Assembly (NCBI RefSeq): GCF_001610875.1
Contig: NZ_CP011272.1
Location: 4,631,988-4,695,987 of the forward strand
Length of the DNA: 64,000 nt
Direction: 5' to 3'
From: Pirellula sp. SH-Sr6A
GTDB lineage: Bacteria > Planctomycetota > Planctomycetia > Pirellulales > Pirellulaceae
Program-made: the position numbers and the translations under genes
In this document: piece after piece, positions 1-64,000 of the stretch
How positions within the stretch are numbered: position 1 is the stretch's first letter
Layout of the letters: each line of letters starts with the position of its first letter
The notes under the pieces: generated by a model
Database searches by the model: none
Seen by the model: the letters and a program-made list of their open reading frames with translations, nothing else
What the model was told of the DNA's origin: nothing

Positions 1-972
1 GATGAACCTTCCTTCGCCCTGGAGAGCGAAGATTTGATCGACATGATGAAGCGGACGGTCGACCGGCTTCACTTGGACGGGACCGCCCGAGGGGACTTGA
101 AAATTCTAAGCCGCTCGCTTCGAGAGCTCCGATACGCATTCAAGGTTTTCCAGCCCTTTCGAAGACGTCGCAAAGTAACGATCTTTGGTTCAGCCCGAAC
201 ACCACCCGATCATCCCAATTACGTCCAAGCCTCTGCATTGGCAGCTCGGATGGCGGAATTGGGATGGATGGTCGTCACCGGTGCGGGGGGCGGAATCATG
301 GAAGCGGGCCACAAGGGTGCGGGCCGTGAAATGTCGATGGGACTTAATATCATGCTCCCCTTCGAACAATCCGCGAATCCCTACATCCAAGGGGACCCGA
401 AGCTCGTCACACTTAAATACTTCTTCACGCGCAAGCTCATGTTTATCAAGGAGTGCAGCGCCGTGGTCTGCTGCCCGGGTGGTTTTGGAACACTCGATGA
501 GACACTCGAGATACTCACCCTCCTCCAAACCGGCAAACAAACCATGCTACCCCTTATTCTCCAAGACCAACCTGGAGGAAACTTCTGGAAGGGACTCGAG
601 ACTTTTTTCATCCGCGAACTCTTAGAAAACAAACTCATTAGCCCTGAGGATGTTCACCTCTACCGCGTCAGCCACTCGGTCGAAGAAACCGTGGAGGAGA
701 TCCTCGGCTTCTACCGCAATTACCATTCGATGCGCTATGTCGATGAGAACTTGGTTCTCCGACTGAACCACCGGCTTGAGGAACAGACGGTTGCAGACCT
801 GAACAAAGAGTTCGCAGATATTGTGGTATCAGGACAGATCAGCCAGCGCGATGCGTTCCCGGAAGAATCCTCCGAAGTGGAGGTCGCGCACCTGCCCCGC
901 CTCGTGTTCCATTTCAACCGGCGCAATTACGGCCGGCTCCGGCTCCTCATCAACGCCATCAATACTGTTTGA
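1..972 (+). CDS. LOG-family (TIGR00730-like) nucleotide 5'-monophosphate hydrolase, 5' partial
   Basis: The frame is open from base 1, so the gene begins upstream of the window; the TTG at 34 and ATGs at 43 and 46 are probably internal. The protein has a Rossmann-like LOG fold: GAGGGIMEAGHKGA at about nt 280-321 and the family signature PGGFGTLDE at nt 475-501, which carries the catalytic and phosphate-binding residues. LOG proteins release the base from nucleoside monophosphates (cytokinin riboside phosphates in plants); the bacterial substrate is often unknown and older annotations call them lysine decarboxylase-like. The visible part (about 323 residues) is longer than a minimal LOG protein (about 190), with extra N- and C-terminal segments as in the larger bacterial TIGR00730 group. 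The soluble sequence has no signal peptide in view. The family call is firm; the substrate is not. Confidence 0.85.
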   Translation, partial: DEPSFALESEDLIDMMKRTVDRLHLDGTARGDLKILSRSLRELRYAFKVFQPFRRRRKVTIFGSARTPPDHPNYVQASALAARMAELGWMVVTGAGGGIMEAGHKGAGREMSMGLNIMLPFEQSANPYIQGDPKLVTLKYFFTRKLMFIKECSAVVCCPGGFGTLDETLEILTLLQTGKQTMLPLILQDQPGGNFWKGLETFFIRELLENKLISPEDVHLYRVSHSVEETVEEILGFYRNYHSMRYVDENLVLRLNHRLEEQTVADLNKEFADIVVSGQISQRDAFPEESSEVEVAHLPRLVFHFNRRNYGRLRLLINAINTV

Positions 973-1030
973 TCTTGCAGGCGTCCGCTAGCTGAACCAA
1001 CAGGATTGGTTTAAACTACTGCCGCCGATC

Positions 1031-1049
1031 TGCAAACTTCGCGTTTGCA
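1031..1049. other. Stem-loop between LOG gene and tRNA-Leu
   Basis: TGCAAAC at 1031-1037 and GTTTGCA at 1043-1049 form a perfect 7-bp stem with a 5-base loop. No T-run follows, so it is not a classical intrinsic terminator. It could protect the 3' end of the LOG transcript or mark the boundary with the tRNA, which starts 9 bases later. Confidence 0.35.
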
Positions 1050-1057
1050 ATTACCAA

Positions 1058-1144
1058 GCCGCTGTGGCGAAATGGCAGACGCAGCAGACTTAAAATCTGC
1101 TGGGGCGTAATTGCCCCGTGTGGGTTCGAGTCCCACCAGCGGCA
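1058..1144 (+). tRNA. tRNA-Leu (anticodon UAA)
   Basis: The acceptor stem GCCGCTG (1058-1064) pairs perfectly with CAGCGGC (1137-1143), with discriminator A at 1144. The anticodon stem GCAGA/TCTGC (1084-1088 and 1096-1100) encloses loop CTTAAAA, giving anticodon TAA at 1091-1093. A long variable arm (GGGGC/GCCCC) and the T arm GTGGGTTCGAGTCCCAC are present, as expected for a class II leucine tRNA. The 3' CCA is not encoded (CTT follows), so it must be added post-transcriptionally. It decodes UUA. Confidence 0.97.
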
Positions 1145-1183
1145 CTTGGTTGCTCTTCTCCTTTTCTCTTCAAACCGCCAACA

Positions 1184-2008
1184 TCATCCGAATCGGCCGG
1201 TGATGTAATCCTCGGTCTCTTTCAGTCTGGGTTTCGTGAAGATGGTGGAGGTAAGTCCCAACTCCACCAGTCGCCCGAGATACATGAAAGCGGTGAAATT
1301 GCTCACCCGAGAAGCTTGCTGCATGTTATGGGTCACGATCAAAATCGAATAATTGCCTTTGAGCACATCGATGAGGTCTTCGATCTTTCCGGTCGCGATC
1401 GGGTCGAGCGCCGAGCATGGCTCGTCCAGCAAAAGGACTTCCGGATCGCTCGCGATCGCCCGGGCTATACACAAACGCTGCTGCTGACCACCGGACAGCC
1501 CCAGCCCGCTTTCGTGCAATCGGTCCTTCACCTCCTCCCAGAGGGCAGCTCCGCGAAGGGACTGCTCGCAGACCTCCATCAGTTTTGATTTATTCCGCTC
1601 CCCATCGATTCGCAGGGGATAGACAACATTTTCGAAGATGCTCATCGGAAACGGATTCGGCTTCTGAAAAACCATCCCCATCCGCTTGCGAAGCTGAATT
1701 ACGTCCACTCCGGGTGCGAAGATCGAATCGTTTCCGAGAATCATATCCCCTTCGATGCGCACCGAGTCGATCAAGTCGTTCATGCGGTTGACGCTTCGAA
1801 GCAAAGTCGATTTGCCACAACCGCTCGGACCGATCAATGCCGTCACCTGGCCCTTGGCGATCGGCATCGTGATGCTGTGCAATGCCTGCTTGCGACCGTA
1901 AAACAAATTGAAGTTCTGAATCTTCAACACGGGTTCCGCAGCGAGCACATCTTCATGCACCACCGATTCGACCGTTTGGCCGTCTGCGATGGCTTTGAGG
2001 CGATCCAT
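1184..2008 (-). CDS. pstB: Phosphate ABC transporter ATP-binding protein PstB
   Basis: ATPase subunit of the high-affinity phosphate importer, on the cytoplasmic face. The 274 residues are typical of PstB. Visible motifs are Walker A GPSGCGKS (residues 60-67), ABC signature LSGGQQQR (171-178), Walker B VLLLDEP (191-197) and the H-loop VTHNMQ (225-230). A PstB hallmark is the C-terminal YITGRFG. The N-terminal 25 residues are an extension before the core begins at [12 protein letters not shown]. It lies 16 bp after pstA on the same strand, so it is the last cistron of pstSCAB; no phoU follows and the next gene is tRNA-Leu on the other strand. The ATG at 2008 is the natural start. Confidence 0.97.
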
Positions 2009-2024
2009 TTCGAAAAGAACCTTT

Positions 2025-4544
2025 CTAAAACTGGCTGCTTTGGAATCGTTTCCGCAACCTAGCTCTCAACCAAATTGCGGCGATGTTCAAAAACGTTACG
2101 ATCGTCAACAAAAGCAAGGTTGCTGTGAACACCATCGGCTTGGCCGCCTCGCTATTTTGACTTTGAAATCCAAGTGAGAAAATTTGAAAACCCAGATGCA
2201 TGAAAGATCGGGAGCCATGGAAAAACGGGAACTCCAGATCCAAGGGCAACTCGGTCGCCAACGGAATCGCTCCCACCAACATCATCGGCGCAACCTCTCC
2301 CGCACCGCGAGCCATGGACAAGATAAAGCCCGTAATGATTCCGGGTCTCGCATAGGGCAAAACGATTCGCTGCAACGTTTGCCATTTCCCAGCTCCGCAC
2401 GCATACGAACCTTCCCGAAGGGAGTTGGGAACCGCCGCGAGAGCTTCCTCCGTCGCAACAATCACCACCGGCAGTGTCAGCAGTGCCAGCGTGCACGATG
2501 CCCACAACAAACACCCCTTCCCAAAAGTCGGGTTAGGTAGGCTCGCTTGGTAAAAACCATCGAAAAACGGGACCTTGACGACCAACGCGACGAACCCAAT
2601 CAAACACAGGATCCAGAACACTGCGGCGAATGACGACACACGCTTGCGCCACTTCGTCATATGTGCCGGAGAACCGGACCCTAAGAACGCCAAGAAAAAG
2701 GCAATCGTTCCCGCCACCACCGTCGCCGCGCACGCGGCGAACCAGGTCGCACTCGGCCAAGGGTCAAAACCAGCTTTCTTCGGGCCACCATCGATGTAGC
2801 CACCGATCGTGTAACAAAAGAACGCCAATCCAAAAACTCCGTACACAATACTCGGCACCCCGGCCAAATTATTGATACTGATCCGAATCAGACTGAGGAC
2901 CCACCCCGGTCTCGCATACTCCCGCATGTACAACGCAGCCATCACCCCAAAGGGCATCACTGCCAATGACATCAAGAGTGTCATGACGACGGTTCCCCAG
3001 ATAGCCGGGAAAAATCCCCCTTCCACTCCCGCTTCACGGGGCTCCCCTGCAAGAAACTCGAACCAACGACTCGCATACACCCCGAGCTTGCCAAAAAAGG
3101 TCAGACGATTGGGTTCAAACCATCTCACCATATCCGCTGTCGCCACGGCTTTCGTTTGAAACGCCATCGGCGCAGTCCCTTGTTCCGAACGCCAGTAGTA
3201 ACTGGCTAGTCCGTCGGAATCGGGCAGGGATACAATTCCGAGTCCTATTCGGTCGGCATCCACCGCTCCCTCGGAAATAGGCTCCGCAATCGGTAAAGCA
3301 AAGGTGACTTGCTCCGATCCCCGAATCCACTCCAAACGACCAATCTCCGTATTGATCTCAAACTGCTTAGACGCAACCGTACGGGCCTCTTCGACTGCCT
3401 TCTCTACAGAAATACGAGAACGATCGGGGAGCGATCCAGTGAACTCGGTCAGCCAGGACTGAAGCCCCTCCTTCACCGGCGCAACCTCTTGTTCCTGCTG
3501 TTCGTCGACCGCCTTTCGAAGCGCCTGCATGGCAGCGCTTTGCTTTTGTTCGCTCGTCAAAGCTTCGGCACACAGCTGAAGACCGGATCGAATGTCGGTC
3601 CATTGCTGCTCCACAGTACCAAGCGTCGTGGCGAGTTCGATACCTTCGTCGAGCCGGCTTAACAGATCGGTTTTTTCAGCCAACTCCGCTTTGCGAACGG
3701 CCAAACGAAGTTTTGCGACCTGTTGATCGAGCCGTCCCAATTCGTGTTTGGCGTGTTCCAGTTCCCGTTGCACCCTCACCATTTTGCGATGGGAAGTCGC
3801 CACGGCACCCGGAATATCATCGATTTTTTGAACACGAGCTGGTGTTCCAGACCCCTCCGCCCGATAGGCCTCTTCCAAGGCTTTTGCTTTCGCATCCAAC
3901 TGAGACTGGAGCTGCTCGACCGTCTGATCAAAGGCCGATACGGCGGCATCACCCTCAGCTCCTTGCGCCGAATCCCCTGACGGGCGAAAACGATCGATCT
4001 GATCCAAAAGTCCCGTCTGCATCGAGTACTCGCGGTCCATCTCCGGGGAGAACTCGGAGGTGAATTGGGTAGGGAAGCCGTAAAGGACTCCCCATTCCAG
4101 CCGTTCCACCAACCAAATCCCCGCAGGCCGCGAAGGCTCTTTGGTCTCAACTCCGATAGCAGGGACATACGCGAAATGGCGATTCCCAACGTCATAGTTC
4201 CCAGTTCGAAGATAGATCTGTTCCGATGCGACCGAGGAGCGACCTTGCAACAGCGTGCGAGCTTTCTCTTGAGTCCGCTCTGGAAACTCTGCGATCGACT
4301 CCGGTGTGAGACGATAAGGCTGCGAAGCGATCCACTCGCCACTCGCCAAACCGCCGTCGTCCAAGGCAAAAACGACATAGGAACGAGGCCAAAGCGTCGA
4401 TAGGCCTTGGTAAAGTATCAATCCCAATAGAGAGACAATCATCGCACAAGCGATCGCAAACATGCCACCCGTTAGCCATACGAGCGGTTCCCCTTGAGCA
4501 ATCAAATTGCGACCTGTAGGTCGACTGCGAGCATGCGAGCTCAT
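2025..4544 (-). CDS. pstA: PstA-type phosphate permease with a large coiled-coil insert
   Basis: Inner-membrane permease of the phosphate importer. It has 839 residues where E. coli PstA has about 300. One membrane segment lies at about residues 22-47, followed by a long hydrophilic region (about 50-510) whose centre (about 205-400) is rich in Gln, Glu, Lys and Leu heptads and looks like coiled coil. The conserved PstA permease follows, starting near [16 protein letters not shown], with the cytoplasmic EAA-like loop [20 protein letters not shown] that contacts PstB. After the first helix the insert should face the periplasm. The ATG at 4544 overlaps the pstC stop as ATGA, indicating translational coupling. 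Family identity comes from the C-terminal half and the operon; the role of the insert is unknown. Enlarged PstA proteins occur in some proteobacteria, but this is longer. Confidence 0.9.
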
Positions 4545-7213
4545 AACTGATACGCTCGCTTTCTGAATCGCATTCTCACCAACTCCGCGACCGTGTTCGC
4601 TACCAACGTAAAACAGAACAAGAGGAGCGCGGCCAAAAAGAGCCCGTGGTAATGCGTCGATCCCCGGGCCGCTTCGGGCAACTCCGTCGCCAAGGTGGCC
4701 GATAGGGTGCGATACCCATTCATTGGATTGATATCCATCAACGGTGTGTTCCCGGCAGCCATCAATACCACCATAGTCTCTCCTACCGCGCGACCAAAAC
4801 CGATCATCATCGCGCTAAAGAGACCGCTCATCGCTGTTGGCACCACCACGCGAATGGTCGTCTGCCAAGTCGTCGCTCCGCACCCCAAGGAAGCACTTCG
4901 CAAATGCTGAGGCACCGATTGAAGCGCATCCTCGGAAATGGTGTAGATCAACGGGATAATCGCGAACCCCAAAATACATCCCACCAAGAGCGCATTACGC
5001 TCTTGATAGGGTCCCAGCACGGGCCCTCGCGGGTCGAGGCCGATCCCATGCAATGCGGTCGCGATCAACGCGCTCAGAACGAAGACGGATACTACCCCCA
5101 ACAGGAAGAATCCTAAATTGAAGATAGCAAATCGAAAGGGTGTCATCGACGCTGCAATCGACTGCATCCTCGGATTCAACGGCCCGCTCATGACCCATGC
5201 CACCAACAGCGCGATGGGAAGCAATCCGATGGAAAACCAACCCGGCCACCCGGAACCGATCTGCCCCGCCAGCCACTGTGTCACGCTTCCCCCAAAAAGA
5301 ACCTCTTCGAGAGGTGCTGCGACAAGTGTGGCAAGGTAAACGCCTATTGGAATCAAGACAATCAAAATCGGCAGCCGCCAATGTTTCGCCCGAATCGCCA
5401 ATCGATTCGGAAGCAACAGCCAACAGTGCGCCCCCAACAAGAACAGGAAGAGGACCATCGGAACAGCCAGCAAACACGCCATCAAATGATCGCGAAGAAG
5501 AGGGGCTAAAACCAACGCTCCAATGAATCCCAACACGACGCTCGGGACGCTCGCCATCAACTCAATCGCGGGCTTAAACCGCGTTCGCCATCGACTGCTC
5601 ATAAACTCGCTCCCGAATATCGCAGCCATCAGCGCGATCGGAGCTCCGATCAACATGGAATAAAACGTCGCTTTGAACGTACCGAAAATCAAAGGCATAA
5701 ACCCGAATTTGTATTCCCCTTCGATGTTTCCCGTGCTGCTCTGCCACACATGCTGCGGAGAGGGATACCCCTCATACCAAAGCCGACCAAAGAATCCCAT
5801 CCAACTCGCCTCGGGGTGCGGAATGGTGACACGCCAGAGAGATACCCCGCGGTCCGTCACCGCACCCACCACTTCAGCATTCGAGGAAAAGAAAACCGAA
5901 GGCTGCACCGAAGCACCCTTGTTTTCGACAACGGATTGAACCTTGCTCCCCGTCGAATCTCCCCCCTCGTCACCCACCTTCCATTTGGCCAGTCTCCGAT
6001 TCGTCGGTACGTAGTAGATCGCCAAATCACCGTCCTCGAATATCCCTGCGAGCACTCTAGCTGTAGGAGAAGCAGCCATCGACTTCACCGAGCCGAGATC
6101 TCCTTCAAAGCGATGGATCGACATCAATTCCTGGGTTTGCTCGACCGCCGACATCGCCACCGCTTCGATATGTCCCGATTCCGCTCCCAATACAAACGAG
6201 GTTCTCCCCAATAGAGGGGTCGTGCAAGTCAGCTGGCTTTCGCTCCCCGCCAGCGAAAGGTGAGTTTTAGACGCCAGAAGCTTGCCGTCCTCTTCGGCGT
6301 TCCAATAGGTGACCTTTCCTGTGCGATCAACCGCCGCCAAACTCGTTCCACGCGAGTCGATCATCAGCCCATACCATGGCGAGCTGGGATCGCGCTCTGG
6401 TCGATGCTGCCACTGCGTGGACTCCTGACTTACCGCGTCGGTGATCGCATTCACCTTATTGTCGGTACGGGCCAACACCAACGCGTTCCCATCGGTTGCG
6501 CCCCACAGCCAAGTCACCGACGCGTCGAAACTGGATACGGCCTGGGGAGTCTTCCAGTCCACCGCCACGACCGCAGATGCGAAAAGAGGTACCGAAGGAT
6601 GAAAAACCAAGCCGTCGATGCGCTGACGTCGGATCAGCCCCGAGTTGGTCTGGCGATAAATGGCACCATCGAAAACCATCCAATCCTGCTGGGTGAACTG
6701 AACCTCGGCCGGCAATTCGCTCGCTTTGAGAAATGCGACCTGGTAGCCGAATGTGATCGGTCGCACCGATCCATCTGCGTAGCCTACGAGCAAGCTCGCA
6801 TCGTCGTCCGACACCGAAACGCACGTGGCTCGCCCACCCTCTGCCGCCGGCGTGGCATTTGCTTCGCCCACGGGAGAATGCGTTTCGAGGACTTCCCCCG
6901 AGCTAACGGAGTAAAAGCGAAGGGTGGATGTGGCATCGAGGGTCCAAAGAACCTCTCCATACTCGTCCACTCCTGCAGCCAGAACTGGTTCGCTGCTCGC
7001 CGAGGGAATCGCGCCGAGCGGATGCGATCGATTGGCCTGGAACAGGGGAAGCACATTCCCGACCAAGACAAAAACCACCAACATCACGACGAAGATGGTT
7101 CCGATCCCCCCGATGGTGATCACTTGCTTTGCGATCCGATCCGACATGCGAACCCACCGAGATGAATTACGATCTCGATGGGGGCGGATGGTTACGTTTT
7201 CGGCTTGATTCAC
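4541..7213 (-). CDS. pstC: PstC-type phosphate permease with a beta-propeller-like insert
   Basis: Partner permease of PstA, 890 residues against about 320 in E. coli. The start is GTG at 7213. TM1 is at about residues 30-55. Residues about 70-465 read as repeated beta-strand blades of WD40-like character (for example DASLLVGYADGSVRPI, GTSLAAVDRTGKVTYWNAEE and ARVLAGIFEDGDLAIYYVP). The permease core follows from about residue 500 (FGFMPLIFGTFKATFYSMLIGAP), with the EAA-like loop EDALQSVPQHLRSASLGCGA near the C terminus. The propeller is predicted to lie outside the cytoplasmic membrane between TM1 and TM2. It follows pstS by 72 bp and overlaps pstA by 4 bp. The insert might contact PstS, the envelope or a sensor; that is inference only. 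Confidence 0.9.
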   Translation of the reverse strand: MNQAENVTIRPHRDRNSSRWVRMSDRIAKQVITIGGIGTIFVVMLVVFVLVGNVLPLFQANRSHPLGAIPSASSEPVLAAGVDEYGEVLWTLDATSTLRFYSVSSGEVLETHSPVGEANATPAAEGGRATCVSVSDDDASLLVGYADGSVRPITFGYQVAFLKASELPAEVQFTQQDWMVFDGAIYRQTNSGLIRRQRIDGLVFHPSVPLFASAVVAVDWKTPQAVSSFDASVTWLWGATDGNALVLARTDNKVNAITDAVSQESTQWQHRPERDPSSPWYGLMIDSRGTSLAAVDRTGKVTYWNAEEDGKLLASKTHLSLAGSESQLTCTTPLLGRTSFVLGAESGHIEAVAMSAVEQTQELMSIHRFEGDLGSVKSMAASPTARVLAGIFEDGDLAIYYVPTNRRLAKWKVGDEGGDSTGSKVQSVVENKGASVQPSVFFSSNAEVVGAVTDRGVSLWRVTIPHPEASWMGFFGRLWYEGYPSPQHVWQSSTGNIEGEYKFGFMPLIFGTFKATFYSMLIGAPIALMAAIFGSEFMSSRWRTRFKPAIELMASVPSVVLGFIGALVLAPLLRDHLMACLLAVPMVLFLFLLGAHCWLLLPNRLAIRAKHWRLPILIVLIPIGVYLATLVAAPLEEVLFGGSVTQWLAGQIGSGWPGWFSIGLLPIALLVAWVMSGPLNPRMQSIAASMTPFRFAIFNLGFFLLGVVSVFVLSALIATALHGIGLDPRGPVLGPYQERNALLVGCILGFAIIPLIYTISEDALQSVPQHLRSASLGCGATTWQTTIRVVVPTAMSGLFSAMMIGFGRAVGETMVVLMAAGNTPLMDINPMNGYRTLSATLATELPEAARGSTHYHGLFLAALLLFCFTLVANTVAELVRMRFRKRAYQL

Positions 7214-7285
7214 GAGTTTCGCTTCAGTGCGAGGTCAGTCCGTAAAAATCATTCCGTCGTAATGGGGTGGTAAACAATCCGTCGT

Positions 7286-8266
7286 TTACTGGATGCCAAC
7301 CATCTTGAAAGCCTTTTCCGCAATCTTAGCATCGACGGGGAAATACCCATCTTTCACCAACAGTTCCTGTCCTTCTTTGCTGAAGATGAACTTGATGAAT
7401 TCTCGGCGGAGAGGCTCCAGTTTGCTGGTCGGTTTGTAATTCACGGCCAAATACAAATACCGAGCCAGCGGATAGGACCCATTGTAGGCATTTTCTGCGG
7501 ATGGCTCGATAGCTGGCGCACCATTCTTCGAAGAGAGCTTGAGTGCCTTCACCGCAGCCGTCTTGTAACCGATACCGCTGTAACCCATCGCGAATTTGTT
7601 TTCCCCGATGGAAGAAATCACCGCCGTGCTCCCCGGCTGCTCGTTCACGCTATCCAGAAAGTCCCCGTTCCCGAGCACTTTTTCTTTGAAAAAACCATAC
7701 GTTCCCGATGCGGCATTGCGGCCGAACAACGCAATGGGCTGCTTCTCGTATTCCCCCGTCAGCCCGAGTTGCCCCCAAGTCAAAATCGGCTCCCCACCCA
7801 GCTTCCGAGTGCTGGAAAAAATCGCATCGGCCTGCTCCAAGGTGATGGAATCGAGCGGGCAATCCCGGTGCACATAAATCGCCAACAAATCGATTCCGGT
7901 GGGAAGCAAGGTCGGCTTGTAACCGAACTTTTTCTCAAAGTCTGCGATCTCGTTGGTTTTTGCATCCCGGCTCATCGGTCCAAAGCTGGCCGCGCCCTCG
8001 ATGAGCGCCGGCATCGCCTTCGACGAGCCTTGTCCCTCTACCTCTGTCCGAACACCCCGATAGTAGGTTTTGAACTTCTCCGTCCACTGCAACATCAACG
8101 TGTTCATGGTGTCGGAGCCGACCGACTTCAACTGCCCCGAAGGGCCAGGACTCGGTTTGTAAGCCGAAAGCTTGGCGTCCACCGACTGTCCCCAGGCAAC
8201 CGAGGACACCGACAGGGCTCCGAGCAGTAGCCCCCATAAACAAAGAATTGGCTTGGAATTTCGCAT
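7286..8266 (-). CDS. pstS: Phosphate-binding protein PstS
   Basis: Periplasmic phosphate-binding protein delivering phosphate to PstCA. I chose the ATG at 8266 because it is followed at once by a signal peptide (MRNSKPILCLWGLLLGALSV, cleavage near SVAWGQ). The frame continues upstream to a TTG at 8365, but that adds 33 charged residues before the signal. Family motifs: GSDTMNTLMLQW in the first third, EGQGSSKAMPAL, the FGRNAASGTYGFF segment and the C-terminal EFIKFIFSKEGQELLVKDGY. Length is about 326 residues, usual for PstS. It is first in the pstSCAB operon, and a PhoP-box-like repeat lies about 115 bp upstream, consistent with phosphate-starvation control. Confidence 0.95.
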   Translation of the reverse strand: MRNSKPILCLWGLLLGALSVSSVAWGQSVDAKLSAYKPSPGPSGQLKSVGSDTMNTLMLQWTEKFKTYYRGVRTEVEGQGSSKAMPALIEGAASFGPMSRDAKTNEIADFEKKFGYKPTLLPTGIDLLAIYVHRDCPLDSITLEQADAIFSSTRKLGGEPILTWGQLGLTGEYEKQPIALFGRNAASGTYGFFKEKVLGNGDFLDSVNEQPGSTAVISSIGENKFAMGYSGIGYKTAAVKALKLSSKNGAPAIEPSAENAYNGSYPLARYLYLAVNYKPTSKLEPLRREFIKFIFSKEGQELLVKDGYFPVDAKIAEKAFKMVGIQ

Positions 8267-8630
8267 GATTCTCGCAGGCACGGGGAAAGGAAACACGTCC
8301 TTCGCGAAACGGTAGCATTCCGGCCGCCGTTGCAGGGTCCGGGAATTGTTCCAGAACTTCTTCAATTCTAAAGGAGCTAATTGTTAAGAAACGGTTAATT
8401 GTCCGGCAGCCGCTACCAGACCGCAGGCATCTTTTTCCGACTCGATGACAAACTATCGCATACATTCTAAGCCGTCCAAATAGTAGAATAGGCGGGTTCG
8501 GAAGGAGCTAACGATCCCCTGCAACAGCGGCCCTCTTTCGCTCCCGCCTCGCCCGGCCGACTCGAGCAAGTGCGGCCCCATAGCAGCCCCCCATCCCCAC
8601 CTGCCTGAATCCCAACGACCACAGCATAAA
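8267..8630. other. Divergent intergenic region between pstS and the DUF1549/DUF1553 gene
   Basis: This 364-bp region holds the 5' regions of two divergent genes. Apart from the PhoP-box-like repeat at 8382-8398 I see no RNA gene or clear terminator. Short ORFs crossing it are uncharacterised and without family features. Confidence 0.5.
8382..8398 (-). promoter_or_regulatory. Candidate PhoP (Pho) box upstream of pstS
   Basis: Read on the minus strand, TTAACC (8398-8393) and TTAACA (8387-8382) are direct repeats separated by 5 bases, giving an 11-bp period. This matches the Bacillus-type PhoP box (TTAACA-like hexamers, spacing about 5). It lies about 115 bp upstream of the pstS ATG. Only two repeats are visible. 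Regulator binding is inferred from repeat form and gene context. Confidence 0.5.
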
Positions 8631-11225
8631 ATGCTCTTATTCAACCAAGACCTCTCGTCTTCACTCCACCCTTCGACGCCTTCTACTTCGCTACCCGCTA
8701 TCAGGCTGCGTCCGACTAACTGCCTGCATCCGACTAACTGCCTGCATCCGACTGTCTGGCTGCATCCGATCCATGTCGGGTCGACGATTGCAAAGGGAGT
8801 TCTTTCCCTGGCCCTGTTCCTGGGGTTCCTGCTCGTCGGATTCCAAAGTCGGAGCGTTTGCGCGGTGGATATCGATTTCGCCAAACAGATCCGTCCGTTG
8901 CTGGCCAAGAATTGCTACTCCTGCCACGGGACGGACACCAAGGAGTCGGGCCTGGCGCTGCACGAATTCGATTTGGCCACCCGCGAGGCCGAAAGCGGGA
9001 GTCGAGCGATTGTTCCGAACTCCCCTGAGGAAAGCGAACTGCTGAAACGGATCACCAGCTCGGATCCTTCCGTTCGCATGCCCCCCGAAGGAGAAGGTTT
9101 GACGCCTGCCCAAGCCGATTTGATCCGTCGTTGGATCGAGCAGGGAGCGGAGTACAAAGCGCATTGGGCGTTTCTCCCCCTGTCCAACCCTCGCATCCCT
9201 ACCGAGTCCGCGTCCCCCACGCTTGGAAAGGAACCCGCGTTTGTGCGGCAAAATCCGATCGACGCGTTTATCGCATCGGGGTGGTTGGAGAAGGGGCTTG
9301 CTACATCCGGACGAGCAGAACCTCGCACCCTCATTCGGCGCCTGTATTTCGACGTTCTTGGCGTGCCCCCCGAGCAATCCGTCGTGGAATCCTTTGCTGC
9401 AAATCCGACCGATGAGGCCTACGAGAAACTGGTCGACGAACTCCTATCGGACCCGCGATTTGGCGAGAGGATGGCTCGCGACTGGCTCGACGTGGTTCGT
9501 TATGCGGAGACCAATAGCTTTGAGCGTGACGGCCCCAAGCCGAACGCGTACCACTATCGCGATTACGTGATCGAATCGTTCAATGAGGACAAATCCTACC
9601 GACAATTCATCATCGAACAGCTGGCGGGCGACGAAGTGGAATCGCCGACGACGGAATCGCTCACCGCGACCGGATTCTATCGTCTCGGTATTTGGGACGA
9701 TGAACCGGCCGATCCCCTCCAAGCTCGGTTCGACGAATACGACGACTTGGTAACCACGATCGGGCAAGGGATCATGGGTCTCACCGTTAACTGCGCCCGA
9801 TGCCACGACCACAAGATCGATCCGATCCCCCAAAAAGACTACTACCAGATGGTGGCATTCCTGCGCGACGTGACTTCGTACGGTTCGCGAGGCGATGAGC
9901 GTAGCAATTCACAAATCGATGTCTCCACCGCCGAGGTGAGACAACAATCCGTTCAATTCAAGGAACGCATCAAAGAGATTCGTCGCCTTCGCCGCGAGAT
10001 CGAGAACGAAGGGATCGCGACGATGAATGACGAGGATAAGACGGCCGCAAAGAGCCCCGATCGCGACAAAGTGATCGCTTCCAAGCTCAAGGACCAACTC
10101 ACGGAAGGTCGCTGGATGGAATACGAGGCGCTCAAACAAGAACTCGATCAGGTCAACAAGAAAATCGAACAGCTCCAGACGGAGTTTCGTTTGGGACTGG
10201 CGAGAAAAGAGTCCGCTCCTCCGGACACGCATCTCCTGCTGCGCGGTTCTCCCCAAGCCGAAGGAGACAAAGTCGATCCGGACTATCCCGAACTTTTTCA
10301 AGAGGCTGCACCGAAGATCCAGAACTCGCAGCCAGGAGCCAGTTCCGCCGGCCGTAGAATCGTCCTCGCGCGATGGCTTACCTCCGACTCCAACCGTCTT
10401 ACCGGGCGGGTGATTGTCAATCGCATTTGGCAACATCACTTTGGACGTGGAATCGTTCGGTCGGCAAACAACTTCGGTCAGATGGGCGATCCCCCCACGC
10501 ATCCCGAGCTGCTCGACTTTTTGGTGCAGGAGCTTGTTCGGAGCGATTGGCGTCTTAAACCGCTTCATCGCATGATGCTGTTGAGTGAAACGTATCGTCA
10601 AAGTTCGATCGCCGGCGATGAGGATGTCGAAAAGGATCCTCAAAACGATCTCTTCGCACGCTTCAACGCGAGGCGCCTCAGCGCAGAAGAATTGCGGGAC
10701 TCAGTCTTAGCCGTCTCGGGTCGTATCGAGTATTCGAAGTATGGCCCCAGCATCTTCCCGGAGGTTTCCGACGACGTAAAAGCGACGCAAAGTGTCCCTG
10801 GCAAGGGGTGGAACAATTCGTCCCAGCGAGAACAGTCGCGTCGCAGTATCTACATTCACATCAAACGATCGCTCGTTCCGCCCGAACTATCGGTCTTCGA
10901 CTACCCTGAAACCGATGTGACCTGCGAAGCTCGCTTTTTGACAACTCAAGCCGCGCAAGCCCTCAATATGCTGAACGGAGGGTTCATTCAAAAGCATGCG
11001 ACACTCTTGGCAAACTTCGTGGCCCCACAAAGGGACTCGCTCGAAGAGAGACTCGCGTTGGCGATCGAAACGGTTAACACCCGTCCCGCCGATCGTTCGG
11101 AGATCGAACGCGGTGTGCGGCGTATTCAAATCCTGAGGGACAAATTCCGATTGAGCGAATCGGATGCGTTCCGAGAGTACTGTCTCGTCCTTCTCAACAG
11201 CAACGAATTCCTCTACTTGGATTAA
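8631..11225 (+). CDS. PSCyt1 / DUF1549 / DUF1553 planctomycete secreted protein
   Basis: Large secreted protein of the expanded planctomycete family that combines a cytochrome-c-like N terminus (PSCyt1) with DUF1549 and DUF1553. The CxxCH haem motif NCYSCHG is at residues 95-99, a second CxxCH (CARCHDHK) lies in DUF1549, and a coiled coil rich in Lys, Arg and Glu (EIRRLRREIE; QELDQVNKKIEQLQ) precedes DUF1553 (VIVNRIWQHHFGRGIVRS). A hydrophobic segment near residues 53-77 (GVLSLALFLGFLLVGF, then VCA) looks like the signal peptide, but about 50 residues precede it, including a hexapeptide repeat, so the true start is uncertain. It is 18 bp from a DUF1501 gene, the usual partner. Molecular function is not established; links to sulfated polysaccharide degradation have been proposed for the family from gene clustering. 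Confidence 0.9.
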   Translation: MLLFNQDLSSSLHPSTPSTSLPAIRLRPTNCLHPTNCLHPTVWLHPIHVGSTIAKGVLSLALFLGFLLVGFQSRSVCAVDIDFAKQIRPLLAKNCYSCHGTDTKESGLALHEFDLATREAESGSRAIVPNSPEESELLKRITSSDPSVRMPPEGEGLTPAQADLIRRWIEQGAEYKAHWAFLPLSNPRIPTESASPTLGKEPAFVRQNPIDAFIASGWLEKGLATSGRAEPRTLIRRLYFDVLGVPPEQSVVESFAANPTDEAYEKLVDELLSDPRFGERMARDWLDVVRYAETNSFERDGPKPNAYHYRDYVIESFNEDKSYRQFIIEQLAGDEVESPTTESLTATGFYRLGIWDDEPADPLQARFDEYDDLVTTIGQGIMGLTVNCARCHDHKIDPIPQKDYYQMVAFLRDVTSYGSRGDERSNSQIDVSTAEVRQQSVQFKERIKEIRRLRREIENEGIATMNDEDKTAAKSPDRDKVIASKLKDQLTEGRWMEYEALKQELDQVNKKIEQLQTEFRLGLARKESAPPDTHLLLRGSPQAEGDKVDPDYPELFQEAAPKIQNSQPGASSAGRRIVLARWLTSDSNRLTGRVIVNRIWQHHFGRGIVRSANNFGQMGDPPTHPELLDFLVQELVRSDWRLKPLHRMMLLSETYRQSSIAGDEDVEKDPQNDLFARFNARRLSAEELRDSVLAVSGRIEYSKYGPSIFPEVSDDVKATQSVPGKGWNNSSQREQSRRSIYIHIKRSLVPPELSVFDYPETDVTCEARFLTTQAAQALNMLNGGFIQKHATLLANFVAPQRDSLEERLALAIETVNTRPADRSEIERGVRRIQILRDKFRLSESDAFREYCLVLLNSNEFLYLD
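8706..8771 (+). repeat. 18-bp tandem repeat, about 3.6 copies
   Basis: Units of 18 bp beginning CTGCATCCGACTAACTGC run without a break and encode (L-x-P-T-N-C)-like hexapeptides in the N terminus of the DUF1549/DUF1553 protein. Being a multiple of three, copy-number change would not shift frame. If translation starts downstream the repeat is leader DNA instead. Confidence 0.8.
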
Positions 11226-11243
11226 GGGAACTTAGGCAAAGCC

Positions 11244-12689
11244 ATGACAAAAGCCAATTTCTGTGGACGAACACGCAGGGAACTCCTTTGGCAAACCGGT
11301 TGCGGTTTCGGCGGTGTCGCGCTGACTTCGCTCCTCAGCGGTGACGGGTTCTTTTCGAAGGCCCAGGCCGATCAACAACGACCTGTCCCCTCTGCTTACT
11401 TGCCCAAAGAGGCAGCCAAAGCCAAGTCGGTCATTTTTCTGTTCATGTACGGTGGTCCCAGTCAGATCGATACATTCGATTACAAGCCCAACATGGTGGG
11501 GATGGACAATAAGACCATCACCGTCAAAACGTTCGGCCGGGGAGGCCACCGCAATGAGGGACGGATTGTTGAACCTCGATGGAAATTCAAACAGTATGGC
11601 GAATGCGGAAAGTGGGTCAGCGACCTCTTCCCGAACCTTGGACATTGCGTCGACGATATCGCCTTCCTCCATTCGATGACGGCGGATTCTCCGATCCACG
11701 GATCGGCGATGCTCATGATGAATTCCGGCAAGATCCTCAGCGGATCTCCATCGCTCGGTTCCTGGATCAACTATGGCCTCGGAACCGTGAACGAGGACCT
11801 GCCCGGCTATGTCGTCATGCTCGATCCCTCCGGCGGCCCGATCAGCGGCGCGAAGAACTGGTCAAGTGGATACATGCCCGCGAATTACCAGGGAACGATC
11901 CTTCGAGCCAAAGGGGCTCCTCTCCTTGACCTGCAACCCCCCGCAGGTGTTTCGCGCGAACTGCAACGGGAACTCATCGACGCCATTTCGGAAAACAATA
12001 CGGCTCACATGGAACAGCGAGCCCACAACTCCGAGCTTGCCGCACGCATCAAGAGCTATGAGCTCGCATTCAAAATGCAGCAGTCGGCCCCGGAAGTCGT
12101 CGACTTGGCTCAAGAAACCCAAGAGACGCTCGACCTTTACGGGGTCGGAGATCCGAAGACCGACGATTTCGGGCGCCGATGCTTGCTTGCCCGACGCATG
12201 GTCGAGCGGGGCGTTCGATTCATCCAGCTCTATTCCGGCGGCTCTCACAACGATGCCAACTGGGATGCACACGGAGACTTGGAAACCAATCACAATCTCC
12301 ATGCTGGACGCACCGATAAACCGATCGCAGCCCTTCTAAAGGACTTGAAACGCCGAGGCTTGCTCGACAGCACCTTGGTCGTGTGGGGCGGGGAGTTTGG
12401 ACGCCAACCGGTCGCGGAATACCAAGCCAGCACGGGGCGAGACCATAACTCGTACGGTTTCACCATGTGGATGGCAGGAGGTGGTATCAAAGGCGGACAG
12501 TCCGTTGGCACCACTGATGAGCTTGGTGCTGCCGCCGTCGAACGCCCCCTTCACGTGAAGAATCTTCACGCGACCGTGTTGACCCAAATGGGACTGGATC
12601 CCAACAAGCTTTCCTATTTCTACAGCGGCCTCGATCAAAAGTTGGTCGGCGTCGAACACGTGGCCCCGGTCCAGGAACTGATCGCGTAA
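11244..12689 (+). CDS. DUF1501 family secreted protein
   Basis: 481-residue member of DUF1501, a sulfatase/alkaline-phosphatase-fold family abundant in planctomycetes. The N terminus GRTRRELLWQTGCGFGG resembles a twin-arginine signal, suggesting folded export. Family segments are FLFMYGGPSQIDTFDYKP near residue 60, HGSAMLMMNSGK, the RGVRFIQLYSGGSHNDANWD segment with the HxD-type pattern, and the C-terminal WGGEFGRQP ... GRDHN. These His/Asp clusters look like a metal site, but the reaction is unknown. It follows the DUF1549/DUF1553 gene by 18 bp and precedes a vWA gene by 15 bp, so the three probably form one transcript. Confidence 0.92.
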   Translation: MTKANFCGRTRRELLWQTGCGFGGVALTSLLSGDGFFSKAQADQQRPVPSAYLPKEAAKAKSVIFLFMYGGPSQIDTFDYKPNMVGMDNKTITVKTFGRGGHRNEGRIVEPRWKFKQYGECGKWVSDLFPNLGHCVDDIAFLHSMTADSPIHGSAMLMMNSGKILSGSPSLGSWINYGLGTVNEDLPGYVVMLDPSGGPISGAKNWSSGYMPANYQGTILRAKGAPLLDLQPPAGVSRELQRELIDAISENNTAHMEQRAHNSELAARIKSYELAFKMQQSAPEVVDLAQETQETLDLYGVGDPKTDDFGRRCLLARRMVERGVRFIQLYSGGSHNDANWDAHGDLETNHNLHAGRTDKPIAALLKDLKRRGLLDSTLVVWGGEFGRQPVAEYQASTGRDHNSYGFTMWMAGGGIKGGQSVGTTDELGAAAVERPLHVKNLHATVLTQMGLDPNKLSYFYSGLDQKLVGVEHVAPVQELIA

Positions 12690-12704
12690 TTTCATCCAAT
12701 CGGA

Positions 12705-13751
12705 ATGAACATGAGTGCCAAACCAGGTCCCGAGTTGTTGCAACGACGCGATCGATCCATCCCTCGCTTCACGATGAAGCATTGGAGCGATCACCGGGCC
12801 TGGGTTTCGAGTTGTGTCTTTCACACGCTCGCGTTGTTGCTCATCGCTTGGCTATTTCGTCCGACGTCGCGAGGCACCCAAGGGGAGATGGATCGCCCCG
12901 TAGGAATTGCGGTGGTCCATCATACCGGGCGGGGCAGTGACTATTTCCTGATGGGTGGCGCCTCGGCAGCCGCATCGTCAGACTCCGCGAAAGCGTCTGA
13001 AAAAATGGCGGCCGTACAAGTCGACACTCCCGGTGCAGCATCGCTCGAAGAACTTGTCGCCGACCTGCTCCCCAAAGACTCCGTTGCAAACGGCGATGGA
13101 TCCGGCGAAAACGCGCTGGGGGAAGGAACGGCAGGAACGGGAACCGGAAAATTGTCCGGCTCGGGCCCCGGAGCCGGCAAGGGACTCAATCAAACCACCA
13201 CGACCTTTCTCGGAGTGGAAGGAACTGGCGCCTCGTTCGTCTATGTACTGGACCGTTCCGATTCCATGAACACCCAGGGAGGAGCCCCACTTTTTCTCGC
13301 GAAGAGAGAACTCCTTCAAAGCATCGAAAGCTTGACCCCAGGAAATCAGTTCCAAGTTGTCTTTTACAATGAATCCCCGAGCCCCCTGGCAGGAGCCCGC
13401 GGCGGCAGAAACCGACTCTTATCCGCCGACAAGACCGAGAAGGGAAGGGCCACCCAGTTCGTTCGGAACGTGATCGCCAGCGGTGGAACCGAACACATTC
13501 CCGCCCTGCGGACGGGACTCTCCTACGGCCCGGAAGTCCTCTTCTTTATGACCGACGGCGATTTGCCAGGCATCACGCAATCCGAGATGGACGATATCCA
13601 AGAGCGCGCGGCGCGAGCTGGGACCACAATCCATACGATCCAGTTTCGATCCGGCCCCCCCGAAACCGACGGCGGCTGGATCCGCGCCTTGGCGGAGCGA
13701 AATCGTGGCAAGTACCGTTACGTCAATGTGGATGAGCTGAAGATCGAGTAA
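12705..13751 (+). CDS. Membrane-anchored von Willebrand factor A domain protein
   Basis: 348 residues. One membrane helix lies at about 33-51 (WVSSCVFHTLALLLIAWLF), then a Gly/Ser/Ala-rich linker (about 90-165), then a C-terminal vWA domain beginning near residue 178 with FVYVLDRSDSMN. DxSxS here is the MIDAS metal-binding signature, and FFMTDGDLPG supplies the later MIDAS Asp. The vWA domain should face the periplasm. It comes straight after the DUF1549/DUF1553-DUF1501 pair, consistent with one operon; vWA domains bind proteins through Mg2+, so a scaffold role is plausible but not shown. The ATG at 12705 has another in-frame ATG two codons later. Confidence 0.8.
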   Translation: MNMSAKPGPELLQRRDRSIPRFTMKHWSDHRAWVSSCVFHTLALLLIAWLFRPTSRGTQGEMDRPVGIAVVHHTGRGSDYFLMGGASAAASSDSAKASEKMAAVQVDTPGAASLEELVADLLPKDSVANGDGSGENALGEGTAGTGTGKLSGSGPGAGKGLNQTTTTFLGVEGTGASFVYVLDRSDSMNTQGGAPLFLAKRELLQSIESLTPGNQFQVVFYNESPSPLAGARGGRNRLLSADKTEKGRATQFVRNVIASGGTEHIPALRTGLSYGPEVLFFMTDGDLPGITQSEMDDIQERAARAGTTIHTIQFRSGPPETDGGWIRALAERNRGKYRYVNVDELKIE

Positions 13752-13881
13752 TCGCCGACCGTACACGCCGCTTCCAACTCACCTGCCAGCGTCCTCTTAT
13801 CTGGACTGCCAAAGCCCGTTAAATGGGTTAAATTGTCAGGACTTGAGTCCAGCTACCTCCTATAGAAGAATTGATTTAGGC

Positions 13882-14670
13882 ATGGCGAAACCGAAAGTCC
13901 TTGTGTTGCGGGCCCCTGGAACCAACTGCGATCAGGAAACCGCCTACGCTTTCGAGCTGGCTGGCGCGGAACCGGTACGCCTGCACGTCAATCAATTGAT
14001 CGAAAACAGCACGCTGGCTTCCAAATTCCAAATCCTGTGCTTTCCCGGTGGATTCAGCTACGGAGACGACATTTCGGCAGGGCGAATTTTAGCCACGCAG
14101 ATTCACACATTCCTGGGCGATATGCTCGAGATGTTCAAGCAGGAGGATCGATTGGTCCTCGGTATTTGCAACGGATTCCAAATCATGATGCGATTAGGGA
14201 TCTTTTTCGACAGCGACGATGCGACTCCTCCAGCCACACTGACTTGGAATCAACAGGGCCGATTCGAAGACCGCTGGGTCCACCTGAAACCCTCGTCGTC
14301 GAAGTGCGTCTTCTTGAAGGGAATCGATACGTGCTATTACCCTATGGCACACGCCGAAGGTCGATTTCTCTTTCGAGACGATGCATCACGAAAACACTTG
14401 ATCGCCAACGAGCAAATCGCCATCCAGTACTGCAGCGCCGACGGTACCACGGGAGATGCGATCCTGCCCCATCCCACCAACCCCAACGGTGCGGAAATGA
14501 ACGTGGCAGGTATCTGCGACCCCTCCGGCCGCATCTTCGGATTGATGCCGCACCCTGAACGACATCTGTTCCCGACCAATCATCCGCAGTGGACCCGACG
14601 CGATTCGCAACCAAAACACGGTGAAGGACTCAAGCTATTCCAGAATGCCGTAGCGTACTTCGGCACATAA
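13882..14670 (+). CDS. purQ: Phosphoribosylformylglycinamidine synthase, glutaminase subunit PurQ
   Basis: Glutamine amidotransferase subunit that supplies ammonia to PurL for conversion of FGAR to FGAM in purine synthesis; cytoplasmic. I start at the ATG at 13882 (MAKPKVLVLRAPGTNCDQE), which matches the usual PurQ N terminus; the frame extends to a TTG at 13843 without support. Class I amidotransferase motifs: oxyanion strand FPGGFSYGDD (residues 54-63), nucleophile Cys96 in GICNGFQ, and the His-Glu pair in MPHPERHLF near the C terminus. Length (262 aa) fits the longer PurQ type. purL is not in view. panC follows 36 bp later on the same strand. Confidence 0.93.
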   Translation: MAKPKVLVLRAPGTNCDQETAYAFELAGAEPVRLHVNQLIENSTLASKFQILCFPGGFSYGDDISAGRILATQIHTFLGDMLEMFKQEDRLVLGICNGFQIMMRLGIFFDSDDATPPATLTWNQQGRFEDRWVHLKPSSSKCVFLKGIDTCYYPMAHAEGRFLFRDDASRKHLIANEQIAIQYCSADGTTGDAILPHPTNPNGAEMNVAGICDPSGRIFGLMPHPERHLFPTNHPQWTRRDSQPKHGEGLKLFQNAVAYFGT

Positions 14671-14706
14671 GCCCGTTGAATCTTCTTTTCCATAAGGCCA
14701 CCAGAC

Positions 14707-15555
14707 GTGCGAGTCGTTCATTCCCCACATGAGATCTACTCGCAGCTGACGCACGAACGTTCCACCGGTCGTTCCGTCGGTCTCGTTCCCACCATGGGCG
14801 CGTTGCATGCAGGTCATCTCTCTCTGGTCGAACAAGCCAAACGCGATTGCGATATTGCCGTGGCAACTATCTTCGTGAATCCGACCCAATTCGGTCCCCA
14901 CGAGGACTTCTCCAAGTATCCGCGAACACTCGATTGCGACCTTGAACTACTCCGCAAAATAAATTGCGATTACGTTTTCGTTCCATCCTCGGAACAAATC
15001 TATGCACCTGGGCACTCCACCTTTATTGACCCGCCGGCGGTATCGCGTTTGTGGGAAGGGGAAATCCGACCTGGTCACTTTCGAGGCGTGGCAACGATCG
15101 TCTTCAAACTCTTTATGATGGCACCCGCTCACGTCGCGTTCTTCGGTCGCAAAGACTATCAGCAGGTCGCAGTGATTCGAACAATGGTCGAGGAATTGAA
15201 CCTCCCCATCCGCATCGAAATCTGCGATACGATCCGAGAGGCTGACGGACTGGCGATGAGCAGTCGAAATCGATACTTGAGCACGACAGAACGGACGCGC
15301 GCACTCGGGCTCTGGAGAGCCTTGCAACACGCGCGCGAACTGGTGGAACAAAACGTCGTCGACGTGGCTAAAATCGAAGCCGCTATGGCAGAGATATTGC
15401 ACACGGCCCCAATCGATGCGATTGACTACGCTCGAATCGTCGATGCCCTGACGCTGGAACCGCTTGAGCAAATCGACGATGTGGCGGTGGCAATCATCGC
15501 GGCTAGGCTGGGGACGACAAGACTGATCGACAACCTTACTCTTTCTCGTCGCTAG
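14707..15555 (+). CDS. panC: Pantothenate synthetase PanC
   Basis: ATP-dependent ligation of pantoate and beta-alanine, the last step of pantothenate synthesis; cytoplasmic. 282 residues, GTG start. Nucleotidyltransferase motifs are clear: PTMGALHAGH (HIGH-like ATP site, near residue 28), IFVNPTQFGPHEDF, the GRKDYQQ segment (KDYQQ) and AMSSRNRYL (KMSKS equivalent). It is preceded by purQ and ends in a 20-bp convergent overlap with the minus-strand PQQ-repeat gene. Co-location with purQ need not mean a shared pathway. Confidence 0.96.
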   Translation: MRVVHSPHEIYSQLTHERSTGRSVGLVPTMGALHAGHLSLVEQAKRDCDIAVATIFVNPTQFGPHEDFSKYPRTLDCDLELLRKINCDYVFVPSSEQIYAPGHSTFIDPPAVSRLWEGEIRPGHFRGVATIVFKLFMMAPAHVAFFGRKDYQQVAVIRTMVEELNLPIRIEICDTIREADGLAMSSRNRYLSTTERTRALGLWRALQHARELVEQNVVDVAKIEAAMAEILHTAPIDAIDYARIVDALTLEPLEQIDDVAVAIIAARLGTTRLIDNLTLSRR

Positions 15556-16756
15556 TTACCTTGTAAAGGAACTTTTCCGTTCGCAGGAACATGGAATCAC
15601 CCTGGAACGCAGGGGTTGCAAAGGCTCTTCCTGGCAGCTCATTTTTCCCGATAACCCGGAATGTCTTGCTGGCTTCCACCCAAGTCGCCACGCCGGATTC
15701 ATCGACAAAGAGAAGCTTTCCTTGCACCCAGACTGGTGACGCGGAGAAGTTTCCACCGAGCCGTTCCATCCAATGCTTTGCGCCCGTCTTCGCATCGACG
15801 CACGACGCGATGCCATCATCCGATACGTAATACAGTTCCTCTCCGACCAAGACGGGAGTTGGTGTACTGGGAGCGCCCTTCTTTTGTCTCCACACGACGT
15901 GACTCTCGGTTAGATCCCCCTCACCACCGAGCCGTACGGCCATAAGTTCAGGATGGTCGAAATCATGGTTGTAAAAGACCATGCCATGCCCCACGATCGG
16001 TTGAGGAACAACCGACCAACCCGGAGCCCGAACCTTCCAAATTTCCTCGCCCGTGTTCAGGTCGTACCCGGCCATGTGATCGGGCCCCGGTGCAAGCAGT
16101 TGCCATTGCTCGTTTACCTTCGCCACCCGTGGTGTACCAAAGGAATGGGAAATCCTGGCTCCGACCGTTCTCGCCCTCTTCCAAACGACTTGACCCGAAC
16201 TGGCATCGATCGCTGCAACGAAAGGACTTTGGCTTCCATCGCAGATCACAAAAAGCCTGTTGGCATGCAACACCGGAGACCCACCGCTACCATGCACAGG
16301 CGAATACTTGAGATCCTGGCAAAGCCACACCATCTCACCCGTTTTCTGCGAAAGCTTGGCCGTACCATGCGTTCCGAAGTGCACATAGAGGAACCCATCG
16401 TTCAAGATGGGTGTGGGACTCGCATGACTGTTCTTCAAATGAATCGCCGGCGCATTCGGTAACGCAACCACTTCGCGGCTCCATAAACGCTTTCCGTCTC
16501 GTTCTGACAGTGCGAGCACTTGAAGCGATAGGCCAGGCCCCTGCGGTACGGCAGTGGTCAAAAAGATGCACCCATCCTCGATCACCGGCGAGGACCAACC
16601 CAAACCCGGGAGTTCGACGCGCCAAGCGATGTTCCGATCCTCCGACCATTCCAACGGGATCTTGGACTGCTTCACGACGCCATCGCGATCTCCGCCCCGA
16701 AACTCAGGCCAACTCGTCTCGATGCAGATCGCGATAAGAATTCCTAGCCACCACAT
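15536..16756 (-). CDS. PQQ-binding-like beta-propeller protein
   Basis: 406 residues. A short hydrophobic N terminus (WWLGILIAICI) resembles a signal peptide, followed by WPEFRGGDRDGVV, the usual opening of planctomycete PQQ-like proteins. Propeller blades are visible as repeats such as DASSGQVVWKRAR, LNTGEEIWKVR and DAKTGAKHWMERL. Such proteins are annotated as outer-membrane assembly protein BamB-like or quinoprotein-like, but without the dehydrogenase's catalytic residues there is no reason to call it an enzyme. It starts 22 bp after glpF on the same strand, so it is probably co-transcribed with the glycerol genes; a link to glycerol metabolism is only positional. Its 3' end overlaps panC by 20 bp. 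Confidence 0.85.
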   Translation of the reverse strand: MWWLGILIAICIETSWPEFRGGDRDGVVKQSKIPLEWSEDRNIAWRVELPGLGWSSPVIEDGCIFLTTAVPQGPGLSLQVLALSERDGKRLWSREVVALPNAPAIHLKNSHASPTPILNDGFLYVHFGTHGTAKLSQKTGEMVWLCQDLKYSPVHGSGGSPVLHANRLFVICDGSQSPFVAAIDASSGQVVWKRARTVGARISHSFGTPRVAKVNEQWQLLAPGPDHMAGYDLNTGEEIWKVRAPGWSVVPQPIVGHGMVFYNHDFDHPELMAVRLGGEGDLTESHVVWRQKKGAPSTPTPVLVGEELYYVSDDGIASCVDAKTGAKHWMERLGGNFSASPVWVQGKLLFVDESGVATWVEASKTFRVIGKNELPGRAFATPAFQGDSMFLRTEKFLYKVTSDEKE

Positions 16757-16778
16757 TTTCTATTCTCCGAATCACGAA

Positions 16779-17543
16779 CTATTGGATTGCAAGGTAAAGA
16801 GCGGCCGCGAGAATTCCTCCCGCGATAGGGCCCATGATGGGGACCCAAGCGTACGACCAATCGCTGTCCCTCTTTCCTGGAATTGGAAGGATCGCATGGA
16901 CCAATCGAGGACCGAAATCGCGAGCCGGATTGATCGCGTAACCGGTTGTTCCCCCGAGGGAAAGACCGATCCCGATCACCAGCAATGTAACGGGAAGCAA
17001 ATCGACGGTACCAAGGCCGACCAGTGTCTCCGCCTTGCTGGCCGCAGTCGCTCCTTCGATAGCACTCGCAGGTTTCAACTCACCCGACTGGAACAAAAGA
17101 ATTGTGAAAACCAAGGCAAACGTCGCGATGACTTCGCAAAAAAAGGCTTGTGCTTTGCCGGGCAGGGCAGGGGAGGTGGCAAAACAAGCCAGCTTGCTAT
17201 CGGCCGATGGTTCCGCTTGGAAATGAGCTCGATAGAAACCGTACACCAGGGCCGCACCTGCCATGGCCCCCGCCATCTGCGCCAGGATGTATCCGAGCGC
17301 TAACGAAGCGGAGAATTTGCCCGCGGCAACCAGCCCCAACGTGAGAGCCGGATTCAAATGGGCACCGCTCCCTTCCTTGGATACCGTCGCACCGCAAAAA
17401 ACCGCGATCCCCCAGCCAACGGCGATGACGATCCATCCCGCTCCTTTCCCCTTCGTGCCGGACAAAACGACATTGCATACCACGCCGTTTCCCAAAAGGA
17501 TGAGGAGCATTGTTCCAATAAACTCGGCCACATAATTGTTCAT
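16779..17543 (-). CDS. glpF: Aquaglyceroporin / glycerol facilitator (MIP family)
   Basis: Six-helix channel of the inner membrane, 254 residues from the ATG at 17543 (a TTG two codons upstream is less likely). The first NPA box is in GAHLNPALTLG and the second in AINPARDFGPRL; the Asp after NPAR is the marker of glycerol-conducting members such as E. coli GlpF, and orthodox water channels lack it. Gene order is glpK-glpD-glpF, with glpF beginning 15 bp after the glpD stop, so it should bring glycerol in for GlpK. A G-rich tract (17160-17178) lies inside the gene and encodes ATSPALPG. Confidence 0.93.
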   Translation of the reverse strand: MNNYVAEFIGTMLLILLGNGVVCNVVLSGTKGKGAGWIVIAVGWGIAVFCGATVSKEGSGAHLNPALTLGLVAAGKFSASLALGYILAQMAGAMAGAALVYGFYRAHFQAEPSADSKLACFATSPALPGKAQAFFCEVIATFALVFTILLFQSGELKPASAIEGATAASKAETLVGLGTVDLLPVTLLVIGIGLSLGGTTGYAINPARDFGPRLVHAILPIPGKRDSDWSYAWVPIMGPIAGGILAAALYLAIQ

Positions 17544-17558
17544 ACTCAAACTCGAAAA

Positions 17559-19142
17559 TCAGTTCACAGGAGAGGGAAGGGGAGGGGACATAAATCGTTG
17601 CGGCATGTAGTTCTCAGCAAGCGTTCGAAATTGTGCGATCTGGTCGGCCTCCCACCTTGCATCCCGCCCCAATTCATGGGCCAGGAGCCTGGCAGCGTAA
17701 GGTGCTAACGCCACGGCCTCCAAGGCATTCAAAAAGAGCGCTCGGGTTCGGCGTGCGAGCACGTCTTCGACAGTGCGCGCCATTTCGAATCGAATGGCTC
17801 GCACAAGATCCTGAGGTGACAAAATCGGTGCGAGTGTGGAGCTATCCTGCAAGGGCCACGCCGGTAACGATTCCTTCGGCAGTGGAAGCCCCATCCCCTC
17901 TCGCCGACTCAATCTGTGGTCGTAGGTTCTGCATTCTCTCTTCGCAAACCCGAACTCTTCAATGATGCGATCGACGCAATCTTCTGCCATATGCCGATAC
18001 GTGGTCCACTTTCCACCCGTGATGGTCAACAATCCCGACGGACTCACTTCGATCGTATGATCCCGAGATAGTTTCTTTGTTGCTTGGTTGGGATCTCCTT
18101 TGACGAGCGGACGTATCCCGGTGAACACGCTCAAGCACTCTTCGGGCCGTGGACGTCTCCCGCAGTACGCCTCGATCGTGTCGAGCAAAAACTTGACTTC
18201 GTCGGCAAACGGGACAGGTTCCTCGGTCGCCTGGGGAATCGCCGTGTCGGTCGTGCCAACCAGCAAATGGCCCAACCAAGGAATCATAAAGAGAACCCGA
18301 CCATCCGTCGTTTTCGGAACGATCATCGCGCTCGAGGCACCAAAGAACGTGCGAGGCAAGACGAGATGCACACCTTGACTCGCCGCCACCAAGGGCTCGA
18401 TCGCCGGCCGGTCCATCCGTCGAACCGCATCGCAAAATGGGCCCGTCGCATTGATGACCGCACGCCCCCGAACGTCAAATGAAGTCCCTGTCTCTTCATC
18501 GCGCACGACAACGCCGGAAACTTTCCCCTCGCCCCCTCGGAGCAAAGAAACAACGTTGGCGTAATTCAGACAACAAGCCTGAGAATCGACCGCAGCCAAA
18601 ATGGTATCCATCAACAGGCGGGTGTCATCGAACTGACCATCGCTATAGGAGACCCCTCCTATAAACTTTCCCTTCGCGAGCCCTGGCAATCGCTGATAAA
18701 GATCGCCGCGACTGACTTGCCTCGATCGCTTGGTCTGCGAGCCGATCGCCAAGAAATCATAAAGCTTCAATCCGATACCGTAGAACCATCGCTCCCAAAT
18801 ACGCCGACAGGGAATAATGAACTCGAGTTCGTGGACCGTATCGGGTGCATTGACAAGGAGTCGGCCTCGCTCCCTCAACGACTCGCGAACCATTTGAAAC
18901 TGAAATTGTTCCAAATACCGCACCCCACCGTGAACGAGCTTCGTGGAACGACTCGATGTTCCTTTGCCAAAATCATGGGCTTCGAGCACCAGCACCGAGA
19001 AACCTCGCATCGCGGCATCCATTGCGATCCCTGCTCCGGTCGCACCTCCGCCGATGATGATCACATCCCAAGTCGTCCCTCGATCGGCTACCCGAGCCCA
19101 TTGCGATTCTCGGCTTGGTATAGACGTCTCGCCCACCATCAT
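17559..19142 (-). CDS. glpD: Aerobic glycerol-3-phosphate dehydrogenase GlpD
   Basis: Membrane-associated FAD enzyme oxidising glycerol-3-phosphate to dihydroxyacetone phosphate and passing electrons to quinone. The FAD site [17 protein letters not shown] and the following [11 protein letters not shown] are typical, and the C-terminal DAO domain follows. I place the start at the ATG at 19142, because it overlaps the glpK stop as ATGA; a frame extension to 19184 would overlap glpK by 46 bp. From there it is 527 residues, normal for GlpD. It sits between glpK and glpF. The last codons (SPPLPSPVN) are encoded by a G-rich tract at 17571-17588. Confidence 0.95.
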
Positions 19143-20635
19143 GGCTTCACCCATCCCATCGATCGCTGAACTGCCTCTGCCCACTGCGCTCGCAAGCGAT
19201 TCACATCCGCGACAGCCATCTTCGGCTCAAAGACTTGTTCTGATTTCCAAGTCGCTTCCAGTTCGCCTATATCTTTCCAGTATCCAACACCGAGGCCAGC
19301 GAGAAACGCAGCGCCGAGGGCGGTCGTTTCGACGATCTTGGGACGCACGACAGGGCACTGCAACATGTCCGCTTGAAACTGCATGAGCAATCCGTTGACA
19401 GAGGCCCCTCCATCGCACCGGAGTTCCTCGATCGGTAGACCTGAGTCTTGACGCATGGCATCGAGCACATCCGCGACTTGGAAGGCGATGCCTTCGAGCG
19501 CTGCACGGGCCAAATGGGCTTTGGTCGTACCACGCGTCAATCCACAAATCGTCCCTCGGGCATACGAATCCCAATGGGGTGCGCCCAACCCCGCCAACGC
19601 CGGCACAAAGTAAACGCCTCCTGTATCCGGTACGCTGGCAGCGAGCTCTTCGACCTGCGACGAGGACTCGATCAACCCTAGACCGTCTCGCAACCACTGC
19701 ACTGCAGCCCCCGCGATAAAAACGCTCCCTTCTAATGCATACTGCATCGGCTGATCGCTCCCGGCTTGCCAAGCGACCGTCGAAAGGAGTCGATGCTTGG
19801 AACTCTTCACCTCGTCTCCGACCTGCATCAACATGAAACAACCCGTGCCGTACGTATTCTTGACCATCCCATGCTTGTGGCAATTCTGCCCAAACAAAGC
19901 AGCTTGCTGATCTCCCGCGATCCCCGCTACCGGGATGGAGGATTCGAAAATCCCTTCGGCTGTTTCTGCGAGGACTCCGCTGCTGGGAACAATGGTGGGC
20001 AACATCGACTTCGGAACACGTAATAGCTGAAGAAGCTCATCGTCCCAGCTCTTGGTTTGCAAATCAAAGAGCATGGTCCGCGATGCGTTGCTCGGATCGG
20101 TGCAGTGATTTTTTCCTTTGGTTAAATTCCATACCAACCAAGTATCGATCGTGCCACAAGCCAATTCCCCCGCCTCGGCGCGAGCACGGGCACCGTCGAC
20201 ATGGTCGAGGATCCACTGAAACTTCGTCCCCGTAAAATAAGCGTCGATCACCAACCCTGATTTCTTCTGGATCCGGTCGGCATGCCCCTCTGCTCGCAAT
20301 TGGTCGCAGAGTTGGGCTGTTCGGCGGTCTTGCCAAACGATCGCCGGATAGATGGGTTCTCCGGTCTTGCGATCCCAAACAACCGCGGTTTCCCGTTGAT
20401 TGGTGATCCCGATCGCCGCGACCTCGCTAGCAGCCACATTGTTCTCGCGCAACACTTGCCGGGCGACTTCAAGCTGAGAACTCCAAATTTCATGTGGGTT
20501 GTGTTCCACCCAACCGGAGTGTGGATAATGCTGGGTGAACTCCTTCTGTGCTATTCCTCCGATCTCTCCCATCGCATTGAAGAGAATCGCGCGAGAACTC
20601 GTCGTACCTTGATCCAGTGCCAATATCCATTTCAT
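19139..20635 (-). CDS. glpK: Glycerol kinase GlpK
   Basis: Phosphorylates glycerol to glycerol-3-phosphate with ATP; cytoplasmic. 498 residues, standard for the family. The N-terminal phosphate-1 motif is [48 protein letters not shown] and [19 protein letters not shown] are characteristic FGGY-kinase segments. It is first in the glpK-glpD-glpF cluster, with coupling to glpD by ATGA. The upstream 423-bp gap to the DUF1559 gene should contain its promoter; no glpR is adjacent. Confidence 0.97.
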
Positions 20636-20652
20636 GCTTTGCTATCCAACAT

Positions 20653-20863
20653 GCGGGGAGAGGAGGGTAGGGTAGGGCGGGGCGGGATGGTGTGACGTTC
20701 TCGACGCAACAGAATTCGAGGCATCTGTCCCGGCTGTTCGTCTGTACAGAGTATTCGTACACAGTTTCCGCACTGTTTATCCGGACCGTGATCATACCCC
20801 ATGGAATCCGTCTTGTGAGAGGGCAGGGGAGGGCACCGTCGGGGCAGGGGGGAACGGGAGGGG
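20653..20863. repeat. Two G-rich dispersed-element tracts
   Basis: Runs of GGG to GGGGGG separated by one to three bases occur at about 20653-20690 (with GGGTAGGGTAGGGCGGGG) and 20821-20863 (with GGGCAGGGGAGGGC and GGGGCAGGGGGG). Similar tracts recur in other gaps of the window. They have the form expected of G-quadruplex-prone DNA on the plus strand. Confidence 0.6.
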
Positions 20864-20864
20864 A

Positions 20865-20892
20865 TTGACATTCTTGCATACCAGGTTTTAAT
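20865..20892 (+). promoter_or_regulatory. Sigma-70-like promoter for the DUF1559 gene
   Basis: A perfect -35 TTGACA (20865-20870), 16-base spacer and -10 TTTAAT (20887-20892, one mismatch to TATAAT). Transcription would begin near 20899 and give about a 160-base leader before the ATG at 21059. It directly follows the second G-rich tract. Confidence 0.5.
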
Positions 20893-21058
20893 CAGTGTCT
20901 CAGCAGTACCCCGCAAGCCATTGGCAATTCTTTTGTCTGCAGCCAGCTAGGGAAGCTTTCCGTGTCGCGTTTGTTGCACCGAAGTAGCTTTCCCGCTTCT
21001 CCACCGGTCCCTCGATCGCGATTTCCCTACTTGGTTTTCTTGAAGAGGAACAGGAACG

Positions 21059-21949
21059 ATGTCGTATCGTTTTCGTGGAACGCCGCGCGCTGCGTTTACT
21101 TTGGTGGAATTGCTGGTGGTCATCGCCATCATCGGAATCTTGGTCGGATTGCTATTGCCTGCGGTTCAAGCCGCTCGAGAAGCAGCCCGTCGCATGCAAT
21201 GTTCCAACAACTTGAAGCAGATCGGCTTGGGACTGCACAATTACGAATCAGCCCACAGACGCTTCCCCGCTGGCTCGTGGCAAAGCAATTTCATCAGTCC
21301 GCTCGTCGCTTCGCTCCCGCATCTGGAACAAACCAATAACTTCCAGCTCTGGGACTTCAGTCTGAGTTATTCGCATCCCAATAATCGTCAAGTCGCCGCG
21401 CAGACGATTCCAACCTATTTGTGCCCATCCATGACATTGCCCCGAGACGTTCCGATGGCACCCGCCAACGAAGTAGGGGGCCCATCAAGCTATCTGCTCA
21501 GCGAGGGAAGCGATGACTACATGGCCCCTTCCGATGGAATGTTCGGCCTCCATTGGCCCAGCTTTGGCTACCAAAACCCACAGCGCACGTTCGGAGACAT
21601 CGCTGACGGAACCTCCAACACCCTCTTCGCAGGAGAGACCGTCTACAACTATCGCGACTCCCTTTGGCCCGCTACGGCGCCAGCTCCCTACGCGGGCACC
21701 GTACGCTTTGGTACGGCCCGCTGGTCGGTGGGGTATCCCAAGATCGCACTTGGCTCGACCCTTTTTCCGTTCAACCTCCATCGCGCCGCTGCGATGGGAG
21801 GGTATGCAAGCCAGCATACCGGCGGGGGCAACTTCCTCTTTGGCGACGGAAGCGTTCGGTTCTGGAGCCAGAACATCGACATCGTCCTTTACAACGCGGC
21901 CGCGACGCGAGCAGGTGGCGAAGTCCTCCCGCTAGGAGGGCTGGAATGA
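21059..21949 (+). CDS. DUF1559 prepilin-like protein (H-X9-DG family)
   Basis: 296 residues. The N terminus has a type IV prepilin/type II pseudopilin signal: basic leader, then [20 protein letters not shown], with cleavage expected just before Phe. The following helix ends in [20 protein letters not shown], characteristic of DUF1559. The C terminus carries the planctomycete H-X9-DG box, His then nine residues then DG in [14 protein letters not shown]. Members are numerous in planctomycetes and are thought to be surface or pseudopilus-like; the role is unknown. RBS AGGAAC lies just before the ATG at 21059. It overlaps the next gene by ATGA at 21946-21949. Confidence 0.93.
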
Positions 21950-22449
21950 GCAACCAAGACACTAATTCCAATTCCGGAAAATCGGGTTCAAAGTCCGGAA
22001 AATCGGGCTCGAAGTCCCGAAAGTCAGGAGCTATCGTCCCCGGGAAGCTTCGGTGCAGCCTGTTGCTTATTTCATTATCGACTGGATGCTTCGATTCCTC
22101 GCTCGAACGGGTCGCCGTTCGAGGGACGGTCATGATCGATAGCCGGCCGGTTGATCAAGCCTCCATCGTATTGACGCCCGTCGATCAAGGCCTTCCGGCA
22201 ATCGGTGTCCTGTCCAACGGCTCCTTCGAGATCCCAGAAGACTCAGGTCCGACCGCCGGCGAATTCTGGGTCCGTATCAATCCCGATCCTGCTTTAGGGG
22301 AATCGCCGAGCCGAAACGGGGCGCCCCCTCCGCAGGCTTCAGCTCGAAAGTTGGGAATTCCAAAGAAGTTTCAAAAAAACGGGACGATCAAAGTAACGGT
22401 CACCCCGGGAAAAGAACAGAATATTTCTCTTGAACTTACATCCAGCTAA
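21946..22449 (+). CDS. Small putative lipoprotein, carboxypeptidase-regulatory-like
   Basis: 167 residues from the ATG at 21946, which overlaps the DUF1559 stop. The N terminus has a Ser/Gly/Lys repeat (two copies of SGKSGSK, then SRKSG), then a hydrophobic stretch ([14 protein letters not shown]) with a lipobox-like TGC. After it comes a short beta-sandwich-like domain: [20 protein letters not shown] and [20 protein letters not shown], the arrangement of carboxypeptidase-regulatory or transthyretin-like domains that commonly follow DUF1559 genes in planctomycetes. It is probably an envelope lipoprotein made with the DUF1559 product. The unusual lysine-rich stretch before the hydrophobic segment makes the exact start a little uncertain. 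Confidence 0.75.
21973..22028 (+). repeat. 21-bp tandem repeat, about 2.6 copies
   Basis: Units starting TCCGGAAAATCGGG repeat every 21 bp and encode SGKSGSK-like heptapeptides in the N terminus of the lipoprotein. The period is a multiple of three, so the frame is preserved. Confidence 0.75.
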
Positions 22450-22506
22450 ATCGCGCGCAGGAACGCGTCCTATTCCAACACATCTTCCAACACGAAATAC
22501 CAATTT

Positions 22507-24144
22507 ATGAAACGAACATTTTTTTGGTCAGCATCCTTCGCATTGTTTCTCAGCTCCCTGCCGGGTCTCGCGCAAGCCCACTTTCCATGGCTTGTGCGGG
22601 GAGATCATGGGAAACTCATCTACTACTTCGGTGAAGGAATCGCGGACCAATCCTACAAAATGCCTGACTCGCTCGCCGGAGGTAAATTCGTCGAGCTTAG
22701 CCTGGATGGCAAAACGACCCCACTCACCTTGAACAAGATCGAAACCGCTGACTTAGTCGGTTGCACCTCCGACAAGCCGGTCTCCCGCGATGGGCTTTTC
22801 GTAGCCGAAGCGACCTACGGCGTCTACAAAGGGACGCGACTTCAGTACATCTCGATGCACCAAAGCCATGCACCCTACGTCGCCCGCCAACCGATCGCAG
22901 AGCCTTCGAAATTACCCAAACTGTTCGCCGAGATTATCGACACAGAAGAGGGTATCGATGTGTATGCCTGGAATGCCGGAAAGCCTTTCGCGAAGACCAA
23001 AGTGACCCTTTATAATTCCACCGGAGACGAACTCGCGAGCGGAGATACCAACGACGACGGCAAAGTAGCCTTCGAGGATAAAATTCTCCGCCAAGGTGTC
23101 TTGGGGATCATGTTCGGGACAAGCGATCCCTCCGCAGGTCAACTCCACGACACTCGCTACGAAACCGAGTCGACCTACTTCACCGCCACGTTTTTGGCAC
23201 CCGAACTGCCCACACAGGATGTGACCAAGCGGCTCCCTCCCTTGCCGTTTCCGACGACAAGCTTTGGCGCGGTTCATACCGACCATTACCTTTACGTCTA
23301 TGGAGGGAATACCGGAGACGCCCACTCGTATTCCGAAGAGGGACAGTCCAATAAACTGCTCGAACTCGATCTTCAAAACACCTCTCCTCAATGGAGAGAA
23401 ATCGCCATCGGGGATCGGCTTCAAGGCCTAGGGATGGTCGCCCACGGTTCGAAGCTGATCTTAATCGGAGGTTTCTCTGCGAAGAACAAAGCAGGTGATC
23501 CGCAGGATCTTCATTCGCAAGCTTCGGTGCAGGCATTTGATCGGAAAACGAAGACTTGGTCGAAACTGCCCAGTCTCCCAGAACCTCGCTCCAGTCATGA
23601 CGCGGCGATCATCGGGGATACCATCTACGTCGTCGGGGGATGGGCGATGGCGGGCAAAGAGGAAACGAAATGGCACGAAACCGCTTGGTCGATGAACCTT
23701 TCCGACGAGCAACCCAAATGGAACGCCATCCCCAATCCTCCATTCGTTCGACGCGCCGTCGCCACTGTCGCCCATCATGGGAAGATCTTCGTGATCGGAG
23801 GGATGGACAAGAAAGGTCCCACCAAAGAGGTCGCAATTTACGATCCTGCGACAAAGTCCTGGACGGAGTCGACGTCTCTTCTAGGTGATCAAGCCATGGC
23901 AGGCTTCGGCGCAGCCGGATGGAGCTTGAACGGATCCCTCTTTGTCAGTACCCACGAAGGGGACATGCTTCGCTGGGACGACAGCACGAAGAAATGGGAC
24001 TTGATCGGTCGCTCGATTTCTCCGCGATTCTTCCATCGATTCCTACCCATCGACTCGAAAGTCCTCGTATCGATCGGTGGTGCCAGCATGGAGGAAGGCA
24101 AGTTCGTGCAGCTCGAAGCGTTCGCAATCCGGGATCGAGAATAG
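22507..24144 (+). CDS. Secreted kelch-repeat protein with DUF4198-like N-terminal domain
   Basis: 545 residues. Signal peptide: MKRTFFWSASFALFLSSLPG, cleavage near AQA. The next 200 residues resemble DUF4198-type secreted domains, with AHFPWLVRGDHGKL at the mature N terminus, and include a carboxypeptidase-regulatory-like stretch (PFAKTKVTLYNSTGDELASG). The rest is a kelch beta-propeller, with blades such as GSKLILIGGFSAKN, GDTIYVVGGWAMAG and HGKIFVIGGMDKKG. It is probably exported. The mature N terminus beginning with His (AHFPW) could bind metal, as in DUF4198 proteins linked to metal transport, but this is inference. It is separated from the lipoprotein gene by 57 bp on the same strand. 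Confidence 0.8.
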   Translation: MKRTFFWSASFALFLSSLPGLAQAHFPWLVRGDHGKLIYYFGEGIADQSYKMPDSLAGGKFVELSLDGKTTPLTLNKIETADLVGCTSDKPVSRDGLFVAEATYGVYKGTRLQYISMHQSHAPYVARQPIAEPSKLPKLFAEIIDTEEGIDVYAWNAGKPFAKTKVTLYNSTGDELASGDTNDDGKVAFEDKILRQGVLGIMFGTSDPSAGQLHDTRYETESTYFTATFLAPELPTQDVTKRLPPLPFPTTSFGAVHTDHYLYVYGGNTGDAHSYSEEGQSNKLLELDLQNTSPQWREIAIGDRLQGLGMVAHGSKLILIGGFSAKNKAGDPQDLHSQASVQAFDRKTKTWSKLPSLPEPRSSHDAAIIGDTIYVVGGWAMAGKEETKWHETAWSMNLSDEQPKWNAIPNPPFVRRAVATVAHHGKIFVIGGMDKKGPTKEVAIYDPATKSWTESTSLLGDQAMAGFGAAGWSLNGSLFVSTHEGDMLRWDDSTKKWDLIGRSISPRFFHRFLPIDSKVLVSIGGASMEEGKFVQLEAFAIRDRE

Positions 24145-24211
24145 CTTCCCTGGAACATGCATCGATTGCGATCTCCGACGCCGGCGACCCCTCAGGATGC
24201 ATGGTTTTTTC

Positions 24212-24236
24212 CCCTGACTAGATTTGCTAGTCAGGG
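24212..24236. terminator. Perfect hairpin between convergent genes
   Basis: CCCTGACTAG (24212-24221) and CTAGTCAGGG (24227-24236) form a perfect 10-bp stem with a 5-base loop, just after a T6 run (24205-24210). It overlaps the stop codon of the minus-strand gene. No T-run follows the plus-strand hairpin, so it is not a textbook intrinsic terminator, though its position between converging genes suits a transcript end. Confidence 0.45.
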
Positions 24237-25577
24237 TGCTGGGACGCAGCGCCGCGTCGCGTCCCACACAAGATACTTTTGCTGATCGATCGCCTCGGAT
24301 AACTTCTGGCAAAGAGCTTTGTTTTCCTCGTCCGCCAGTTCGTCTGCTTTCTTCAGATAGGCGATGGCATCATCGGTTCGTTGCATTGCTGCGCACGCAT
24401 TCGCGATCACGAAGTACGAGAACCAATCGGGGTCGGGAGTGAGATCGAGAGCGGTGCTCGCCTCCTTGAAAGCCTTTTCGCGAGCAGAGGAGCTTGCGTC
24501 GCCTCTTCTTAAATGCAAAAGCGAGAGTGTGCGATGGGCGGGGATTCGAAAATCTTTCTCGTCGGTAAGATTCTTCCACTCCGATTCGGCGCTGCCCCAA
24601 TTGTTCTCACCGGCCAACCACCTTGCTTTGATCCATCGGTCGCACGGCGAAAGCGACTCCAGTTTCGCGATCCTCGCATTCAAGATCTTGGCTTCCCGAT
24701 GTTTTTTCATCGCGGAAAGCAATTGGAGTCGCAGGTGAAGTACGGTGGATTCAAAATACATCGGACCTTGCGCAGCTCGTTCCAGCCAAGTCCAAGCTTC
24801 GTCAAGGTTGCCGAGACGTTCGTAAAGGAGCGAGCACGCGATCATGGCAGCGTAATCGGACTCGGATGCCTGCAATAACACTTGAAGGCGTCCCCTTATT
24901 TCCTCCTCGGAAAATCGGCGTTCCGGATCGGTGTGAGGCCAATACCTCAATAGAAAGCCAGCATAATCGACCTGCCATTGAAGCCATTTTTGATGCAGAT
25001 CGAGCATCTCTTGAATGGTATTGATGCGGCGATTGACGACAGAACGGGTAACCGCATCAAGCTGCCTTAGTTCCTCGTTTCGGCTGAGTACGTTCAAGTC
25101 CGATTGGGCTTTCGCAAGCACGACTTCTCTTAATTGCTGACCTGCCTGCGCGGCGTTGAAATTTACATTGTTCCGATCGTTCCTCGCGGCCCTGATTTCG
25201 TCATTCATGTCCGTTGCGAGACTTCCCAAGAAAGCGGAAGCTTCCAATGCAGCGAGTTGCATGGACATCTGCCGGGATTGCTCGCGTCGGATACGTACCC
25301 AATCCACCTCCGTTTGCTGAAGTGAATTCTGAAGCTGCTGAAGCCTCGTCTGCATTATTCCATGCTTCTTTACATGCTCACGAACATCTGCTGTGGTTTG
25401 CTCCAATGCACTTGTGGGTGAGGATTCGATACTGAGACCAGCGGCTTTATCCTCGGGAGCGTTACCTCGTGCCACTTCGGCGCCGACGGGCATATCTTGT
25501 GCATGGACAGCCCTTTCGACTCCCTGCCAAAAACACCCCCAACAAAGTAGAAAGAGGCCCCCATACCGCAGTGACAT
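24231..25577 (-). CDS. Secreted coiled-coil / TPR-like protein of unknown function
   Basis: About 448 residues if started at the ATG at 25577, which directly precedes a signal-like stretch (MSLRYGGLFLLCWGCFWQGV, cleavage near VHAQ); a longer form starting at 25658 is possible. The middle is coiled-coil (RLQQLQNSLQQTEVDWVRIR). The C-terminal half carries TPR-like helices: SLLYERLGNLDEAWTWLERA and NACAAMQRTDDAIAYLKKAD. I do not recognise a named family. It is divergent from the Hint-domain gene, 285 bp apart; a shared promoter region and a common envelope role are possible. Confidence 0.7.
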   Translation of the reverse strand: MSLRYGGLFLLCWGCFWQGVERAVHAQDMPVGAEVARGNAPEDKAAGLSIESSPTSALEQTTADVREHVKKHGIMQTRLQQLQNSLQQTEVDWVRIRREQSRQMSMQLAALEASAFLGSLATDMNDEIRAARNDRNNVNFNAAQAGQQLREVVLAKAQSDLNVLSRNEELRQLDAVTRSVVNRRINTIQEMLDLHQKWLQWQVDYAGFLLRYWPHTDPERRFSEEEIRGRLQVLLQASESDYAAMIACSLLYERLGNLDEAWTWLERAAQGPMYFESTVLHLRLQLLSAMKKHREAKILNARIAKLESLSPCDRWIKARWLAGENNWGSAESEWKNLTDEKDFRIPAHRTLSLLHLRRGDASSSAREKAFKEASTALDLTPDPDWFSYFVIANACAAMQRTDDAIAYLKKADELADEENKALCQKLSEAIDQQKYLVWDATRRCVPAP

Positions 25578-25862
25578 GCCGAAACAACCAGGCATACTGG
25601 AAGCGTGGAGATAGGGAAATGAAACCAGTCGGACACAGGACAGGATTTGCTTGCTCATGGCGTGCGTCGAACTCCCACAAAATTGGTCGACTGCAGAAAT
25701 AACAGATTTTATTCCGCCAGCTGTTGGCGCGACAATTCCCGATTCTATACACTTGACAGAGTCAGTGCTTTATTATTCAAGCAGTTCACGCCAGATCTTG
25801 CTGCTGTCAACTGCTTGACCTCTTCTTGTATTCAGTTGCCCGAAGGCACGAAGGAGTTGGCG

Positions 25863-27779
25863 ATGCGAACGCATTCGAAGGGTCGTCACATGAGCCGCTT
25901 GTTGGCTCTCGGTTTGGTTCTTCAGGTCGGTACGGGTTCGATTCTCTATGGCGACGGGCCAGATCAAGAATCGAGCAGCTCGTCCCGATACGGTTCCGTG
26001 CAAGATGTTTTGCGGGATGAGTCGAAAGGTGTCCCACTGAACCGCTCGAGCTTGCTCGCCAGCATACTAAGCCACAATGAAGATGCATCAAAACGAGCCG
26101 TATCGGTCTTATCGTGGCAATCGGGTCTCATCCAATTGGAGAAGGATTGGAAATCAGTTGAAGAGATCACCGAAGAAGACCTTAAATCAAGCCTTCGGAA
26201 ATACAGGAAGCAACGCGGTGATCAAGTTTTAGATTTAGAGGGCCATCGTTCTATGGCTCTTTATTGCACCTCTCAAAATTGGCTGCCTCAAGCCAAGGCG
26301 CATTGGTACGGCGTCCTTTCGTTTCAACCCAACCATGTCGAAGCGCGAAAAGCGCTTGGGTTTCGCCGCATCGGGAATCGATGGGTTAGCACCGAGGAAT
26401 GGCAATCCATTCTCGATCAGAATTCCGAGACTTTGGCTTCCCTTAAGAAATGGTATCCGCGGGTAAGCGAAGTGGCTTCGCAAATCGATCGCGGTGGCAA
26501 AGAGACCGTGAAGGCGATTGAGTGGCTTCAAAAGGTAGAGGACCCAGGAGTCGTGCCAGCTCTCCATGCTGTCGCCGTGCGAAACTCGGGAGATACCGCG
26601 GTCCACCTCGTCAATACGATTCGTCGATTCCAGACCAAGGAGGCGTGTTCTGCTCTTGCAGATCTGGCCATCGCGGAGCCGAGCTCTCCAACCTCGGGTT
26701 CTGCGATCAAGGGATTGAAAGAAGTCGAAAGCGAATGGTATGTTCCCGAACTTCTCGACTTGATGGCATCGGACATCGAAGTACAGAATCAGATCGTCAC
26801 ACGACCTAATGGCGCGCTGGTATTGCAAACCATTGGTCAACAGGAATTGCAAAACACGAATGAGGTCATCCAGATCGATAAGATTTTAACGGCGGGTAGT
26901 GGCCCCAACATCGCGCCGCGAATGGCAGCCACCAATCGCCGACTGGGTCTAAGATCGGGCCGCAACGTGGCTTCGATCCAGTCCCCCACGAACGCAGTGG
27001 CGGCTAGTATCGCAATGGATGAGGCGGAACGGTTTGCGAAAGCGAATACCGCAGCGGCTGCAAATTCCAACGCCGAACTTCGGGAAAAGCAAAGTAAGAT
27101 CGCCGTGGTACTGCGAGCCACGTCCGGTCAAAAGCTGGATGACTCCGCGCAGACTTGGTGGAATTGGTGGCAGAAACAACAAGAAATCGAAGTCTTAGGC
27201 CCCAAAGAAATCAATTACCAATACGGTCAAGATTATTCCTCGCCGGTATACACTCCACGCCCCGTGCAAGTTTCGTTCACGCTACCAGAAAACACATGCG
27301 AATGCTTGGTAGCGGGTACAACAGTACAAACCGAAACGGGACTTGCATCGATCGAATCGATTCGCATCGGGGACCAAGTTGTCTCGCAGAACATTCTGAC
27401 CGGGGAACTCTGTCTCAAGCCAGTGATTCGAACAACTCGTCGAGAACCCGCTCCGACCCGCAGTATGACACTGGAGTCCGGCGAATCGATCGTCAGCACA
27501 CTTGGCCACCCCTGGTGGGTGACTGGAAAAGGTTGGATCAAGACCAAGGACCTTCAACCGGGCATGGCGATTCGAACGACCAGTGGAAATGTGTTGATCA
27601 AAGAGGTTTCTTCCGCCAAGGAAGAAGTCACTTACAACCTCGTCGTGGCTGACAACCACAATTATTTCGTGGGGGAAAAGCGACTCCTCTCCTTCGACGC
27701 AGGCGAGTTGATTCCGACTTTCCAAAAAGCGCCCGGTCTTCCCGCGGAACCGGTCAAACCCCATCTTGCTTCTCGCTAG
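25863..27779 (+). CDS. Exported HEAT-like repeat protein with a C-terminal Hint domain
   Basis: 638 residues from the ATG at 25863, which has a strong RBS (AAGGAG, about 8 bp before) and is followed by a signal peptide (SRLLALGLVLQVGTGSILYG). The N-terminal 450 residues are helical and repeat-like, with a TPR-like stretch and then HEAT-like motifs (VVPALHAVAVRNSGDTAV). Residues about 481-620 form a Hint (Hedgehog/intein) domain: Cys481 in CLVAGTTVQTETG, IESIRIGDQVVS, the block-B-like TLGHPWWVTGKGW, and VADNHNYFVGEK. The usual closing His-Asn is absent (LLSFDAGE instead), so intein splicing looks impossible, though N-terminal thioester chemistry could remain. Nothing toxin-like follows. Proteins annotated as polymorphic-toxin-type Hint are common in planctomycetes. 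Confidence 0.8.
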   Translation: MRTHSKGRHMSRLLALGLVLQVGTGSILYGDGPDQESSSSSRYGSVQDVLRDESKGVPLNRSSLLASILSHNEDASKRAVSVLSWQSGLIQLEKDWKSVEEITEEDLKSSLRKYRKQRGDQVLDLEGHRSMALYCTSQNWLPQAKAHWYGVLSFQPNHVEARKALGFRRIGNRWVSTEEWQSILDQNSETLASLKKWYPRVSEVASQIDRGGKETVKAIEWLQKVEDPGVVPALHAVAVRNSGDTAVHLVNTIRRFQTKEACSALADLAIAEPSSPTSGSAIKGLKEVESEWYVPELLDLMASDIEVQNQIVTRPNGALVLQTIGQQELQNTNEVIQIDKILTAGSGPNIAPRMAATNRRLGLRSGRNVASIQSPTNAVAASIAMDEAERFAKANTAAAANSNAELREKQSKIAVVLRATSGQKLDDSAQTWWNWWQKQQEIEVLGPKEINYQYGQDYSSPVYTPRPVQVSFTLPENTCECLVAGTTVQTETGLASIESIRIGDQVVSQNILTGELCLKPVIRTTRREPAPTRSMTLESGESIVSTLGHPWWVTGKGWIKTKDLQPGMAIRTTSGNVLIKEVSSAKEEVTYNLVVADNHNYFVGEKRLLSFDAGELIPTFQKAPGLPAEPVKPHLASR

Positions 27780-27880
27780 AAGCCTGGCATCGGGGACTTC
27801 TCCGGATGGGTTAAACCTTTGCGTCTAGGGGGTTTTTGCTTATAGTAAGGCCCTCTAGGGATCTCTGCCGAACCGCGAAG

Positions 27881-27964
27881 CGCGGGGCAGGGGAGGGCCC
27901 TCGGAGCGTTCCAAAGCAAGGGTTTTTCTTTTCCCAGACCAGGGTAGGGCAGGGGAGGGGGAGC
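27881..27964. repeat. G-rich dispersed-element tracts upstream of the kinase gene
   Basis: Two closely spaced copies: GCGGGGCAGGGGAGGGCCC near 27881-27899 and AGGGTAGGGCAGGGGAGGGGG near 27941-27961, separated by a T-rich stretch (27919-27930). They end just before the kinase ATG at 27992. The same core occurs in several other gaps of the window. Confidence 0.65.
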
Positions 27965-27991
27965 CATCCCCGGGCAAAACACAGGGTTTTC

Positions 27992-28894
27992 ATGGTTAAA
28001 GTTCGAGACTTCCTGGGACCATACCGATTGGCCCGCTTGATCCGCCTCGGAAGTACTTGTCAGGTCTGGGAAGGAATCAAAGACGACGGCAATCGCTATG
28101 CCCTCAAAGTGCTGCGTCCCGAGCAACGAGGGAATAAAGAAGAAATCGGCTTCCTCAAACATGAGTTCGAGATCGCCAGCAATCTCCATCACAAGAACAT
28201 CATCAAGCTGGTCGAGTACGTCACCGACGCCGACACCCCTTTCATCGTCCTTGAACTCTTCAGCGAAATCAACTTGAAGCAAGCGTTGCGAAAAGGTCCC
28301 GAACCGATCGCTTACATGCTGGCCTCGATCATCGAACAAATCAGCGAAGCCCTCTACTACTTCCATAGCAAGGGTTATGTGCATTGCGATATCAAGCCCG
28401 ATAACATTCTCGTCAATCGCGATGGCTTGGTAAAACTCATCGATTTCACCATCGCCAAAAAAGCCAAAACAGGGCTGAGCAAACTCTTCGGTGGCAAAAG
28501 CAAAGTCGAAGGGACCCGCTCCTACATGTCCCCCGAGCAAATTCGCGGGCAAGGCCTCGACCCACGCAGCGATATCTATTCCCTCGGCTGCATGTTCTAC
28601 GAAATGCTCGTCGGCAAACCCCCGTTCACGGGCAATACCCCAAACGACCTGTTGAGCAAACACCTCACCGCAGCGGCACCGTCCGTGCTGGTCGTCAACG
28701 ACAACGTCACCCCCGAATTCAACAACGTCATCCGCAAAATGATGTCGAAAAAGCCCGAGGACCGACCTCAATCGATGTGGGATGTTCTCAAAATCATTCG
28801 CGCTACACCCATATTTAAAAAACCACCGAGGAAACCTGACGTCTCGGTCTTCGATGACATGCCATCCGCAGGCCGAGTCGATAACCCCACGTAA
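27992..28894 (+). CDS. Serine/threonine protein kinase, cytoplasmic, atypical DFG
   Basis: 300 residues from the ATG at 27992; the frame opens further upstream but across the G-rich tract. It is a minimal kinase domain with no membrane segment or extra module. Key residues: YALKV (Lys39), the helix-C Glu near 58, YVHCDIKPDNIL with catalytic D133, K135 and N138 (HRD reads HCD), LIDFTIAKK where the metal-binding DFG is DFT (Asp151 kept), and MSPEQ as the APE-equivalent. The glycine loop is weak (IRLGSTCQVWEG). Catalytic residues are present, so it may be active, but the loops are divergent. accA follows 93 bp later on the same strand, which need not imply a link. Confidence 0.88.
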   Translation: MVKVRDFLGPYRLARLIRLGSTCQVWEGIKDDGNRYALKVLRPEQRGNKEEIGFLKHEFEIASNLHHKNIIKLVEYVTDADTPFIVLELFSEINLKQALRKGPEPIAYMLASIIEQISEALYYFHSKGYVHCDIKPDNILVNRDGLVKLIDFTIAKKAKTGLSKLFGGKSKVEGTRSYMSPEQIRGQGLDPRSDIYSLGCMFYEMLVGKPPFTGNTPNDLLSKHLTAAAPSVLVVNDNVTPEFNNVIRKMMSKKPEDRPQSMWDVLKIIRATPIFKKPPRKPDVSVFDDMPSAGRVDNPT

Positions 28895-28987
28895 TACACG
28901 CATCGCATTCATCGATACCCGAACCTGCTCGCCCCGTTTCAAACCAAACCATCTTCAACGGACACCTTCCGAACCAATAGTTGCACC

Positions 28988-29995
28988 ATGGAAACAACTC
29001 CTCCTGGCTTTGAATTCGAACAACCGATGCTCGATATCGAGATTCAACTCAAGCAGCTTGAGCAATCCCCAACCCACTCGCCGGATGAAGAACAGCAGAT
29101 CAATGCCCTTCGCCGCAAGTGGACGGAAACGACCAGAAAGATCTATGGCGAACTGAGCCCTTGGCAGATCGTCCAAGTCTCACGGCACAAAGACCGTCCG
29201 TACACCAAGGACTACCTGAATCTTGCCTTCGACGAATTCGTCGAATTGCACGGGGACAAATTCTTTGGCGACGACCGCGCCATGCTCACCGGCTTCGCCA
29301 AACTAGGTCGTCACAAAGTCATGGTCGTCGGCCACCAAAAAGGACGCACGTACAAAGAACGATCCGCTTGCCACTTCGGGTGCGCGCATCCGGAAGGCTA
29401 CCGCAAAGCCATGTCCAAGATGAAGATGGCAGAAAAGTACGGGCTCCCCATCATCTGCTTCATCGACACTCCAGGTGCTTACCCAGGAGTCGGTGCCGAA
29501 GAACGCGGGCAGGCGCAAGTCATCGCCGAGAGCATGTTCCTCATGAGCCAACTGGAAGTTCCCATCATCTGCGTGGTCATCGGGGAAGGGGGGTCCGGCG
29601 GGGCACTGGGCATTGGCGTGGGTAACAAGATCGCCATGTTGCAATATGCTTACTACTCCGTCATCAGCCCGGAGGGATGCGCAGGGATCCTTTGGAAGAG
29701 CCACCAGTTCGCTCCGAAAGCGGCCGACGCCTTGCGGTTCACCTCGTCGCACCTCTCCAAACTACGAGTGGTCGACGATGTGATCGAAGAGCCCCTCGGC
29801 GGAGCCCATCGAGACCACCACGAAATGGCCTCGCGCCTCAAAGGCTACTTGTCCAAAACCCTGGACGGACTGCTCAAAGTGCCGGCGGCGCAACTGGCCT
29901 CCGATCGCTACGAGAAGTTCCGTCGCATGGGGACCTTCCTCGAGCAACTGGAAGACGGTTCCGTCCAAACCCACGGCGCCACCATCACCGCCTAG
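28988..29995 (+). CDS. accA: Acetyl-CoA carboxylase carboxyltransferase subunit alpha AccA
   Basis: Alpha subunit of carboxyltransferase, moving the carboxyl group from biotin carrier to acetyl-CoA in the first step of fatty acid synthesis. 335 residues. The crotonase-like fold shows DIEIQLKQLEQ at the N terminus, FFGDDRAMLTGFAKL, GHQKGRTYKERSACHFGCAH, FIDTPGAYPGVGAEERGQ and GEGGSGGALGIGVGN (oxyanion-hole glycines). The partner accD is not in the window. Upstream is the kinase gene; downstream genes are convergent. Confidence 0.96.
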   Translation: METTPPGFEFEQPMLDIEIQLKQLEQSPTHSPDEEQQINALRRKWTETTRKIYGELSPWQIVQVSRHKDRPYTKDYLNLAFDEFVELHGDKFFGDDRAMLTGFAKLGRHKVMVVGHQKGRTYKERSACHFGCAHPEGYRKAMSKMKMAEKYGLPIICFIDTPGAYPGVGAEERGQAQVIAESMFLMSQLEVPIICVVIGEGGSGGALGIGVGNKIAMLQYAYYSVISPEGCAGILWKSHQFAPKAADALRFTSSHLSKLRVVDDVIEEPLGGAHRDHHEMASRLKGYLSKTLDGLLKVPAAQLASDRYEKFRRMGTFLEQLEDGSVQTHGATITA

Positions 29996-30115
29996 CCCAA
30001 GCAACAGCCGGTCTCCGACCGGTGCGTCCCCTCCCAAACCGAAACTGCTACCTCCGCTTCCCAGGATCAACCATCCTTTCATCGTCAGCGGCGGTAGAAG
30101 TTCACTGCTCAGAAC

Positions 30116-30138
30116 CGGCAGCTACGATGCAGCTGCCG
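30116..30138. terminator. Hairpin at the accA / serine hydrolase convergence
   Basis: CGGCAGCT (30116-30123) and AGCTGCCG (30131-30138) form an 8-bp perfect stem with a 7-base loop; the plus-strand side continues CTTTCTCTT. A smaller hairpin, CCGGTC/GACCGG, lies at 30008-30022 just past the accA stop. Either may end transcripts between these convergent genes; neither has a strong T-run. Confidence 0.35.
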
Positions 30139-31333
30139 CTTTCTCTTGAAACTCTTTGCGGACGTTGGACGCGTCGGCATTGGGGAAGTTCGCCCGCTGG
30201 GTCATCAAGATATAGCAACGATCTTTGGTCGGATCGATCCAAGCCTGCGTGCCATAGGCGCCGCCGTGACCATAACTCCCCGGCGAAAGATCCTTCGTCA
30301 CGCCTTGTGGATCGAGGACGATACAGCAGCCGATCCCCCAAGTGTTTCCCGGCGTGAAGCCCGTAATCACTTCGCCTGCCGATGGGGTGGAGAACTCTGC
30401 AACACTTTTCGGCGATAGGATACGAACCCCATCCAACTCTCCCTTGCGAAGCAACATGCGAGCGAATCGCGAATAGTCCGCGGCGGTTGAAAAGAGTCCT
30501 CCATTCGCCGCGGGCATGCGATCGCGATCCGTCGGTTTCTTCCCTCCGAGCAGACCGATCGATGCCTCCTCCAACTCCCCCTGCTCCGTTCTTCGATAGG
30601 ACTTAGCAAGCCGCTGCGCCTGAGAATCAGAGAGATAGAAAGTGGTATCCTTCATCCCTAACGGTTTGCAAACTCTCTCGTCGAGAAAGACATCAAACGG
30701 CTTGCCGGAAACGGTCTCCACAATACATGCTGCTGTATTGATGGATGTCTGACTGTATTGCCATTTCGAACCGGGTGGAAAGAGAACTTTCACTTTGGCG
30801 TAGCGAGACGCCGCTTCTTTGAGGTTCTTTGACGAGTAAGCCTCTCCGCCAGGAAGCTCCGCCATACCGGACGTATGCGTTAACAAATGTCGCAGTGTAA
30901 TCCTGGCTGGAGTTCCATCGCTCAGTGCAAGCCCCTTCATACCTGGCAAGTAATCGCTAATGGGGGCATCGAGCTTCAGCTTTCCTTCTTCCACCAACAT
31001 CATGACGCACACGCCCGTCATCGGTTTGGTCATCGAAGCGATCCAAAAGATGCTGTCGGATTGCAATGGCTTTTGACTCGCCAGATCTGCGAAGCCGGTC
31101 GCATCCAGATGCAAGACCTTCTCGGATGATGCGACCAAGGTCACCGCGCCGGAAATTTCTTTCTCCTCGACGAACGCCTTCATCGCTTCGCGGACAGCCG
31201 GGAAGTGCGGGGCAGGGGGTTGATCGGCAGCGAGAATTTTCTCGCAGTGGCCACCGCCACCGAAGGTGCAACGACTTGCAATGCCTGCGAGCAGGAGCTG
31301 TTTGGTGATCGTTCGTCGATTGGGGAGAGGCAT
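30122..31333 (-). CDS. Serine hydrolase, beta-lactamase (class C/esterase) family
   Basis: About 403 residues from the ATG at 31333, chosen because an RBS (TAAGGA, 8 bp before) fits it; a TTG at 31354 is less likely. The N terminus has NRRTITKQLLLAGIAS, a possible Tat-type or lipid-anchored signal with a Cys in SRC. Catalytic motifs: the nucleophile tetrad S100-M-T-K103 in FWIASMTKP, the YSQ of WQYSQTSINTA in place of YxN, and GHGGAYGTQ as the third motif (HGG replacing KTG). Such proteins act as esterases, D-aminopeptidases or penicillin-binding-like enzymes; beta-lactam hydrolysis is not implied. It ends near the accA terminator region. Confidence 0.85.
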   Translation of the reverse strand: MPLPNRRTITKQLLLAGIASRCTFGGGGHCEKILAADQPPAPHFPAVREAMKAFVEEKEISGAVTLVASSEKVLHLDATGFADLASQKPLQSDSIFWIASMTKPMTGVCVMMLVEEGKLKLDAPISDYLPGMKGLALSDGTPARITLRHLLTHTSGMAELPGGEAYSSKNLKEAASRYAKVKVLFPPGSKWQYSQTSINTAACIVETVSGKPFDVFLDERVCKPLGMKDTTFYLSDSQAQRLAKSYRRTEQGELEEASIGLLGGKKPTDRDRMPAANGGLFSTAADYSRFARMLLRKGELDGVRILSPKSVAEFSTPSAGEVITGFTPGNTWGIGCCIVLDPQGVTKDLSPGSYGHGGAYGTQAWIDPTKDRCYILMTQRANFPNADASNVRKEFQEKAAAAS

Positions 31334-31400
31334 TCGTGGGTTCCTTAGGAGCAAGGGTTGGAAATGGCGATGATTTCCATGGTACCTCCCATCTCGCGGA

Positions 31401-31471
31401 GCAGGGTAGGGGGCTAGGGCGAAGGGAAGGGGGTAGGGTCACGTTGTTGGCTCGGGGCAGGGGAGGGGGGC
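31401..31471. repeat. G-rich dispersed-element tract overlapping a gene's 3' end
   Basis: GGGTAGGGGGCTAGGG (near 31404-31419), GGGAAGGGGGTAGGG (near 31424-31438) and GGGGCAGGGGAGGGGGG (near 31456-31471) occur in 71 bases. The minus-strand gene ends at 31414, so its last 20 residues (SRSPPSPAPSQQRDPTPFPS) are encoded by the tract, a sign that the element was captured by the coding sequence or the stop was displaced. Confidence 0.65.
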
Positions 31472-32403
31472 GACCTAGAAATCTCAAAGCCGGCTTTTCG
31501 AATCCATGTTAGTGAAAGAAGGATCCATAGCATCTGCACCGCAGCCTCGATCAACCAGGCCGCCCAGGTCGCTTGGGCTTTCGGCGTAGTCGCGGAGACT
31601 TTGAGCCAAGCGACATCGGTGGCAAGCGGATTCAGATTCGATTGCAGTGCATCGGTTCCCATGATCTCGACGGGCGCATCCCAGTAGAGCCCCCCTGCCC
31701 CCGCGCGGAGCATGGCCAAGAGCGGGATGAGAACGATCAAGGCCGCGAGTCGCCAGCTTTTCCACTGCAGTCCGCACCAAACGGCGCCCCAGCAAATCGG
31801 AGCAAGAAAACCTCCCACCGCACCGGAAACGATCGTGCGCAGATCGCTTGGAAAGATCTGATACCAAGCGGAGCGAAATAGAAATCCAGGACGATCGAGA
31901 ACGCTGGTTTTGTAGAACAAGACGGCGAAGCAAGCCAGGGTTGCGAGGAAGGTGATTTGCCGCAGAGAGAATTGGAACGTCCGCGCGGGAGCGGTTGCTG
32001 GGCTGAAGCGAAGCGACATTCGGCAAGGGTGCAGCGAGAGGCCCGAGAGGGATCGCAAGAGGCCGGCCATGGTCGAGGCGAAAAGGAGAAACAGTCCCCA
32101 GTGGGCAGCGTTCACTCCGAGGGCGAACGGAACGGCTTGCAGGGGCAGCCCCCAAAGCATGACCGTATTCCACTGGAGGAACGAGAGCAGCAATACCATG
32201 AGGAGCGTCAGTAGCTCCCGGGATCGCCAAATCGGCCTCCAACCCAACCAAATCGCGACAATCGATACAGGTGCGAAGAGCGTCATTCCGGACAACTGCT
32301 CGATGGGTAGTTCCGGGAGTTTCCAACTAGCAAATCGGAGGAGAGCGCCGATCGCCCCCAGCGCGGTCAGCGGCAAGATGATTCTCTGAATGGGGGCCCG
32401 CAT
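31414..32403 (-). CDS. Multi-pass membrane protein of unknown function
   Basis: 329 residues from the ATG at 32403 (MRAPIQRIILPLTALGAIGA). The frame runs on upstream to 32793, but that section is entirely heptamer-repeat peptide, so I exclude it. About seven hydrophobic helices are visible, for example LFAPVSIVAIWLG, LLTLLMVLLLSFLQWN, GVNAAHWGLFLLFAS, FLATLACFAVLFY, GGFLAPICWGAVWC, LAALIVLIPLLAML and the terminal ALWLIEAAVQMLWILLS-like segment. I recognise no family. The C-terminal tail is Pro/Ser-rich and encoded by a G-rich tract. It is divergent from the DUF2891 gene across the repeat array. Confidence 0.65.
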   Translation of the reverse strand: MRAPIQRIILPLTALGAIGALLRFASWKLPELPIEQLSGMTLFAPVSIVAIWLGWRPIWRSRELLTLLMVLLLSFLQWNTVMLWGLPLQAVPFALGVNAAHWGLFLLFASTMAGLLRSLSGLSLHPCRMSLRFSPATAPARTFQFSLRQITFLATLACFAVLFYKTSVLDRPGFLFRSAWYQIFPSDLRTIVSGAVGGFLAPICWGAVWCGLQWKSWRLAALIVLIPLLAMLRAGAGGLYWDAPVEIMGTDALQSNLNPLATDVAWLKVSATTPKAQATWAAWLIEAAVQMLWILLSLTWIRKAGFEISRSPPSPAPSQQRDPTPFPSP

Positions 32404-32913
32404 GCGGTCGCGAAGCTTTCCGGTTTGGGGGGAAAATTCGGATTGGCGAAGCTGGATCGCTGATTCCTTTGTAGGCCCGTACAACCGGGCAGGCAAGAGC
32501 AGGGGGGGTGTATCGGGTCCACCGAAAAATTCGCCTTCCCGCCTTCCCGCCTTCCCGCCTCTCGCCTCTCGCCTCTCGCCTCTCGCCTCTCGCCCCTCGC
32601 CCCTCGCCCCTCGCCTCTCGCCACTCGCCACTCGACCCTCGCCACTCGCCACTCGACCCTCGCCACTCGACCCTCGCCACTCGACCCTCCGGCTCGCACT
32701 CGCCAAAAACCAGGGTTTTCTGCGAATCAAACCGAACATAAGAAACATTATCGGACGTTGCGGAGCGGGGAAATTCCTCCCTTCCCCACCCACGACCCAG
32801 CCCTTGGCGGTTGCTCAGCCAGTAAGCTGTAGGGGTTGCGTCCACCTTGACGCGATGAAAACGGCTACCGATTACGGAAACTTTACGGGCTTTTGATCGA
32901 GAACGATTGCACC
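32404..32913. other. Divergent intergenic region carrying a heptamer array
   Basis: 510 bp between divergent starts. It contains the repeat array at 32533-32689, a G-rich patch near 32489-32512, and about 220 bp to the DUF2891 ATG. Short ORFs in several frames across the array are repeat-generated. No RNA gene is seen. Confidence 0.6.
32533..32689. repeat. Heptanucleotide tandem array (19 heptamers plus 3 octamers)
   Basis: Beginning at 32533, three 8-bp units GCCTTCCC are followed by 19 seven-bp units in series: GCCTCTC x5, GCCCCTC x3, GCCTCTC, GCCACTC x2, GACCCTC, GCCACTC x2, GACCCTC, then alternating GCCACTC and GACCCTC. Total 157 bp. On the minus strand units read GAGAGGC, GAGTGGC and GAGGGTC. 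Because 7 is not a multiple of 3, all frames cycle through it with a 7-residue period and remain open, which creates long spurious ORFs. It resembles short tandemly repeated repetitive (STRR) heptamers of cyanobacteria. Confidence 0.92.
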
Positions 32914-34101
32914 ATGACTCCTGACCGACGGCAGTTTTGCCTCTCCGCAGCGATGGCTCTGGCAGCAGGGACGTTCCCCCTCCGCGCTGCACAACCTTTC
33001 CCCCGCCCGGCGTCTTTGGGCACCTCCGGCTCCGTACCCGAACTCGGGAAACGTCTCTCGGACGAACAAGCCGCCGAGATCGCGCAACTCGCCCTATCCG
33101 GGATCGATCGGGAATATCCGAATAAACCGAACCAAGTCCTGCGAGGCCCCGAGGACGTCCTCTCCCCAAAACAAATGCACCCCGCGTTCTACGGATGCTT
33201 TGACTGGCACAGCAGCGTCCACGGGCACTGGGTACTCGCCCACCTCCTTCGTCACTACCCTACCCACTCGCTCGCCGATCCTTCTCGCCAAAAGCTTTCT
33301 GCAAGTCTCTCTGCGTCAAACCTTCTCGCCGAAACTCGCTACTTCGATTCGAAAGAAAACCGATCCTTCGAACGGATGTACGGATGGGCTTGGCTCCTGC
33401 AACTCGCCACCGAACTCCACCCGTTCGCCGACCCAGAAGCTCAACGATGGCGCGGCGCGTTGCGACCTTTAGAAGAAAAGATCGTTGCACTGACGATCGA
33501 CTATCTACCCAGACTGTCGTTTCCCATTCGGACCGGAGTCCACCCCGATACCGCCTTCGCACTCGGACTCACCCTCGATTACGCGAAAACCGTCGGCAAT
33601 GAAGCTCTTCTCTCTCTGGTCCTTCAACGCGCTCGCGACTACTACCTTCGCGATCAGTCCGCTACCGCCGCGTTCGAACCCTCCGGTGAAGATTTCTTTT
33701 CTCCCACGCTCAATGAAGCCGACTTGATGCGCCGCGTTCTCTCTCCCGATGAATTCACCGCATGGCTCGCGGCGTACTTGCCGGAACTGTTCCAGAACGA
33801 CTCCGACGGAAACCCATCCTCGAACTCCAAACTTCTTCAACCCGTGGAAGTAAGCGATGTGACCGACGGTAAATTAGTCCATCTTGCAGGCCTCGATTTC
33901 TCTCGAGCCTGGTGCATGCTGGGTATCGCCCATTCGCTATCGAACTCGGACCCATTGCGAACTCGGCTTCTTCAGTCCGCCCGAGAACACGCGCGCGTCG
34001 GCTTTCAATACGTCTTCAGCGGTCACTACGAAGGAGAGCATTGGCTCGGAACATTCGCCCTTTTCACGCTCGCTGCAAGCCTGCAAGCAACGCCTAAATA
34101 A
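32914..34101 (+). CDS. DUF2891 family exported protein
   Basis: 395 residues from the ATG at 32914; the frame extends to a TTG at 32893 that I do not favour. The N terminus MTPDRRQFCLSAAMALAAG looks like a signal peptide with a twin-arginine-like DRRQF. The core matches DUF2891: MHPAFYGCFDWHSSVHGHWV near residue 90, NRSFERMYGWAWLLQLATEL, GVHPDTAFAL and the C-terminal GEHWLGTFALFTL. The HSSVHGHW His cluster suggests an (alpha/alpha)-barrel-like active site, but no function is established. It lies between the heptamer array and the convergent CvpA-like gene. Confidence 0.88.
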   Translation: MTPDRRQFCLSAAMALAAGTFPLRAAQPFPRPASLGTSGSVPELGKRLSDEQAAEIAQLALSGIDREYPNKPNQVLRGPEDVLSPKQMHPAFYGCFDWHSSVHGHWVLAHLLRHYPTHSLADPSRQKLSASLSASNLLAETRYFDSKENRSFERMYGWAWLLQLATELHPFADPEAQRWRGALRPLEEKIVALTIDYLPRLSFPIRTGVHPDTAFALGLTLDYAKTVGNEALLSLVLQRARDYYLRDQSATAAFEPSGEDFFSPTLNEADLMRRVLSPDEFTAWLAAYLPELFQNDSDGNPSSNSKLLQPVEVSDVTDGKLVHLAGLDFSRAWCMLGIAHSLSNSDPLRTRLLQSAREHARVGFQYVFSGHYEGEHWLGTFALFTLAASLQATPK

Positions 34102-34119
34102 ACCAATCGTTGCACCGAA

Positions 34120-34917
34120 TTAGCGAGGCAATATATCGCTGGGCCAACCGGGCTGTATGCCCCCGTTGCTCGGTGGATATCCCGTGCTGGACGGATAGGA
34201 TGCTCCCCCCTGCCCCGCTGGCTGACTCCCTCCCAAAGGAGGCCATAGATTGCCGCTAGGCGCTGGGGTCGGGCTGCTGGGTTGAAACCAAGATCCGCTC
34301 GTTTCATTACCCACCGGAGATGGGCTCAAGGTTCCTCCCCACCCCCCCTGCCCTGCCTCGGACACAGGATACCCCGCGGGAACTTGGCCATCCGGCCACT
34401 GATTCTGCTGCAACTTCTGTTCTACATTTTGAATGTACGGCCCGACAACTTGTTTGATCTCAACCGGCAGCAATCCACCCGCGCTCGCCAGGATGCGACT
34501 GATATAAAGCCCGCTCTTCGAGTTGGCGATCCGCTGCTGTTGAGCGGGTCCAAGCAATGACATCGCAAACATCGTGATCAAAAGGCAAAATAGAATACCT
34601 TTGACCAAACCAAAGCCTGCACCCAAGTGTCGATCGAATTCGCGCAACTTCACCTTGTCGATCGAGGTGCTGACCAAACGAAAGGCCATCCAGATCACGA
34701 AGCTCGATCCGAAGTACAGCAACAGCATGGCCAAAAACAGATTCCAAGGCGGATCAGCGTTGATCATCTTGGCCACTTCATTGCGAAAGTGGTACGCGAC
34801 AAAATAGCTGGCCACAATCGAGGCCAGCGAAGCGACCTGCCAGGCAAAACCTTTGATTGCCCCGAAGATCGTTGTCGCAGCTAGCACGATCAGCATGATG
34901 ATGTCGTACGTTTGCAT
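34120..34917 (-). CDS. CvpA-family membrane protein
   Basis: 265 residues from the ATG at 34917; an upstream extension to 35235 has no support. Four hydrophobic helices cover the first 150 residues (IIMLIVLAATTIFGAIKGFA, VASLASIVASYFVAY, LFLAMLLLYFGSSFVIWMAF, GILFCLLITMFAMSLLG), with the CvpA-like GAIKGFAWQVASL and LREFDRHLGAGFGLVKGI. The C-terminal third is a low-complexity Pro/Gly/Ser tail with C-rich DNA (34207-34221, 34334-34357). CvpA proteins are linked to colicin V export and envelope integrity; the specific role here is unknown. It is convergent with the DUF2891 gene and divergent from the next gene. Confidence 0.8.
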   Translation of the reverse strand: MQTYDIIMLIVLAATTIFGAIKGFAWQVASLASIVASYFVAYHFRNEVAKMINADPPWNLFLAMLLLYFGSSFVIWMAFRLVSTSIDKVKLREFDRHLGAGFGLVKGILFCLLITMFAMSLLGPAQQQRIANSKSGLYISRILASAGGLLPVEIKQVVGPYIQNVEQKLQQNQWPDGQVPAGYPVSEAGQGGWGGTLSPSPVGNETSGSWFQPSSPTPAPSGNLWPPLGGSQPAGQGGASYPSSTGYPPSNGGIQPGWPSDILPR

Positions 34918-35021
34918 AGTGCTCGCATTCCTTTGCTCTGCAGGTGGACTGGAAGCGCGGACTATATCGCGATTGCCCAACCTCCGTAAATACCCATTCT
35001 CGATTTCCCGACCGACCTTAC

Positions 35022-35080
35022 GCTCCCCCCTGCTCTTTTGATATGCATCTCCCCTGCCCTCCCCTGCCCCGTTGGCCGGC
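35022..35080. repeat. C-rich copy of the dispersed G-rich element
   Basis: CTCCCCCCTGCTC near 35024-35036 and CTCCCCTGCCCTCCCCTGCCCC near 35047-35068, i.e. the element in the opposite orientation, in the gap between the divergent CvpA-like and membrane hydrolase-like genes. Confidence 0.65.
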
Positions 35081-35163
35081 CGAGGAAACAGGTATCTCAG
35101 AATGCAGCCATTCCTAGGCCGGATCGATGCCGGTTCCATTTCGCTAGCAAAGCGTTGAAGATC

Positions 35164-35886
35164 ATGGCAGACTTTCGAACCCACATGACGGTGAGCACGG
35201 TCGCAGGCGTTCTTTACGGGTTGGGAGGATATCAATCAGGACTATCGATCGAAAGCTGCGTGATCGGTGGGGCGCTCTGCAGCGTCAGCGGAATGCTGCC
35301 GGATCTGGATAGCGATTCGGGCATTCCTTTGCGAGAAGCGATCGGATTCGCCTCGGCGGTCATTCCCATGCTCTTGGTAGAGCGTTTGCGTCGAATCGGA
35401 ATGAGTCATGAGATGATGTTGGTCACGACCATCGGTGTCTATTTCTTTTTGCGATTTGGCATCGCGGAACTCTTTCGACGCTACACCGTTCACCGAGGGA
35501 TGTGGCACAGCATGCCGGCCGCGCTCTCCGCCGCCCTTTTTGCCTTCCTCGTCAGCTCGTGCGACAACATGAGCCTTCGACTGTTCAAAACACTGGCGAT
35601 CTTCATCGGCTTCATGTCGCACATTCTTCTCGACGAAATTTGGTCCGTCGAATTTCGACGAGGTCGCTACACATTCAAACACAGTTTTGGAACCGCGCTC
35701 AAATTCTGGGGGCAAAGCCGTATCGCCAATCTCTTCAGCTACGCATTTTTGATGATACTTTGCATTCTGGCTTACTATGATGAGGGTCTGATGTCGCGGT
35801 TCGGTTACATCCCACACACTCCCCAAACCGCGCTCGATTGGTTTCATCACTTCCGTACCCACGCACAGAATTTGTTGACGAGGTAG
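35164..35886 (+). CDS. Membrane-bound metal-dependent hydrolase-like protein (YdjM/DUF457 type)
   Basis: 240 residues from the ATG at 35164; the frame extends upstream only through the C-rich tract. The N-terminal MADFRTHMTVSTVAGVLYG and following YGLGGYQSG, then SGMLPDLDSDSG with an Asp cluster, are typical of YdjM-like predicted membrane hydrolases. Further residues HRGMWHSMPAALSAALFAF, with the His pair, and LLDEIWSVEF complete the predicted metal site, and several hydrophobic helices follow. Function in the family is unproven; it has been linked to envelope and DNA-damage responses. The GH13 gene begins 27 bp after its stop, on the same strand. Confidence 0.82.
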   Translation: MADFRTHMTVSTVAGVLYGLGGYQSGLSIESCVIGGALCSVSGMLPDLDSDSGIPLREAIGFASAVIPMLLVERLRRIGMSHEMMLVTTIGVYFFLRFGIAELFRRYTVHRGMWHSMPAALSAALFAFLVSSCDNMSLRLFKTLAIFIGFMSHILLDEIWSVEFRRGRYTFKHSFGTALKFWGQSRIANLFSYAFLMILCILAYYDEGLMSRFGYIPHTPQTALDWFHHFRTHAQNLLTR

Positions 35887-35912
35887 CTGTCCGAAGATTG
35901 CCTCGCCTGATC

Positions 35913-37370
35913 ATGACCTCACTTTATCAAGTCAACATCCGAGCGCTGCTTCGAGACCTGTCCCAAACAAATTGCCGTCCCGCCACATTGGACGACTTGC
36001 CGGATGAGCTTCTGAACCAATGGCAATCGCTGGGAATCCACTGGATTTGGCTTCTGAGTGTTTGGCAAACCGGCGAAGCCTCCAAGTTGATCTCGCGACG
36101 GCAGGCAACCTGGCGACAGGAATTCCAAGCCGCCCTCCCAGATTTGGACGACGAGGACATCCAAGGTTCCGGATTTGCTATCACCAGTTATCGAGTGCAT
36201 GATGCTTTGGGAGGCAACGCAGCGTTAGCGCGTCTTCGCGGCCGCCTTCAGGAACGAGGACTGCGATTGATGCTCGACTTTGTTCCCAACCATGTCGGTC
36301 TCGACCACCCTTGGTTGGATACAGATCCCGATCTCTTCGTCGTGGGCACGGAAGAGGCGCTGGAACGAAGACCGCAGAACTACTTCCGCCACCCCAACGG
36401 GACCGTGTTTGCTCACGGACGCGATCCCTACTTTCCCGGGTGGATCGATACCGCCCAACTCGACTTCAGCAGTCCGAAACTGGTGGAGCGGATGCAAAAG
36501 GAGTTACGAAACATCGCAACTCTCTGCGATGGTGTCCGATGCGACATGGCGATGCTCGTCCTCCCCGATATTTTCGAGAAGACATGGCACCGCCCTGCCC
36601 TCCCCTTTTGGTCGGAAGCAATACCAGCAGTCAAAGAAGAACATCCCGATTTCTGCTTCATGGCAGAGGTCTATTGGAGCCGCGAATGGGATCTTCAGCA
36701 GCTTGGGTTTGACTACTGCTATGACAAGATTCTTTACGACCGCCTCCTCCGCGATTCCCCGGAATCCATTCGGCTTCACTGGCAGGCCGATGAAAGCTAC
36801 CAATCCAAACTGGTTCGATTTCTCGAGAACCACGACGAACCTCGCATTCGGAACCTCCTTTCCAACCCCCAGCACTTCGCCGCCGCCGTGCTTTGCTACC
36901 TTTCACAAGGATTGAAGTTTTTTCATGAAGGACAGCTCGAAGGTCGGCGACTCAAGATTTCGCCCCATGTCGTTCGCCGCCACCCCGAGCTGGTGGATGA
37001 GCAAGTCCACGACTTTTACCTTCGCCTCCTGAAACTACTTCGTGACGATACGCTCGTCCGAGGACGATGGCTGCAGTTGGAGGCCAAGCCGGCTTGGGAG
37101 GGCGATGCCTCGTTCGAGAACATTATCGCGTTCCGTTGGAAGGATCCCGAATTCCGCCACTTGGTCGTCATCGTCAACTATTCCCCTCAAGCGTCGCAGG
37201 GACGCATTCGACTTTCGATCGATCGAAACTGCGTGAGCCATGTCCACTTCGAAGACTTGCTCAGCGGTGGGTCCTGTTCATTCCATCGAGGTGAACTGTT
37301 CAATCCCGGCATGTTGGTCCGCTTGGACCCTTGGCAATTCCACGTCTTCAAAGAGACAGATGACAGCTAG
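35913..37370 (+). CDS. GH13 alpha-amylase-family enzyme
   Basis: 485 residues from the ATG at 35913 (MTSLYQVNIRALL). The (beta/alpha)8 barrel shows MLDFVPNHVGLDHPWL (region I), the nucleophile D211 in DGVRCDMAM, the acid E252 in CFMAEVYW, and the stabilising D308 in LENHDEPR, so the GH13 triad is complete. No signal peptide is seen, so it is likely cytoplasmic. Substrate could be an alpha-glucan, sucrose or trehalose-type sugar; I cannot decide from sequence. No glycogen gene is adjacent. It begins 27 bp after the YdjM-like gene, so possibly co-transcribed. Confidence 0.88.
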   Translation: MTSLYQVNIRALLRDLSQTNCRPATLDDLPDELLNQWQSLGIHWIWLLSVWQTGEASKLISRRQATWRQEFQAALPDLDDEDIQGSGFAITSYRVHDALGGNAALARLRGRLQERGLRLMLDFVPNHVGLDHPWLDTDPDLFVVGTEEALERRPQNYFRHPNGTVFAHGRDPYFPGWIDTAQLDFSSPKLVERMQKELRNIATLCDGVRCDMAMLVLPDIFEKTWHRPALPFWSEAIPAVKEEHPDFCFMAEVYWSREWDLQQLGFDYCYDKILYDRLLRDSPESIRLHWQADESYQSKLVRFLENHDEPRIRNLLSNPQHFAAAVLCYLSQGLKFFHEGQLEGRRLKISPHVVRRHPELVDEQVHDFYLRLLKLLRDDTLVRGRWLQLEAKPAWEGDASFENIIAFRWKDPEFRHLVVIVNYSPQASQGRIRLSIDRNCVSHVHFEDLLSGGSCSFHRGELFNPGMLVRLDPWQFHVFKETDDS

Positions 37371-37587
37371 ACGCCGTACGGCACGACAACCCGTCGCTCC
37401 TTAGCGAAATTTTGTCGTAGTCGATTCGTAGACGACCAGGGTGGAATCTTGCCCAATCCCTCCCAGCCATTTTCGCAATTCGCCCAACCTCCCAAATAGA
37501 GGGTCTCGATTCTGGTGGCATTCCATTTGCATTTCCCTGACCGTCCGATAGCGGTACGCTGCCGTCCGTTAGAGGACCAAAGACTTC

Positions 37588-38106
37588 ATGGATGAAATCT
37601 GCGCACGACGGGCACAATCAGGGATGTCACGTATGGAAATCAGAGCCGAGAGCTACGCGACCAAAACGATGCAGGGATGGGATCAGTTCCATCGATTCTT
37701 ATCGGGGGGCATTCCCCACGCAGAGGAGATTGCAGCAACGCTGGCCCAGAGTTCGCTTCGCTTTCCTAGAGGCTTACGCCGAAACATCGAGGACATCGAC
37801 CTCGTGCACTATTCTTCTGTCCACCATGCCTTTCGGAACAAGAAACTTCGGTGCTTCTTAACGTTCATGGAGTTAGCCAAGAACGAACCTTATTGGAGCA
37901 GCGTGAAAGAGTGCCGTGAAACACAGTTCGTGGTAATCGATGTGTTTCTCAAAGATACGCCGGAATCGGTAGTGGAAGCCATCCGGCTCCTTCCTCTTTG
38001 GCTAAACGAACAGGACGAAGAGTCGACTGGAGGAATTCCGCCTATGGGGCCCTCGCATCCTGCCCATACCCATTCGTGGTCCATCAGTCCCTATCGAGCA
38101 GCTTGA
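37588..38106 (+). CDS. Uncharacterised 172-residue protein
   Basis: I do not recognise a family. A soluble protein without signal peptide or membrane segment, with NIEDIDLVHYSSVHHAFRNKK in the middle and VVIDVFLKDTPESVVEAIRL near the C terminus, ending in a His/Pro-rich tail (PMGPSHPAHTHSWS). Alternative ATG starts at 37624 and 37633 follow the first, and the later ones may be real. It converges with the next gene 6 bp downstream, and follows the GH13 gene after 217 bp. Confidence 0.55.
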   Translation: MDEICARRAQSGMSRMEIRAESYATKTMQGWDQFHRFLSGGIPHAEEIAATLAQSSLRFPRGLRRNIEDIDLVHYSSVHHAFRNKKLRCFLTFMELAKNEPYWSSVKECRETQFVVIDVFLKDTPESVVEAIRLLPLWLNEQDEESTGGIPPMGPSHPAHTHSWSISPYRAA

Positions 38107-38112
38107 ACCCGA

Positions 38113-38721
38113 TTAACTGAGTAGCCCTCGTCGCTCCGCCCTCTCCATTCCCAATTCGAGGAAGACCATAAAGAACTCGATATCCGGGATATCGACCCGA
38201 CCTTCGTTCGCCTGCTCCAGCCAACGAACGATCGCCAGGGCTCGCAAGTAAAACGGACTCTCGGTAAAGACCTGCTTCTCGAATGGGTTCATGAATCCAC
38301 CGCCACCGAAAACTTCCCGTTGATGTGCCAGTGCAAGTCTTGGAAAGTACTGAGGAATCACGGTTGATAGGAACCGGCGGGCAGAAAACTGCAGGCGCAC
38401 CAGTTCCGCGACATCGGAACCGAACTGGAGCGCCAGCCAATCATAAGCGTGGGTTTCCAACAAGGAATCCGCGGAAGCGTCGCGGTCGAAATAGCACCCC
38501 AGTACGAACATCTCGCTGCACCCGCTAAACAAGGTGGCCACGATCGAAGTGACACACGCATTCTCCGAGATTCCTTGGGCAGCAGCGGCAGCAGATCGGA
38601 GAAATCGCTTTCGGATCCTTCGGTCGGGATGGCGCAAACCACCGTCGATGAACTGGTAGATATCCTCGCTCGAAGCGCGAAGACGGGGCCGACCACTCGC
38701 AAACGATTCGACTGCAATCAT
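38113..38721 (-). CDS. Degenerate HD-domain-like protein (PhnZ/MIOX-related), uncertain
   Basis: 202 residues. The middle and C-terminal sequence follow the layout of HD-domain oxygenases and phosphohydrolases of the PhnZ/phosphonate HDIG type: LALQFGSDVAELVRLQFSAR, then RRFLSTVIPQYFPRLALAH, then GGGGFMNPFEKQVFTES, and IVRWLEQANEGRVDIPDIEF. In active relatives the segment before ARRFL has a metal-binding His (typically LHVxAKRYL); here it reads LQFSARRFL, and no HD dipeptide is visible near HAYDW. So it may be a diverged, possibly inactive relative. It converges with the 172-residue gene. This assignment is from remembered family pattern, with no alignment. Confidence 0.5.
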   Translation of the reverse strand: MIAVESFASGRPRLRASSEDIYQFIDGGLRHPDRRIRKRFLRSAAAAAQGISENACVTSIVATLFSGCSEMFVLGCYFDRDASADSLLETHAYDWLALQFGSDVAELVRLQFSARRFLSTVIPQYFPRLALAHQREVFGGGGFMNPFEKQVFTESPFYLRALAIVRWLEQANEGRVDIPDIEFFMVFLELGMERAERRGLLS

Positions 38722-38847
38722 CTTGGTTTCCTTTCAGTTCGCTAGCAATACGCGACCAGACTAGGATTAGATTGTGTCGTGCAGATGAAGATTGCGTGCA
38801 GAGGGAATGAATAGGCCGGCAATCCAGCGCGGGACCGACCCGGCTTT

Positions 38848-39579
38848 CTAATTCTGTTCTGTTGGCTCTACAGGAGGGGCAGATGGCTCAATGCCGGTAA
38901 TGGCGTGCTGGATGATCAAGTGGAAGCGCACCAAATCAGGCACCGAGTTCAGTTCCAGCTTTCGCATGATTTTTGACCGTCTCGCCTCGACGGTTCGCTC
39001 CGCGATATTCAGCTTGCGGGCAATCATTTTGTTCATCGCACCATCGACCACTAGTTGGACCACGTCCCTTTCGGAAGATGTTAACGTTTCCCAACGCGCA
39101 ATCATGACTTGGAGGTCCTCCGACTTTTTAAAGAGCCGGTTGAGAACTTGGCAACTAATCTCTTCTGCCGATATGCGTCGGGTGATGCCGATAGTGCCGA
39201 TGCATTCGCCGTGGAGCACGACACCTTTTCGACGTATCTCGAGCGGTATGCGGCGGCCGCGGTCGCTTAAGATCTCGCATCGGAGTATTTGCACATCATC
39301 GGTAGGGATCGAATTGTTGGCCGCGATGACGTACTCATCATTCCAAGCGTGATTGGTCAACAGAAGGACGTAGTTCTTCCGCTTCCATTGACCGATATCT
39401 ACTTCGAAGACCCGGGACGCCGATTCGCTGATGTACGTGACGCGTCGTTCTTTGTCGTGTGTGTAAAGAACGAGGTCTTGACTGGGGCAATGGAAAAAGC
39501 CCGGGAGAAGCGACTCAGGATGGCTCAAAACGGAGCTAGGTTGGGAGCTCTGATTGGATGAAAAAAAAGGCACGTCCAT
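38848..39579 (-). CDS. PAS-LuxR transcriptional regulator
   Basis: 243 residues. The N-terminal part (about 30-150) reads as a PAS-like fold, with YTHDKERRVTYISESASRVF and CEILSDRGRRIPLEIRRKGV. The C-terminal 65 residues form a LuxR/FixJ winged HTH: LTSSERDVVQLVVDGAMNK, then MIARKLNIAERTVEARRSKI and MRKLELNSVPDLVRF. No receiver Asp is visible, so it is probably not a response regulator; the PAS domain may sense a ligand directly. Start ATG 39579 has a GAGG RBS about 6 bp upstream. Target genes are not evident. Confidence 0.85.
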   Translation of the reverse strand: MDVPFFSSNQSSQPSSVLSHPESLLPGFFHCPSQDLVLYTHDKERRVTYISESASRVFEVDIGQWKRKNYVLLLTNHAWNDEYVIAANNSIPTDDVQILRCEILSDRGRRIPLEIRRKGVVLHGECIGTIGITRRISAEEISCQVLNRLFKKSEDLQVMIARWETLTSSERDVVQLVVDGAMNKMIARKLNIAERTVEARRSKIMRKLELNSVPDLVRFHLIIQHAITGIEPSAPPVEPTEQN

Positions 39580-39732
39580 ACTTTACCTCGACCAGTTGGG
39601 TGGGACGGGCGTTTGACGACAGCGAGAGGGAGCGACAGGTAAAGGCGTTTAGAACAACATTGCGAGAGGCTAACGAAGGACATCCCTCCATGTCAAGTAA
39701 AATATCAAGGGAAATACGCGGTCCGGGCGATA

Positions 39733-40611
39733 TCATCGCGTCGTGGGATTGGTATCGGTCGTAGCCGTCATCGTCGGGGCCGACGTGGGTGCATTCTCTG
39801 GAGTGGGTTGGCCGTTGGGCTTTTGGCCAAATATTCGGTTCGCAAAGAGGAATCCACCTCGGTGATCCACCCCGTTGGCGTGGACGACTGCGTCAGGCTT
39901 GATCGCTCCATTCGGCTGGGGCTTGATCCGCTTTCCTGCAAATCGGGTCCCGCCGTAGATGGTTCCATATTGGAGCGGACCGACCCCGAGAATCCAAGTG
40001 TCTCGGGCGCTGCTGCCGGCTTGCGCAATCCCAGACTGCCATATTGGTTCACGCGTCTCACGGTCGTACGCGAACACCGAGACTTTGGCTGCCGCGCTCT
40101 TCATCTCCCGTTTTGCCACAGAGATTTCCGGAATGGTCGGCAGTTGCGGAGAGCCTGGGATGACGTTGGACGCGTTCGCAAAGATATTGTTGGCCGGCAT
40201 CCCATAGATGACGCTGTGTCCATCGGTTCCGAGCGCACCGCAACGCGCTTCGCAGATGATCTCCGCCGCATCGCGCGAGTCGACGAGCATGCACCCGGCC
40301 GCCGTCATTTGTTGCCGCAGTCCGCTGATGATGTAGTCCGAGGTTACAAGATTCGCCGGCAGTGGAACCCCAGGAATAACCTTGCCCGCCGCAGAAACAT
40401 AGGTCACGTCCAAGAAAACTTTATGCCCCGACAAGGGGCGAAAATCCATCTTCGAAATCGTGGAATCCACTGCGTCGGACATCAACAGTTGTTCGGTGGC
40501 GGTGAAAGACTTCGTTGTCCCACAACCGACGAGCACCTGGAGTAGGCCGACGATCAACGCCCCAATAAGTAGATAGCGACTTGGACCTGTTTCGAGAACA
40601 AACCGTATCAT
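39733..40611 (-). CDS. Planctomycete lipoprotein of unknown function
   Basis: 292 residues from the ATG at 40611 (a TTG two codons earlier also fits). Signal MIRFVLETGPSRYLLIGALI ending in LVGCGTTKSF with a clear lipobox at Cys. The mature protein has LLMSDAVDSTISKMDFRPLS, AEIICEARCGALGTDGH and a Pro/Thr-rich C-terminal tail (PENAPTSAPTMTATTD). Similar lipoproteins occur in other planctomycetes, with no known role. It is probably membrane-anchored; the divergent neighbour is the beta-CASP hydrolase, 262 bp away. Confidence 0.7.
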   Translation of the reverse strand: MIRFVLETGPSRYLLIGALIVGLLQVLVGCGTTKSFTATEQLLMSDAVDSTISKMDFRPLSGHKVFLDVTYVSAAGKVIPGVPLPANLVTSDYIISGLRQQMTAAGCMLVDSRDAAEIICEARCGALGTDGHSVIYGMPANNIFANASNVIPGSPQLPTIPEISVAKREMKSAAAKVSVFAYDRETREPIWQSGIAQAGSSARDTWILGVGPLQYGTIYGGTRFAGKRIKPQPNGAIKPDAVVHANGVDHRGGFLFANRIFGQKPNGQPTPENAPTSAPTMTATTDTNPTTR

Positions 40612-40873
40612 CAACAACCTGATTGGGGGACGGATGGAAGGCGGGACGAAACGAACTTAGAAGGACCGAGGGGTGTGAGGTCCCAAAGTGTCCATGCTCG
40701 CCCGGGGAGAATAGCCGGGTCGCTAGCGTCTCCAAAGACAAAACAGGTAAAGCAGGCAATCTACGGCGAATTCAAATCGGAAAAGATTGGCCCTGCACCG
40801 AAATTCAACCGATCGAACTACACTGAGGTCATACGCCCCTCCTCCTCCCACCCATCACCGAATCGAACTTGCT

Positions 40874-42235
40874 ATGCGAATTGTCCATCACGGCGGACAT
40901 ACCGGCGTAACCGGGTCATGCCACCAATTATTTTTCAAGAATGGTCGATCGATTCTGGTCGACTGTGGCATGTTCCAGGGAGCCGATGCACGCAAACGTC
41001 CGTCCATGGACATCGACTTTCCGCTCGAGGGAATCGATGCCCTCCTCCTCACCCATGTGCACATCGACCACATCGGCAGGATCCCTTATTTGATGGAGGC
41101 CGGTTTCAATAAACCGATGTACTGCACCGTCCCGACGGCCAAGCTGATTCCCATCATGCTCGAAGATGCGATGCGTCTGGGCATCACCCGAAATCGGCAG
41201 GTTATCAAGTCTTTTTTGGATGATCTCAAGCGACACATCCACCCTTGCCCCTACAACGAATGGATCGACATAGGTCACGGAACGAAGGTTCGATTCCAAC
41301 AGGCGGGCCATATCCTCGGTTCCGCATACATCGAGGTGGACCACGACGACGACCGGATCGTCTTCAGCGGAGATCTTGGCTCCCGGTGTACGCCGATTTT
41401 GAAGGACCCGGTGAGTCCCGAGCGTGCGGACTACTTGGTCCTCGAAAGCACCTATGGTGATCGCGTTCACGAAGGACGCGAGACTCGGATCCACCGACTC
41501 GAATCGATTTTGTGCGAGACCATCTCCAATAGTGGACTCACCATTATCCCCGCATTCAGCCTGGGTCGAACCCAGGAATTGCTCTATGAACTCAATAAGA
41601 TCCTTGAAGAGATCGGGCACAAGATGCAGTGCTCGATGCTCAAGCACATCGACATCATCGTCGACTCTCCCTTAGCGATCAAACTGACGGACATTTACGA
41701 TGCGATGCAGGAGTACTGGGATGAAGAGGCTTGGGAAGTCCTCTCGGTGGACAGCCAACCGCTGGTCTTTAATAATCTGGTGCAAATCGATTCCGGCGCA
41801 GACCATCGCGAAGCGGTCACCCATCTGTTGAAGTCTAAAAAGCCGGCCATCGTCATCGCCGGAAGCGGGATGTGCACGGGAGGTCGGGTCGTCGACTATT
41901 TGAAGGCATTTTTGGGTCGAGAAAACACAGACGTTGTCTTTGTCGGCTATCAAGCGTTGGGAACGCCGGGGCGGTCGATCCAAGAATGCTCCGAGGGGAA
42001 GTGCAACATCCACCTGGACAACATGGATTTGCAGGTCAAAGCGAAGACGCACACGCTCACGGGTTACTCCGCGCACGCCGACCAAAACGATTTGATTCGC
42101 TTCGTGGAGAACATTCCGACCAAACCTCGCGAGATCAGATTGGTGCATGGCGAAGAGCCTGCTAAGTCGGCGTTGGCGGAGAAGCTCTCGGCGCTGGGGC
42201 ACATCGTGACTTGGCAGGATGAGCCCGTCGAATAG
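40874..42235 (+). CDS. MBL-fold beta-CASP hydrolase, RNA specificity type
   Basis: 453 residues from the ATG at 40874 (MRIVHHGGHTGVTGSCHQLF). The metallo-beta-lactamase motif is THVHIDHIG with HxHxDH, and further metal ligands follow (HILGSAYIEV and VFSGDLGS, Asp). The beta-CASP insertion and the C-terminal RNA-specificity motif are indicated by GSGMCTGGRVVDYL and GYSAHADQNDL. Such enzymes are RNases, often of CPSF73/RNase J-like type, or have unknown nucleic-acid targets. No signal peptide; cytoplasmic. The stop is followed by a C-rich element copy (42236-42255), then the DnaJ gene. Confidence 0.9.
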   Translation: MRIVHHGGHTGVTGSCHQLFFKNGRSILVDCGMFQGADARKRPSMDIDFPLEGIDALLLTHVHIDHIGRIPYLMEAGFNKPMYCTVPTAKLIPIMLEDAMRLGITRNRQVIKSFLDDLKRHIHPCPYNEWIDIGHGTKVRFQQAGHILGSAYIEVDHDDDRIVFSGDLGSRCTPILKDPVSPERADYLVLESTYGDRVHEGRETRIHRLESILCETISNSGLTIIPAFSLGRTQELLYELNKILEEIGHKMQCSMLKHIDIIVDSPLAIKLTDIYDAMQEYWDEEAWEVLSVDSQPLVFNNLVQIDSGADHREAVTHLLKSKKPAIVIAGSGMCTGGRVVDYLKAFLGRENTDVVFVGYQALGTPGRSIQECSEGKCNIHLDNMDLQVKAKTHTLTGYSAHADQNDLIRFVENIPTKPREIRLVHGEEPAKSALAEKLSALGHIVTWQDEPVE

Positions 42236-42347
42236 CCCCCCTGCCCTACCCCAGAATTTCGACCTGCAAAATCGAATTGGCCGATAATTTGCTCCAGTCG
42301 TCGAAATCCGATTCAAACACAGCCGATTTGACAGCTTGGAAATTGAG

Positions 42348-43244
42348 ATGGCCGAGGATTATTACAAAGTACTAGGAGTCGAAAAAAGCGCGTCCGCGGA
42401 GGAGATTACGAAGGCCTATCGCAAATTGGCGAGAAAGCATCACCCCGATCTCAACCCAGATGACGCAGGTGCGAAGAAGCGATTTCAAGAAATTCAAACG
42501 GCCTACGACTGCCTCAACGATGCCGACAAGCGCGCGAAATACGATCAATTCGGGGCGGGGTATGAACAATTCGGCGGGCAGCCCTTTGGAGGAGAAGGCG
42601 CGCAGGGCTTCGATTTTGGGGACATATTTGGGGGAGGTGGCTCCCCGGTCGACTTCAGCAGTATTTTCGGCCAGTTTGGCGGAGGCCGTTCGCGGAGGCA
42701 ACCGCGTGGGGCAGACGTCAGCGCGGAAATCTTCGTCCCGATTCGGACGCTCGTCCAAGGTGGCGAAACGCAAATCCAACTCAATACGAATGGCACAGCC
42801 GAGTCGATCACGGTGAAGATTCCAGCGGGAATCGAACCTGGAAAAAAGATTCGGTTGCGAGGCCGAGGCCAGTCCGTGCACGGTGGAAAGCCAGGCGATC
42901 TCCTGCTCACCGTGCATGCGGAAGCCAATCCCCACTACAAACTCTCCGGCAGAAACCTGGAATTGCGTCTGCCGATTTCGCTTGGGGAAGCGATCCAGGG
43001 GGGAAGGATCGACGTACAAACTCCATCGGGTACGATCTCCCTCACCATCCCTCCGATGAGCAGCAGCGGGAAAAAGCTACGTCTCAAAGGACAAGGATTC
43101 AAGGGATCGGATGGAATTGCTGGGGATATGCTCGTTGAATTAATGATCAAATTGCCCGACAATATGCCGTCCGGGATGGGCCAGATCCTCCCAGAGCTGC
43201 AACTCGGTTACTCTAAACCTGTTCGACAGGGTGTGCAGCTTTGA
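42348..43244 (+). CDS. DnaJ-type co-chaperone (CbpA-like, no zinc finger)
   Basis: 298 residues from the ATG at 42348 (MAEDYYKVLGVEKSASAEE); a TTG at 42336 is unlikely. The J domain has HPD in KHHPDLNP, a Gly/Phe-rich linker (GFDFGDIFGGGGSPVDFSSI), and the two substrate-binding beta domains of CbpA, with PAGIEPGKKIRLRGRGQ and KLRLKGQGFKG. There is no cysteine zinc-finger block, so it is CbpA/curved-DNA-binding type rather than DnaJ. It should stimulate DnaK. Next is a membrane kinase gene, 86 bp downstream. Confidence 0.92.
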   Translation: MAEDYYKVLGVEKSASAEEITKAYRKLARKHHPDLNPDDAGAKKRFQEIQTAYDCLNDADKRAKYDQFGAGYEQFGGQPFGGEGAQGFDFGDIFGGGGSPVDFSSIFGQFGGGRSRRQPRGADVSAEIFVPIRTLVQGGETQIQLNTNGTAESITVKIPAGIEPGKKIRLRGRGQSVHGGKPGDLLLTVHAEANPHYKLSGRNLELRLPISLGEAIQGGRIDVQTPSGTISLTIPPMSSSGKKLRLKGQGFKGSDGIAGDMLVELMIKLPDNMPSGMGQILPELQLGYSKPVRQGVQL

Positions 43245-43330
43245 GCTGGCGAAGTTGGATTTCCGCTCGGGGCAGAGAACCAGATTCCTGACGCCATTGT
43301 TTCGTATTTTCCGATACCGATAGGTGATGC

Positions 43331-45001
43331 TTGAGCACCTGGATTGCCCCGACCGACCACGACGACATCACATTGGATGCAAATAGTCCCTTTGCAATTC
43401 CGATGCGACCGGAAGTGGATTCGAATACCCCGATCGGCATCGAGTTGCAGGAAGGGGATACGGGAGAGACCCAAGGGACCAATGAGCTGCTCCAAACCCG
43501 CTTGGCGGGGGCTGCTTTGGCTTTGGGATTCGGCGCTGGCATCTTTTCGTTGTGGACTCTCTTGCGCGAGGTCACTTCGATCGAGCAGCATTTGGGGTGG
43601 TTCTTCATCGGCTTGGAAATCACCACCGCGATTGCCTTGATCGGAATGGGAATCTGGCTGTATCGCGTTCCCTCGGCAACCTGCCGTTGCCTTCGCTGGT
43701 GCGAGCTGGCGATCTTCGGCCTGACATCCTGCCTTTTTGCCTTGCTCCACTATCTGGAGATCGTTTTCATTGTTCAGGATTTCAGCTTGATCCCGCAAAT
43801 GCCGATGGGAGGCTGGCTGATTCTCATTTTCACCTACTCGATTTTCGTGCCAAGATCCTGGTGGGTCATCCTTTGGGCGAGTGCCACGATGTCGATCTTT
43901 CCGATTGTCGCCACGGCCGTCGCCATTATCTTGCACCCCGATGTACGAGCCGCGATAGGGTTTGATCCCTCTAGCTTGGTCGAGATGGTGCTATTCCTTG
44001 TGGCAACCATCTTCGCCAGCGTATCGAGCGTTCGGATGATCTCGTACCTGCGTGAGAAGGCGCACGAAGCGAAAGAATTGGGTCGTTACAAGCTCAAAGA
44101 GAAGATTGGCTCCGGAGGGATGGGAGATGTTTATCTTGCCGAGCATCGGCTCATGAAGAGGCCTTGCGCGATCAAAGTCATCCGACCTGAGAAAGCCGGT
44201 GATCCGAAGGCCATTGCGAGGTTCGAGCGAGAAGTTCGCACCACCTCGCGATTGACTCACTGGAACAGCGTTTCGATTTTCGACTACGGCCGTACCGCCG
44301 ACGGCAAGTTCTATTATGTCATGGAGTACCTGACGGGACTCAGTTTACAAGAACTCGTCAAACGCCGCGGCCCTTTGTCTCCCGGCCGTGCGGTTTACCT
44401 GCTCAAACAAGTATGCAACGCATTGATCGAGGCACATGGCATCGGATTGATCCACCGAGACATCAAGCCCGCTAACATCATGGTCACCGAGTTGGGGGGC
44501 GCCTACGATGTCGTGAAGCTGCTCGATTTCGGTTTGGCCAAACCGATAACGACCTCCGTCAACGCGCCCTCAGAACCCGAGCTCACCGTCGTCGGCTCCT
44601 TGACCGGCTCCCCCCTCTATATGTCCCCTGAGCAAGCTCTAGGGGAAGCTCAGCCCGACCACCGTTCCGACATCTATTCGCTAGGTGGAGTTGCGTTTTA
44701 TATATTGACCGGCAAACCACCATTTCTTTCCGGACCAACGCTGAAAGTGCTGTTGGCTCATATTCATGAACAACCGGTTGCACCATCAAGCCAACGAAAA
44801 CAGGGTTCGGCCCCCATCTCGCTGGAACTTGATAGTTTGGTTCTCCGTTGCTTAGCTAAACAGCCGAAGGATCGATTTCAGTCCGCGCAGGAGCTTCTCA
44901 ATGCGCTCGAGGCGTTACCCGAAGCCAATGAGTGGAATCAAAAACAGGCTGCCCAATGGTGGACATGCAATTGCACCCATTATCAAACGAGCCACGGATG
45001 A
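43331..45001 (+). CDS. Membrane Ser/Thr protein kinase
   Basis: 556 residues from the TTG at 43331, the first possible start; an ATG at 43403 is an alternative. The N-terminal half has several hydrophobic helices (AALALGFGAGIFSLWTLL, HLGWFFIGLEITTAIAL, LAIFGLTSCLFALLHYL, GGWLILIFTYSIFV, ILWASATMSIFPIVAT and MVLFLVATIFASVSSV). The C-terminal kinase domain has IGSGGMGDVYLAEHRL, CAIKVIRP, LIHRDIKPANIMV, LLDFGLAKP and YMSPEQ, all intact. The kinase should be cytoplasmic, with the membrane part as a sensor or anchor. Start choice is uncertain. The FAD dehydrogenase gene follows 26 bp later. Confidence 0.9.
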   Translation: MSTWIAPTDHDDITLDANSPFAIPMRPEVDSNTPIGIELQEGDTGETQGTNELLQTRLAGAALALGFGAGIFSLWTLLREVTSIEQHLGWFFIGLEITTAIALIGMGIWLYRVPSATCRCLRWCELAIFGLTSCLFALLHYLEIVFIVQDFSLIPQMPMGGWLILIFTYSIFVPRSWWVILWASATMSIFPIVATAVAIILHPDVRAAIGFDPSSLVEMVLFLVATIFASVSSVRMISYLREKAHEAKELGRYKLKEKIGSGGMGDVYLAEHRLMKRPCAIKVIRPEKAGDPKAIARFEREVRTTSRLTHWNSVSIFDYGRTADGKFYYVMEYLTGLSLQELVKRRGPLSPGRAVYLLKQVCNALIEAHGIGLIHRDIKPANIMVTELGGAYDVVKLLDFGLAKPITTSVNAPSEPELTVVGSLTGSPLYMSPEQALGEAQPDHRSDIYSLGGVAFYILTGKPPFLSGPTLKVLLAHIHEQPVAPSSQRKQGSAPISLELDSLVLRCLAKQPKDRFQSAQELLNALEALPEANEWNQKQAAQWWTCNCTHYQTSHG

Positions 45002-45027
45002 TGGGCAAAGGAGTCGCGGATAGCTGA

Positions 45028-48000
45028 ATGGATGCTGAACAGACGAGAATCGAAGCCGATTTGCGAGGTGCGTTGGACGGAGAAGTCTTTTGCAATCCGC
45101 TCCATACTCATATGTATGCGACCGATGCGAGTCTCTATCAGATCACTCCGATTGCGGTCGTTCGGCCAAGGCACGAAGAAGATGTCGCGCAATGTGTTCG
45201 ATACGCCCAAGAGAACTCTTTGCCTATCTTGCCTCGCGGCGGTGGAACAGGGCATGCCGGCCAAGCCATCGGGCCTGGGATTGTCATCGATTTTTCACGG
45301 TTTATGCGCCGGCTGATCAAACTGGACCGCGACGCGTTAACGGTCCGCGTTCAGCCTGGCCTTCCGCTCGCCGAACTTAACCGCGCGCTGGCCAAACAGA
45401 AGCTGGTATTCGGACCCGACCCCGCCACGCGGTCTGTCACCACGATCGGCAGCGTCGTCGCGATCGATTCTCTGGGAAGCCACTTTCTACGATATGGCAC
45501 AGCAGGAGAATCGCTCCTCGAATCGGCCTCGGTACTCGCCGATGGATCCAAGGTAAGGCTGGGAACGCACCGATGGTCGCGGCCTGATTCCGGCAATCCG
45601 CGATTGGATCAATTGGCATCCGACGTCGGGTCGGTTCTATGGGCGAACCGATCGGCCATCAAAAATCCACCATGGCGAGGCGTCGCACGCGGTTGCGGAT
45701 ACCGATTGGATGTCAGCGATCACGAGACCGTCAACCTCGCTCGTTTGCAATCGGGAGCCGAAGGGACCTTGGCAGTTCTCACCGAGCTCCTCCTGCAAGT
45801 TCAACCGATGCCCGAGGCCCGTGGCGTCGTCCTCCTTTTCTTCGACCGGCTTGAGCTGGCGGTCAAAGCCGCCTCCGAAGCGAGACGGGATAAAGTCGCT
45901 GCGTGTGATTTAATGGACCGACGCTTGATCGAAATCGCACGCGACCTCGACACCCGTTACGAATCGATGCTCCCCCGGGGCGCCGAGGCGCTCCTTTTGA
46001 TTGAACATCACGGGGACGATGCCCACGAAGTACGGAACAAACTAACCAGTCTCTCGCAACGGATTAGTCGGCGAGCCCCGAATACCCTCTCGTCGCGAAT
46101 CATCCTCGATGACAACGAGCGGGATTTTATCTGGAAGCTGAGCCGCCGGGTTATCCCAAGACTCTATCGCCTCAAGAGTTTGGCCAGACCGCTCCCGTTC
46201 GTCGAGGACCTCGCCGTCCCACCCGACCGACTCCCCGAGTTCGTTATCGACGTTCAGAACACCCTCAAGGCGGAGCGTGTGACCGGAGCACTCTTTGCGC
46301 ACGCAGCCCACGGACATTTGCACCTCCGCCCGTTCCTTGATCCCAATTCCCCGGAAGATGTCCTTCGGATGCAACGGATTGCCGACCGGTTGGTCGAAAA
46401 AGTCCTCGAGTACCGGGGCGTGATTTCAGGGGAACATGCGGTGGGACTCAGCCGTAGCTACTATCTGCGCCAACAGCTCGGGGAACTCTATCCGGTTTGC
46501 CGGCAAGTGAAGGAATTGTTCGATCCGAATGGAATCCTCAATCCCGGCAAACTCATCACCGACTCCGCGCAGAAAATTACCGATAACCTCCGAGGCTCGG
46601 CAGCGCAGAGCGTCCCATCCTTGGAACCGGTACCTTCCGAACACACCGGTGCACCCAAGCCCGAATCCGAATCGACATTGGAGTCGCTGGCCAAACGCCC
46701 TCCCTTCCTCCCGATCTTGCGATGGGGACCGGAGAACGAATCGATTCAGGAAGTAGCCGACTCATGCAATGGTTGCGGCCGATGCCGGACCACTGCTCCG
46801 AGCGAGAGGATGTGTCCCATGTTTCGCGCGACGCGGAGCGAAGAAGCATCCCCGCGTTCCAAAGCGAACTTGGTCCGCGGCCTGTTGACAGGCAACATCC
46901 AATCCACGGCCCTCGAAGGGGACGAGTTGCGCGCAATCGCCGATCTGTGCTTCCATTGCCATCAGTGCAGGATCGAATGCCCCGCATCGGTCGATATCCC
47001 CAAATTGGTGTTGGAGCTCAAGTCGCAGTACACCGCGATCAACGGATTGCGATGGAGCGATCGGCTCCTATCTCGTATCGATTTGTTAAGCTCTCTCGCC
47101 TCGAAACTTCCGGTCTTATCGAACTGGGCTCTCGAAAATGGGACCGCGCGTTGGCTCCTTGAAAAGGCCACCGGTATCGCGCAAGGCCGACGCCTCCCTG
47201 GCTTTGCCAAGCAGCCGTTTCTGAGATGGGCCTCCAAAAATCGGCTGACCAGGCCCAATCGAGCTGGTGGTAGAAAGATTCTGTACCTCGTCGATCAATA
47301 CGCCAATTGGAACAATCCCCTGCTCGGAACGTCGTTGGTCGCGGTCATGCAGCACCAGAACGTCGAAGTCTACGTTCCCACTTGGCAGACGGTGACTTGG
47401 ATGACTCGAATCGCCATGGGGGATATCGAGAAAGTCCGAAAGTGGATCGGGCCTCAAATCCGTCAATTGGCGGAAGCCGTGCGGCAAGGCTACGAAATCG
47501 TCAGCACCGAACCCACCGCCATCCTCTGCCTCAAGAACGAATACGTGAGCATCCTCGATAACGACGACGCCCGACTCGTCGCCAGCCACGCATGGGAAGC
47601 GGGCCAATACCTCTGGCAACTTCACCAACGCAATGAATTGCAACTCGATTTCAAACCGCTCTCGGCGTCGATCCTGTATCATACCCCTTGCCACCTGAAA
47701 GCGATCGATCCGGAACACTCCGGCCTCCGCTTGCTCGACCTCATCCCCGGGGTCACGGTGACCCATGCCAATGCTGGTTGTAGCGGCATGGCAGGCACCT
47801 ACGGCATGCGGCGTCAAACCTATCGAACCTCTCTTCGCGTCGGATGGAACTTGATCAGCACGACTCAGGCATCCACCGCGCAGCTCGGGAGCACCGAATG
47901 CGCAGCCTGCAAACTGCAAATGGAACAAGGGACCGACAAACCGACGATCCACCCCATCGCTCTTATGGCCTATGCGTACGGCAAAATGCCCGAGGTGAAA

Positions 48001-48042
48001 CAGTGGATCCAACGTCGTAACGAAGGCCTCTCGGTTCTCTAA
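45028..48042 (+). CDS. FAD/Fe-S dehydrogenase, GlcD-GlcF-type fusion (D-2-hydroxyacid dehydrogenase)
   Basis: 1004 residues. Order: PCMH-type FAD-binding domain (PRGGGTGHAGQAIGPGIVID; the variant of the VAO fold), FAD-linked oxidase C-terminal domain (VIPRLYRLKSLARPLPFVED; GEHAVGLSRSYYLR), two 4Fe-4S ferredoxin clusters (CNGCGRCRTTAPSERMCPMF near residues 576-595, and CFHCHQCRIECPASVDIPKL), and a C-terminal cysteine-rich CCG domain (HTPCHLKAIDPEH; NAGCSGMAGTYGM). It oxidises a D-2-hydroxyacid such as D-lactate, glycolate or D-2-hydroxyglutarate and passes electrons through Fe-S clusters. Fused forms resemble YdiJ. Two-gene forms are more usual. The permease gene begins 26 bp later, and may import a substrate. 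Confidence 0.9.
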   Translation: MDAEQTRIEADLRGALDGEVFCNPLHTHMYATDASLYQITPIAVVRPRHEEDVAQCVRYAQENSLPILPRGGGTGHAGQAIGPGIVIDFSRFMRRLIKLDRDALTVRVQPGLPLAELNRALAKQKLVFGPDPATRSVTTIGSVVAIDSLGSHFLRYGTAGESLLESASVLADGSKVRLGTHRWSRPDSGNPRLDQLASDVGSVLWANRSAIKNPPWRGVARGCGYRLDVSDHETVNLARLQSGAEGTLAVLTELLLQVQPMPEARGVVLLFFDRLELAVKAASEARRDKVAACDLMDRRLIEIARDLDTRYESMLPRGAEALLLIEHHGDDAHEVRNKLTSLSQRISRRAPNTLSSRIILDDNERDFIWKLSRRVIPRLYRLKSLARPLPFVEDLAVPPDRLPEFVIDVQNTLKAERVTGALFAHAAHGHLHLRPFLDPNSPEDVLRMQRIADRLVEKVLEYRGVISGEHAVGLSRSYYLRQQLGELYPVCRQVKELFDPNGILNPGKLITDSAQKITDNLRGSAAQSVPSLEPVPSEHTGAPKPESESTLESLAKRPPFLPILRWGPENESIQEVADSCNGCGRCRTTAPSERMCPMFRATRSEEASPRSKANLVRGLLTGNIQSTALEGDELRAIADLCFHCHQCRIECPASVDIPKLVLELKSQYTAINGLRWSDRLLSRIDLLSSLASKLPVLSNWALENGTARWLLEKATGIAQGRRLPGFAKQPFLRWASKNRLTRPNRAGGRKILYLVDQYANWNNPLLGTSLVAVMQHQNVEVYVPTWQTVTWMTRIAMGDIEKVRKWIGPQIRQLAEAVRQGYEIVSTEPTAILCLKNEYVSILDNDDARLVASHAWEAGQYLWQLHQRNELQLDFKPLSASILYHTPCHLKAIDPEHSGLRLLDLIPGVTVTHANAGCSGMAGTYGMRRQTYRTSLRVGWNLISTTQASTAQLGSTECAACKLQMEQGTDKPTIHPIALMAYAYGKMPEVKQWIQRRNEGLSVL

Positions 48043-48068
48043 CCTTCGTACGAACAAAACGCTGCACT

Positions 48069-49571
48069 ATGGAATCTGAATCGTCGCATTCATCCCCCCT
48101 CTCCCCTGCCCCGCGCGCCAATACCAACGCCTCCCCCCCTACCCTGCCCCTGGGCACCCACGCTCCGCAGAACGGGTCCTCCCCCGTTGGAACAACACTC
48201 CGCAAGGACTTAGGGCTTTGGATGGCGATCGCCGTGGTGATCGGAAACACGATTGGGTCAGGAATCTTTGTCAAACCGGGCAGGATCGCGGCCGACGCAG
48301 GCTCCTTTCCGCTCATCATTGCCATCTGGCTCATCGGCGCAGCGCTCTGTGTTCTCGGCGGATTCTGCTTGGCCGAACTCTCTTCGATGCATCCCCAAGC
48401 GGGCGGCCTCTATGTCTATCTCAAGCAAGCCTACGGACGCTGGGTCGCATTCTTGTTCGGCTGGCAAGAGTTTCTCTTTGCTCGCCCCGCATCGACGGGA
48501 GCTCTCGCGGTTGTCTGCGTCGCATCGATCGCGCATTGCGGCGGGTGGAACGTGGATATCTTTACCTCCGTCATCGCTGCGATCGCGATCGTCAGCTCTT
48601 TGACCATCGTCAATATTGTCGGAGTTCTCTGGGGAGGATGGACACAGGCCATCACTACGATCGTCAAGTGCGGAATGGTGCTCGCCATCGCCCTTTCACC
48701 TTGGTTGTTTGAACTCTTCGGTTTCGATGTTGTACAACTCTCTAATTATTCTCAGAGCGTCACTCCGCAACGGGAGGGCTTTGCAGCCCAAGCCGCCGCG
48801 GTCTTGCTCGCCGTTATGTGGGCCTTCAACGGATGGGAAGGGGTGGTTCCGGTGGCGGAGGAAGTTCGAGATCCGGGACGGAATATCCCGCGTGCCCTGA
48901 TCGGCGGAATCGGTTTGCTCGGGCTCCTTTATATTTCAGCGGTTGCCGCTTACCACGCGGTCGTTCCCATCGAAGTCATGGCGCAGCCAGAGAATCGCGA
49001 ACATGTTGCGGAGATCGTGGTCGCCAAGCTTTTCGGCCCGTTGGGAGGCCAACTGATGTCGCTGGGGATCGTGATCAGCACCCTCGGCACCATCAACAGC
49101 AATTTGCTTACCTCCCCTAGAGTGACCTACGCCATGGGACGCGACGGAATGTTGAGCGATCGATTCGGACGATTGCATGCAAGGTATCGCACTCCGGTGC
49201 TAGCCATTGTTGCGCAAGCCGTCATGGCAGCCCTACTTATCGTGGTTTCCGCTCTCTCGATTCGCTTTAGCGAGACCTTTCGCGACTACAGTATCTTCGA
49301 TTTGCTGACCAACTGCATCGTGTTCGCGGCCAGCATCTTCTACGCGTTAGCCGTCGCTGCGGTACTCGTTCTAAGACGCACCCAACCCGACCACCCCCGC
49401 CCCTTTCGAACCCCAGGATATCCGTGGGTTCCGATCGTCTATCTCGTCGCCTATTCCTGGTTCATCGGGAGTATTTTCTTGGGGAATCCTCAAGAAGCGG
49501 TGATCGGATGCGTTCTGATCCTCCTCGGACTGCCCCTCTATTGGTACCAATCCCGCCGCTCTCCAAGGTGA
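48069..49571 (+). CDS. APC-family amino acid permease
   Basis: 500 residues, ATG 48069. The hydrophilic N terminus (about 45 residues) contains SPLSPAPRANTNASPPTLPL, encoded by a C-rich tract (48095-48155). The APC core follows: LGLWMAIAVVIGNTIGSGIF (the family motif IGxGIF), LIIAIWLIGAALCVLGGF, FGWQEFLF and AVMWAFNGWEGVVPVAEEVR. About 12 helices are predicted. Substrate cannot be told; LAT-like and general exchangers fit best. It may be co-transcribed with the upstream dehydrogenase. Confidence 0.92.
   Translation: MESESSHSSPLSPAPRANTNASPPTLPLGTHAPQNGSSPVGTTLRKDLGLWMAIAVVIGNTIGSGIFVKPGRIAADAGSFPLIIAIWLIGAALCVLGGFCLAELSSMHPQAGGLYVYLKQAYGRWVAFLFGWQEFLFARPASTGALAVVCVASIAHCGGWNVDIFTSVIAAIAIVSSLTIVNIVGVLWGGWTQAITTIVKCGMVLAIALSPWLFELFGFDVVQLSNYSQSVTPQREGFAAQAAAVLLAVMWAFNGWEGVVPVAEEVRDPGRNIPRALIGGIGLLGLLYISAVAAYHAVVPIEVMAQPENREHVAEIVVAKLFGPLGGQLMSLGIVISTLGTINSNLLTSPRVTYAMGRDGMLSDRFGRLHARYRTPVLAIVAQAVMAALLIVVSALSIRFSETFRDYSIFDLLTNCIVFAASIFYALAVAAVLVLRRTQPDHPRPFRTPGYPWVPIVYLVAYSWFIGSIFLGNPQEAVIGCVLILLGLPLYWYQSRRSPR
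48095..48155. repeat. C-rich dispersed-element tract inside the permease N terminus
   Basis: CCCCCCTCTCCCCTGCCCCGCG near 48096-48117 and CCCCCCCTACCCTGCCCCTGGG near 48136-48156 lie within the first 30 codons of the permease gene and encode Pro/Ser/Ala residues. This is another copy of the motif found in intergenic gaps. Confidence 0.6.
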
Positions 49572-49703
49572 CAGGCCGACTGAGCTTGCAGCCGGCTCGT
49601 GGCTCCGACAGAACCAACTGGATATCGAGGGATTCGATCGAGTATACTGGTACTCCCGTGCACTTGGCCCCCCTTCCCTCCCCTGCTCTCCCCTGGCTTG
49701 CTC

Positions 49704-51131
49704 ATGTTTTCCCGCCGAACGTTATTGCAGCAGTCCGCGTGTGGATTTGGAGCCTGCGCGATGGCGTCGTTGCTAGCCCAGTGGAATCGGGCACAATCCG
49801 GGTCGCCGAGCATTTCTCAAACAAGTGGATCGGGTTTGCATCACCCGGCCAAAGCAAAGCGCGTGATCTTTCTCTTCATGCAGGGAGGAGTTAGCCAGGT
49901 CGACTCGTTCGACTACAAGCCGCTTCTCGACAAAAGGGATGGGGAACTCATCAGCTTTGACGATCCCCGCGAGTTCGCGAATTCGGGCACGCTCGGTTCG
50001 AAGCAAAAAATCATGAAATCCCTCTGGCCGTTTCGGCAGCGAGGGGAGTCGGGACGTTGGACCTCCGATCTTTTCCCAGCGATGTCGGAACACGTCGACA
50101 AGATGACATTCATCCACAGCATGAACACCGAGGGGGTAGCCCATGGACCTGCGACGCTCTTCCTCCATTGCGGAGCATTGAATTTCATCCGCCCCTCGAT
50201 GGGATCTTGGATCGACTACGCCATCGGCAGTGAAAACGAAAACTTGCCCGGCTTCGTCTCCATTTCCCCGTCGATTGGAAATGGTGGTCCGCGAAACTAT
50301 GGGAGCGCTTTCTTACCGGCTCGTCATCAAGGGACCGCGATCGGGAAAGCGGGACGGGACGAGTTAGAAATCGAGCACTTGAAGGGCCCCACCCACTCGA
50401 ACTCGCAACTTCAACGCGCCGATTTAGACCGATTGCAACAACTCAATCAAATTCAACGCCAAAGGCACAATCCATCCGAAAGCGAGCTCGACGCCCTGAT
50501 CCACTCCTACGAACTTGCCTGGCAAATGCAATCGATCGCCCCCGAGATTCTGGACCTTGAAAAGGAAACCGAAGAGACTCACCGGCTCTATGGCATGGAT
50601 GACCCGGCAACGGCACCTTTCGGCAAAAAGTGCTTGCTCGCGCGCCGTCTATGCGAATCCGGCGTGCGTTTTATTCAAGTCAACTACGGGGACAACACCG
50701 CCAATCCAGCTTGGGATCAGCACAGCAACATGCCCAAGCACTTGGATCATGCCCAAGCGGTCGATCGCCCGATTACAGGTCTCCTAGAGGACCTGGAGCG
50801 ACGCGGGTTGCTCGAAGACACGTTGGTTTGGTGGGGAAGCGAGTTCGGTCGAGCCCCCTACGCGCAAAAAAATGGAACAGGCCGCGATCACAACCCGGGC
50901 GGTTTCACCATGTGGTTGGCGGGCGCGGGCACCAAGCCCGGTTACGCGTACGGCGAGACCGACGAATTCGGACAGCTCGCCATCCAAAACAAAGTCCACA
51001 TGCACGACCTCCACGCCACCTTGCTCCACGTTCTTGGGATCGATCACGAGCGTCTCACGTTCCGACACGCCGGCCGGGACTTCCGATTGACCGATGTATA
51101 CGGTCGCGTGGTTCGCGATATCTTAGCCTAG
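49704..51131 (+). CDS. DUF1501 family secreted protein (second copy)
   Basis: 475 residues from the ATG at 49704, since MFSRRTLLQQSACGFGACAM is a Tat-like signal; the frame extends to 49599 but without support. Family motifs: FLFMQGGVSQVDSFDYKP, HGPATLFLHCGA, then GVRFIQVNYGDNTANPAWDQ and LVWWGSEFGRAP, with GRDHNPGGFTMW. It resembles the DUF1501 protein at 11244 but lacks an adjacent DUF1549/DUF1553 gene; the nearest gene upstream is the permease. A C-rich tract (49666-49696) lies just before the start, and the fusA leader follows. Confidence 0.9.
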   Translation: MFSRRTLLQQSACGFGACAMASLLAQWNRAQSGSPSISQTSGSGLHHPAKAKRVIFLFMQGGVSQVDSFDYKPLLDKRDGELISFDDPREFANSGTLGSKQKIMKSLWPFRQRGESGRWTSDLFPAMSEHVDKMTFIHSMNTEGVAHGPATLFLHCGALNFIRPSMGSWIDYAIGSENENLPGFVSISPSIGNGGPRNYGSAFLPARHQGTAIGKAGRDELEIEHLKGPTHSNSQLQRADLDRLQQLNQIQRQRHNPSESELDALIHSYELAWQMQSIAPEILDLEKETEETHRLYGMDDPATAPFGKKCLLARRLCESGVRFIQVNYGDNTANPAWDQHSNMPKHLDHAQAVDRPITGLLEDLERRGLLEDTLVWWGSEFGRAPYAQKNGTGRDHNPGGFTMWLAGAGTKPGYAYGETDEFGQLAIQNKVHMHDLHATLLHVLGIDHERLTFRHAGRDFRLTDVYGRVVRDILA

Positions 51132-51506
51132 CCAAATCCCGACAGCAGAGATACTCAACTGGCCACCACGGCCAGCCGCCCCATCTCGCCATCGCGGAGC
51201 CAGTGCCAAAGACTTTCGCCTAAACACCCTCTAGCGATCTGCATTTAGCCCTTGGGAGCATCTGCTTTCGATACCGTGGCGTGCGAGAACCACTTGGTAG
51301 CACAAGGTGTCTTCTAGGGTGCGGGGAGGATCGCTCCTCGTTTTGCCCTTCCGCGAAGCCCGCATTTTTGTACACTTTTCCCATAGATTTTGGTGAAAAG
51401 TGCCGCCTCACCCCCTCCCCTTTGGAGGCAGAACAGCCGAGGCGGGCTGTTTTTTGTTCCTTTGCTGTGCTCTTGGAAGCGGAGAGCGCACAACGCTGAG
51501 TGAAGT
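51132..51506 (+). other. Structured leader region upstream of fusA
   Basis: 375 bp without a gene. It includes a terminator-like stem GGGGAG/CTCCTC (51323-51339, then GTTTT), a long stem-loop CACTTTTC.../...GAAAAGTG (51373-51402), a CCTCC/GGAGG hairpin (51414-51428) and an intrinsic terminator (51432-51456) 50 bp before the fusA ATG. The segment CCGCCTC at 51403-51409 is exactly complementary to GAGGCGG at 51439-51445, which forms the loop side of the terminator. Confidence 0.55.
51432..51456 (+). terminator. Intrinsic terminator or attenuator before fusA
   Basis: AACAGCC (51432-51438) pairs with GGCTGTT (51445-51451), with loop GAGGCG, and TTTTT follows to 51455. Stem, loop and T-run make a classical intrinsic terminator on the plus strand, 50 bp before the fusA start. 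It may end the upstream transcript or control fusA by attenuation. Confidence 0.75.
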
Positions 51507-53594
51507 ATGGATCTAACAAAACTACGTAACATTGGTATCAGTGCCCACATCGACTCCGGTAAGACCACCCTCAGCGAGCGAATTCTTTTCTACGCAGGTC
51601 GGATTCACAAGATCGAAGAGGTCAAGGGTGATGGCGACGGCGCGACGATGGACTTCATGGAACTGGAAAAAGAGCGAGGGATTACGATCACCAGCGCTGC
51701 AACCCAGCTTCAGTGGAAAGAGAACATCATCAACTTGATCGACACCCCGGGCCACGTGGACTTCACCATCGAAGTCGAGCGTTCCCTTCGCGTGCTCGAC
51801 GGTGCCGTCTTGGTCCTCTGCTCGGTCGGTGGCGTACAAAGCCAGTCCCTCACCGTGGACCGTCAGATGCGCCGTTACGGCGTTCCTCGCTTGGCATTCG
51901 TCAATAAGATGGACCGAACTGGAGCCGATGCATACCGCGTTGCTCAAATGGTTCGCGACAAACTCAACGCGGACGCGATCATGATGCAAATCCCGATGGG
52001 TGCTGGCGAAACCTTCGCCGGCGTCATCGACTTGGTCGGCATGAAAGCTTACTACTTCGACGGCAAAGACGGTGAAACGGTCCGCGAAGAAGAAATCCCC
52101 GCCGAGTTCCAGGACAAGGCTGCGGAAATGCGTCAAAAGATGCTGGAATCCCTCTCGATGTACAGCGACGAGATGATGGAGCTTCTCCTCAGCGAAGAAG
52201 AAGTCCCCAGTGATCTCGTTTACAAAGTCTGCAAAGAGGCCACCCAACAACAACGCATCACCCCCGTCTTCTGCGGCAGTGCCTACAAGAACAAAGGGGT
52301 ACAGCTGCTCCTCGACGCGGTTCTGCGATACTTGCCCAACCCGACAGAACGAGAAATCAAGGCTCGTAAGGTCGGGGACGAATCGATCAAACTCGACTTG
52401 AAGCCCGATCCCACCCTCCCGTTCGTTGGTATGGCGTTCAAGATCGTAGAAGATCCATTCGGCCAGCTCACGTTCATGCGCATCTACCAAGGAAAGATTT
52501 CCAAGGGTGAGATGTACATCAATCAACGTACTAGCAAGAAGGAGCGATTCAGCCGTATCGTTCGGATGCACGCGGACAAGCGAGAAGAAGTCGACTCGGC
52601 GGAAGCGGGCGATATCGTCGCGATCATGGGTATCGATTGCGCGAGCGGGGAAACCTACTCGAACGACCGCGACTATTGCACCTTGGAAAGTATGTACATT
52701 CCCGAGCCTGTGATCAAAGTCGCAGTCACTCCTGCTAGCCGCGCCGATGCCGACAAGATGAGCAAGGCTCTGAACCGGTTCCGCAAAGAAGATCCGACAT
52801 TCCAAGTCTACAACGACGAAGAAACCAGCGAAACGATCATCTGCGGGATGGGTGAATTGCACTTGGATATCTACGTCGAACGCATGCGACGGGAGTACAA
52901 AGTCGAAGTCCAAGTGGGTGCACCGAAGGTTAGTTACCGCGAATCACCAGGCATCAAACAGGACTTCAACTACAAGCACAAGAAGCAGACGGGTGGTTCG
53001 GGTCAATTCGCTCACATCGTGGGCTCGCTGACTCCGATCGATCCAGAAGGTGAAACGACGTTCGTATTCGAAGATCACGTTACCGGTGGTCGGATTCCAA
53101 AGCAGTTCATTCCCCCTGTGGAAAAGGGCTTCCGAGATTCGATGCACAAGGGGCCGCTCGCCGACTTCCCAGTTGTGGGCGTCAAGATCGACCTCAACGA
53201 TGGTAGCTACCACGACGTGGACTCGAGCGAACGCGCGTTCTACATCGCCGCTTGCGATTGCTTCCGAGAAACCATGCGAGCTTCCCAGCCCGTCCTTCTC
53301 GAACCCATCATGCGATGCGACGTGGAATGCCCAGAGCTCGATCAAGGTTCCGTGGTGGGCGACATCATCTCGCGACGCGGTTTGGTTACCCAAACCGATA
53401 CGCGAGACAGGGTCTCCTACATCACTGCAGAAGTTCCTTTGGCAAATACCTTCGGCTATGCAACCGACCTGCGAAGCATGACCAAGGGCCAAGGCACCTT
53501 CTCTATGGAATTGGCCAAGTACTCAGCCGTGCCACGCAACTTGCAAGACGACATCATCTCGGAACGCAAGAAGCAGCTTGCTGCTCGTGCTTAA
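51507..53594 (+). CDS. fusA: Elongation factor G
   Basis: 695 residues, ATG 51507. GTPase for ribosomal translocation. Motifs: G1 [15 protein letters not shown] (Ser where E. coli-type EF-G has Ala), the G2 region [12 protein letters not shown]3 DTPGHVDFT and G4 NKMDRTGAD, followed by domains II-V with [13 protein letters not shown] and [18 protein letters not shown] and the sequence character match the spirochaete/planctomycete/mitochondrial EFG1 type. A single fusA copy is seen here; rpsL, rpsG and tuf are not adjacent, unlike the classic str operon. The strong intrinsic terminator lies at 53628-53656. Confidence 0.96.
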
Positions 53595-53627
53595 TTCAGC
53601 ATTAGGATCATCCCTGATATAACCAAA

Positions 53628-53656
53628 ACGCTCCCGATCCCTCGGGAGCGTTTTTT
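53628..53656 (+). terminator. Intrinsic terminator after fusA
   Basis: ACGCTCCCGA (53628-53637) and TCGGGAGCGT (53642-53651) form a perfect 10-bp stem with loop TCCC, flanked by AAA upstream and TTTTT downstream, starting 34 bases after the fusA stop. Confidence 0.95.
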
Positions 53657-53749
53657 ATTTCAGTTCTCGAGTTCCTCACTCTCCAATTCATTTCACGATC
53701 GCTTCCGGAGAGGGATCGAACGTGATAGCCTGTAGGTCACAGCTATGTC

Positions 53750-54239
53750 CTAAGATCGAGGACCGATGCTTCGCTTGTTGAATCCCGTATCGTCGCTATC
53801 TGTCGTATCGCCCAGTCGCGTAACCTGAGACCAATAACTGCCTTGTAGTCCTTCAACACTTGGATGGTCCAAAACTTCACCATCCGCCCGAGTCAAATTT
53901 CCCAGGTTATTTAGTCGTACTGCAAAGCCCATAACCGCCGCGAGGGCTTTAGTGGGGTCGTAATTCAGCGTACCGTAGACATCGGTCGAGCGCACCGTAG
54001 ACATCGGTCGTTGGCGTCCACTCCTCATGGGCGGCAATCGCAAGCTTCAATAAACCCAAGAATTCAAGGTATGGACCTTGATCGGAAACCTCGAACAAAT
54101 AATGCCGGATTCTTCGGATGGAATCGATCGGTGGGGTCGAGAGCGTTGTGGCGATCCGTCTCGAGAGACGCCGTCCAGCCCGCCAATCCGGGTCCTTCTG
54201 GAGCTCGCACCACGTCGACATTGACGTCTTCGTAGACAA
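53750..54239 (-). pseudogene. Uncharacterised gene broken by a 22-bp tandem duplication
   Basis: Two adjacent frames on the minus strand form one apparent protein. The upstream frame ends with LKLAIAAHEEWTPTTDVYG and then goes out of register. The downstream frame resumes at TDVYGTLNYDPTKALAAVMG and continues to NLGNLTRADGEVLDHPSVEG. The break coincides with a 22-bp direct repeat (53972-54010); removing one copy joins the two frames exactly at TDVYG. I do not recognise the family, and the N terminus before 54239 is uncertain. It could be a pseudogene, a sequencing-level or phase-variable change; frame loss is the visible fact. Confidence 0.6.
53972..54010. repeat. 22-bp tandem duplication (1.8 copies)
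   Basis: The 17-base run at 53972-53988 recurs exactly at 53994-54010, an offset of 22 bp. Since 22 leaves remainder 1 on division by 3, the duplication shifts the frame of the minus-strand gene that contains it. Confidence 0.9.
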
Positions 54240-54486
54240 CGCCCGTCAACGTAGCGAAGACCTCGCGTTTCTCCAGCCGATTTTTTCCGAAATTTGAGGG
54301 AGGGGATGAGCGATTTCGTGACTCGATTTCGCTTTTAATAGATAGCAGAATAGAACGCTGTGCTCCCCAGATCGTATGTGCACGGTGCGGGTCGCACAAG
54401 CTTGCAGCCCGGCACCAAACAGGCACATTCCGCGTGTTGTTTCGCTAGCACCTGCCCCGTCACCCGCAGCCCGTCTGGTTTCCTCC

Positions 54487-55239
54487 ATGAGTCAACAACC
54501 CACCGTCCAACTGAGCCCAGAGTTGTTTCGATCCGCGAGACTGGAGCGAGGCCTGACCCAACGGGAGCTGGCGAATTTAGCGGGATACTCGGAGCGAGTC
54601 ATTCGCAAAGCCGAATTGGGAGGTCGAATCCGATTCCAACTTGCTTGCGATATCGCGGAAGCCCTCTCGACACCGTCCCGCCCCATAACGCTGGAACATC
54701 TTTGTTTTTCCACTCTGGCGATTGCCAAACGTTGGATGGAAACATTCGACGAGCACGGCGTGAATATGCTGCAGCACATCCGCCCCTTCTTGTCCGAGGA
54801 TGTTGTTTTCGTTTGCGAGGGGAGCAAAGAAACATTTCCCTTCAACGGGACTTGGCACGGTCTCGATGGGCACCAAGGCTGGCTCGATGCGTTCTTTGGA
54901 ATCTTTGAACGAGTGCCAGGAATCTCTCCCGTCTATCTCCAAGGAGATGGCATCGTTTCCGCACGATGGAATGAATTGGTCAAAATTGCAGGGATCCTCA
55001 GCCCCCCGGTCCGGGTCTGTCTCAATTTTCACTTCCAGAACCAGCTCATCATCCGTATCGAAGACGATTACAACATCGAGGCGGGGGCCGAGTACAAAGA
55101 ACGAATCTTGCGAGAACTTCGGAGCGAGGAATCTCCTTCCGTGTCCCCCAACGATCGAGGAGTTGAGGATTCTCAGCAAGCCTCGATCCCTCTTTATCCT
55201 CCGCGTCAAACTGGTTCTTTGCGTAGCGTCAAAGCGTAA
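54487..55239 (+). CDS. XRE-family HTH protein with SnoaL-like domain
   Basis: 250 residues from the ATG at 54487 (MSQQPTVQLSPELFRSARLE). The N-terminal HTH is XRE type: RLERGLTQRELANLAGYSER followed by VIRKAELGGRI. After a linker, the C-terminal half (about residues 85-205) has a SnoaL/NTF2-like pattern with GTWHGLDGHQGWLDAFFG, and GIVSARWNELVKIAG. Fusion of an XRE HTH with a SnoaL-like domain suggests a ligand-responsive regulator. The longer frame from 54376 is unlikely. Its 3' end overlaps the convergent ResB-CcsA gene by 34 bp. Confidence 0.75.
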   Translation: MSQQPTVQLSPELFRSARLERGLTQRELANLAGYSERVIRKAELGGRIRFQLACDIAEALSTPSRPITLEHLCFSTLAIAKRWMETFDEHGVNMLQHIRPFLSEDVVFVCEGSKETFPFNGTWHGLDGHQGWLDAFFGIFERVPGISPVYLQGDGIVSARWNELVKIAGILSPPVRVCLNFHFQNQLIIRIEDDYNIEAGAEYKERILRELRSEESPSVSPNDRGVEDSQQASIPLYPPRQTGSLRSVKA

Positions 55240-58200
55240 AGGACTACGCCCATTCCAATAAAGAGGACCTGTACGGCACACCAAATCACGAGGTTCCGCA
55301 TCAAGTCACCTTCGAAGGCCCCATACGCATGGAGGCCGATCCCCAGCTGGTTGGTGCCGAACATCGACCACGCGGTCACAATGTTTCCGAAGATAGCCAG
55401 GTTCGCGAATCCGAGCGCCCCTACCAACTTGTCCCATCGCGCATGCAGCAGCAGCGCATTCCAAAGAACGATCATGAGCGCGCCGTTCTCCTTCGGATCC
55501 CAGCCCCAGAATCGCCCCCAACTATCGTCGCCCCAAAGCCCACCCAGAACCGTTCCGACAAAGCTAAAGAACAATCCAAAGCAAACCACGGCGTAACAAA
55601 TCCGGTAAAGGATCGGAATCGAGTCCCGCACCTTCACAGCCCAGTCCGCTTGAGTCTTGTCACCCGCTACCATCGCAAGACACTTCGCGATCACAATCAC
55701 GATCCCAAAAATACCTGCAAAGAACGTGGCACTATACCCGAGCGATACACTGATCACATGCGTCGACAACCAGAATTGGGTATCGAGCACCGCGCGCAAC
55801 ACAGGCATGGAATCCCCCACATCGAGCCCGTACGCGACCAGCAGACTCAAATAGCCGGAAATCGACGCAACGATCAAGGAAACTCCGATTGGATATAGGA
55901 TTTCCGCGCCGATACAAAACAAGACCATCCCCCAACCGATGAACACCGCGGCCGAGTAAAGGCTGACCACTGGCGGCCGTTCCGATATGTAAATCCGTGC
56001 GGCGATGCCGTAGGTGTGCAAGACCAACGTCGCGATGCACATCCACAACGCAATCGTTCTGAGAGAAGCCGGCATGACGGCGTAACTCACCAAGGCCAGA
56101 ATCCCTACCATCAGATAGATGACCTGCGCATTTCCAAAAGCATTCATGCTTTCGTATTGATACTCGTACTCCACCTTGTTGATGCGAAGCGTGTCCGCAC
56201 CATAGGCCTTGATGGCTGCCTCCCGAAACTCGCTAACCAAGCGATTGATCTGAGCCGCATCCTTTTTGTTTTCCCGGTAAGCACCACTGATCTCAAAGTA
56301 CTTGAGCACAGCAGCAATACCTGGATTGTCATCCTTCGCTAACATCCCAGGAATCGAATCGAAAAAGGCCACGCCAAACGTGTCCCATCGCTTCGGAGGG
56401 GCTGGTTGTCCTTCCGCGACAACCTCTGTTTTGAGACTTGGCAGGATGGCAGGATTGTTGCTCGCTCGCAAACGCTCCACGCTCGGAGCCAATCGAGTGA
56501 GTTCATCTTGGATCTTCGCCGCGTCTCCCGTGGTCAAACTAGGAGGTGCAATCCATCGATACGAATCGATCAACGAATCGACAAACGAAATCTTGTTGAG
56601 CACTTCCAACAATTTCTCGTCTTCAAAGGGCAGTTTTGTCCCTTCTTGCCGGCTCTGAATGATCTTTTGAACCCTCGGCCAAATCGCCTGCAATCCATCG
56701 ACGATGTCATTGTACGAATAGCGATTGGACTTCACACGAGTCAGGTTCAAATCCGTGGTCACCGACGTAGCATCGATACGAATGAGCGGATTGGCTCGCA
56801 CCCAATCTTCATTCATCATGACGGCGAAGAGCCATTGTTCGGCAGGAACTCGCTTTTCCTTGGGATCATACGAATCCCCCTTCGATTTCTCGTCGTCTGT
56901 TTCCAAGCGAATGAGGGCGTATGGCTTGTTGGAAAGAATCTCCAACACCTCTGCACCTGCGGACGCGAGCGGCTTGATTCGTCCACCGTAATGGACGGGG
57001 AGGGCTCCAATGGATTGATAATCGATCTCCTGACGATCGGTCGGTTTGCGCATGGCGAGCGACACGAAGAAGATCGCCATTAACAACGAAACGGAACCGG
57101 CCAAAATCCATTGCCTCGCCGATCCCTTCGGACGTTTGGGAACAACGGTTTCGGGAGTCACCGCTCCGCGCTCGTATCGCATGGCAAAGCGAGCAAACGT
57201 GCCACCAAAGTGAACGAACATGCCCAGCCCTACCAGAACGCAGGAAACGTAAGGAATCAACCAGCCTGCATTGGTAACCACTTGGAGCACCGTCTGCTCC
57301 ACACCGTACGGGCTATCGTTCTGAGAAATATAGCTCGATTGATAAAACGTCTCTCCGCGGAATCGCATCGGACTGTTCATCCAAACGCGACCGTCCTGCA
57401 ACACATTCCCATCTTTATCGCGGATAGTGATGTAGGAAGAGTAGTCTTTCGGTATCGCCGAGTTGGTGTACTCCTCGAGAACAATGTCCTTCAAGGTAAT
57501 ACTGTAGTCCTTGTAATTGCGGCGGAAGATCATGCCGATGTCGTACTTTTTCGAGGCAACTTCCACCGAATCGTAAGAAGGCCGCATCGCGATCTGATCA
57601 TCGCTAAACCACTGGCTCACTGCATAACGTCCGATTTCACTGCCATTCTCCTTCGCAAGGAGTGTGACATAGGCGGAAGCGACGTTGGAACGATCAGAAG
57701 TCCCCCCAACCTTGGGTTCTTCGATCAAATCCCATGATTCGATCAACCCCGTCATCTTGGCCTCGACCGAATCCTCGGCCGGCTTTCCGGACCGACGACG
57801 AATCATCGAGTTCTCCATCCATCGATCCACACGAATCTCAAATGGCAATCCATCCACCGTGAGTTTCTTGCCGGTCGCGGCCGCGCTGGAGAGCATGTGA
57901 TGGTCGAACGCAACAACTCGGTCGGTATCGTCGGGGCTCCGGTCGATCACGACCAATTCCACGACATCGACTTCAACAGCAGCCGAGGTTTTTTGGCCTT
58001 CTGCCAAGGAAACGCGTTCTTCGGTTTGGGCATCGCCGAAGATGAATTGCCCCAACATCAGCAAGCCGACTCCTAGGTGAACGAGGACGTTGCCGCCTCG
58101 ATGCCCGAACAAGAGGATGAGCCCAACGAGGAGAACCACTCCTACCCCTAGGCTCTTTGCCAATTGCCATACAATCCGCAAACCAGGATCCGGAATGCGG

Positions 58201-58865
58201 AATGCGTCAAACGTGAAGACGAGAAACAAACTCACCAACGAACAAAGGGTGACCGCCGCGATCGCGGTGCCAAACATCACCTTGGTCTTGGGAGTCCAAA
58301 GGATTAGCCAAGCCAGCGACAACAACGTCAAGAGATGGGCAGAGACCTTGGTCCCTAACCAGATCGTGTCGTAACGAAACGGGGGCTCTCCCTGCAGACC
58401 GTCCCCAAAGTGCGCGCCGACGATCACCACACCCACCATCGCGAAGCCAAGCAGCGTCACGATCAAGCCGGCGATGAATCGTTTGCCTTTGGCGTGCATC
58501 GAGAAACGAGTCAGCTTTGCCGCGAACAAATTGATGAGCAACACCAATCCGATGGTGGCTCCACCCGGCATGGCAAACATACCCGCCACGGGCTTTTCAT
58601 GGGGAAAAACCGTTTGGGGGACGAAGACGTCGAGACTGACATACGCGATCCAACTGTTGAAGTAGTTTCGCTTGACGTCGACGATCGTTTCTTGGTCCTG
58701 CGCCAACGTCCCGATCAAGAGCATCAAGGTGCCGAGCCCGAACATGGCGACGGCTATCTTCAACGAACCGAGAGCTTTCATACCCTTCCAAAAGAGGCTA
58801 TGGATGTCCATGGCCCCTGCGGCGGTACGGCTCTGTGCAAACTTTTCATTCGTAATCGTTGCCAT
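55206..58865 (-). CDS. Fused ResB-CcsA cytochrome c biogenesis protein
   Basis: 1219 residues from the ATG at 58865 (TTG two codons earlier also fits). The N-terminal half resembles ResB/Ccs1: KIAVAMFGLGTLMLLIGTLA, periplasmic segments, then the last ResB-like helix; the C-terminal 300 residues are CcsA-like with the tryptophan-rich WWD-type motif WGRFWGWDPKENGALMIVLW. Together they form the system II cytochrome c synthetase, which moves haem across the membrane and attaches it to CxxCH apocytochromes. It would serve proteins such as the PSCyt1-type protein in this window. A lipoprotein gene lies 7 bp upstream on the same strand. Confidence 0.92.
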   Translation of the reverse strand: MATITNEKFAQSRTAAGAMDIHSLFWKGMKALGSLKIAVAMFGLGTLMLLIGTLAQDQETIVDVKRNYFNSWIAYVSLDVFVPQTVFPHEKPVAGMFAMPGGATIGLVLLINLFAAKLTRFSMHAKGKRFIAGLIVTLLGFAMVGVVIVGAHFGDGLQGEPPFRYDTIWLGTKVSAHLLTLLSLAWLILWTPKTKVMFGTAIAAVTLCSLVSLFLVFTFDAFRIPDPGLRIVWQLAKSLGVGVVLLVGLILLFGHRGGNVLVHLGVGLLMLGQFIFGDAQTEERVSLAEGQKTSAAVEVDVVELVVIDRSPDDTDRVVAFDHHMLSSAAATGKKLTVDGLPFEIRVDRWMENSMIRRRSGKPAEDSVEAKMTGLIESWDLIEEPKVGGTSDRSNVASAYVTLLAKENGSEIGRYAVSQWFSDDQIAMRPSYDSVEVASKKYDIGMIFRRNYKDYSITLKDIVLEEYTNSAIPKDYSSYITIRDKDGNVLQDGRVWMNSPMRFRGETFYQSSYISQNDSPYGVEQTVLQVVTNAGWLIPYVSCVLVGLGMFVHFGGTFARFAMRYERGAVTPETVVPKRPKGSARQWILAGSVSLLMAIFFVSLAMRKPTDRQEIDYQSIGALPVHYGGRIKPLASAGAEVLEILSNKPYALIRLETDDEKSKGDSYDPKEKRVPAEQWLFAVMMNEDWVRANPLIRIDATSVTTDLNLTRVKSNRYSYNDIVDGLQAIWPRVQKIIQSRQEGTKLPFEDEKLLEVLNKISFVDSLIDSYRWIAPPSLTTGDAAKIQDELTRLAPSVERLRASNNPAILPSLKTEVVAEGQPAPPKRWDTFGVAFFDSIPGMLAKDDNPGIAAVLKYFEISGAYRENKKDAAQINRLVSEFREAAIKAYGADTLRINKVEYEYQYESMNAFGNAQVIYLMVGILALVSYAVMPASLRTIALWMCIATLVLHTYGIAARIYISERPPVVSLYSAAVFIGWGMVLFCIGAEILYPIGVSLIVASISGYLSLLVAYGLDVGDSMPVLRAVLDTQFWLSTHVISVSLGYSATFFAGIFGIVIVIAKCLAMVAGDKTQADWAVKVRDSIPILYRICYAVVCFGLFFSFVGTVLGGLWGDDSWGRFWGWDPKENGALMIVLWNALLLHARWDKLVGALGFANLAIFGNIVTAWSMFGTNQLGIGLHAYGAFEGDLMRNLVIWCAVQVLFIGMGVVLYALTLRKEPV

Positions 58866-58872
58866 ATTCAAA

Positions 58873-60123
58873 CTACTCCCAGCGCATCGAATCGATGAAA
58901 CGCAGCAAGTTGGATTTTTGTTGTTCAGCCAGTTGGGTGGTGGATCGAAGCTTCACGAACATAGAGGTAGAAAATCCCTCCATCTGGATGACCGCAATGG
59001 TCAAGCAGAGGGCCGACTTTTCATCGTTCGCACGGATCGAATAGAGCTTTGCCTCCCGCTTTCCTGCCGGAATCGTCTCCGCTTGGGAAACGATCTGCTC
59101 TGCTTTGGGACCTAGCACCGATGGATCGTCCGTCTTGAGAACTTGCTCCGACCACATCTTGGAATTCTCAATAGGATTATCAACCGCTTGGCTGACCACG
59201 AGTTCACCATCCTCTTCTGACTCGCTACCAGGAACGCGAAAGGTCGCGATTCGGAACGGTCGATCGGCCTGTTTTTCCCAGCCCTCCGGCAACTCGTATT
59301 GCAGGGTGCTAGGATCAAACGCTTTTGCCTCCGTTGGGGCTCCATGATCTGCGGGCAAGCTTTCGGCGGGCATGGCGGTTCCCGGTTTGGGAGTTGAGCT
59401 CGTGGAAGCATTAGAGGTATCAGGGGTGGGTGTCGATCTCGATGCTTCTCCTTTGCCCGTCGCCCCGTTCTTATCAAAGATATAAGCCGGAATCTTCGAG
59501 CCCTCGCGAGGAATCGGCTGAATCGAGGCCATCAATTCTTCCAGACTTTGATTCTCTTGAGCGACTTGCCCGTTCCATCGGTTCAGTTGCATCAACAGGT
59601 AATCCGGCCACGAGGACTCCTCGGCGGGGGCTGCGAGTTTGGAGATAGTCATGATCGCTGGCTTTTCGTCGCCTGCGACGGGGATTGCCACTTTGGCTTC
59701 CGCGAACGCGTCCCCGGGCATCATCTTCCACCCCGCCGGCAATTCCATAACGGGCTTGCCGGACTCTGGGTCCGTCTTGAACTCCGCAACGATCTTGGGG
59801 AAAACCTCGCGTATCCCCTCAATCCGCGCGATCGAATCGGTGATTTTGAGGAAATACCCGGCTCCGTTGAGTGGGAAGATCGCCCCTAGAATTCGTTTCT
59901 CTTCCATGGGTATCGAGCTGCCCCCCATCATGGGAGGCATCCCGCCCGAGGAAGCCAAACCAGCTCCTCCGCCGGGCATTCGAGGTGGCTGTACCACGAA
60001 CTCCGTGTCATTTTTGGGGGCTTGGTAGACTCTCGGTTCACTCGGTGGGGTGCATCCGAGCAGGAAGCAGAACCCAGCCGCGAGGCAAACCTGGCTAGAC
60101 AGGTGGAGGGGACAAGGTTTCAA
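58873..60123 (-). CDS. Lipoprotein upstream of ResB-CcsA, two-repeat
   Basis: 416 residues, probable TTG start at 60123. Signal and lipobox: SSQVCLAAGFCFLLGC followed by TPPSEPRVY, so Cys is the lipid site. The mature region contains a Gly/Met/Pro-rich segment (MPGGGAGLASSGGMPPMMGG) and two related modules: LPAGWKMMPGDAFAEAKVAI and LPEGWEKQADRPFRIATFRV, each followed by similar strands. Between them is a Ser/Thr/Pro linker. Position next to ResB-CcsA suggests a role in cytochrome c assembly, but there is no known motif. Family not recognised. Confidence 0.7.
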   Translation of the reverse strand: MKPCPLHLSSQVCLAAGFCFLLGCTPPSEPRVYQAPKNDTEFVVQPPRMPGGGAGLASSGGMPPMMGGSSIPMEEKRILGAIFPLNGAGYFLKITDSIARIEGIREVFPKIVAEFKTDPESGKPVMELPAGWKMMPGDAFAEAKVAIPVAGDEKPAIMTISKLAAPAEESSWPDYLLMQLNRWNGQVAQENQSLEELMASIQPIPREGSKIPAYIFDKNGATGKGEASRSTPTPDTSNASTSSTPKPGTAMPAESLPADHGAPTEAKAFDPSTLQYELPEGWEKQADRPFRIATFRVPGSESEEDGELVVSQAVDNPIENSKMWSEQVLKTDDPSVLGPKAEQIVSQAETIPAGKREAKLYSIRANDEKSALCLTIAVIQMEGFSTSMFVKLRSTTQLAEQQKSNLLRFIDSMRWE

Positions 60124-60509
60124 GTTGATAGCAACTCAGCGTTAAAGGAAGCCGCAAAGGATGGAATTGCAAGCGTTTGCGCACTGGGGGGAGGGGGGAA
60201 AGCCGAATCGTGGCGGACGTATGGGGGGAGCCGAGACGATCCGCATACCATTCCGACGTTCTACTATTCCACCGTATTATAGTGGAGGCGGGGTCGAACG
60301 CCATGCGGAGTTGGCCGGCAGTCCTGACAGGAGAGGGCTTTCAGCATCCGTTCGCCTAGCAGAGCGGGCTCGGAAAAGCACTTTGAAATGCGAAAACACA
60401 GGTGTTGCGAACTCCTTCGAGATGGGGGATAACCTTCGCAGATCTGCTCGCGACGCATTGTCGCGGGCCGTTCGCTACGACACTTCCCCTCGAACCACCT
60501 CCGATTGCC
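60124..60509. other. Divergent intergenic region with G-rich patch
   Basis: 386 bp between divergent genes. It contains GGGGGGAGGGGGG near 60186-60198, otherwise no clear promoter, RNA or repeat that I can support. Confidence 0.4.
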
Positions 60510-61316
60510 GTGACATTCACCCGCCAAAGCATCGAGTTTCCGGGAGAAATGATTCTTCTAGGGACGGGGACGAGCGTCGGGGTACCTGCTATCGGCTGCG
60601 GCTGTTCTGTTTGCCACAGCACGGATCCTCGCAATAACAGAACCCGCAGTAGCGCCATCGTGGGTTTGCCCGGGGGAAACCTCCTCATCGACACCGCTCC
60701 CGATCTTCGCCAACAACTGCTTCGAGAAAGAATTGGGATCGTACATAGCGTTCTCTACACCCACGAGCACGCGGACCACCTCCACGGCATGGATGACATT
60801 CGTCTCTTTCCCTTTATGATCGGTGGCCCGGTCCCGGTTTATGCCTCCAAGCACGTGCAGGAACGAATCGTTCGCGTGTTCGACTATGCATTTCAAAAAC
60901 GAGAACCCACCCACGCCGGCGCAGCACCCCAACTTCATTTGGTCACGATCGGCGATGAGCCCTTTGAAGTCCTCGGGGCTAGGATCCAGCCGATCCCCTT
61001 GATTCACGGCCCGTATTGCAACGTCTATGGGTTTCGCATCGGAAACGTTGCCTATTGCACCGACACCAATCGCATCGAATCCTCGAGCATGGAACTCCTT
61101 CAGAATCTCGACACCCTCGTTTTGGATGCCCTCCGCTTCACTCCCCACCCTACGCACTTCTCGATCGAAGAAGCTCTGCACGTGATCGATTTGCTCCGCC
61201 CCAAAACGACGTACTTGACCCATCTTTCGCACGACGTGGATTTCGAAACTGTCAGCGCCCAACTTCCGGGACACGTTCACTTAGCCTACGACGGCTTGCG
61301 GATCCCACTAACATGA
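60510..61316 (+). CDS. MBL-fold hydrolase, PhnP-like
   Basis: 268 residues from the GTG at 60510; an ATG at 60549 (MILLGTGTSVGVPAIGCGCS) is the minimal alternative, and the frame extends upstream to 60402. The fold signature is YTHEHADHLHGMDDIRLF with HxHxDH, and the GTGTSVGVPAIGCGC start is typical of the PhnP/cyclic phosphodiesterase-like group, with Cys-rich zinc-like CSVCHSTDP. Later ligands include IHGPYCNVYG and TDTNRIE (Asp). Cyclic phosphate diester or related hydrolase activity is a family inference. It overlaps the cyclase by ATGA, so the two are coupled. Confidence 0.85.
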   Translation: MTFTRQSIEFPGEMILLGTGTSVGVPAIGCGCSVCHSTDPRNNRTRSSAIVGLPGGNLLIDTAPDLRQQLLRERIGIVHSVLYTHEHADHLHGMDDIRLFPFMIGGPVPVYASKHVQERIVRVFDYAFQKREPTHAGAAPQLHLVTIGDEPFEVLGARIQPIPLIHGPYCNVYGFRIGNVAYCTDTNRIESSSMELLQNLDTLVLDALRFTPHPTHFSIEEALHVIDLLRPKTTYLTHLSHDVDFETVSAQLPGHVHLAYDGLRIPLT

Positions 61317-63223
61317 ACGCCCCCACGACTCACCTACCCTTTGGACTGGAATCGCTCGGAGACCGAGTCACGGCGGCGTGGCATCAACTCCAGTTGGAGG
61401 CCGCCGAGAGCAAGGGGAATGGAGATCATTGGACCGGTAAACTCTCCGACTCCGCACTTTCGACCGCCACCGCCGTCAGCGCCATGTCGATGGTTTTGCG
61501 AGATGGCACCACGACTCATCACAAAGACCTCCCGACTCTCATCGAGAAGGGATCGCAATGGCTGGCCCGTGCCCAGAACGACGATGGCGGCTTCGGGGAT
61601 ACCGATCGTTCGCTCTCGAACATCGCAACCACGCTCTTGGTCATCGCCGCCTGGGAGATCGCCGGCCATCGCGAGCGACATGCGGACGCTATCCAAAAAG
61701 CTTGGGCGTTCGTCGACAAACAAGGTCGATGGGACGGGCTGAGGAGTCGATATGGGAAAGACAAAACGTTCGTCGTTCCGATTATGATGAACTGCGCTTT
61801 GGCTGGACTCCTTTCGTGGAAGGAGATACCCACCCTCCCGTTCGAAGCCGCTGCACTCCCGCAATCTTGGTACCGATTTGCAAAGATGCCAGTGGTCAGT
61901 TACGCCGTTCCCGCCTTGGTCGCCATCGGCCAAGCCCAATGGCATCACAACCCACCGGCCAATCCTCTCGTGCGGAGCATGCGAGGCGCGGTGCGAGCCC
62001 GAACGCTACGGGTGCTGGCAACAATGCAGCCTGAAAGCGGCGGCTATTTAGAAGCAACACCATTAACCAGCTTCGTCCTGATGAGCTTGGCTTCGATTGG
62101 TTTGGTGCAACATTCTGTTTCTCAAAACGCAGTTCGCTTCTTGGTCGATTCCGCCATGCCGGACGGATCTTGGCCCATCGACACAAACTTGGCCACCTGG
62201 GTTACCTCGCTGACCATGCGCTCCTACTACCCAACTCGGGCAGCAACCGGGCCGAATGCCCAGGAGGCAGGAAAGCAAGCGCAATGGGATGCGACGATCG
62301 ATTGGCTCCTGAGCTGCCAACACACCAAACGCCATCCCTTTACCGGCGCCGAGCCTGGAGGGTGGGGATGGACCGATTTGAGCGGTTCGGTTCCCGATAG
62401 CGACGATACCCCAGCGGCTCTATTGGCACTCGCGCAGTACACTCGCGTTCTTCAACGCAGACCTGTATTGCAACATGCCGCCGAGAGTGAACGGCTCGCT
62501 CGAGTGCTCCAAGCCGCAGAGATGGGCTGCAAGTGGCTCCTCCGACTGCAGAACAGCGACGGAGGGTGGCCGACCTTTTGTCGAGGCTGGGGGACCCTCC
62601 CGTTCGATCGAAGTGGAACAGACTTGACCGCGCATGCTCTCCGTGCACTTAACGCTTGGAGGCCACGATTGATGGGCTCGTTGCGCGCTCAATCGGATCG
62701 TGCAGCGGATAGAGGTTGGCGTTATCTCGAGAGAACCCAACATCGCGATGGCAGCTGGCTCCCATTGTGGTTTGGCAATCAAGATCGCGAAGAGGAAGAC
62801 AACCCGTTTTATGGAACCGCTCGCGTGCTCTTAGCGTATGGCGAGTGTGGTGATACGTCACACCCGAGCGCCCAGCGAGCGATCTCCTTTCTGAAACAAT
62901 GGCAGAATGCCGATGGCTCGTGGGGAGGCGGGCCTTCGATTCGCTACCCGTCTTCCATGGCCAAACCCAATGAATTCACAGGTACGATCGAAGAAACTGC
63001 CGTCGTATTGGAGGGAATCATGGCCAGCGGTGGAAAAAGGGCTGCCGCTGACTCTATAATGAGGGGCCTCGTTTGGCTGTGTGACGCATTGGAGCGCCAC
63101 GATCACCATACGAGCCAACCGATCGGTTTCTATTTCGCGAAACTGTGGTACCACGAAAAACACTATCCTCTCGCGTTCTCGCTAGCCGCACTGAGAAAAG
63201 GACTTGAGTTTTGTCAACGATAA
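61313..63223 (+). CDS. Class II terpene cyclase, squalene-hopene cyclase-like
   Basis: 636 residues from the ATG at 61313, which overlaps the previous stop (ATGA). The class II catalytic motif DSDDT is at residues 362-366, the position expected from squalene-hopene cyclase. QW-type repeats include DDGGFGDTD, DGSWPIDTNLATW, SDGGWPTFCRGWGTLPFD, DGSWLPLWFG and NADGSWGGGP. Length (about 630) matches SHC. The product could be hopene or another polycycle; without known planctomycete SHC alignment I keep the name general. The gene is coupled to an upstream MBL gene and overlaps a downstream DUF116 gene by 13 bp, suggesting an operon. Confidence 0.88.
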   Translation: MNAPTTHLPFGLESLGDRVTAAWHQLQLEAAESKGNGDHWTGKLSDSALSTATAVSAMSMVLRDGTTTHHKDLPTLIEKGSQWLARAQNDDGGFGDTDRSLSNIATTLLVIAAWEIAGHRERHADAIQKAWAFVDKQGRWDGLRSRYGKDKTFVVPIMMNCALAGLLSWKEIPTLPFEAAALPQSWYRFAKMPVVSYAVPALVAIGQAQWHHNPPANPLVRSMRGAVRARTLRVLATMQPESGGYLEATPLTSFVLMSLASIGLVQHSVSQNAVRFLVDSAMPDGSWPIDTNLATWVTSLTMRSYYPTRAATGPNAQEAGKQAQWDATIDWLLSCQHTKRHPFTGAEPGGWGWTDLSGSVPDSDDTPAALLALAQYTRVLQRRPVLQHAAESERLARVLQAAEMGCKWLLRLQNSDGGWPTFCRGWGTLPFDRSGTDLTAHALRALNAWRPRLMGSLRAQSDRAADRGWRYLERTQHRDGSWLPLWFGNQDREEEDNPFYGTARVLLAYGECGDTSHPSAQRAISFLKQWQNADGSWGGGPSIRYPSSMAKPNEFTGTIEETAVVLEGIMASGGKRAAADSIMRGLVWLCDALERHDHHTSQPIGFYFAKLWYHEKHYPLAFSLAALRKGLEFCQR

Positions 63224-64000
63224 CACCGATTGCCGATTCGAGCGCCGCCCAACCTGACCTGTCAGGAACGGTCAACGCAACTGTCAGCGAGAGCCCCAAA
63301 GCGGACAAGAAAACCCGACGCAAAACCAGCCATTTAAAGCTTGTTCCCGAAACCAAAGAACTTCGTACTTCGCTTCGGGACAAGTGCAGAGAGGTTGCGG
63401 CGAGACTGAACAAGGATCTTCCACCCACGAAAGACGAGCTCGAGCAAATCGCTCGCAGAACGTTGGAAGAAGCAGGCCTGCCGGAAGGATATCTTGGCTG
63501 GGCAATGGTCATCCTTTCGAGCGAGTTCTTTCGGGACTCTGTCGCTTCGATCCCCCCTAGCCGCCGATTGTTTTTGCTCCCCCATTGCTTGAAGCACGCC
63601 GAAGGCTGCCCGGCGGACTACGACGAATTCGGTATGGATTGCAAAAAATGCGGAGCCTGCAGCATCGCCGACTTCCGAACCAAAGCGGAAGAAATGGGTT
63701 ACAAAGTCCTCGTTGCCGAGGGGTCCCCGGTGGTCATGAAGATCATCGTCAGTGGCTATGTGGACTCCATCGTGGGTGTTGCTTGTCTAAATGTTCTCGA
63801 GAAGGCTATCGATAAGATTCTGCTCGCGGGCATCCCCTGTATGGCCGTGCCCCTCCTTTCGAGCGACTGCCGAAACACGAGCGTCGACGAAGACTGGGTT
63901 CAAGAAATGATCCTGACCCAAGGCCCCGCGTTGGAATCGCAAACGCGTTCCTATGTTCACTTGATGCGCGCTGCGAGCGATCTTTTCTCGCAACCGAAAC
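63211..64000 (+). CDS. DUF116-domain protein, 3' partial
   Basis: The frame opens at 63208 and runs to the window end with no stop, so the gene is truncated on the right. The TTG at 63211 is the earliest possible start and has an AGGA about 9 bp upstream; the first in-frame ATG is about 100 codons later. The start overlaps the cyclase by 13 bp. Visible DUF116 signature: RRLFLLPHCLKHAEGCPADY, then CKKCGACSIADF with three cysteines, VGVACLNVLEKAIDK, and PLLSSDCRNTSVDEDW. The conserved Cys pattern suggests a metal or Fe-S site. DUF116 fused to polyprenyl synthetase occurs in some planctomycetes, so the missing part may be an isoprenoid synthase; this is inference. Confidence 0.82.
   Translation, partial: MSTITPIADSSAAQPDLSGTVNATVSESPKADKKTRRKTSHLKLVPETKELRTSLRDKCREVAARLNKDLPPTKDELEQIARRTLEEAGLPEGYLGWAMVILSSEFFRDSVASIPPSRRLFLLPHCLKHAEGCPADYDEFGMDCKKCGACSIADFRTKAEEMGYKVLVAEGSPVVMKIIVSGYVDSIVGVACLNVLEKAIDKILLAGIPCMAVPLLSSDCRNTSVDEDWVQEMILTQGPALESQTRSYVHLMRAASDLFSQPK

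What the first reader, a model, noticed from the sequence alone, without database searches (positions are those of the whole stretch)
25863..27779. Hint domain at the end of an exported HEAT-like protein, without the splicing Asn
A signal-peptide protein with helical repeats ends in a Hint domain (Cys481, GHPWW-type block B, NHNYFVG), but the terminal His-Asn of inteins and pretoxin Hint domains is missing, and no toxin follows. As in Hedgehog, thioester formation at Cys481 could release or modify the N-terminal repeat protein. A bacterial surface protein with autoprocessing would be new biology.
Basis: partly seen in the sequence, partly recalled or inferred. Interest (0 to 1): 0.65.

Follow-up and report, generated by a model that had tools for sequence, protein, structure and literature searches.

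The report
Planctomycete Hint domain ending in Asp
A planctomycete gene encodes an exported helical-repeat protein that ends in an intein-like self-cutting (Hint) domain with intact N-side catalytic residues, in which the usual final asparagine has become a nearly invariant aspartate; this is a widespread family with a single origin that probably cuts or transfers its front half, but no reaction has been shown.

Summary
The 638-aa protein at 25863-27779 (+) ends in a Hint domain: PT-HINT E=7e-18; the model matches the bacterial intein-like (BIL) structure 2lwy at TM 0.89, rmsd 1.8 A. Cys481, block-B Thr546/His549 and block F are present, and no toxin follows.

The main correction is that the terminal "His-Asn" is substituted, not missing. 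In 93 distinct full-length homologues the Asn position is Asp in 92. Cys481 is conserved in 91, Thr/Ser546 in 93 and His549 in 91. Only two members lose Cys, and both also lose the His. After the Asp comes a conserved 15-39-aa tail (..PT...VPG[LF]..) and the protein stops. All ~15 intact non-family Planctomycetota Hint domains examined end in His-Asn plus a C-terminal extension. The Asp forms are one clade (99/98), fused to one exported TPR/HEAT-like protein, and found in class Planctomycetia.

Most likely this is a BIL/pretoxin-derived domain specialised for thioester formation at Cys481, followed by hydrolysis or transfer of the N-terminal protein, with splicing switched off. That reaction is inferred, not shown. 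Hedgehog's catalytic Asp and sterol-binding region are absent. New variant of a known kind.

The parts
25863..27779 (+). whole gene, 638 aa: exported alpha-helical repeat protein with C-terminal Hint domain and short tail (stop codon included)
25863..25961 (+). N-terminal hydrophobic export signal (residues 1-33, approximate)
   Evidence: sequence RLLALGLVLQVGTGSILYG; hydrophobic stretch in 80 of 92 homologues
25974..27242 (+). N-terminal domain (residues 38-460): TPR/HEAT-like helical repeats, a beta section (306-342) and a conserved WWxWW element (432-436)
   Evidence: Hint-less exported homologues exist
27243..27302 (+). linker before Cys481, residues 461-480 (461-477 low confidence in the model); would contain the scissile junction E480-C481
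   Evidence: pLDDT < 50 at 461-477; residue -1 is S/E/D in 89 of 93
27303..27698 (+). Hint domain, residues 481-612
   Evidence: PF07591; 2lwy
27303..27305 (+). Cys481, predicted N-S acyl shift nucleophile
   Evidence: Cys in 91 of 93 homologues
27498..27509 (+). block B T546-L-G-H549
   Evidence: T/S 93 of 93, H 91 of 93
27633..27674 (+). block F YNLVVADNHNYFVG (residues 591-604); N592 invariant
27693..27698 (+). Phe611-Asp612 in place of the intein/pretoxin His-Asn
   Evidence: Asp in 92 of 93; His611 in 68, Phe in 10, Tyr in 7
27699..27776 (+). C-terminal tail, residues 613-638, with conserved PT...(A/V)PG(L/F); no toxin
   Evidence: (611-630 pLDDT ~90)
24231..25658 (-). head-to-head neighbour: 475-aa TPR protein with an export-signal-like N terminus; possible partner
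   Evidence: adjacent in 11 loci of related genomes, the window included

Best explanation
The gene makes an exported TPR/HEAT-like repeat protein carrying, as its last 158 residues, a Hint domain descended from the BIL/pretoxin-Hint group. Shown by sequence, structure model and conservation: the Hint fold, the N-side active site (Cys481, Thr546, His549), the single-origin Asn-to-Asp change at 612 with a conserved short tail, and the absence of a toxin. Inferred: Cys481 attacks the E480-C481 peptide bond to give a thioester; this is resolved by water or another nucleophile, so the N-terminal protein is released, or transferred, with a new C terminus. Asp612 replaces the Asn whose cyclisation would cut the C-side, so the domain does not splice. 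Its carboxylate may instead assist the attack on the thioester, and the tail docks on the Hint fold. It thus works like an N-cleaving BIL or a Hedgehog Hint domain.
For: Hint fold. Cys481 91/93, Thr/Ser546 93/93, His549 91/93, Asp612 92/93. The triplet Cys/His/Asp occurs together in 90 of 93, and the two Cys-less members (L102, L104) also lack the His, as expected if the two act together. Hint part dN/dS 0.06. Low-confidence linker just before Cys481. S/E/D at -1 in 89 of 93; in intein reports Asp at -1 often promotes N-cleavage (PMC11842431). The Asp form is one clade, separate from His-Asn Hint domains (99/98), and co-occurs with one N-terminal architecture. Published precedent: type B BILs lack the block G motif and cleave without splicing (PMC4031507).
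Against: No cleavage has been observed. The only structural data are a model, so distances between Cys481, His549 and Asp612 were not measured. Asp-terminated inteins can still cut the C-side by Asp cyclisation (PMC4031507, Fig. 3), so C-side inactivity is not certain. The role of Asp612 as an acid/base is speculation.
Confidence: 0.55

Rival explanations
1. BIL type A-like splicing or C-cleavage with Asp: Asp612 cyclises, cuts off the conserved tail, and the tail may be ligated to the N-domain through the Cys481 thioester. The short conserved tail would then be a tag added to the N-domain.
For: Inteins with C-terminal Asp can splice by Asp cyclisation (PMC4031507, Fig. 3). The tail motif PT...VPG is conserved although the residues around it vary, and tail length is tightly limited, 15-39 residues. 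His is kept at 611 in 68 of 93.
Against: The window's own clade has lost the penultimate His (Phe611). The change to Asp is nearly universal in this family and absent from the His-Asn relatives, which suits loss or change of the Asn step better than keeping it. The tail is ordered in the model, more like a docked part than a free product.
Confidence: 0.17
2. The Hint domain is catalytically silent and kept as a structural or binding module at the end of the repeat protein.
For: Two members have lost both Cys and His and yet keep the domain and Asp. The N-domain exists elsewhere without any Hint.
Against: Cys, block-B Thr/Ser and His are kept in more than 97% of members at mostly 20-45% identity; a purely structural role does not predict that.
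Confidence: 0.2
3. A polymorphic-toxin protein whose toxin was lost or lies nearby as a cassette.
For: PF07591 is the pretoxin Hint family; related Planctomycetota genomes carry many Hint genes with C-terminal extensions.
Against: All family members end 15-39 residues after Asp; no toxin or immunity gene was recognised next to it in the window; the Asp clade is separate from the His-Asn Hint domains; the intact non-family Hint domains with a C-terminal extension have His-Asn.
Confidence: 0.04
4. Hedgehog-like esterification: the N-domain is transferred to a sterol, lipid or glycan hydroxyl in the envelope, anchoring it covalently.
For: The N-side active site is intact and the C-side Asn is absent, as in Hedgehog; the model matches Hedgehog Hint 6tyy (TM 0.77).
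Against: No residue equivalent to Hedgehog Asp303 (aligned position 526 is mostly V/I/L/T/R) and no room for a sterol-recognition region (tail of 15-39 residues, against a helix-loop-helix in Hedgehog, PMC9163320).
Confidence: 0.08

Closest known systems
Bacterial intein-like (BIL) domains, type A (e.g. Clostridium thermocellum BIL4, PDB 2lwy)
   Same: closest solved structure and sequence (TM 0.89, 36% identity in the structural alignment); similar block A, B and F signatures
   Different: type A ends in His-Asn and can cut the C-side or splice (PMC4031507); here Asp replaces Asn, and the domain is a fixed C-terminal part of one protein family
BIL domains, type B
   Same: lack the intein C-terminal (block G) motif; cleave without splicing (PMC4031507, PMC7765530)
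   Different: here block G is recognisable as LS[H/F/Y]D, i.e. a type A/pretoxin-like end with a point change; no direct comparison with type B sequences was made
Pretoxin Hint, PF07591, of polymorphic toxins (PMC3482391)
   Same: all 79 members scanned match PF07591
   Different: no toxin, Asp for Asn, conserved short tail, fixed N-terminal architecture, separate clade
Hedgehog autoprocessing (Hog/Hint) domain, PDB 1at0 and 6tyy
   Same: Cys, TxxH, C-terminal placement behind a secreted N-domain, no C-side Asn
   Different: no catalytic Asp at the D303/D46 position and no sterol-recognition region (PMC9163320)
Secreted bacterial proteins with a C-terminal Hint-like domain (PMC2362128; Myxococcus, Photorhabdus and others)
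   Same: signal peptide in some, C-terminal Hint-like domain
   Different: [quoted passage not shown] species listed are not planctomycetes; sequences not compared here

Membership tests
Hint superfamily / PF07591 PT-HINT | Hint fold with blocks A, B, F above the curated cut-off | tested here: met
   65.6 bits vs 27.7; fold match to 2lwy and inteins
Intein | C-terminal Asn (or Gln/Asp) followed by a Cys/Ser/Thr nucleophile, inserted inside a host protein | tested here: not met
   Asp612 followed by Ala613 (family mostly N/V/A), C-terminal position
[quoted passage not shown]
   Asp in 92 of 93; His at 611 in 68 of 93 but Phe in the window protein
BIL type B | lacks the intein C-terminal motif while keeping the N-side motifs; cleaves without splicing | tested here: inconclusive
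   no Asn, N-side motifs intact, but a type A-like block G remains with Asp; activity not testable here
Polymorphic toxin pre-toxin module | Hint immediately followed by a toxin domain | tested here: not met
   15-39 residues after Asp in all 93 members
Hedgehog Hog domain | general-base Asp at D303/D46 | tested here: not met
   aligned position 526 is mostly V/I/L/T/R
Hedgehog Hog domain | sterol-recognition region after the Hint domain | tested here: not met
   tail of 15-39 residues
Hint autoprocessing (any) | self-cleavage dependent on the N-terminal Cys | not testable with these tools
   needs purified protein; residues are in place
HEAT repeat protein (PF13646) | match above the Pfam cut-off | tested here: not met
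   19.8 bits vs 27.7 in this protein; 48 of 79 homologues match at E<=0.01; no solved homologue at E<=0.001

The most novel reading that the evidence does not exclude
The nearly invariant Asp612 turned the intein's C-side residue into a general base that activates a specific non-water nucleophile, so the Hint domain covalently transfers the exported repeat protein onto an envelope molecule or partner protein (possibly the divergently encoded TPR protein): a bacterial, Hedgehog-like protein-ligation system specific to Planctomycetia.
Probability: 0.12. Interest if true: 0.9.

Novelty: new variant of a known kind. Interest (0 to 1): 0.52.

Why it matters
Hint domains are known as self-splicing inteins, Hedgehog processors, BILs and toxin releasers. 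A class-wide bacterial family that fixed Asp in place of the catalytic Asn once, kept the N-side chemistry, carries no toxin, and is tied to one exported protein would be a non-toxin, non-splicing use of the fold in bacteria. It makes a clear test possible: does Asn-to-Asp convert a splicing domain into a release or transfer domain, and what receives the N-domain? I found no paper describing it in the open-access library searched.

Tried and rejected
The hhalign profile comparison with Hedgehog was uninformative, so HMMER was used. The Foldseek search with the N-domain alone found only weak TPR/solenoid matches (best E 0.03). A toxin or immunity cassette downstream was looked for and not found. 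PADLOC gave no match for the Hint protein. The TPR gene as an obligate partner was rejected: relatives of it occur at a different, often ParA-linked locus in same-genus genomes in which no Hint family member was found. Promoter and terminator scans were not informative. Active-site distances could not be measured because model coordinates are not returned.

Full report
Observation. The ORF at 25863-27779 (+) encodes 638 aa. Pfam gives PT-HINT at residues 488-606 (E 7e-18) and a sub-threshold HEAT_2 match. phmmer against PDB sequences gives 2lwy, a bacterial intein-like (BIL) domain (E 2e-18), then inteins. AlphaFold2 on a 79-sequence alignment gave pLDDT 86 and pTM 0.82, with the Hint part ~97 and residues 461-477, just before Cys481, below 50. 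Foldseek matched 2lwy (TM 0.89, rmsd 1.8 A), many inteins, and Hedgehog 6tyy (TM 0.77). So the Hint call is correct.

Family. The window genome (6.53 Mb, one contig) has only this one PT-HINT protein above the cut-off. A 27-genome search of the genus found full-length relatives in 11 genomes, counting the window's own, plus a fragment in G020. The same-genus relative G010, contig 341 (44,949 bases), corresponds by length and match to JALOQZ010000002.1, 'Pirellula sp. isolate Prado168', so the window is Pirellula-like. A scan of GTDB genomes returned 138 relatives; the 80 best (79 loci) are almost all titled as planctomycetes (one is labelled only 'bacterium', L072), among them Rubripirellula, Singulisphaera, Adhaeretor, Bythopirellula, Lacipirellula, Thalassoglobus, Schlesneria and Aquisphaera. 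In a phylum-wide sample, full-length matches outside the family lay only in the same class.

The key correction. In 93 distinct full-length members, Cys481 is Cys in 91, residue 546 is Thr/Ser in 93, His549 is His in 91, Asn592 is Asn in 93, and position 612 is Asp in 92. Position 611 is His in 68, Phe in 10, Tyr in 7. So the terminus is not missing: Asn has become Asp. The Cys/His/Asp triplet is kept in 90 of 93; the two members without Cys also lack the block-B His (L102, L104). After Asp come 15-39 residues with a conserved PT...(V/A)PG(L/F); the model is confident there (pLDDT ~90 for 611-630).

Contrast with toxin-type Hint domains. In the Hint domains fetched, those with the TPR/HEAT-like N-domain end in Asp (two exceptions seen: L100 with HG, L162 with HH). 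The intact non-family ones end in His-Asn followed by a C-terminal extension. Two Asp-ending domains without a detected N-domain in the same frame (L156, L201) come from places where the N-domain lies in a neighbouring, broken frame. A tree of 62 Hint domains puts the Asp form on one side of a branch with 99/98 support, in all 200 bootstrap trees. Between the window protein and its 86%-identical sister, dN/dS is 0.06 in the Hint part, 0.11 in the N-domain and 0.16 in the tail.

The N-domain. It is a helical-repeat structure with a beta section and a conserved WWxWW element. PDB fold search finds only weak TPR/solenoid similarity. Homologues of 410-500 aa with export-signal-like N termini but no Hint exist in other genomes of the family and class, so the Hint domain looks like a C-terminal addition to an older exported repeat family.

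Neighbourhood. A divergently transcribed TPR protein with an export-signal-like N terminus (24231-25658, minus strand) lies head to head with the Hint gene in 11 loci, the window included, down to about 34% identity of the Hint protein, and in two more same-genus fragments (L177, L178). In some same-genus genomes without a Hint family member, relatives of this TPR gene sit at a different locus, often near a ParA-like gene. The pairing is therefore conserved but not obligate.

Mechanism. The residues for an N-S acyl shift are in place. The next step is open: hydrolysis (release), transfer to a nucleophile, or Asp cyclisation with tail cleavage. Published work: type A BILs end in His-Asn and can splice, type B BILs lack block G and cleave without splicing, and inteins with a C-terminal Asp can use Asp cyclisation (PMC4031507; PMC7765530). 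Hedgehog needs the Asp303 general base and a sterol-recognition region (PMC9163320); the aligned position here is mostly V/I/L/T/R and the tail is too short for such a region. I favour Cys481 thioester formation and release or transfer without splicing (0.55). No reaction was observed.

Novelty. Bacterial Hint autoprocessing and secreted bacterial proteins with a C-terminal Hint-like domain are known (PMC2362128). I found no description of an Asp-ended planctomycete clade in the open-access library; subscription papers, including the original BIL papers, were not readable. I therefore call it a new variant of a known kind.

Noticed in passing
window 24231-25658 (-): Divergent TPR protein with an export-signal-like N terminus, head to head with the Hint gene in 11 related loci; relatives of it sit near a ParA-like gene elsewhere.
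   Followed up: partly
L102 and L104 (family members): Both lack the Hint Cys and the block-B His but keep the terminal HD: natural, probably inactive versions useful as controls.
   Followed up: partly
L086, L101, L106; G031:C1:2683459-2689127; G091:C212; G145:C11: Tandem duplicated, diverged copies of the Hint protein.
   Followed up: no
G113: One genome of the same family carries 21 PT-HINT matches in several clusters; arrays of this kind look like toxin cassettes.
   Followed up: no
L179-L186, L200: Exported TPR/HEAT-like proteins related to the N-domain but without Hint; several end in a conserved LRRD-like C terminus.
   Followed up: no
window 27992-28894 (+): Pkinase-domain protein downstream, followed by an ORF resembling the acetyl-CoA carboxylase carboxyltransferase alpha subunit (28988-29995), the latter judged by eye from the sequence.
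   Followed up: no
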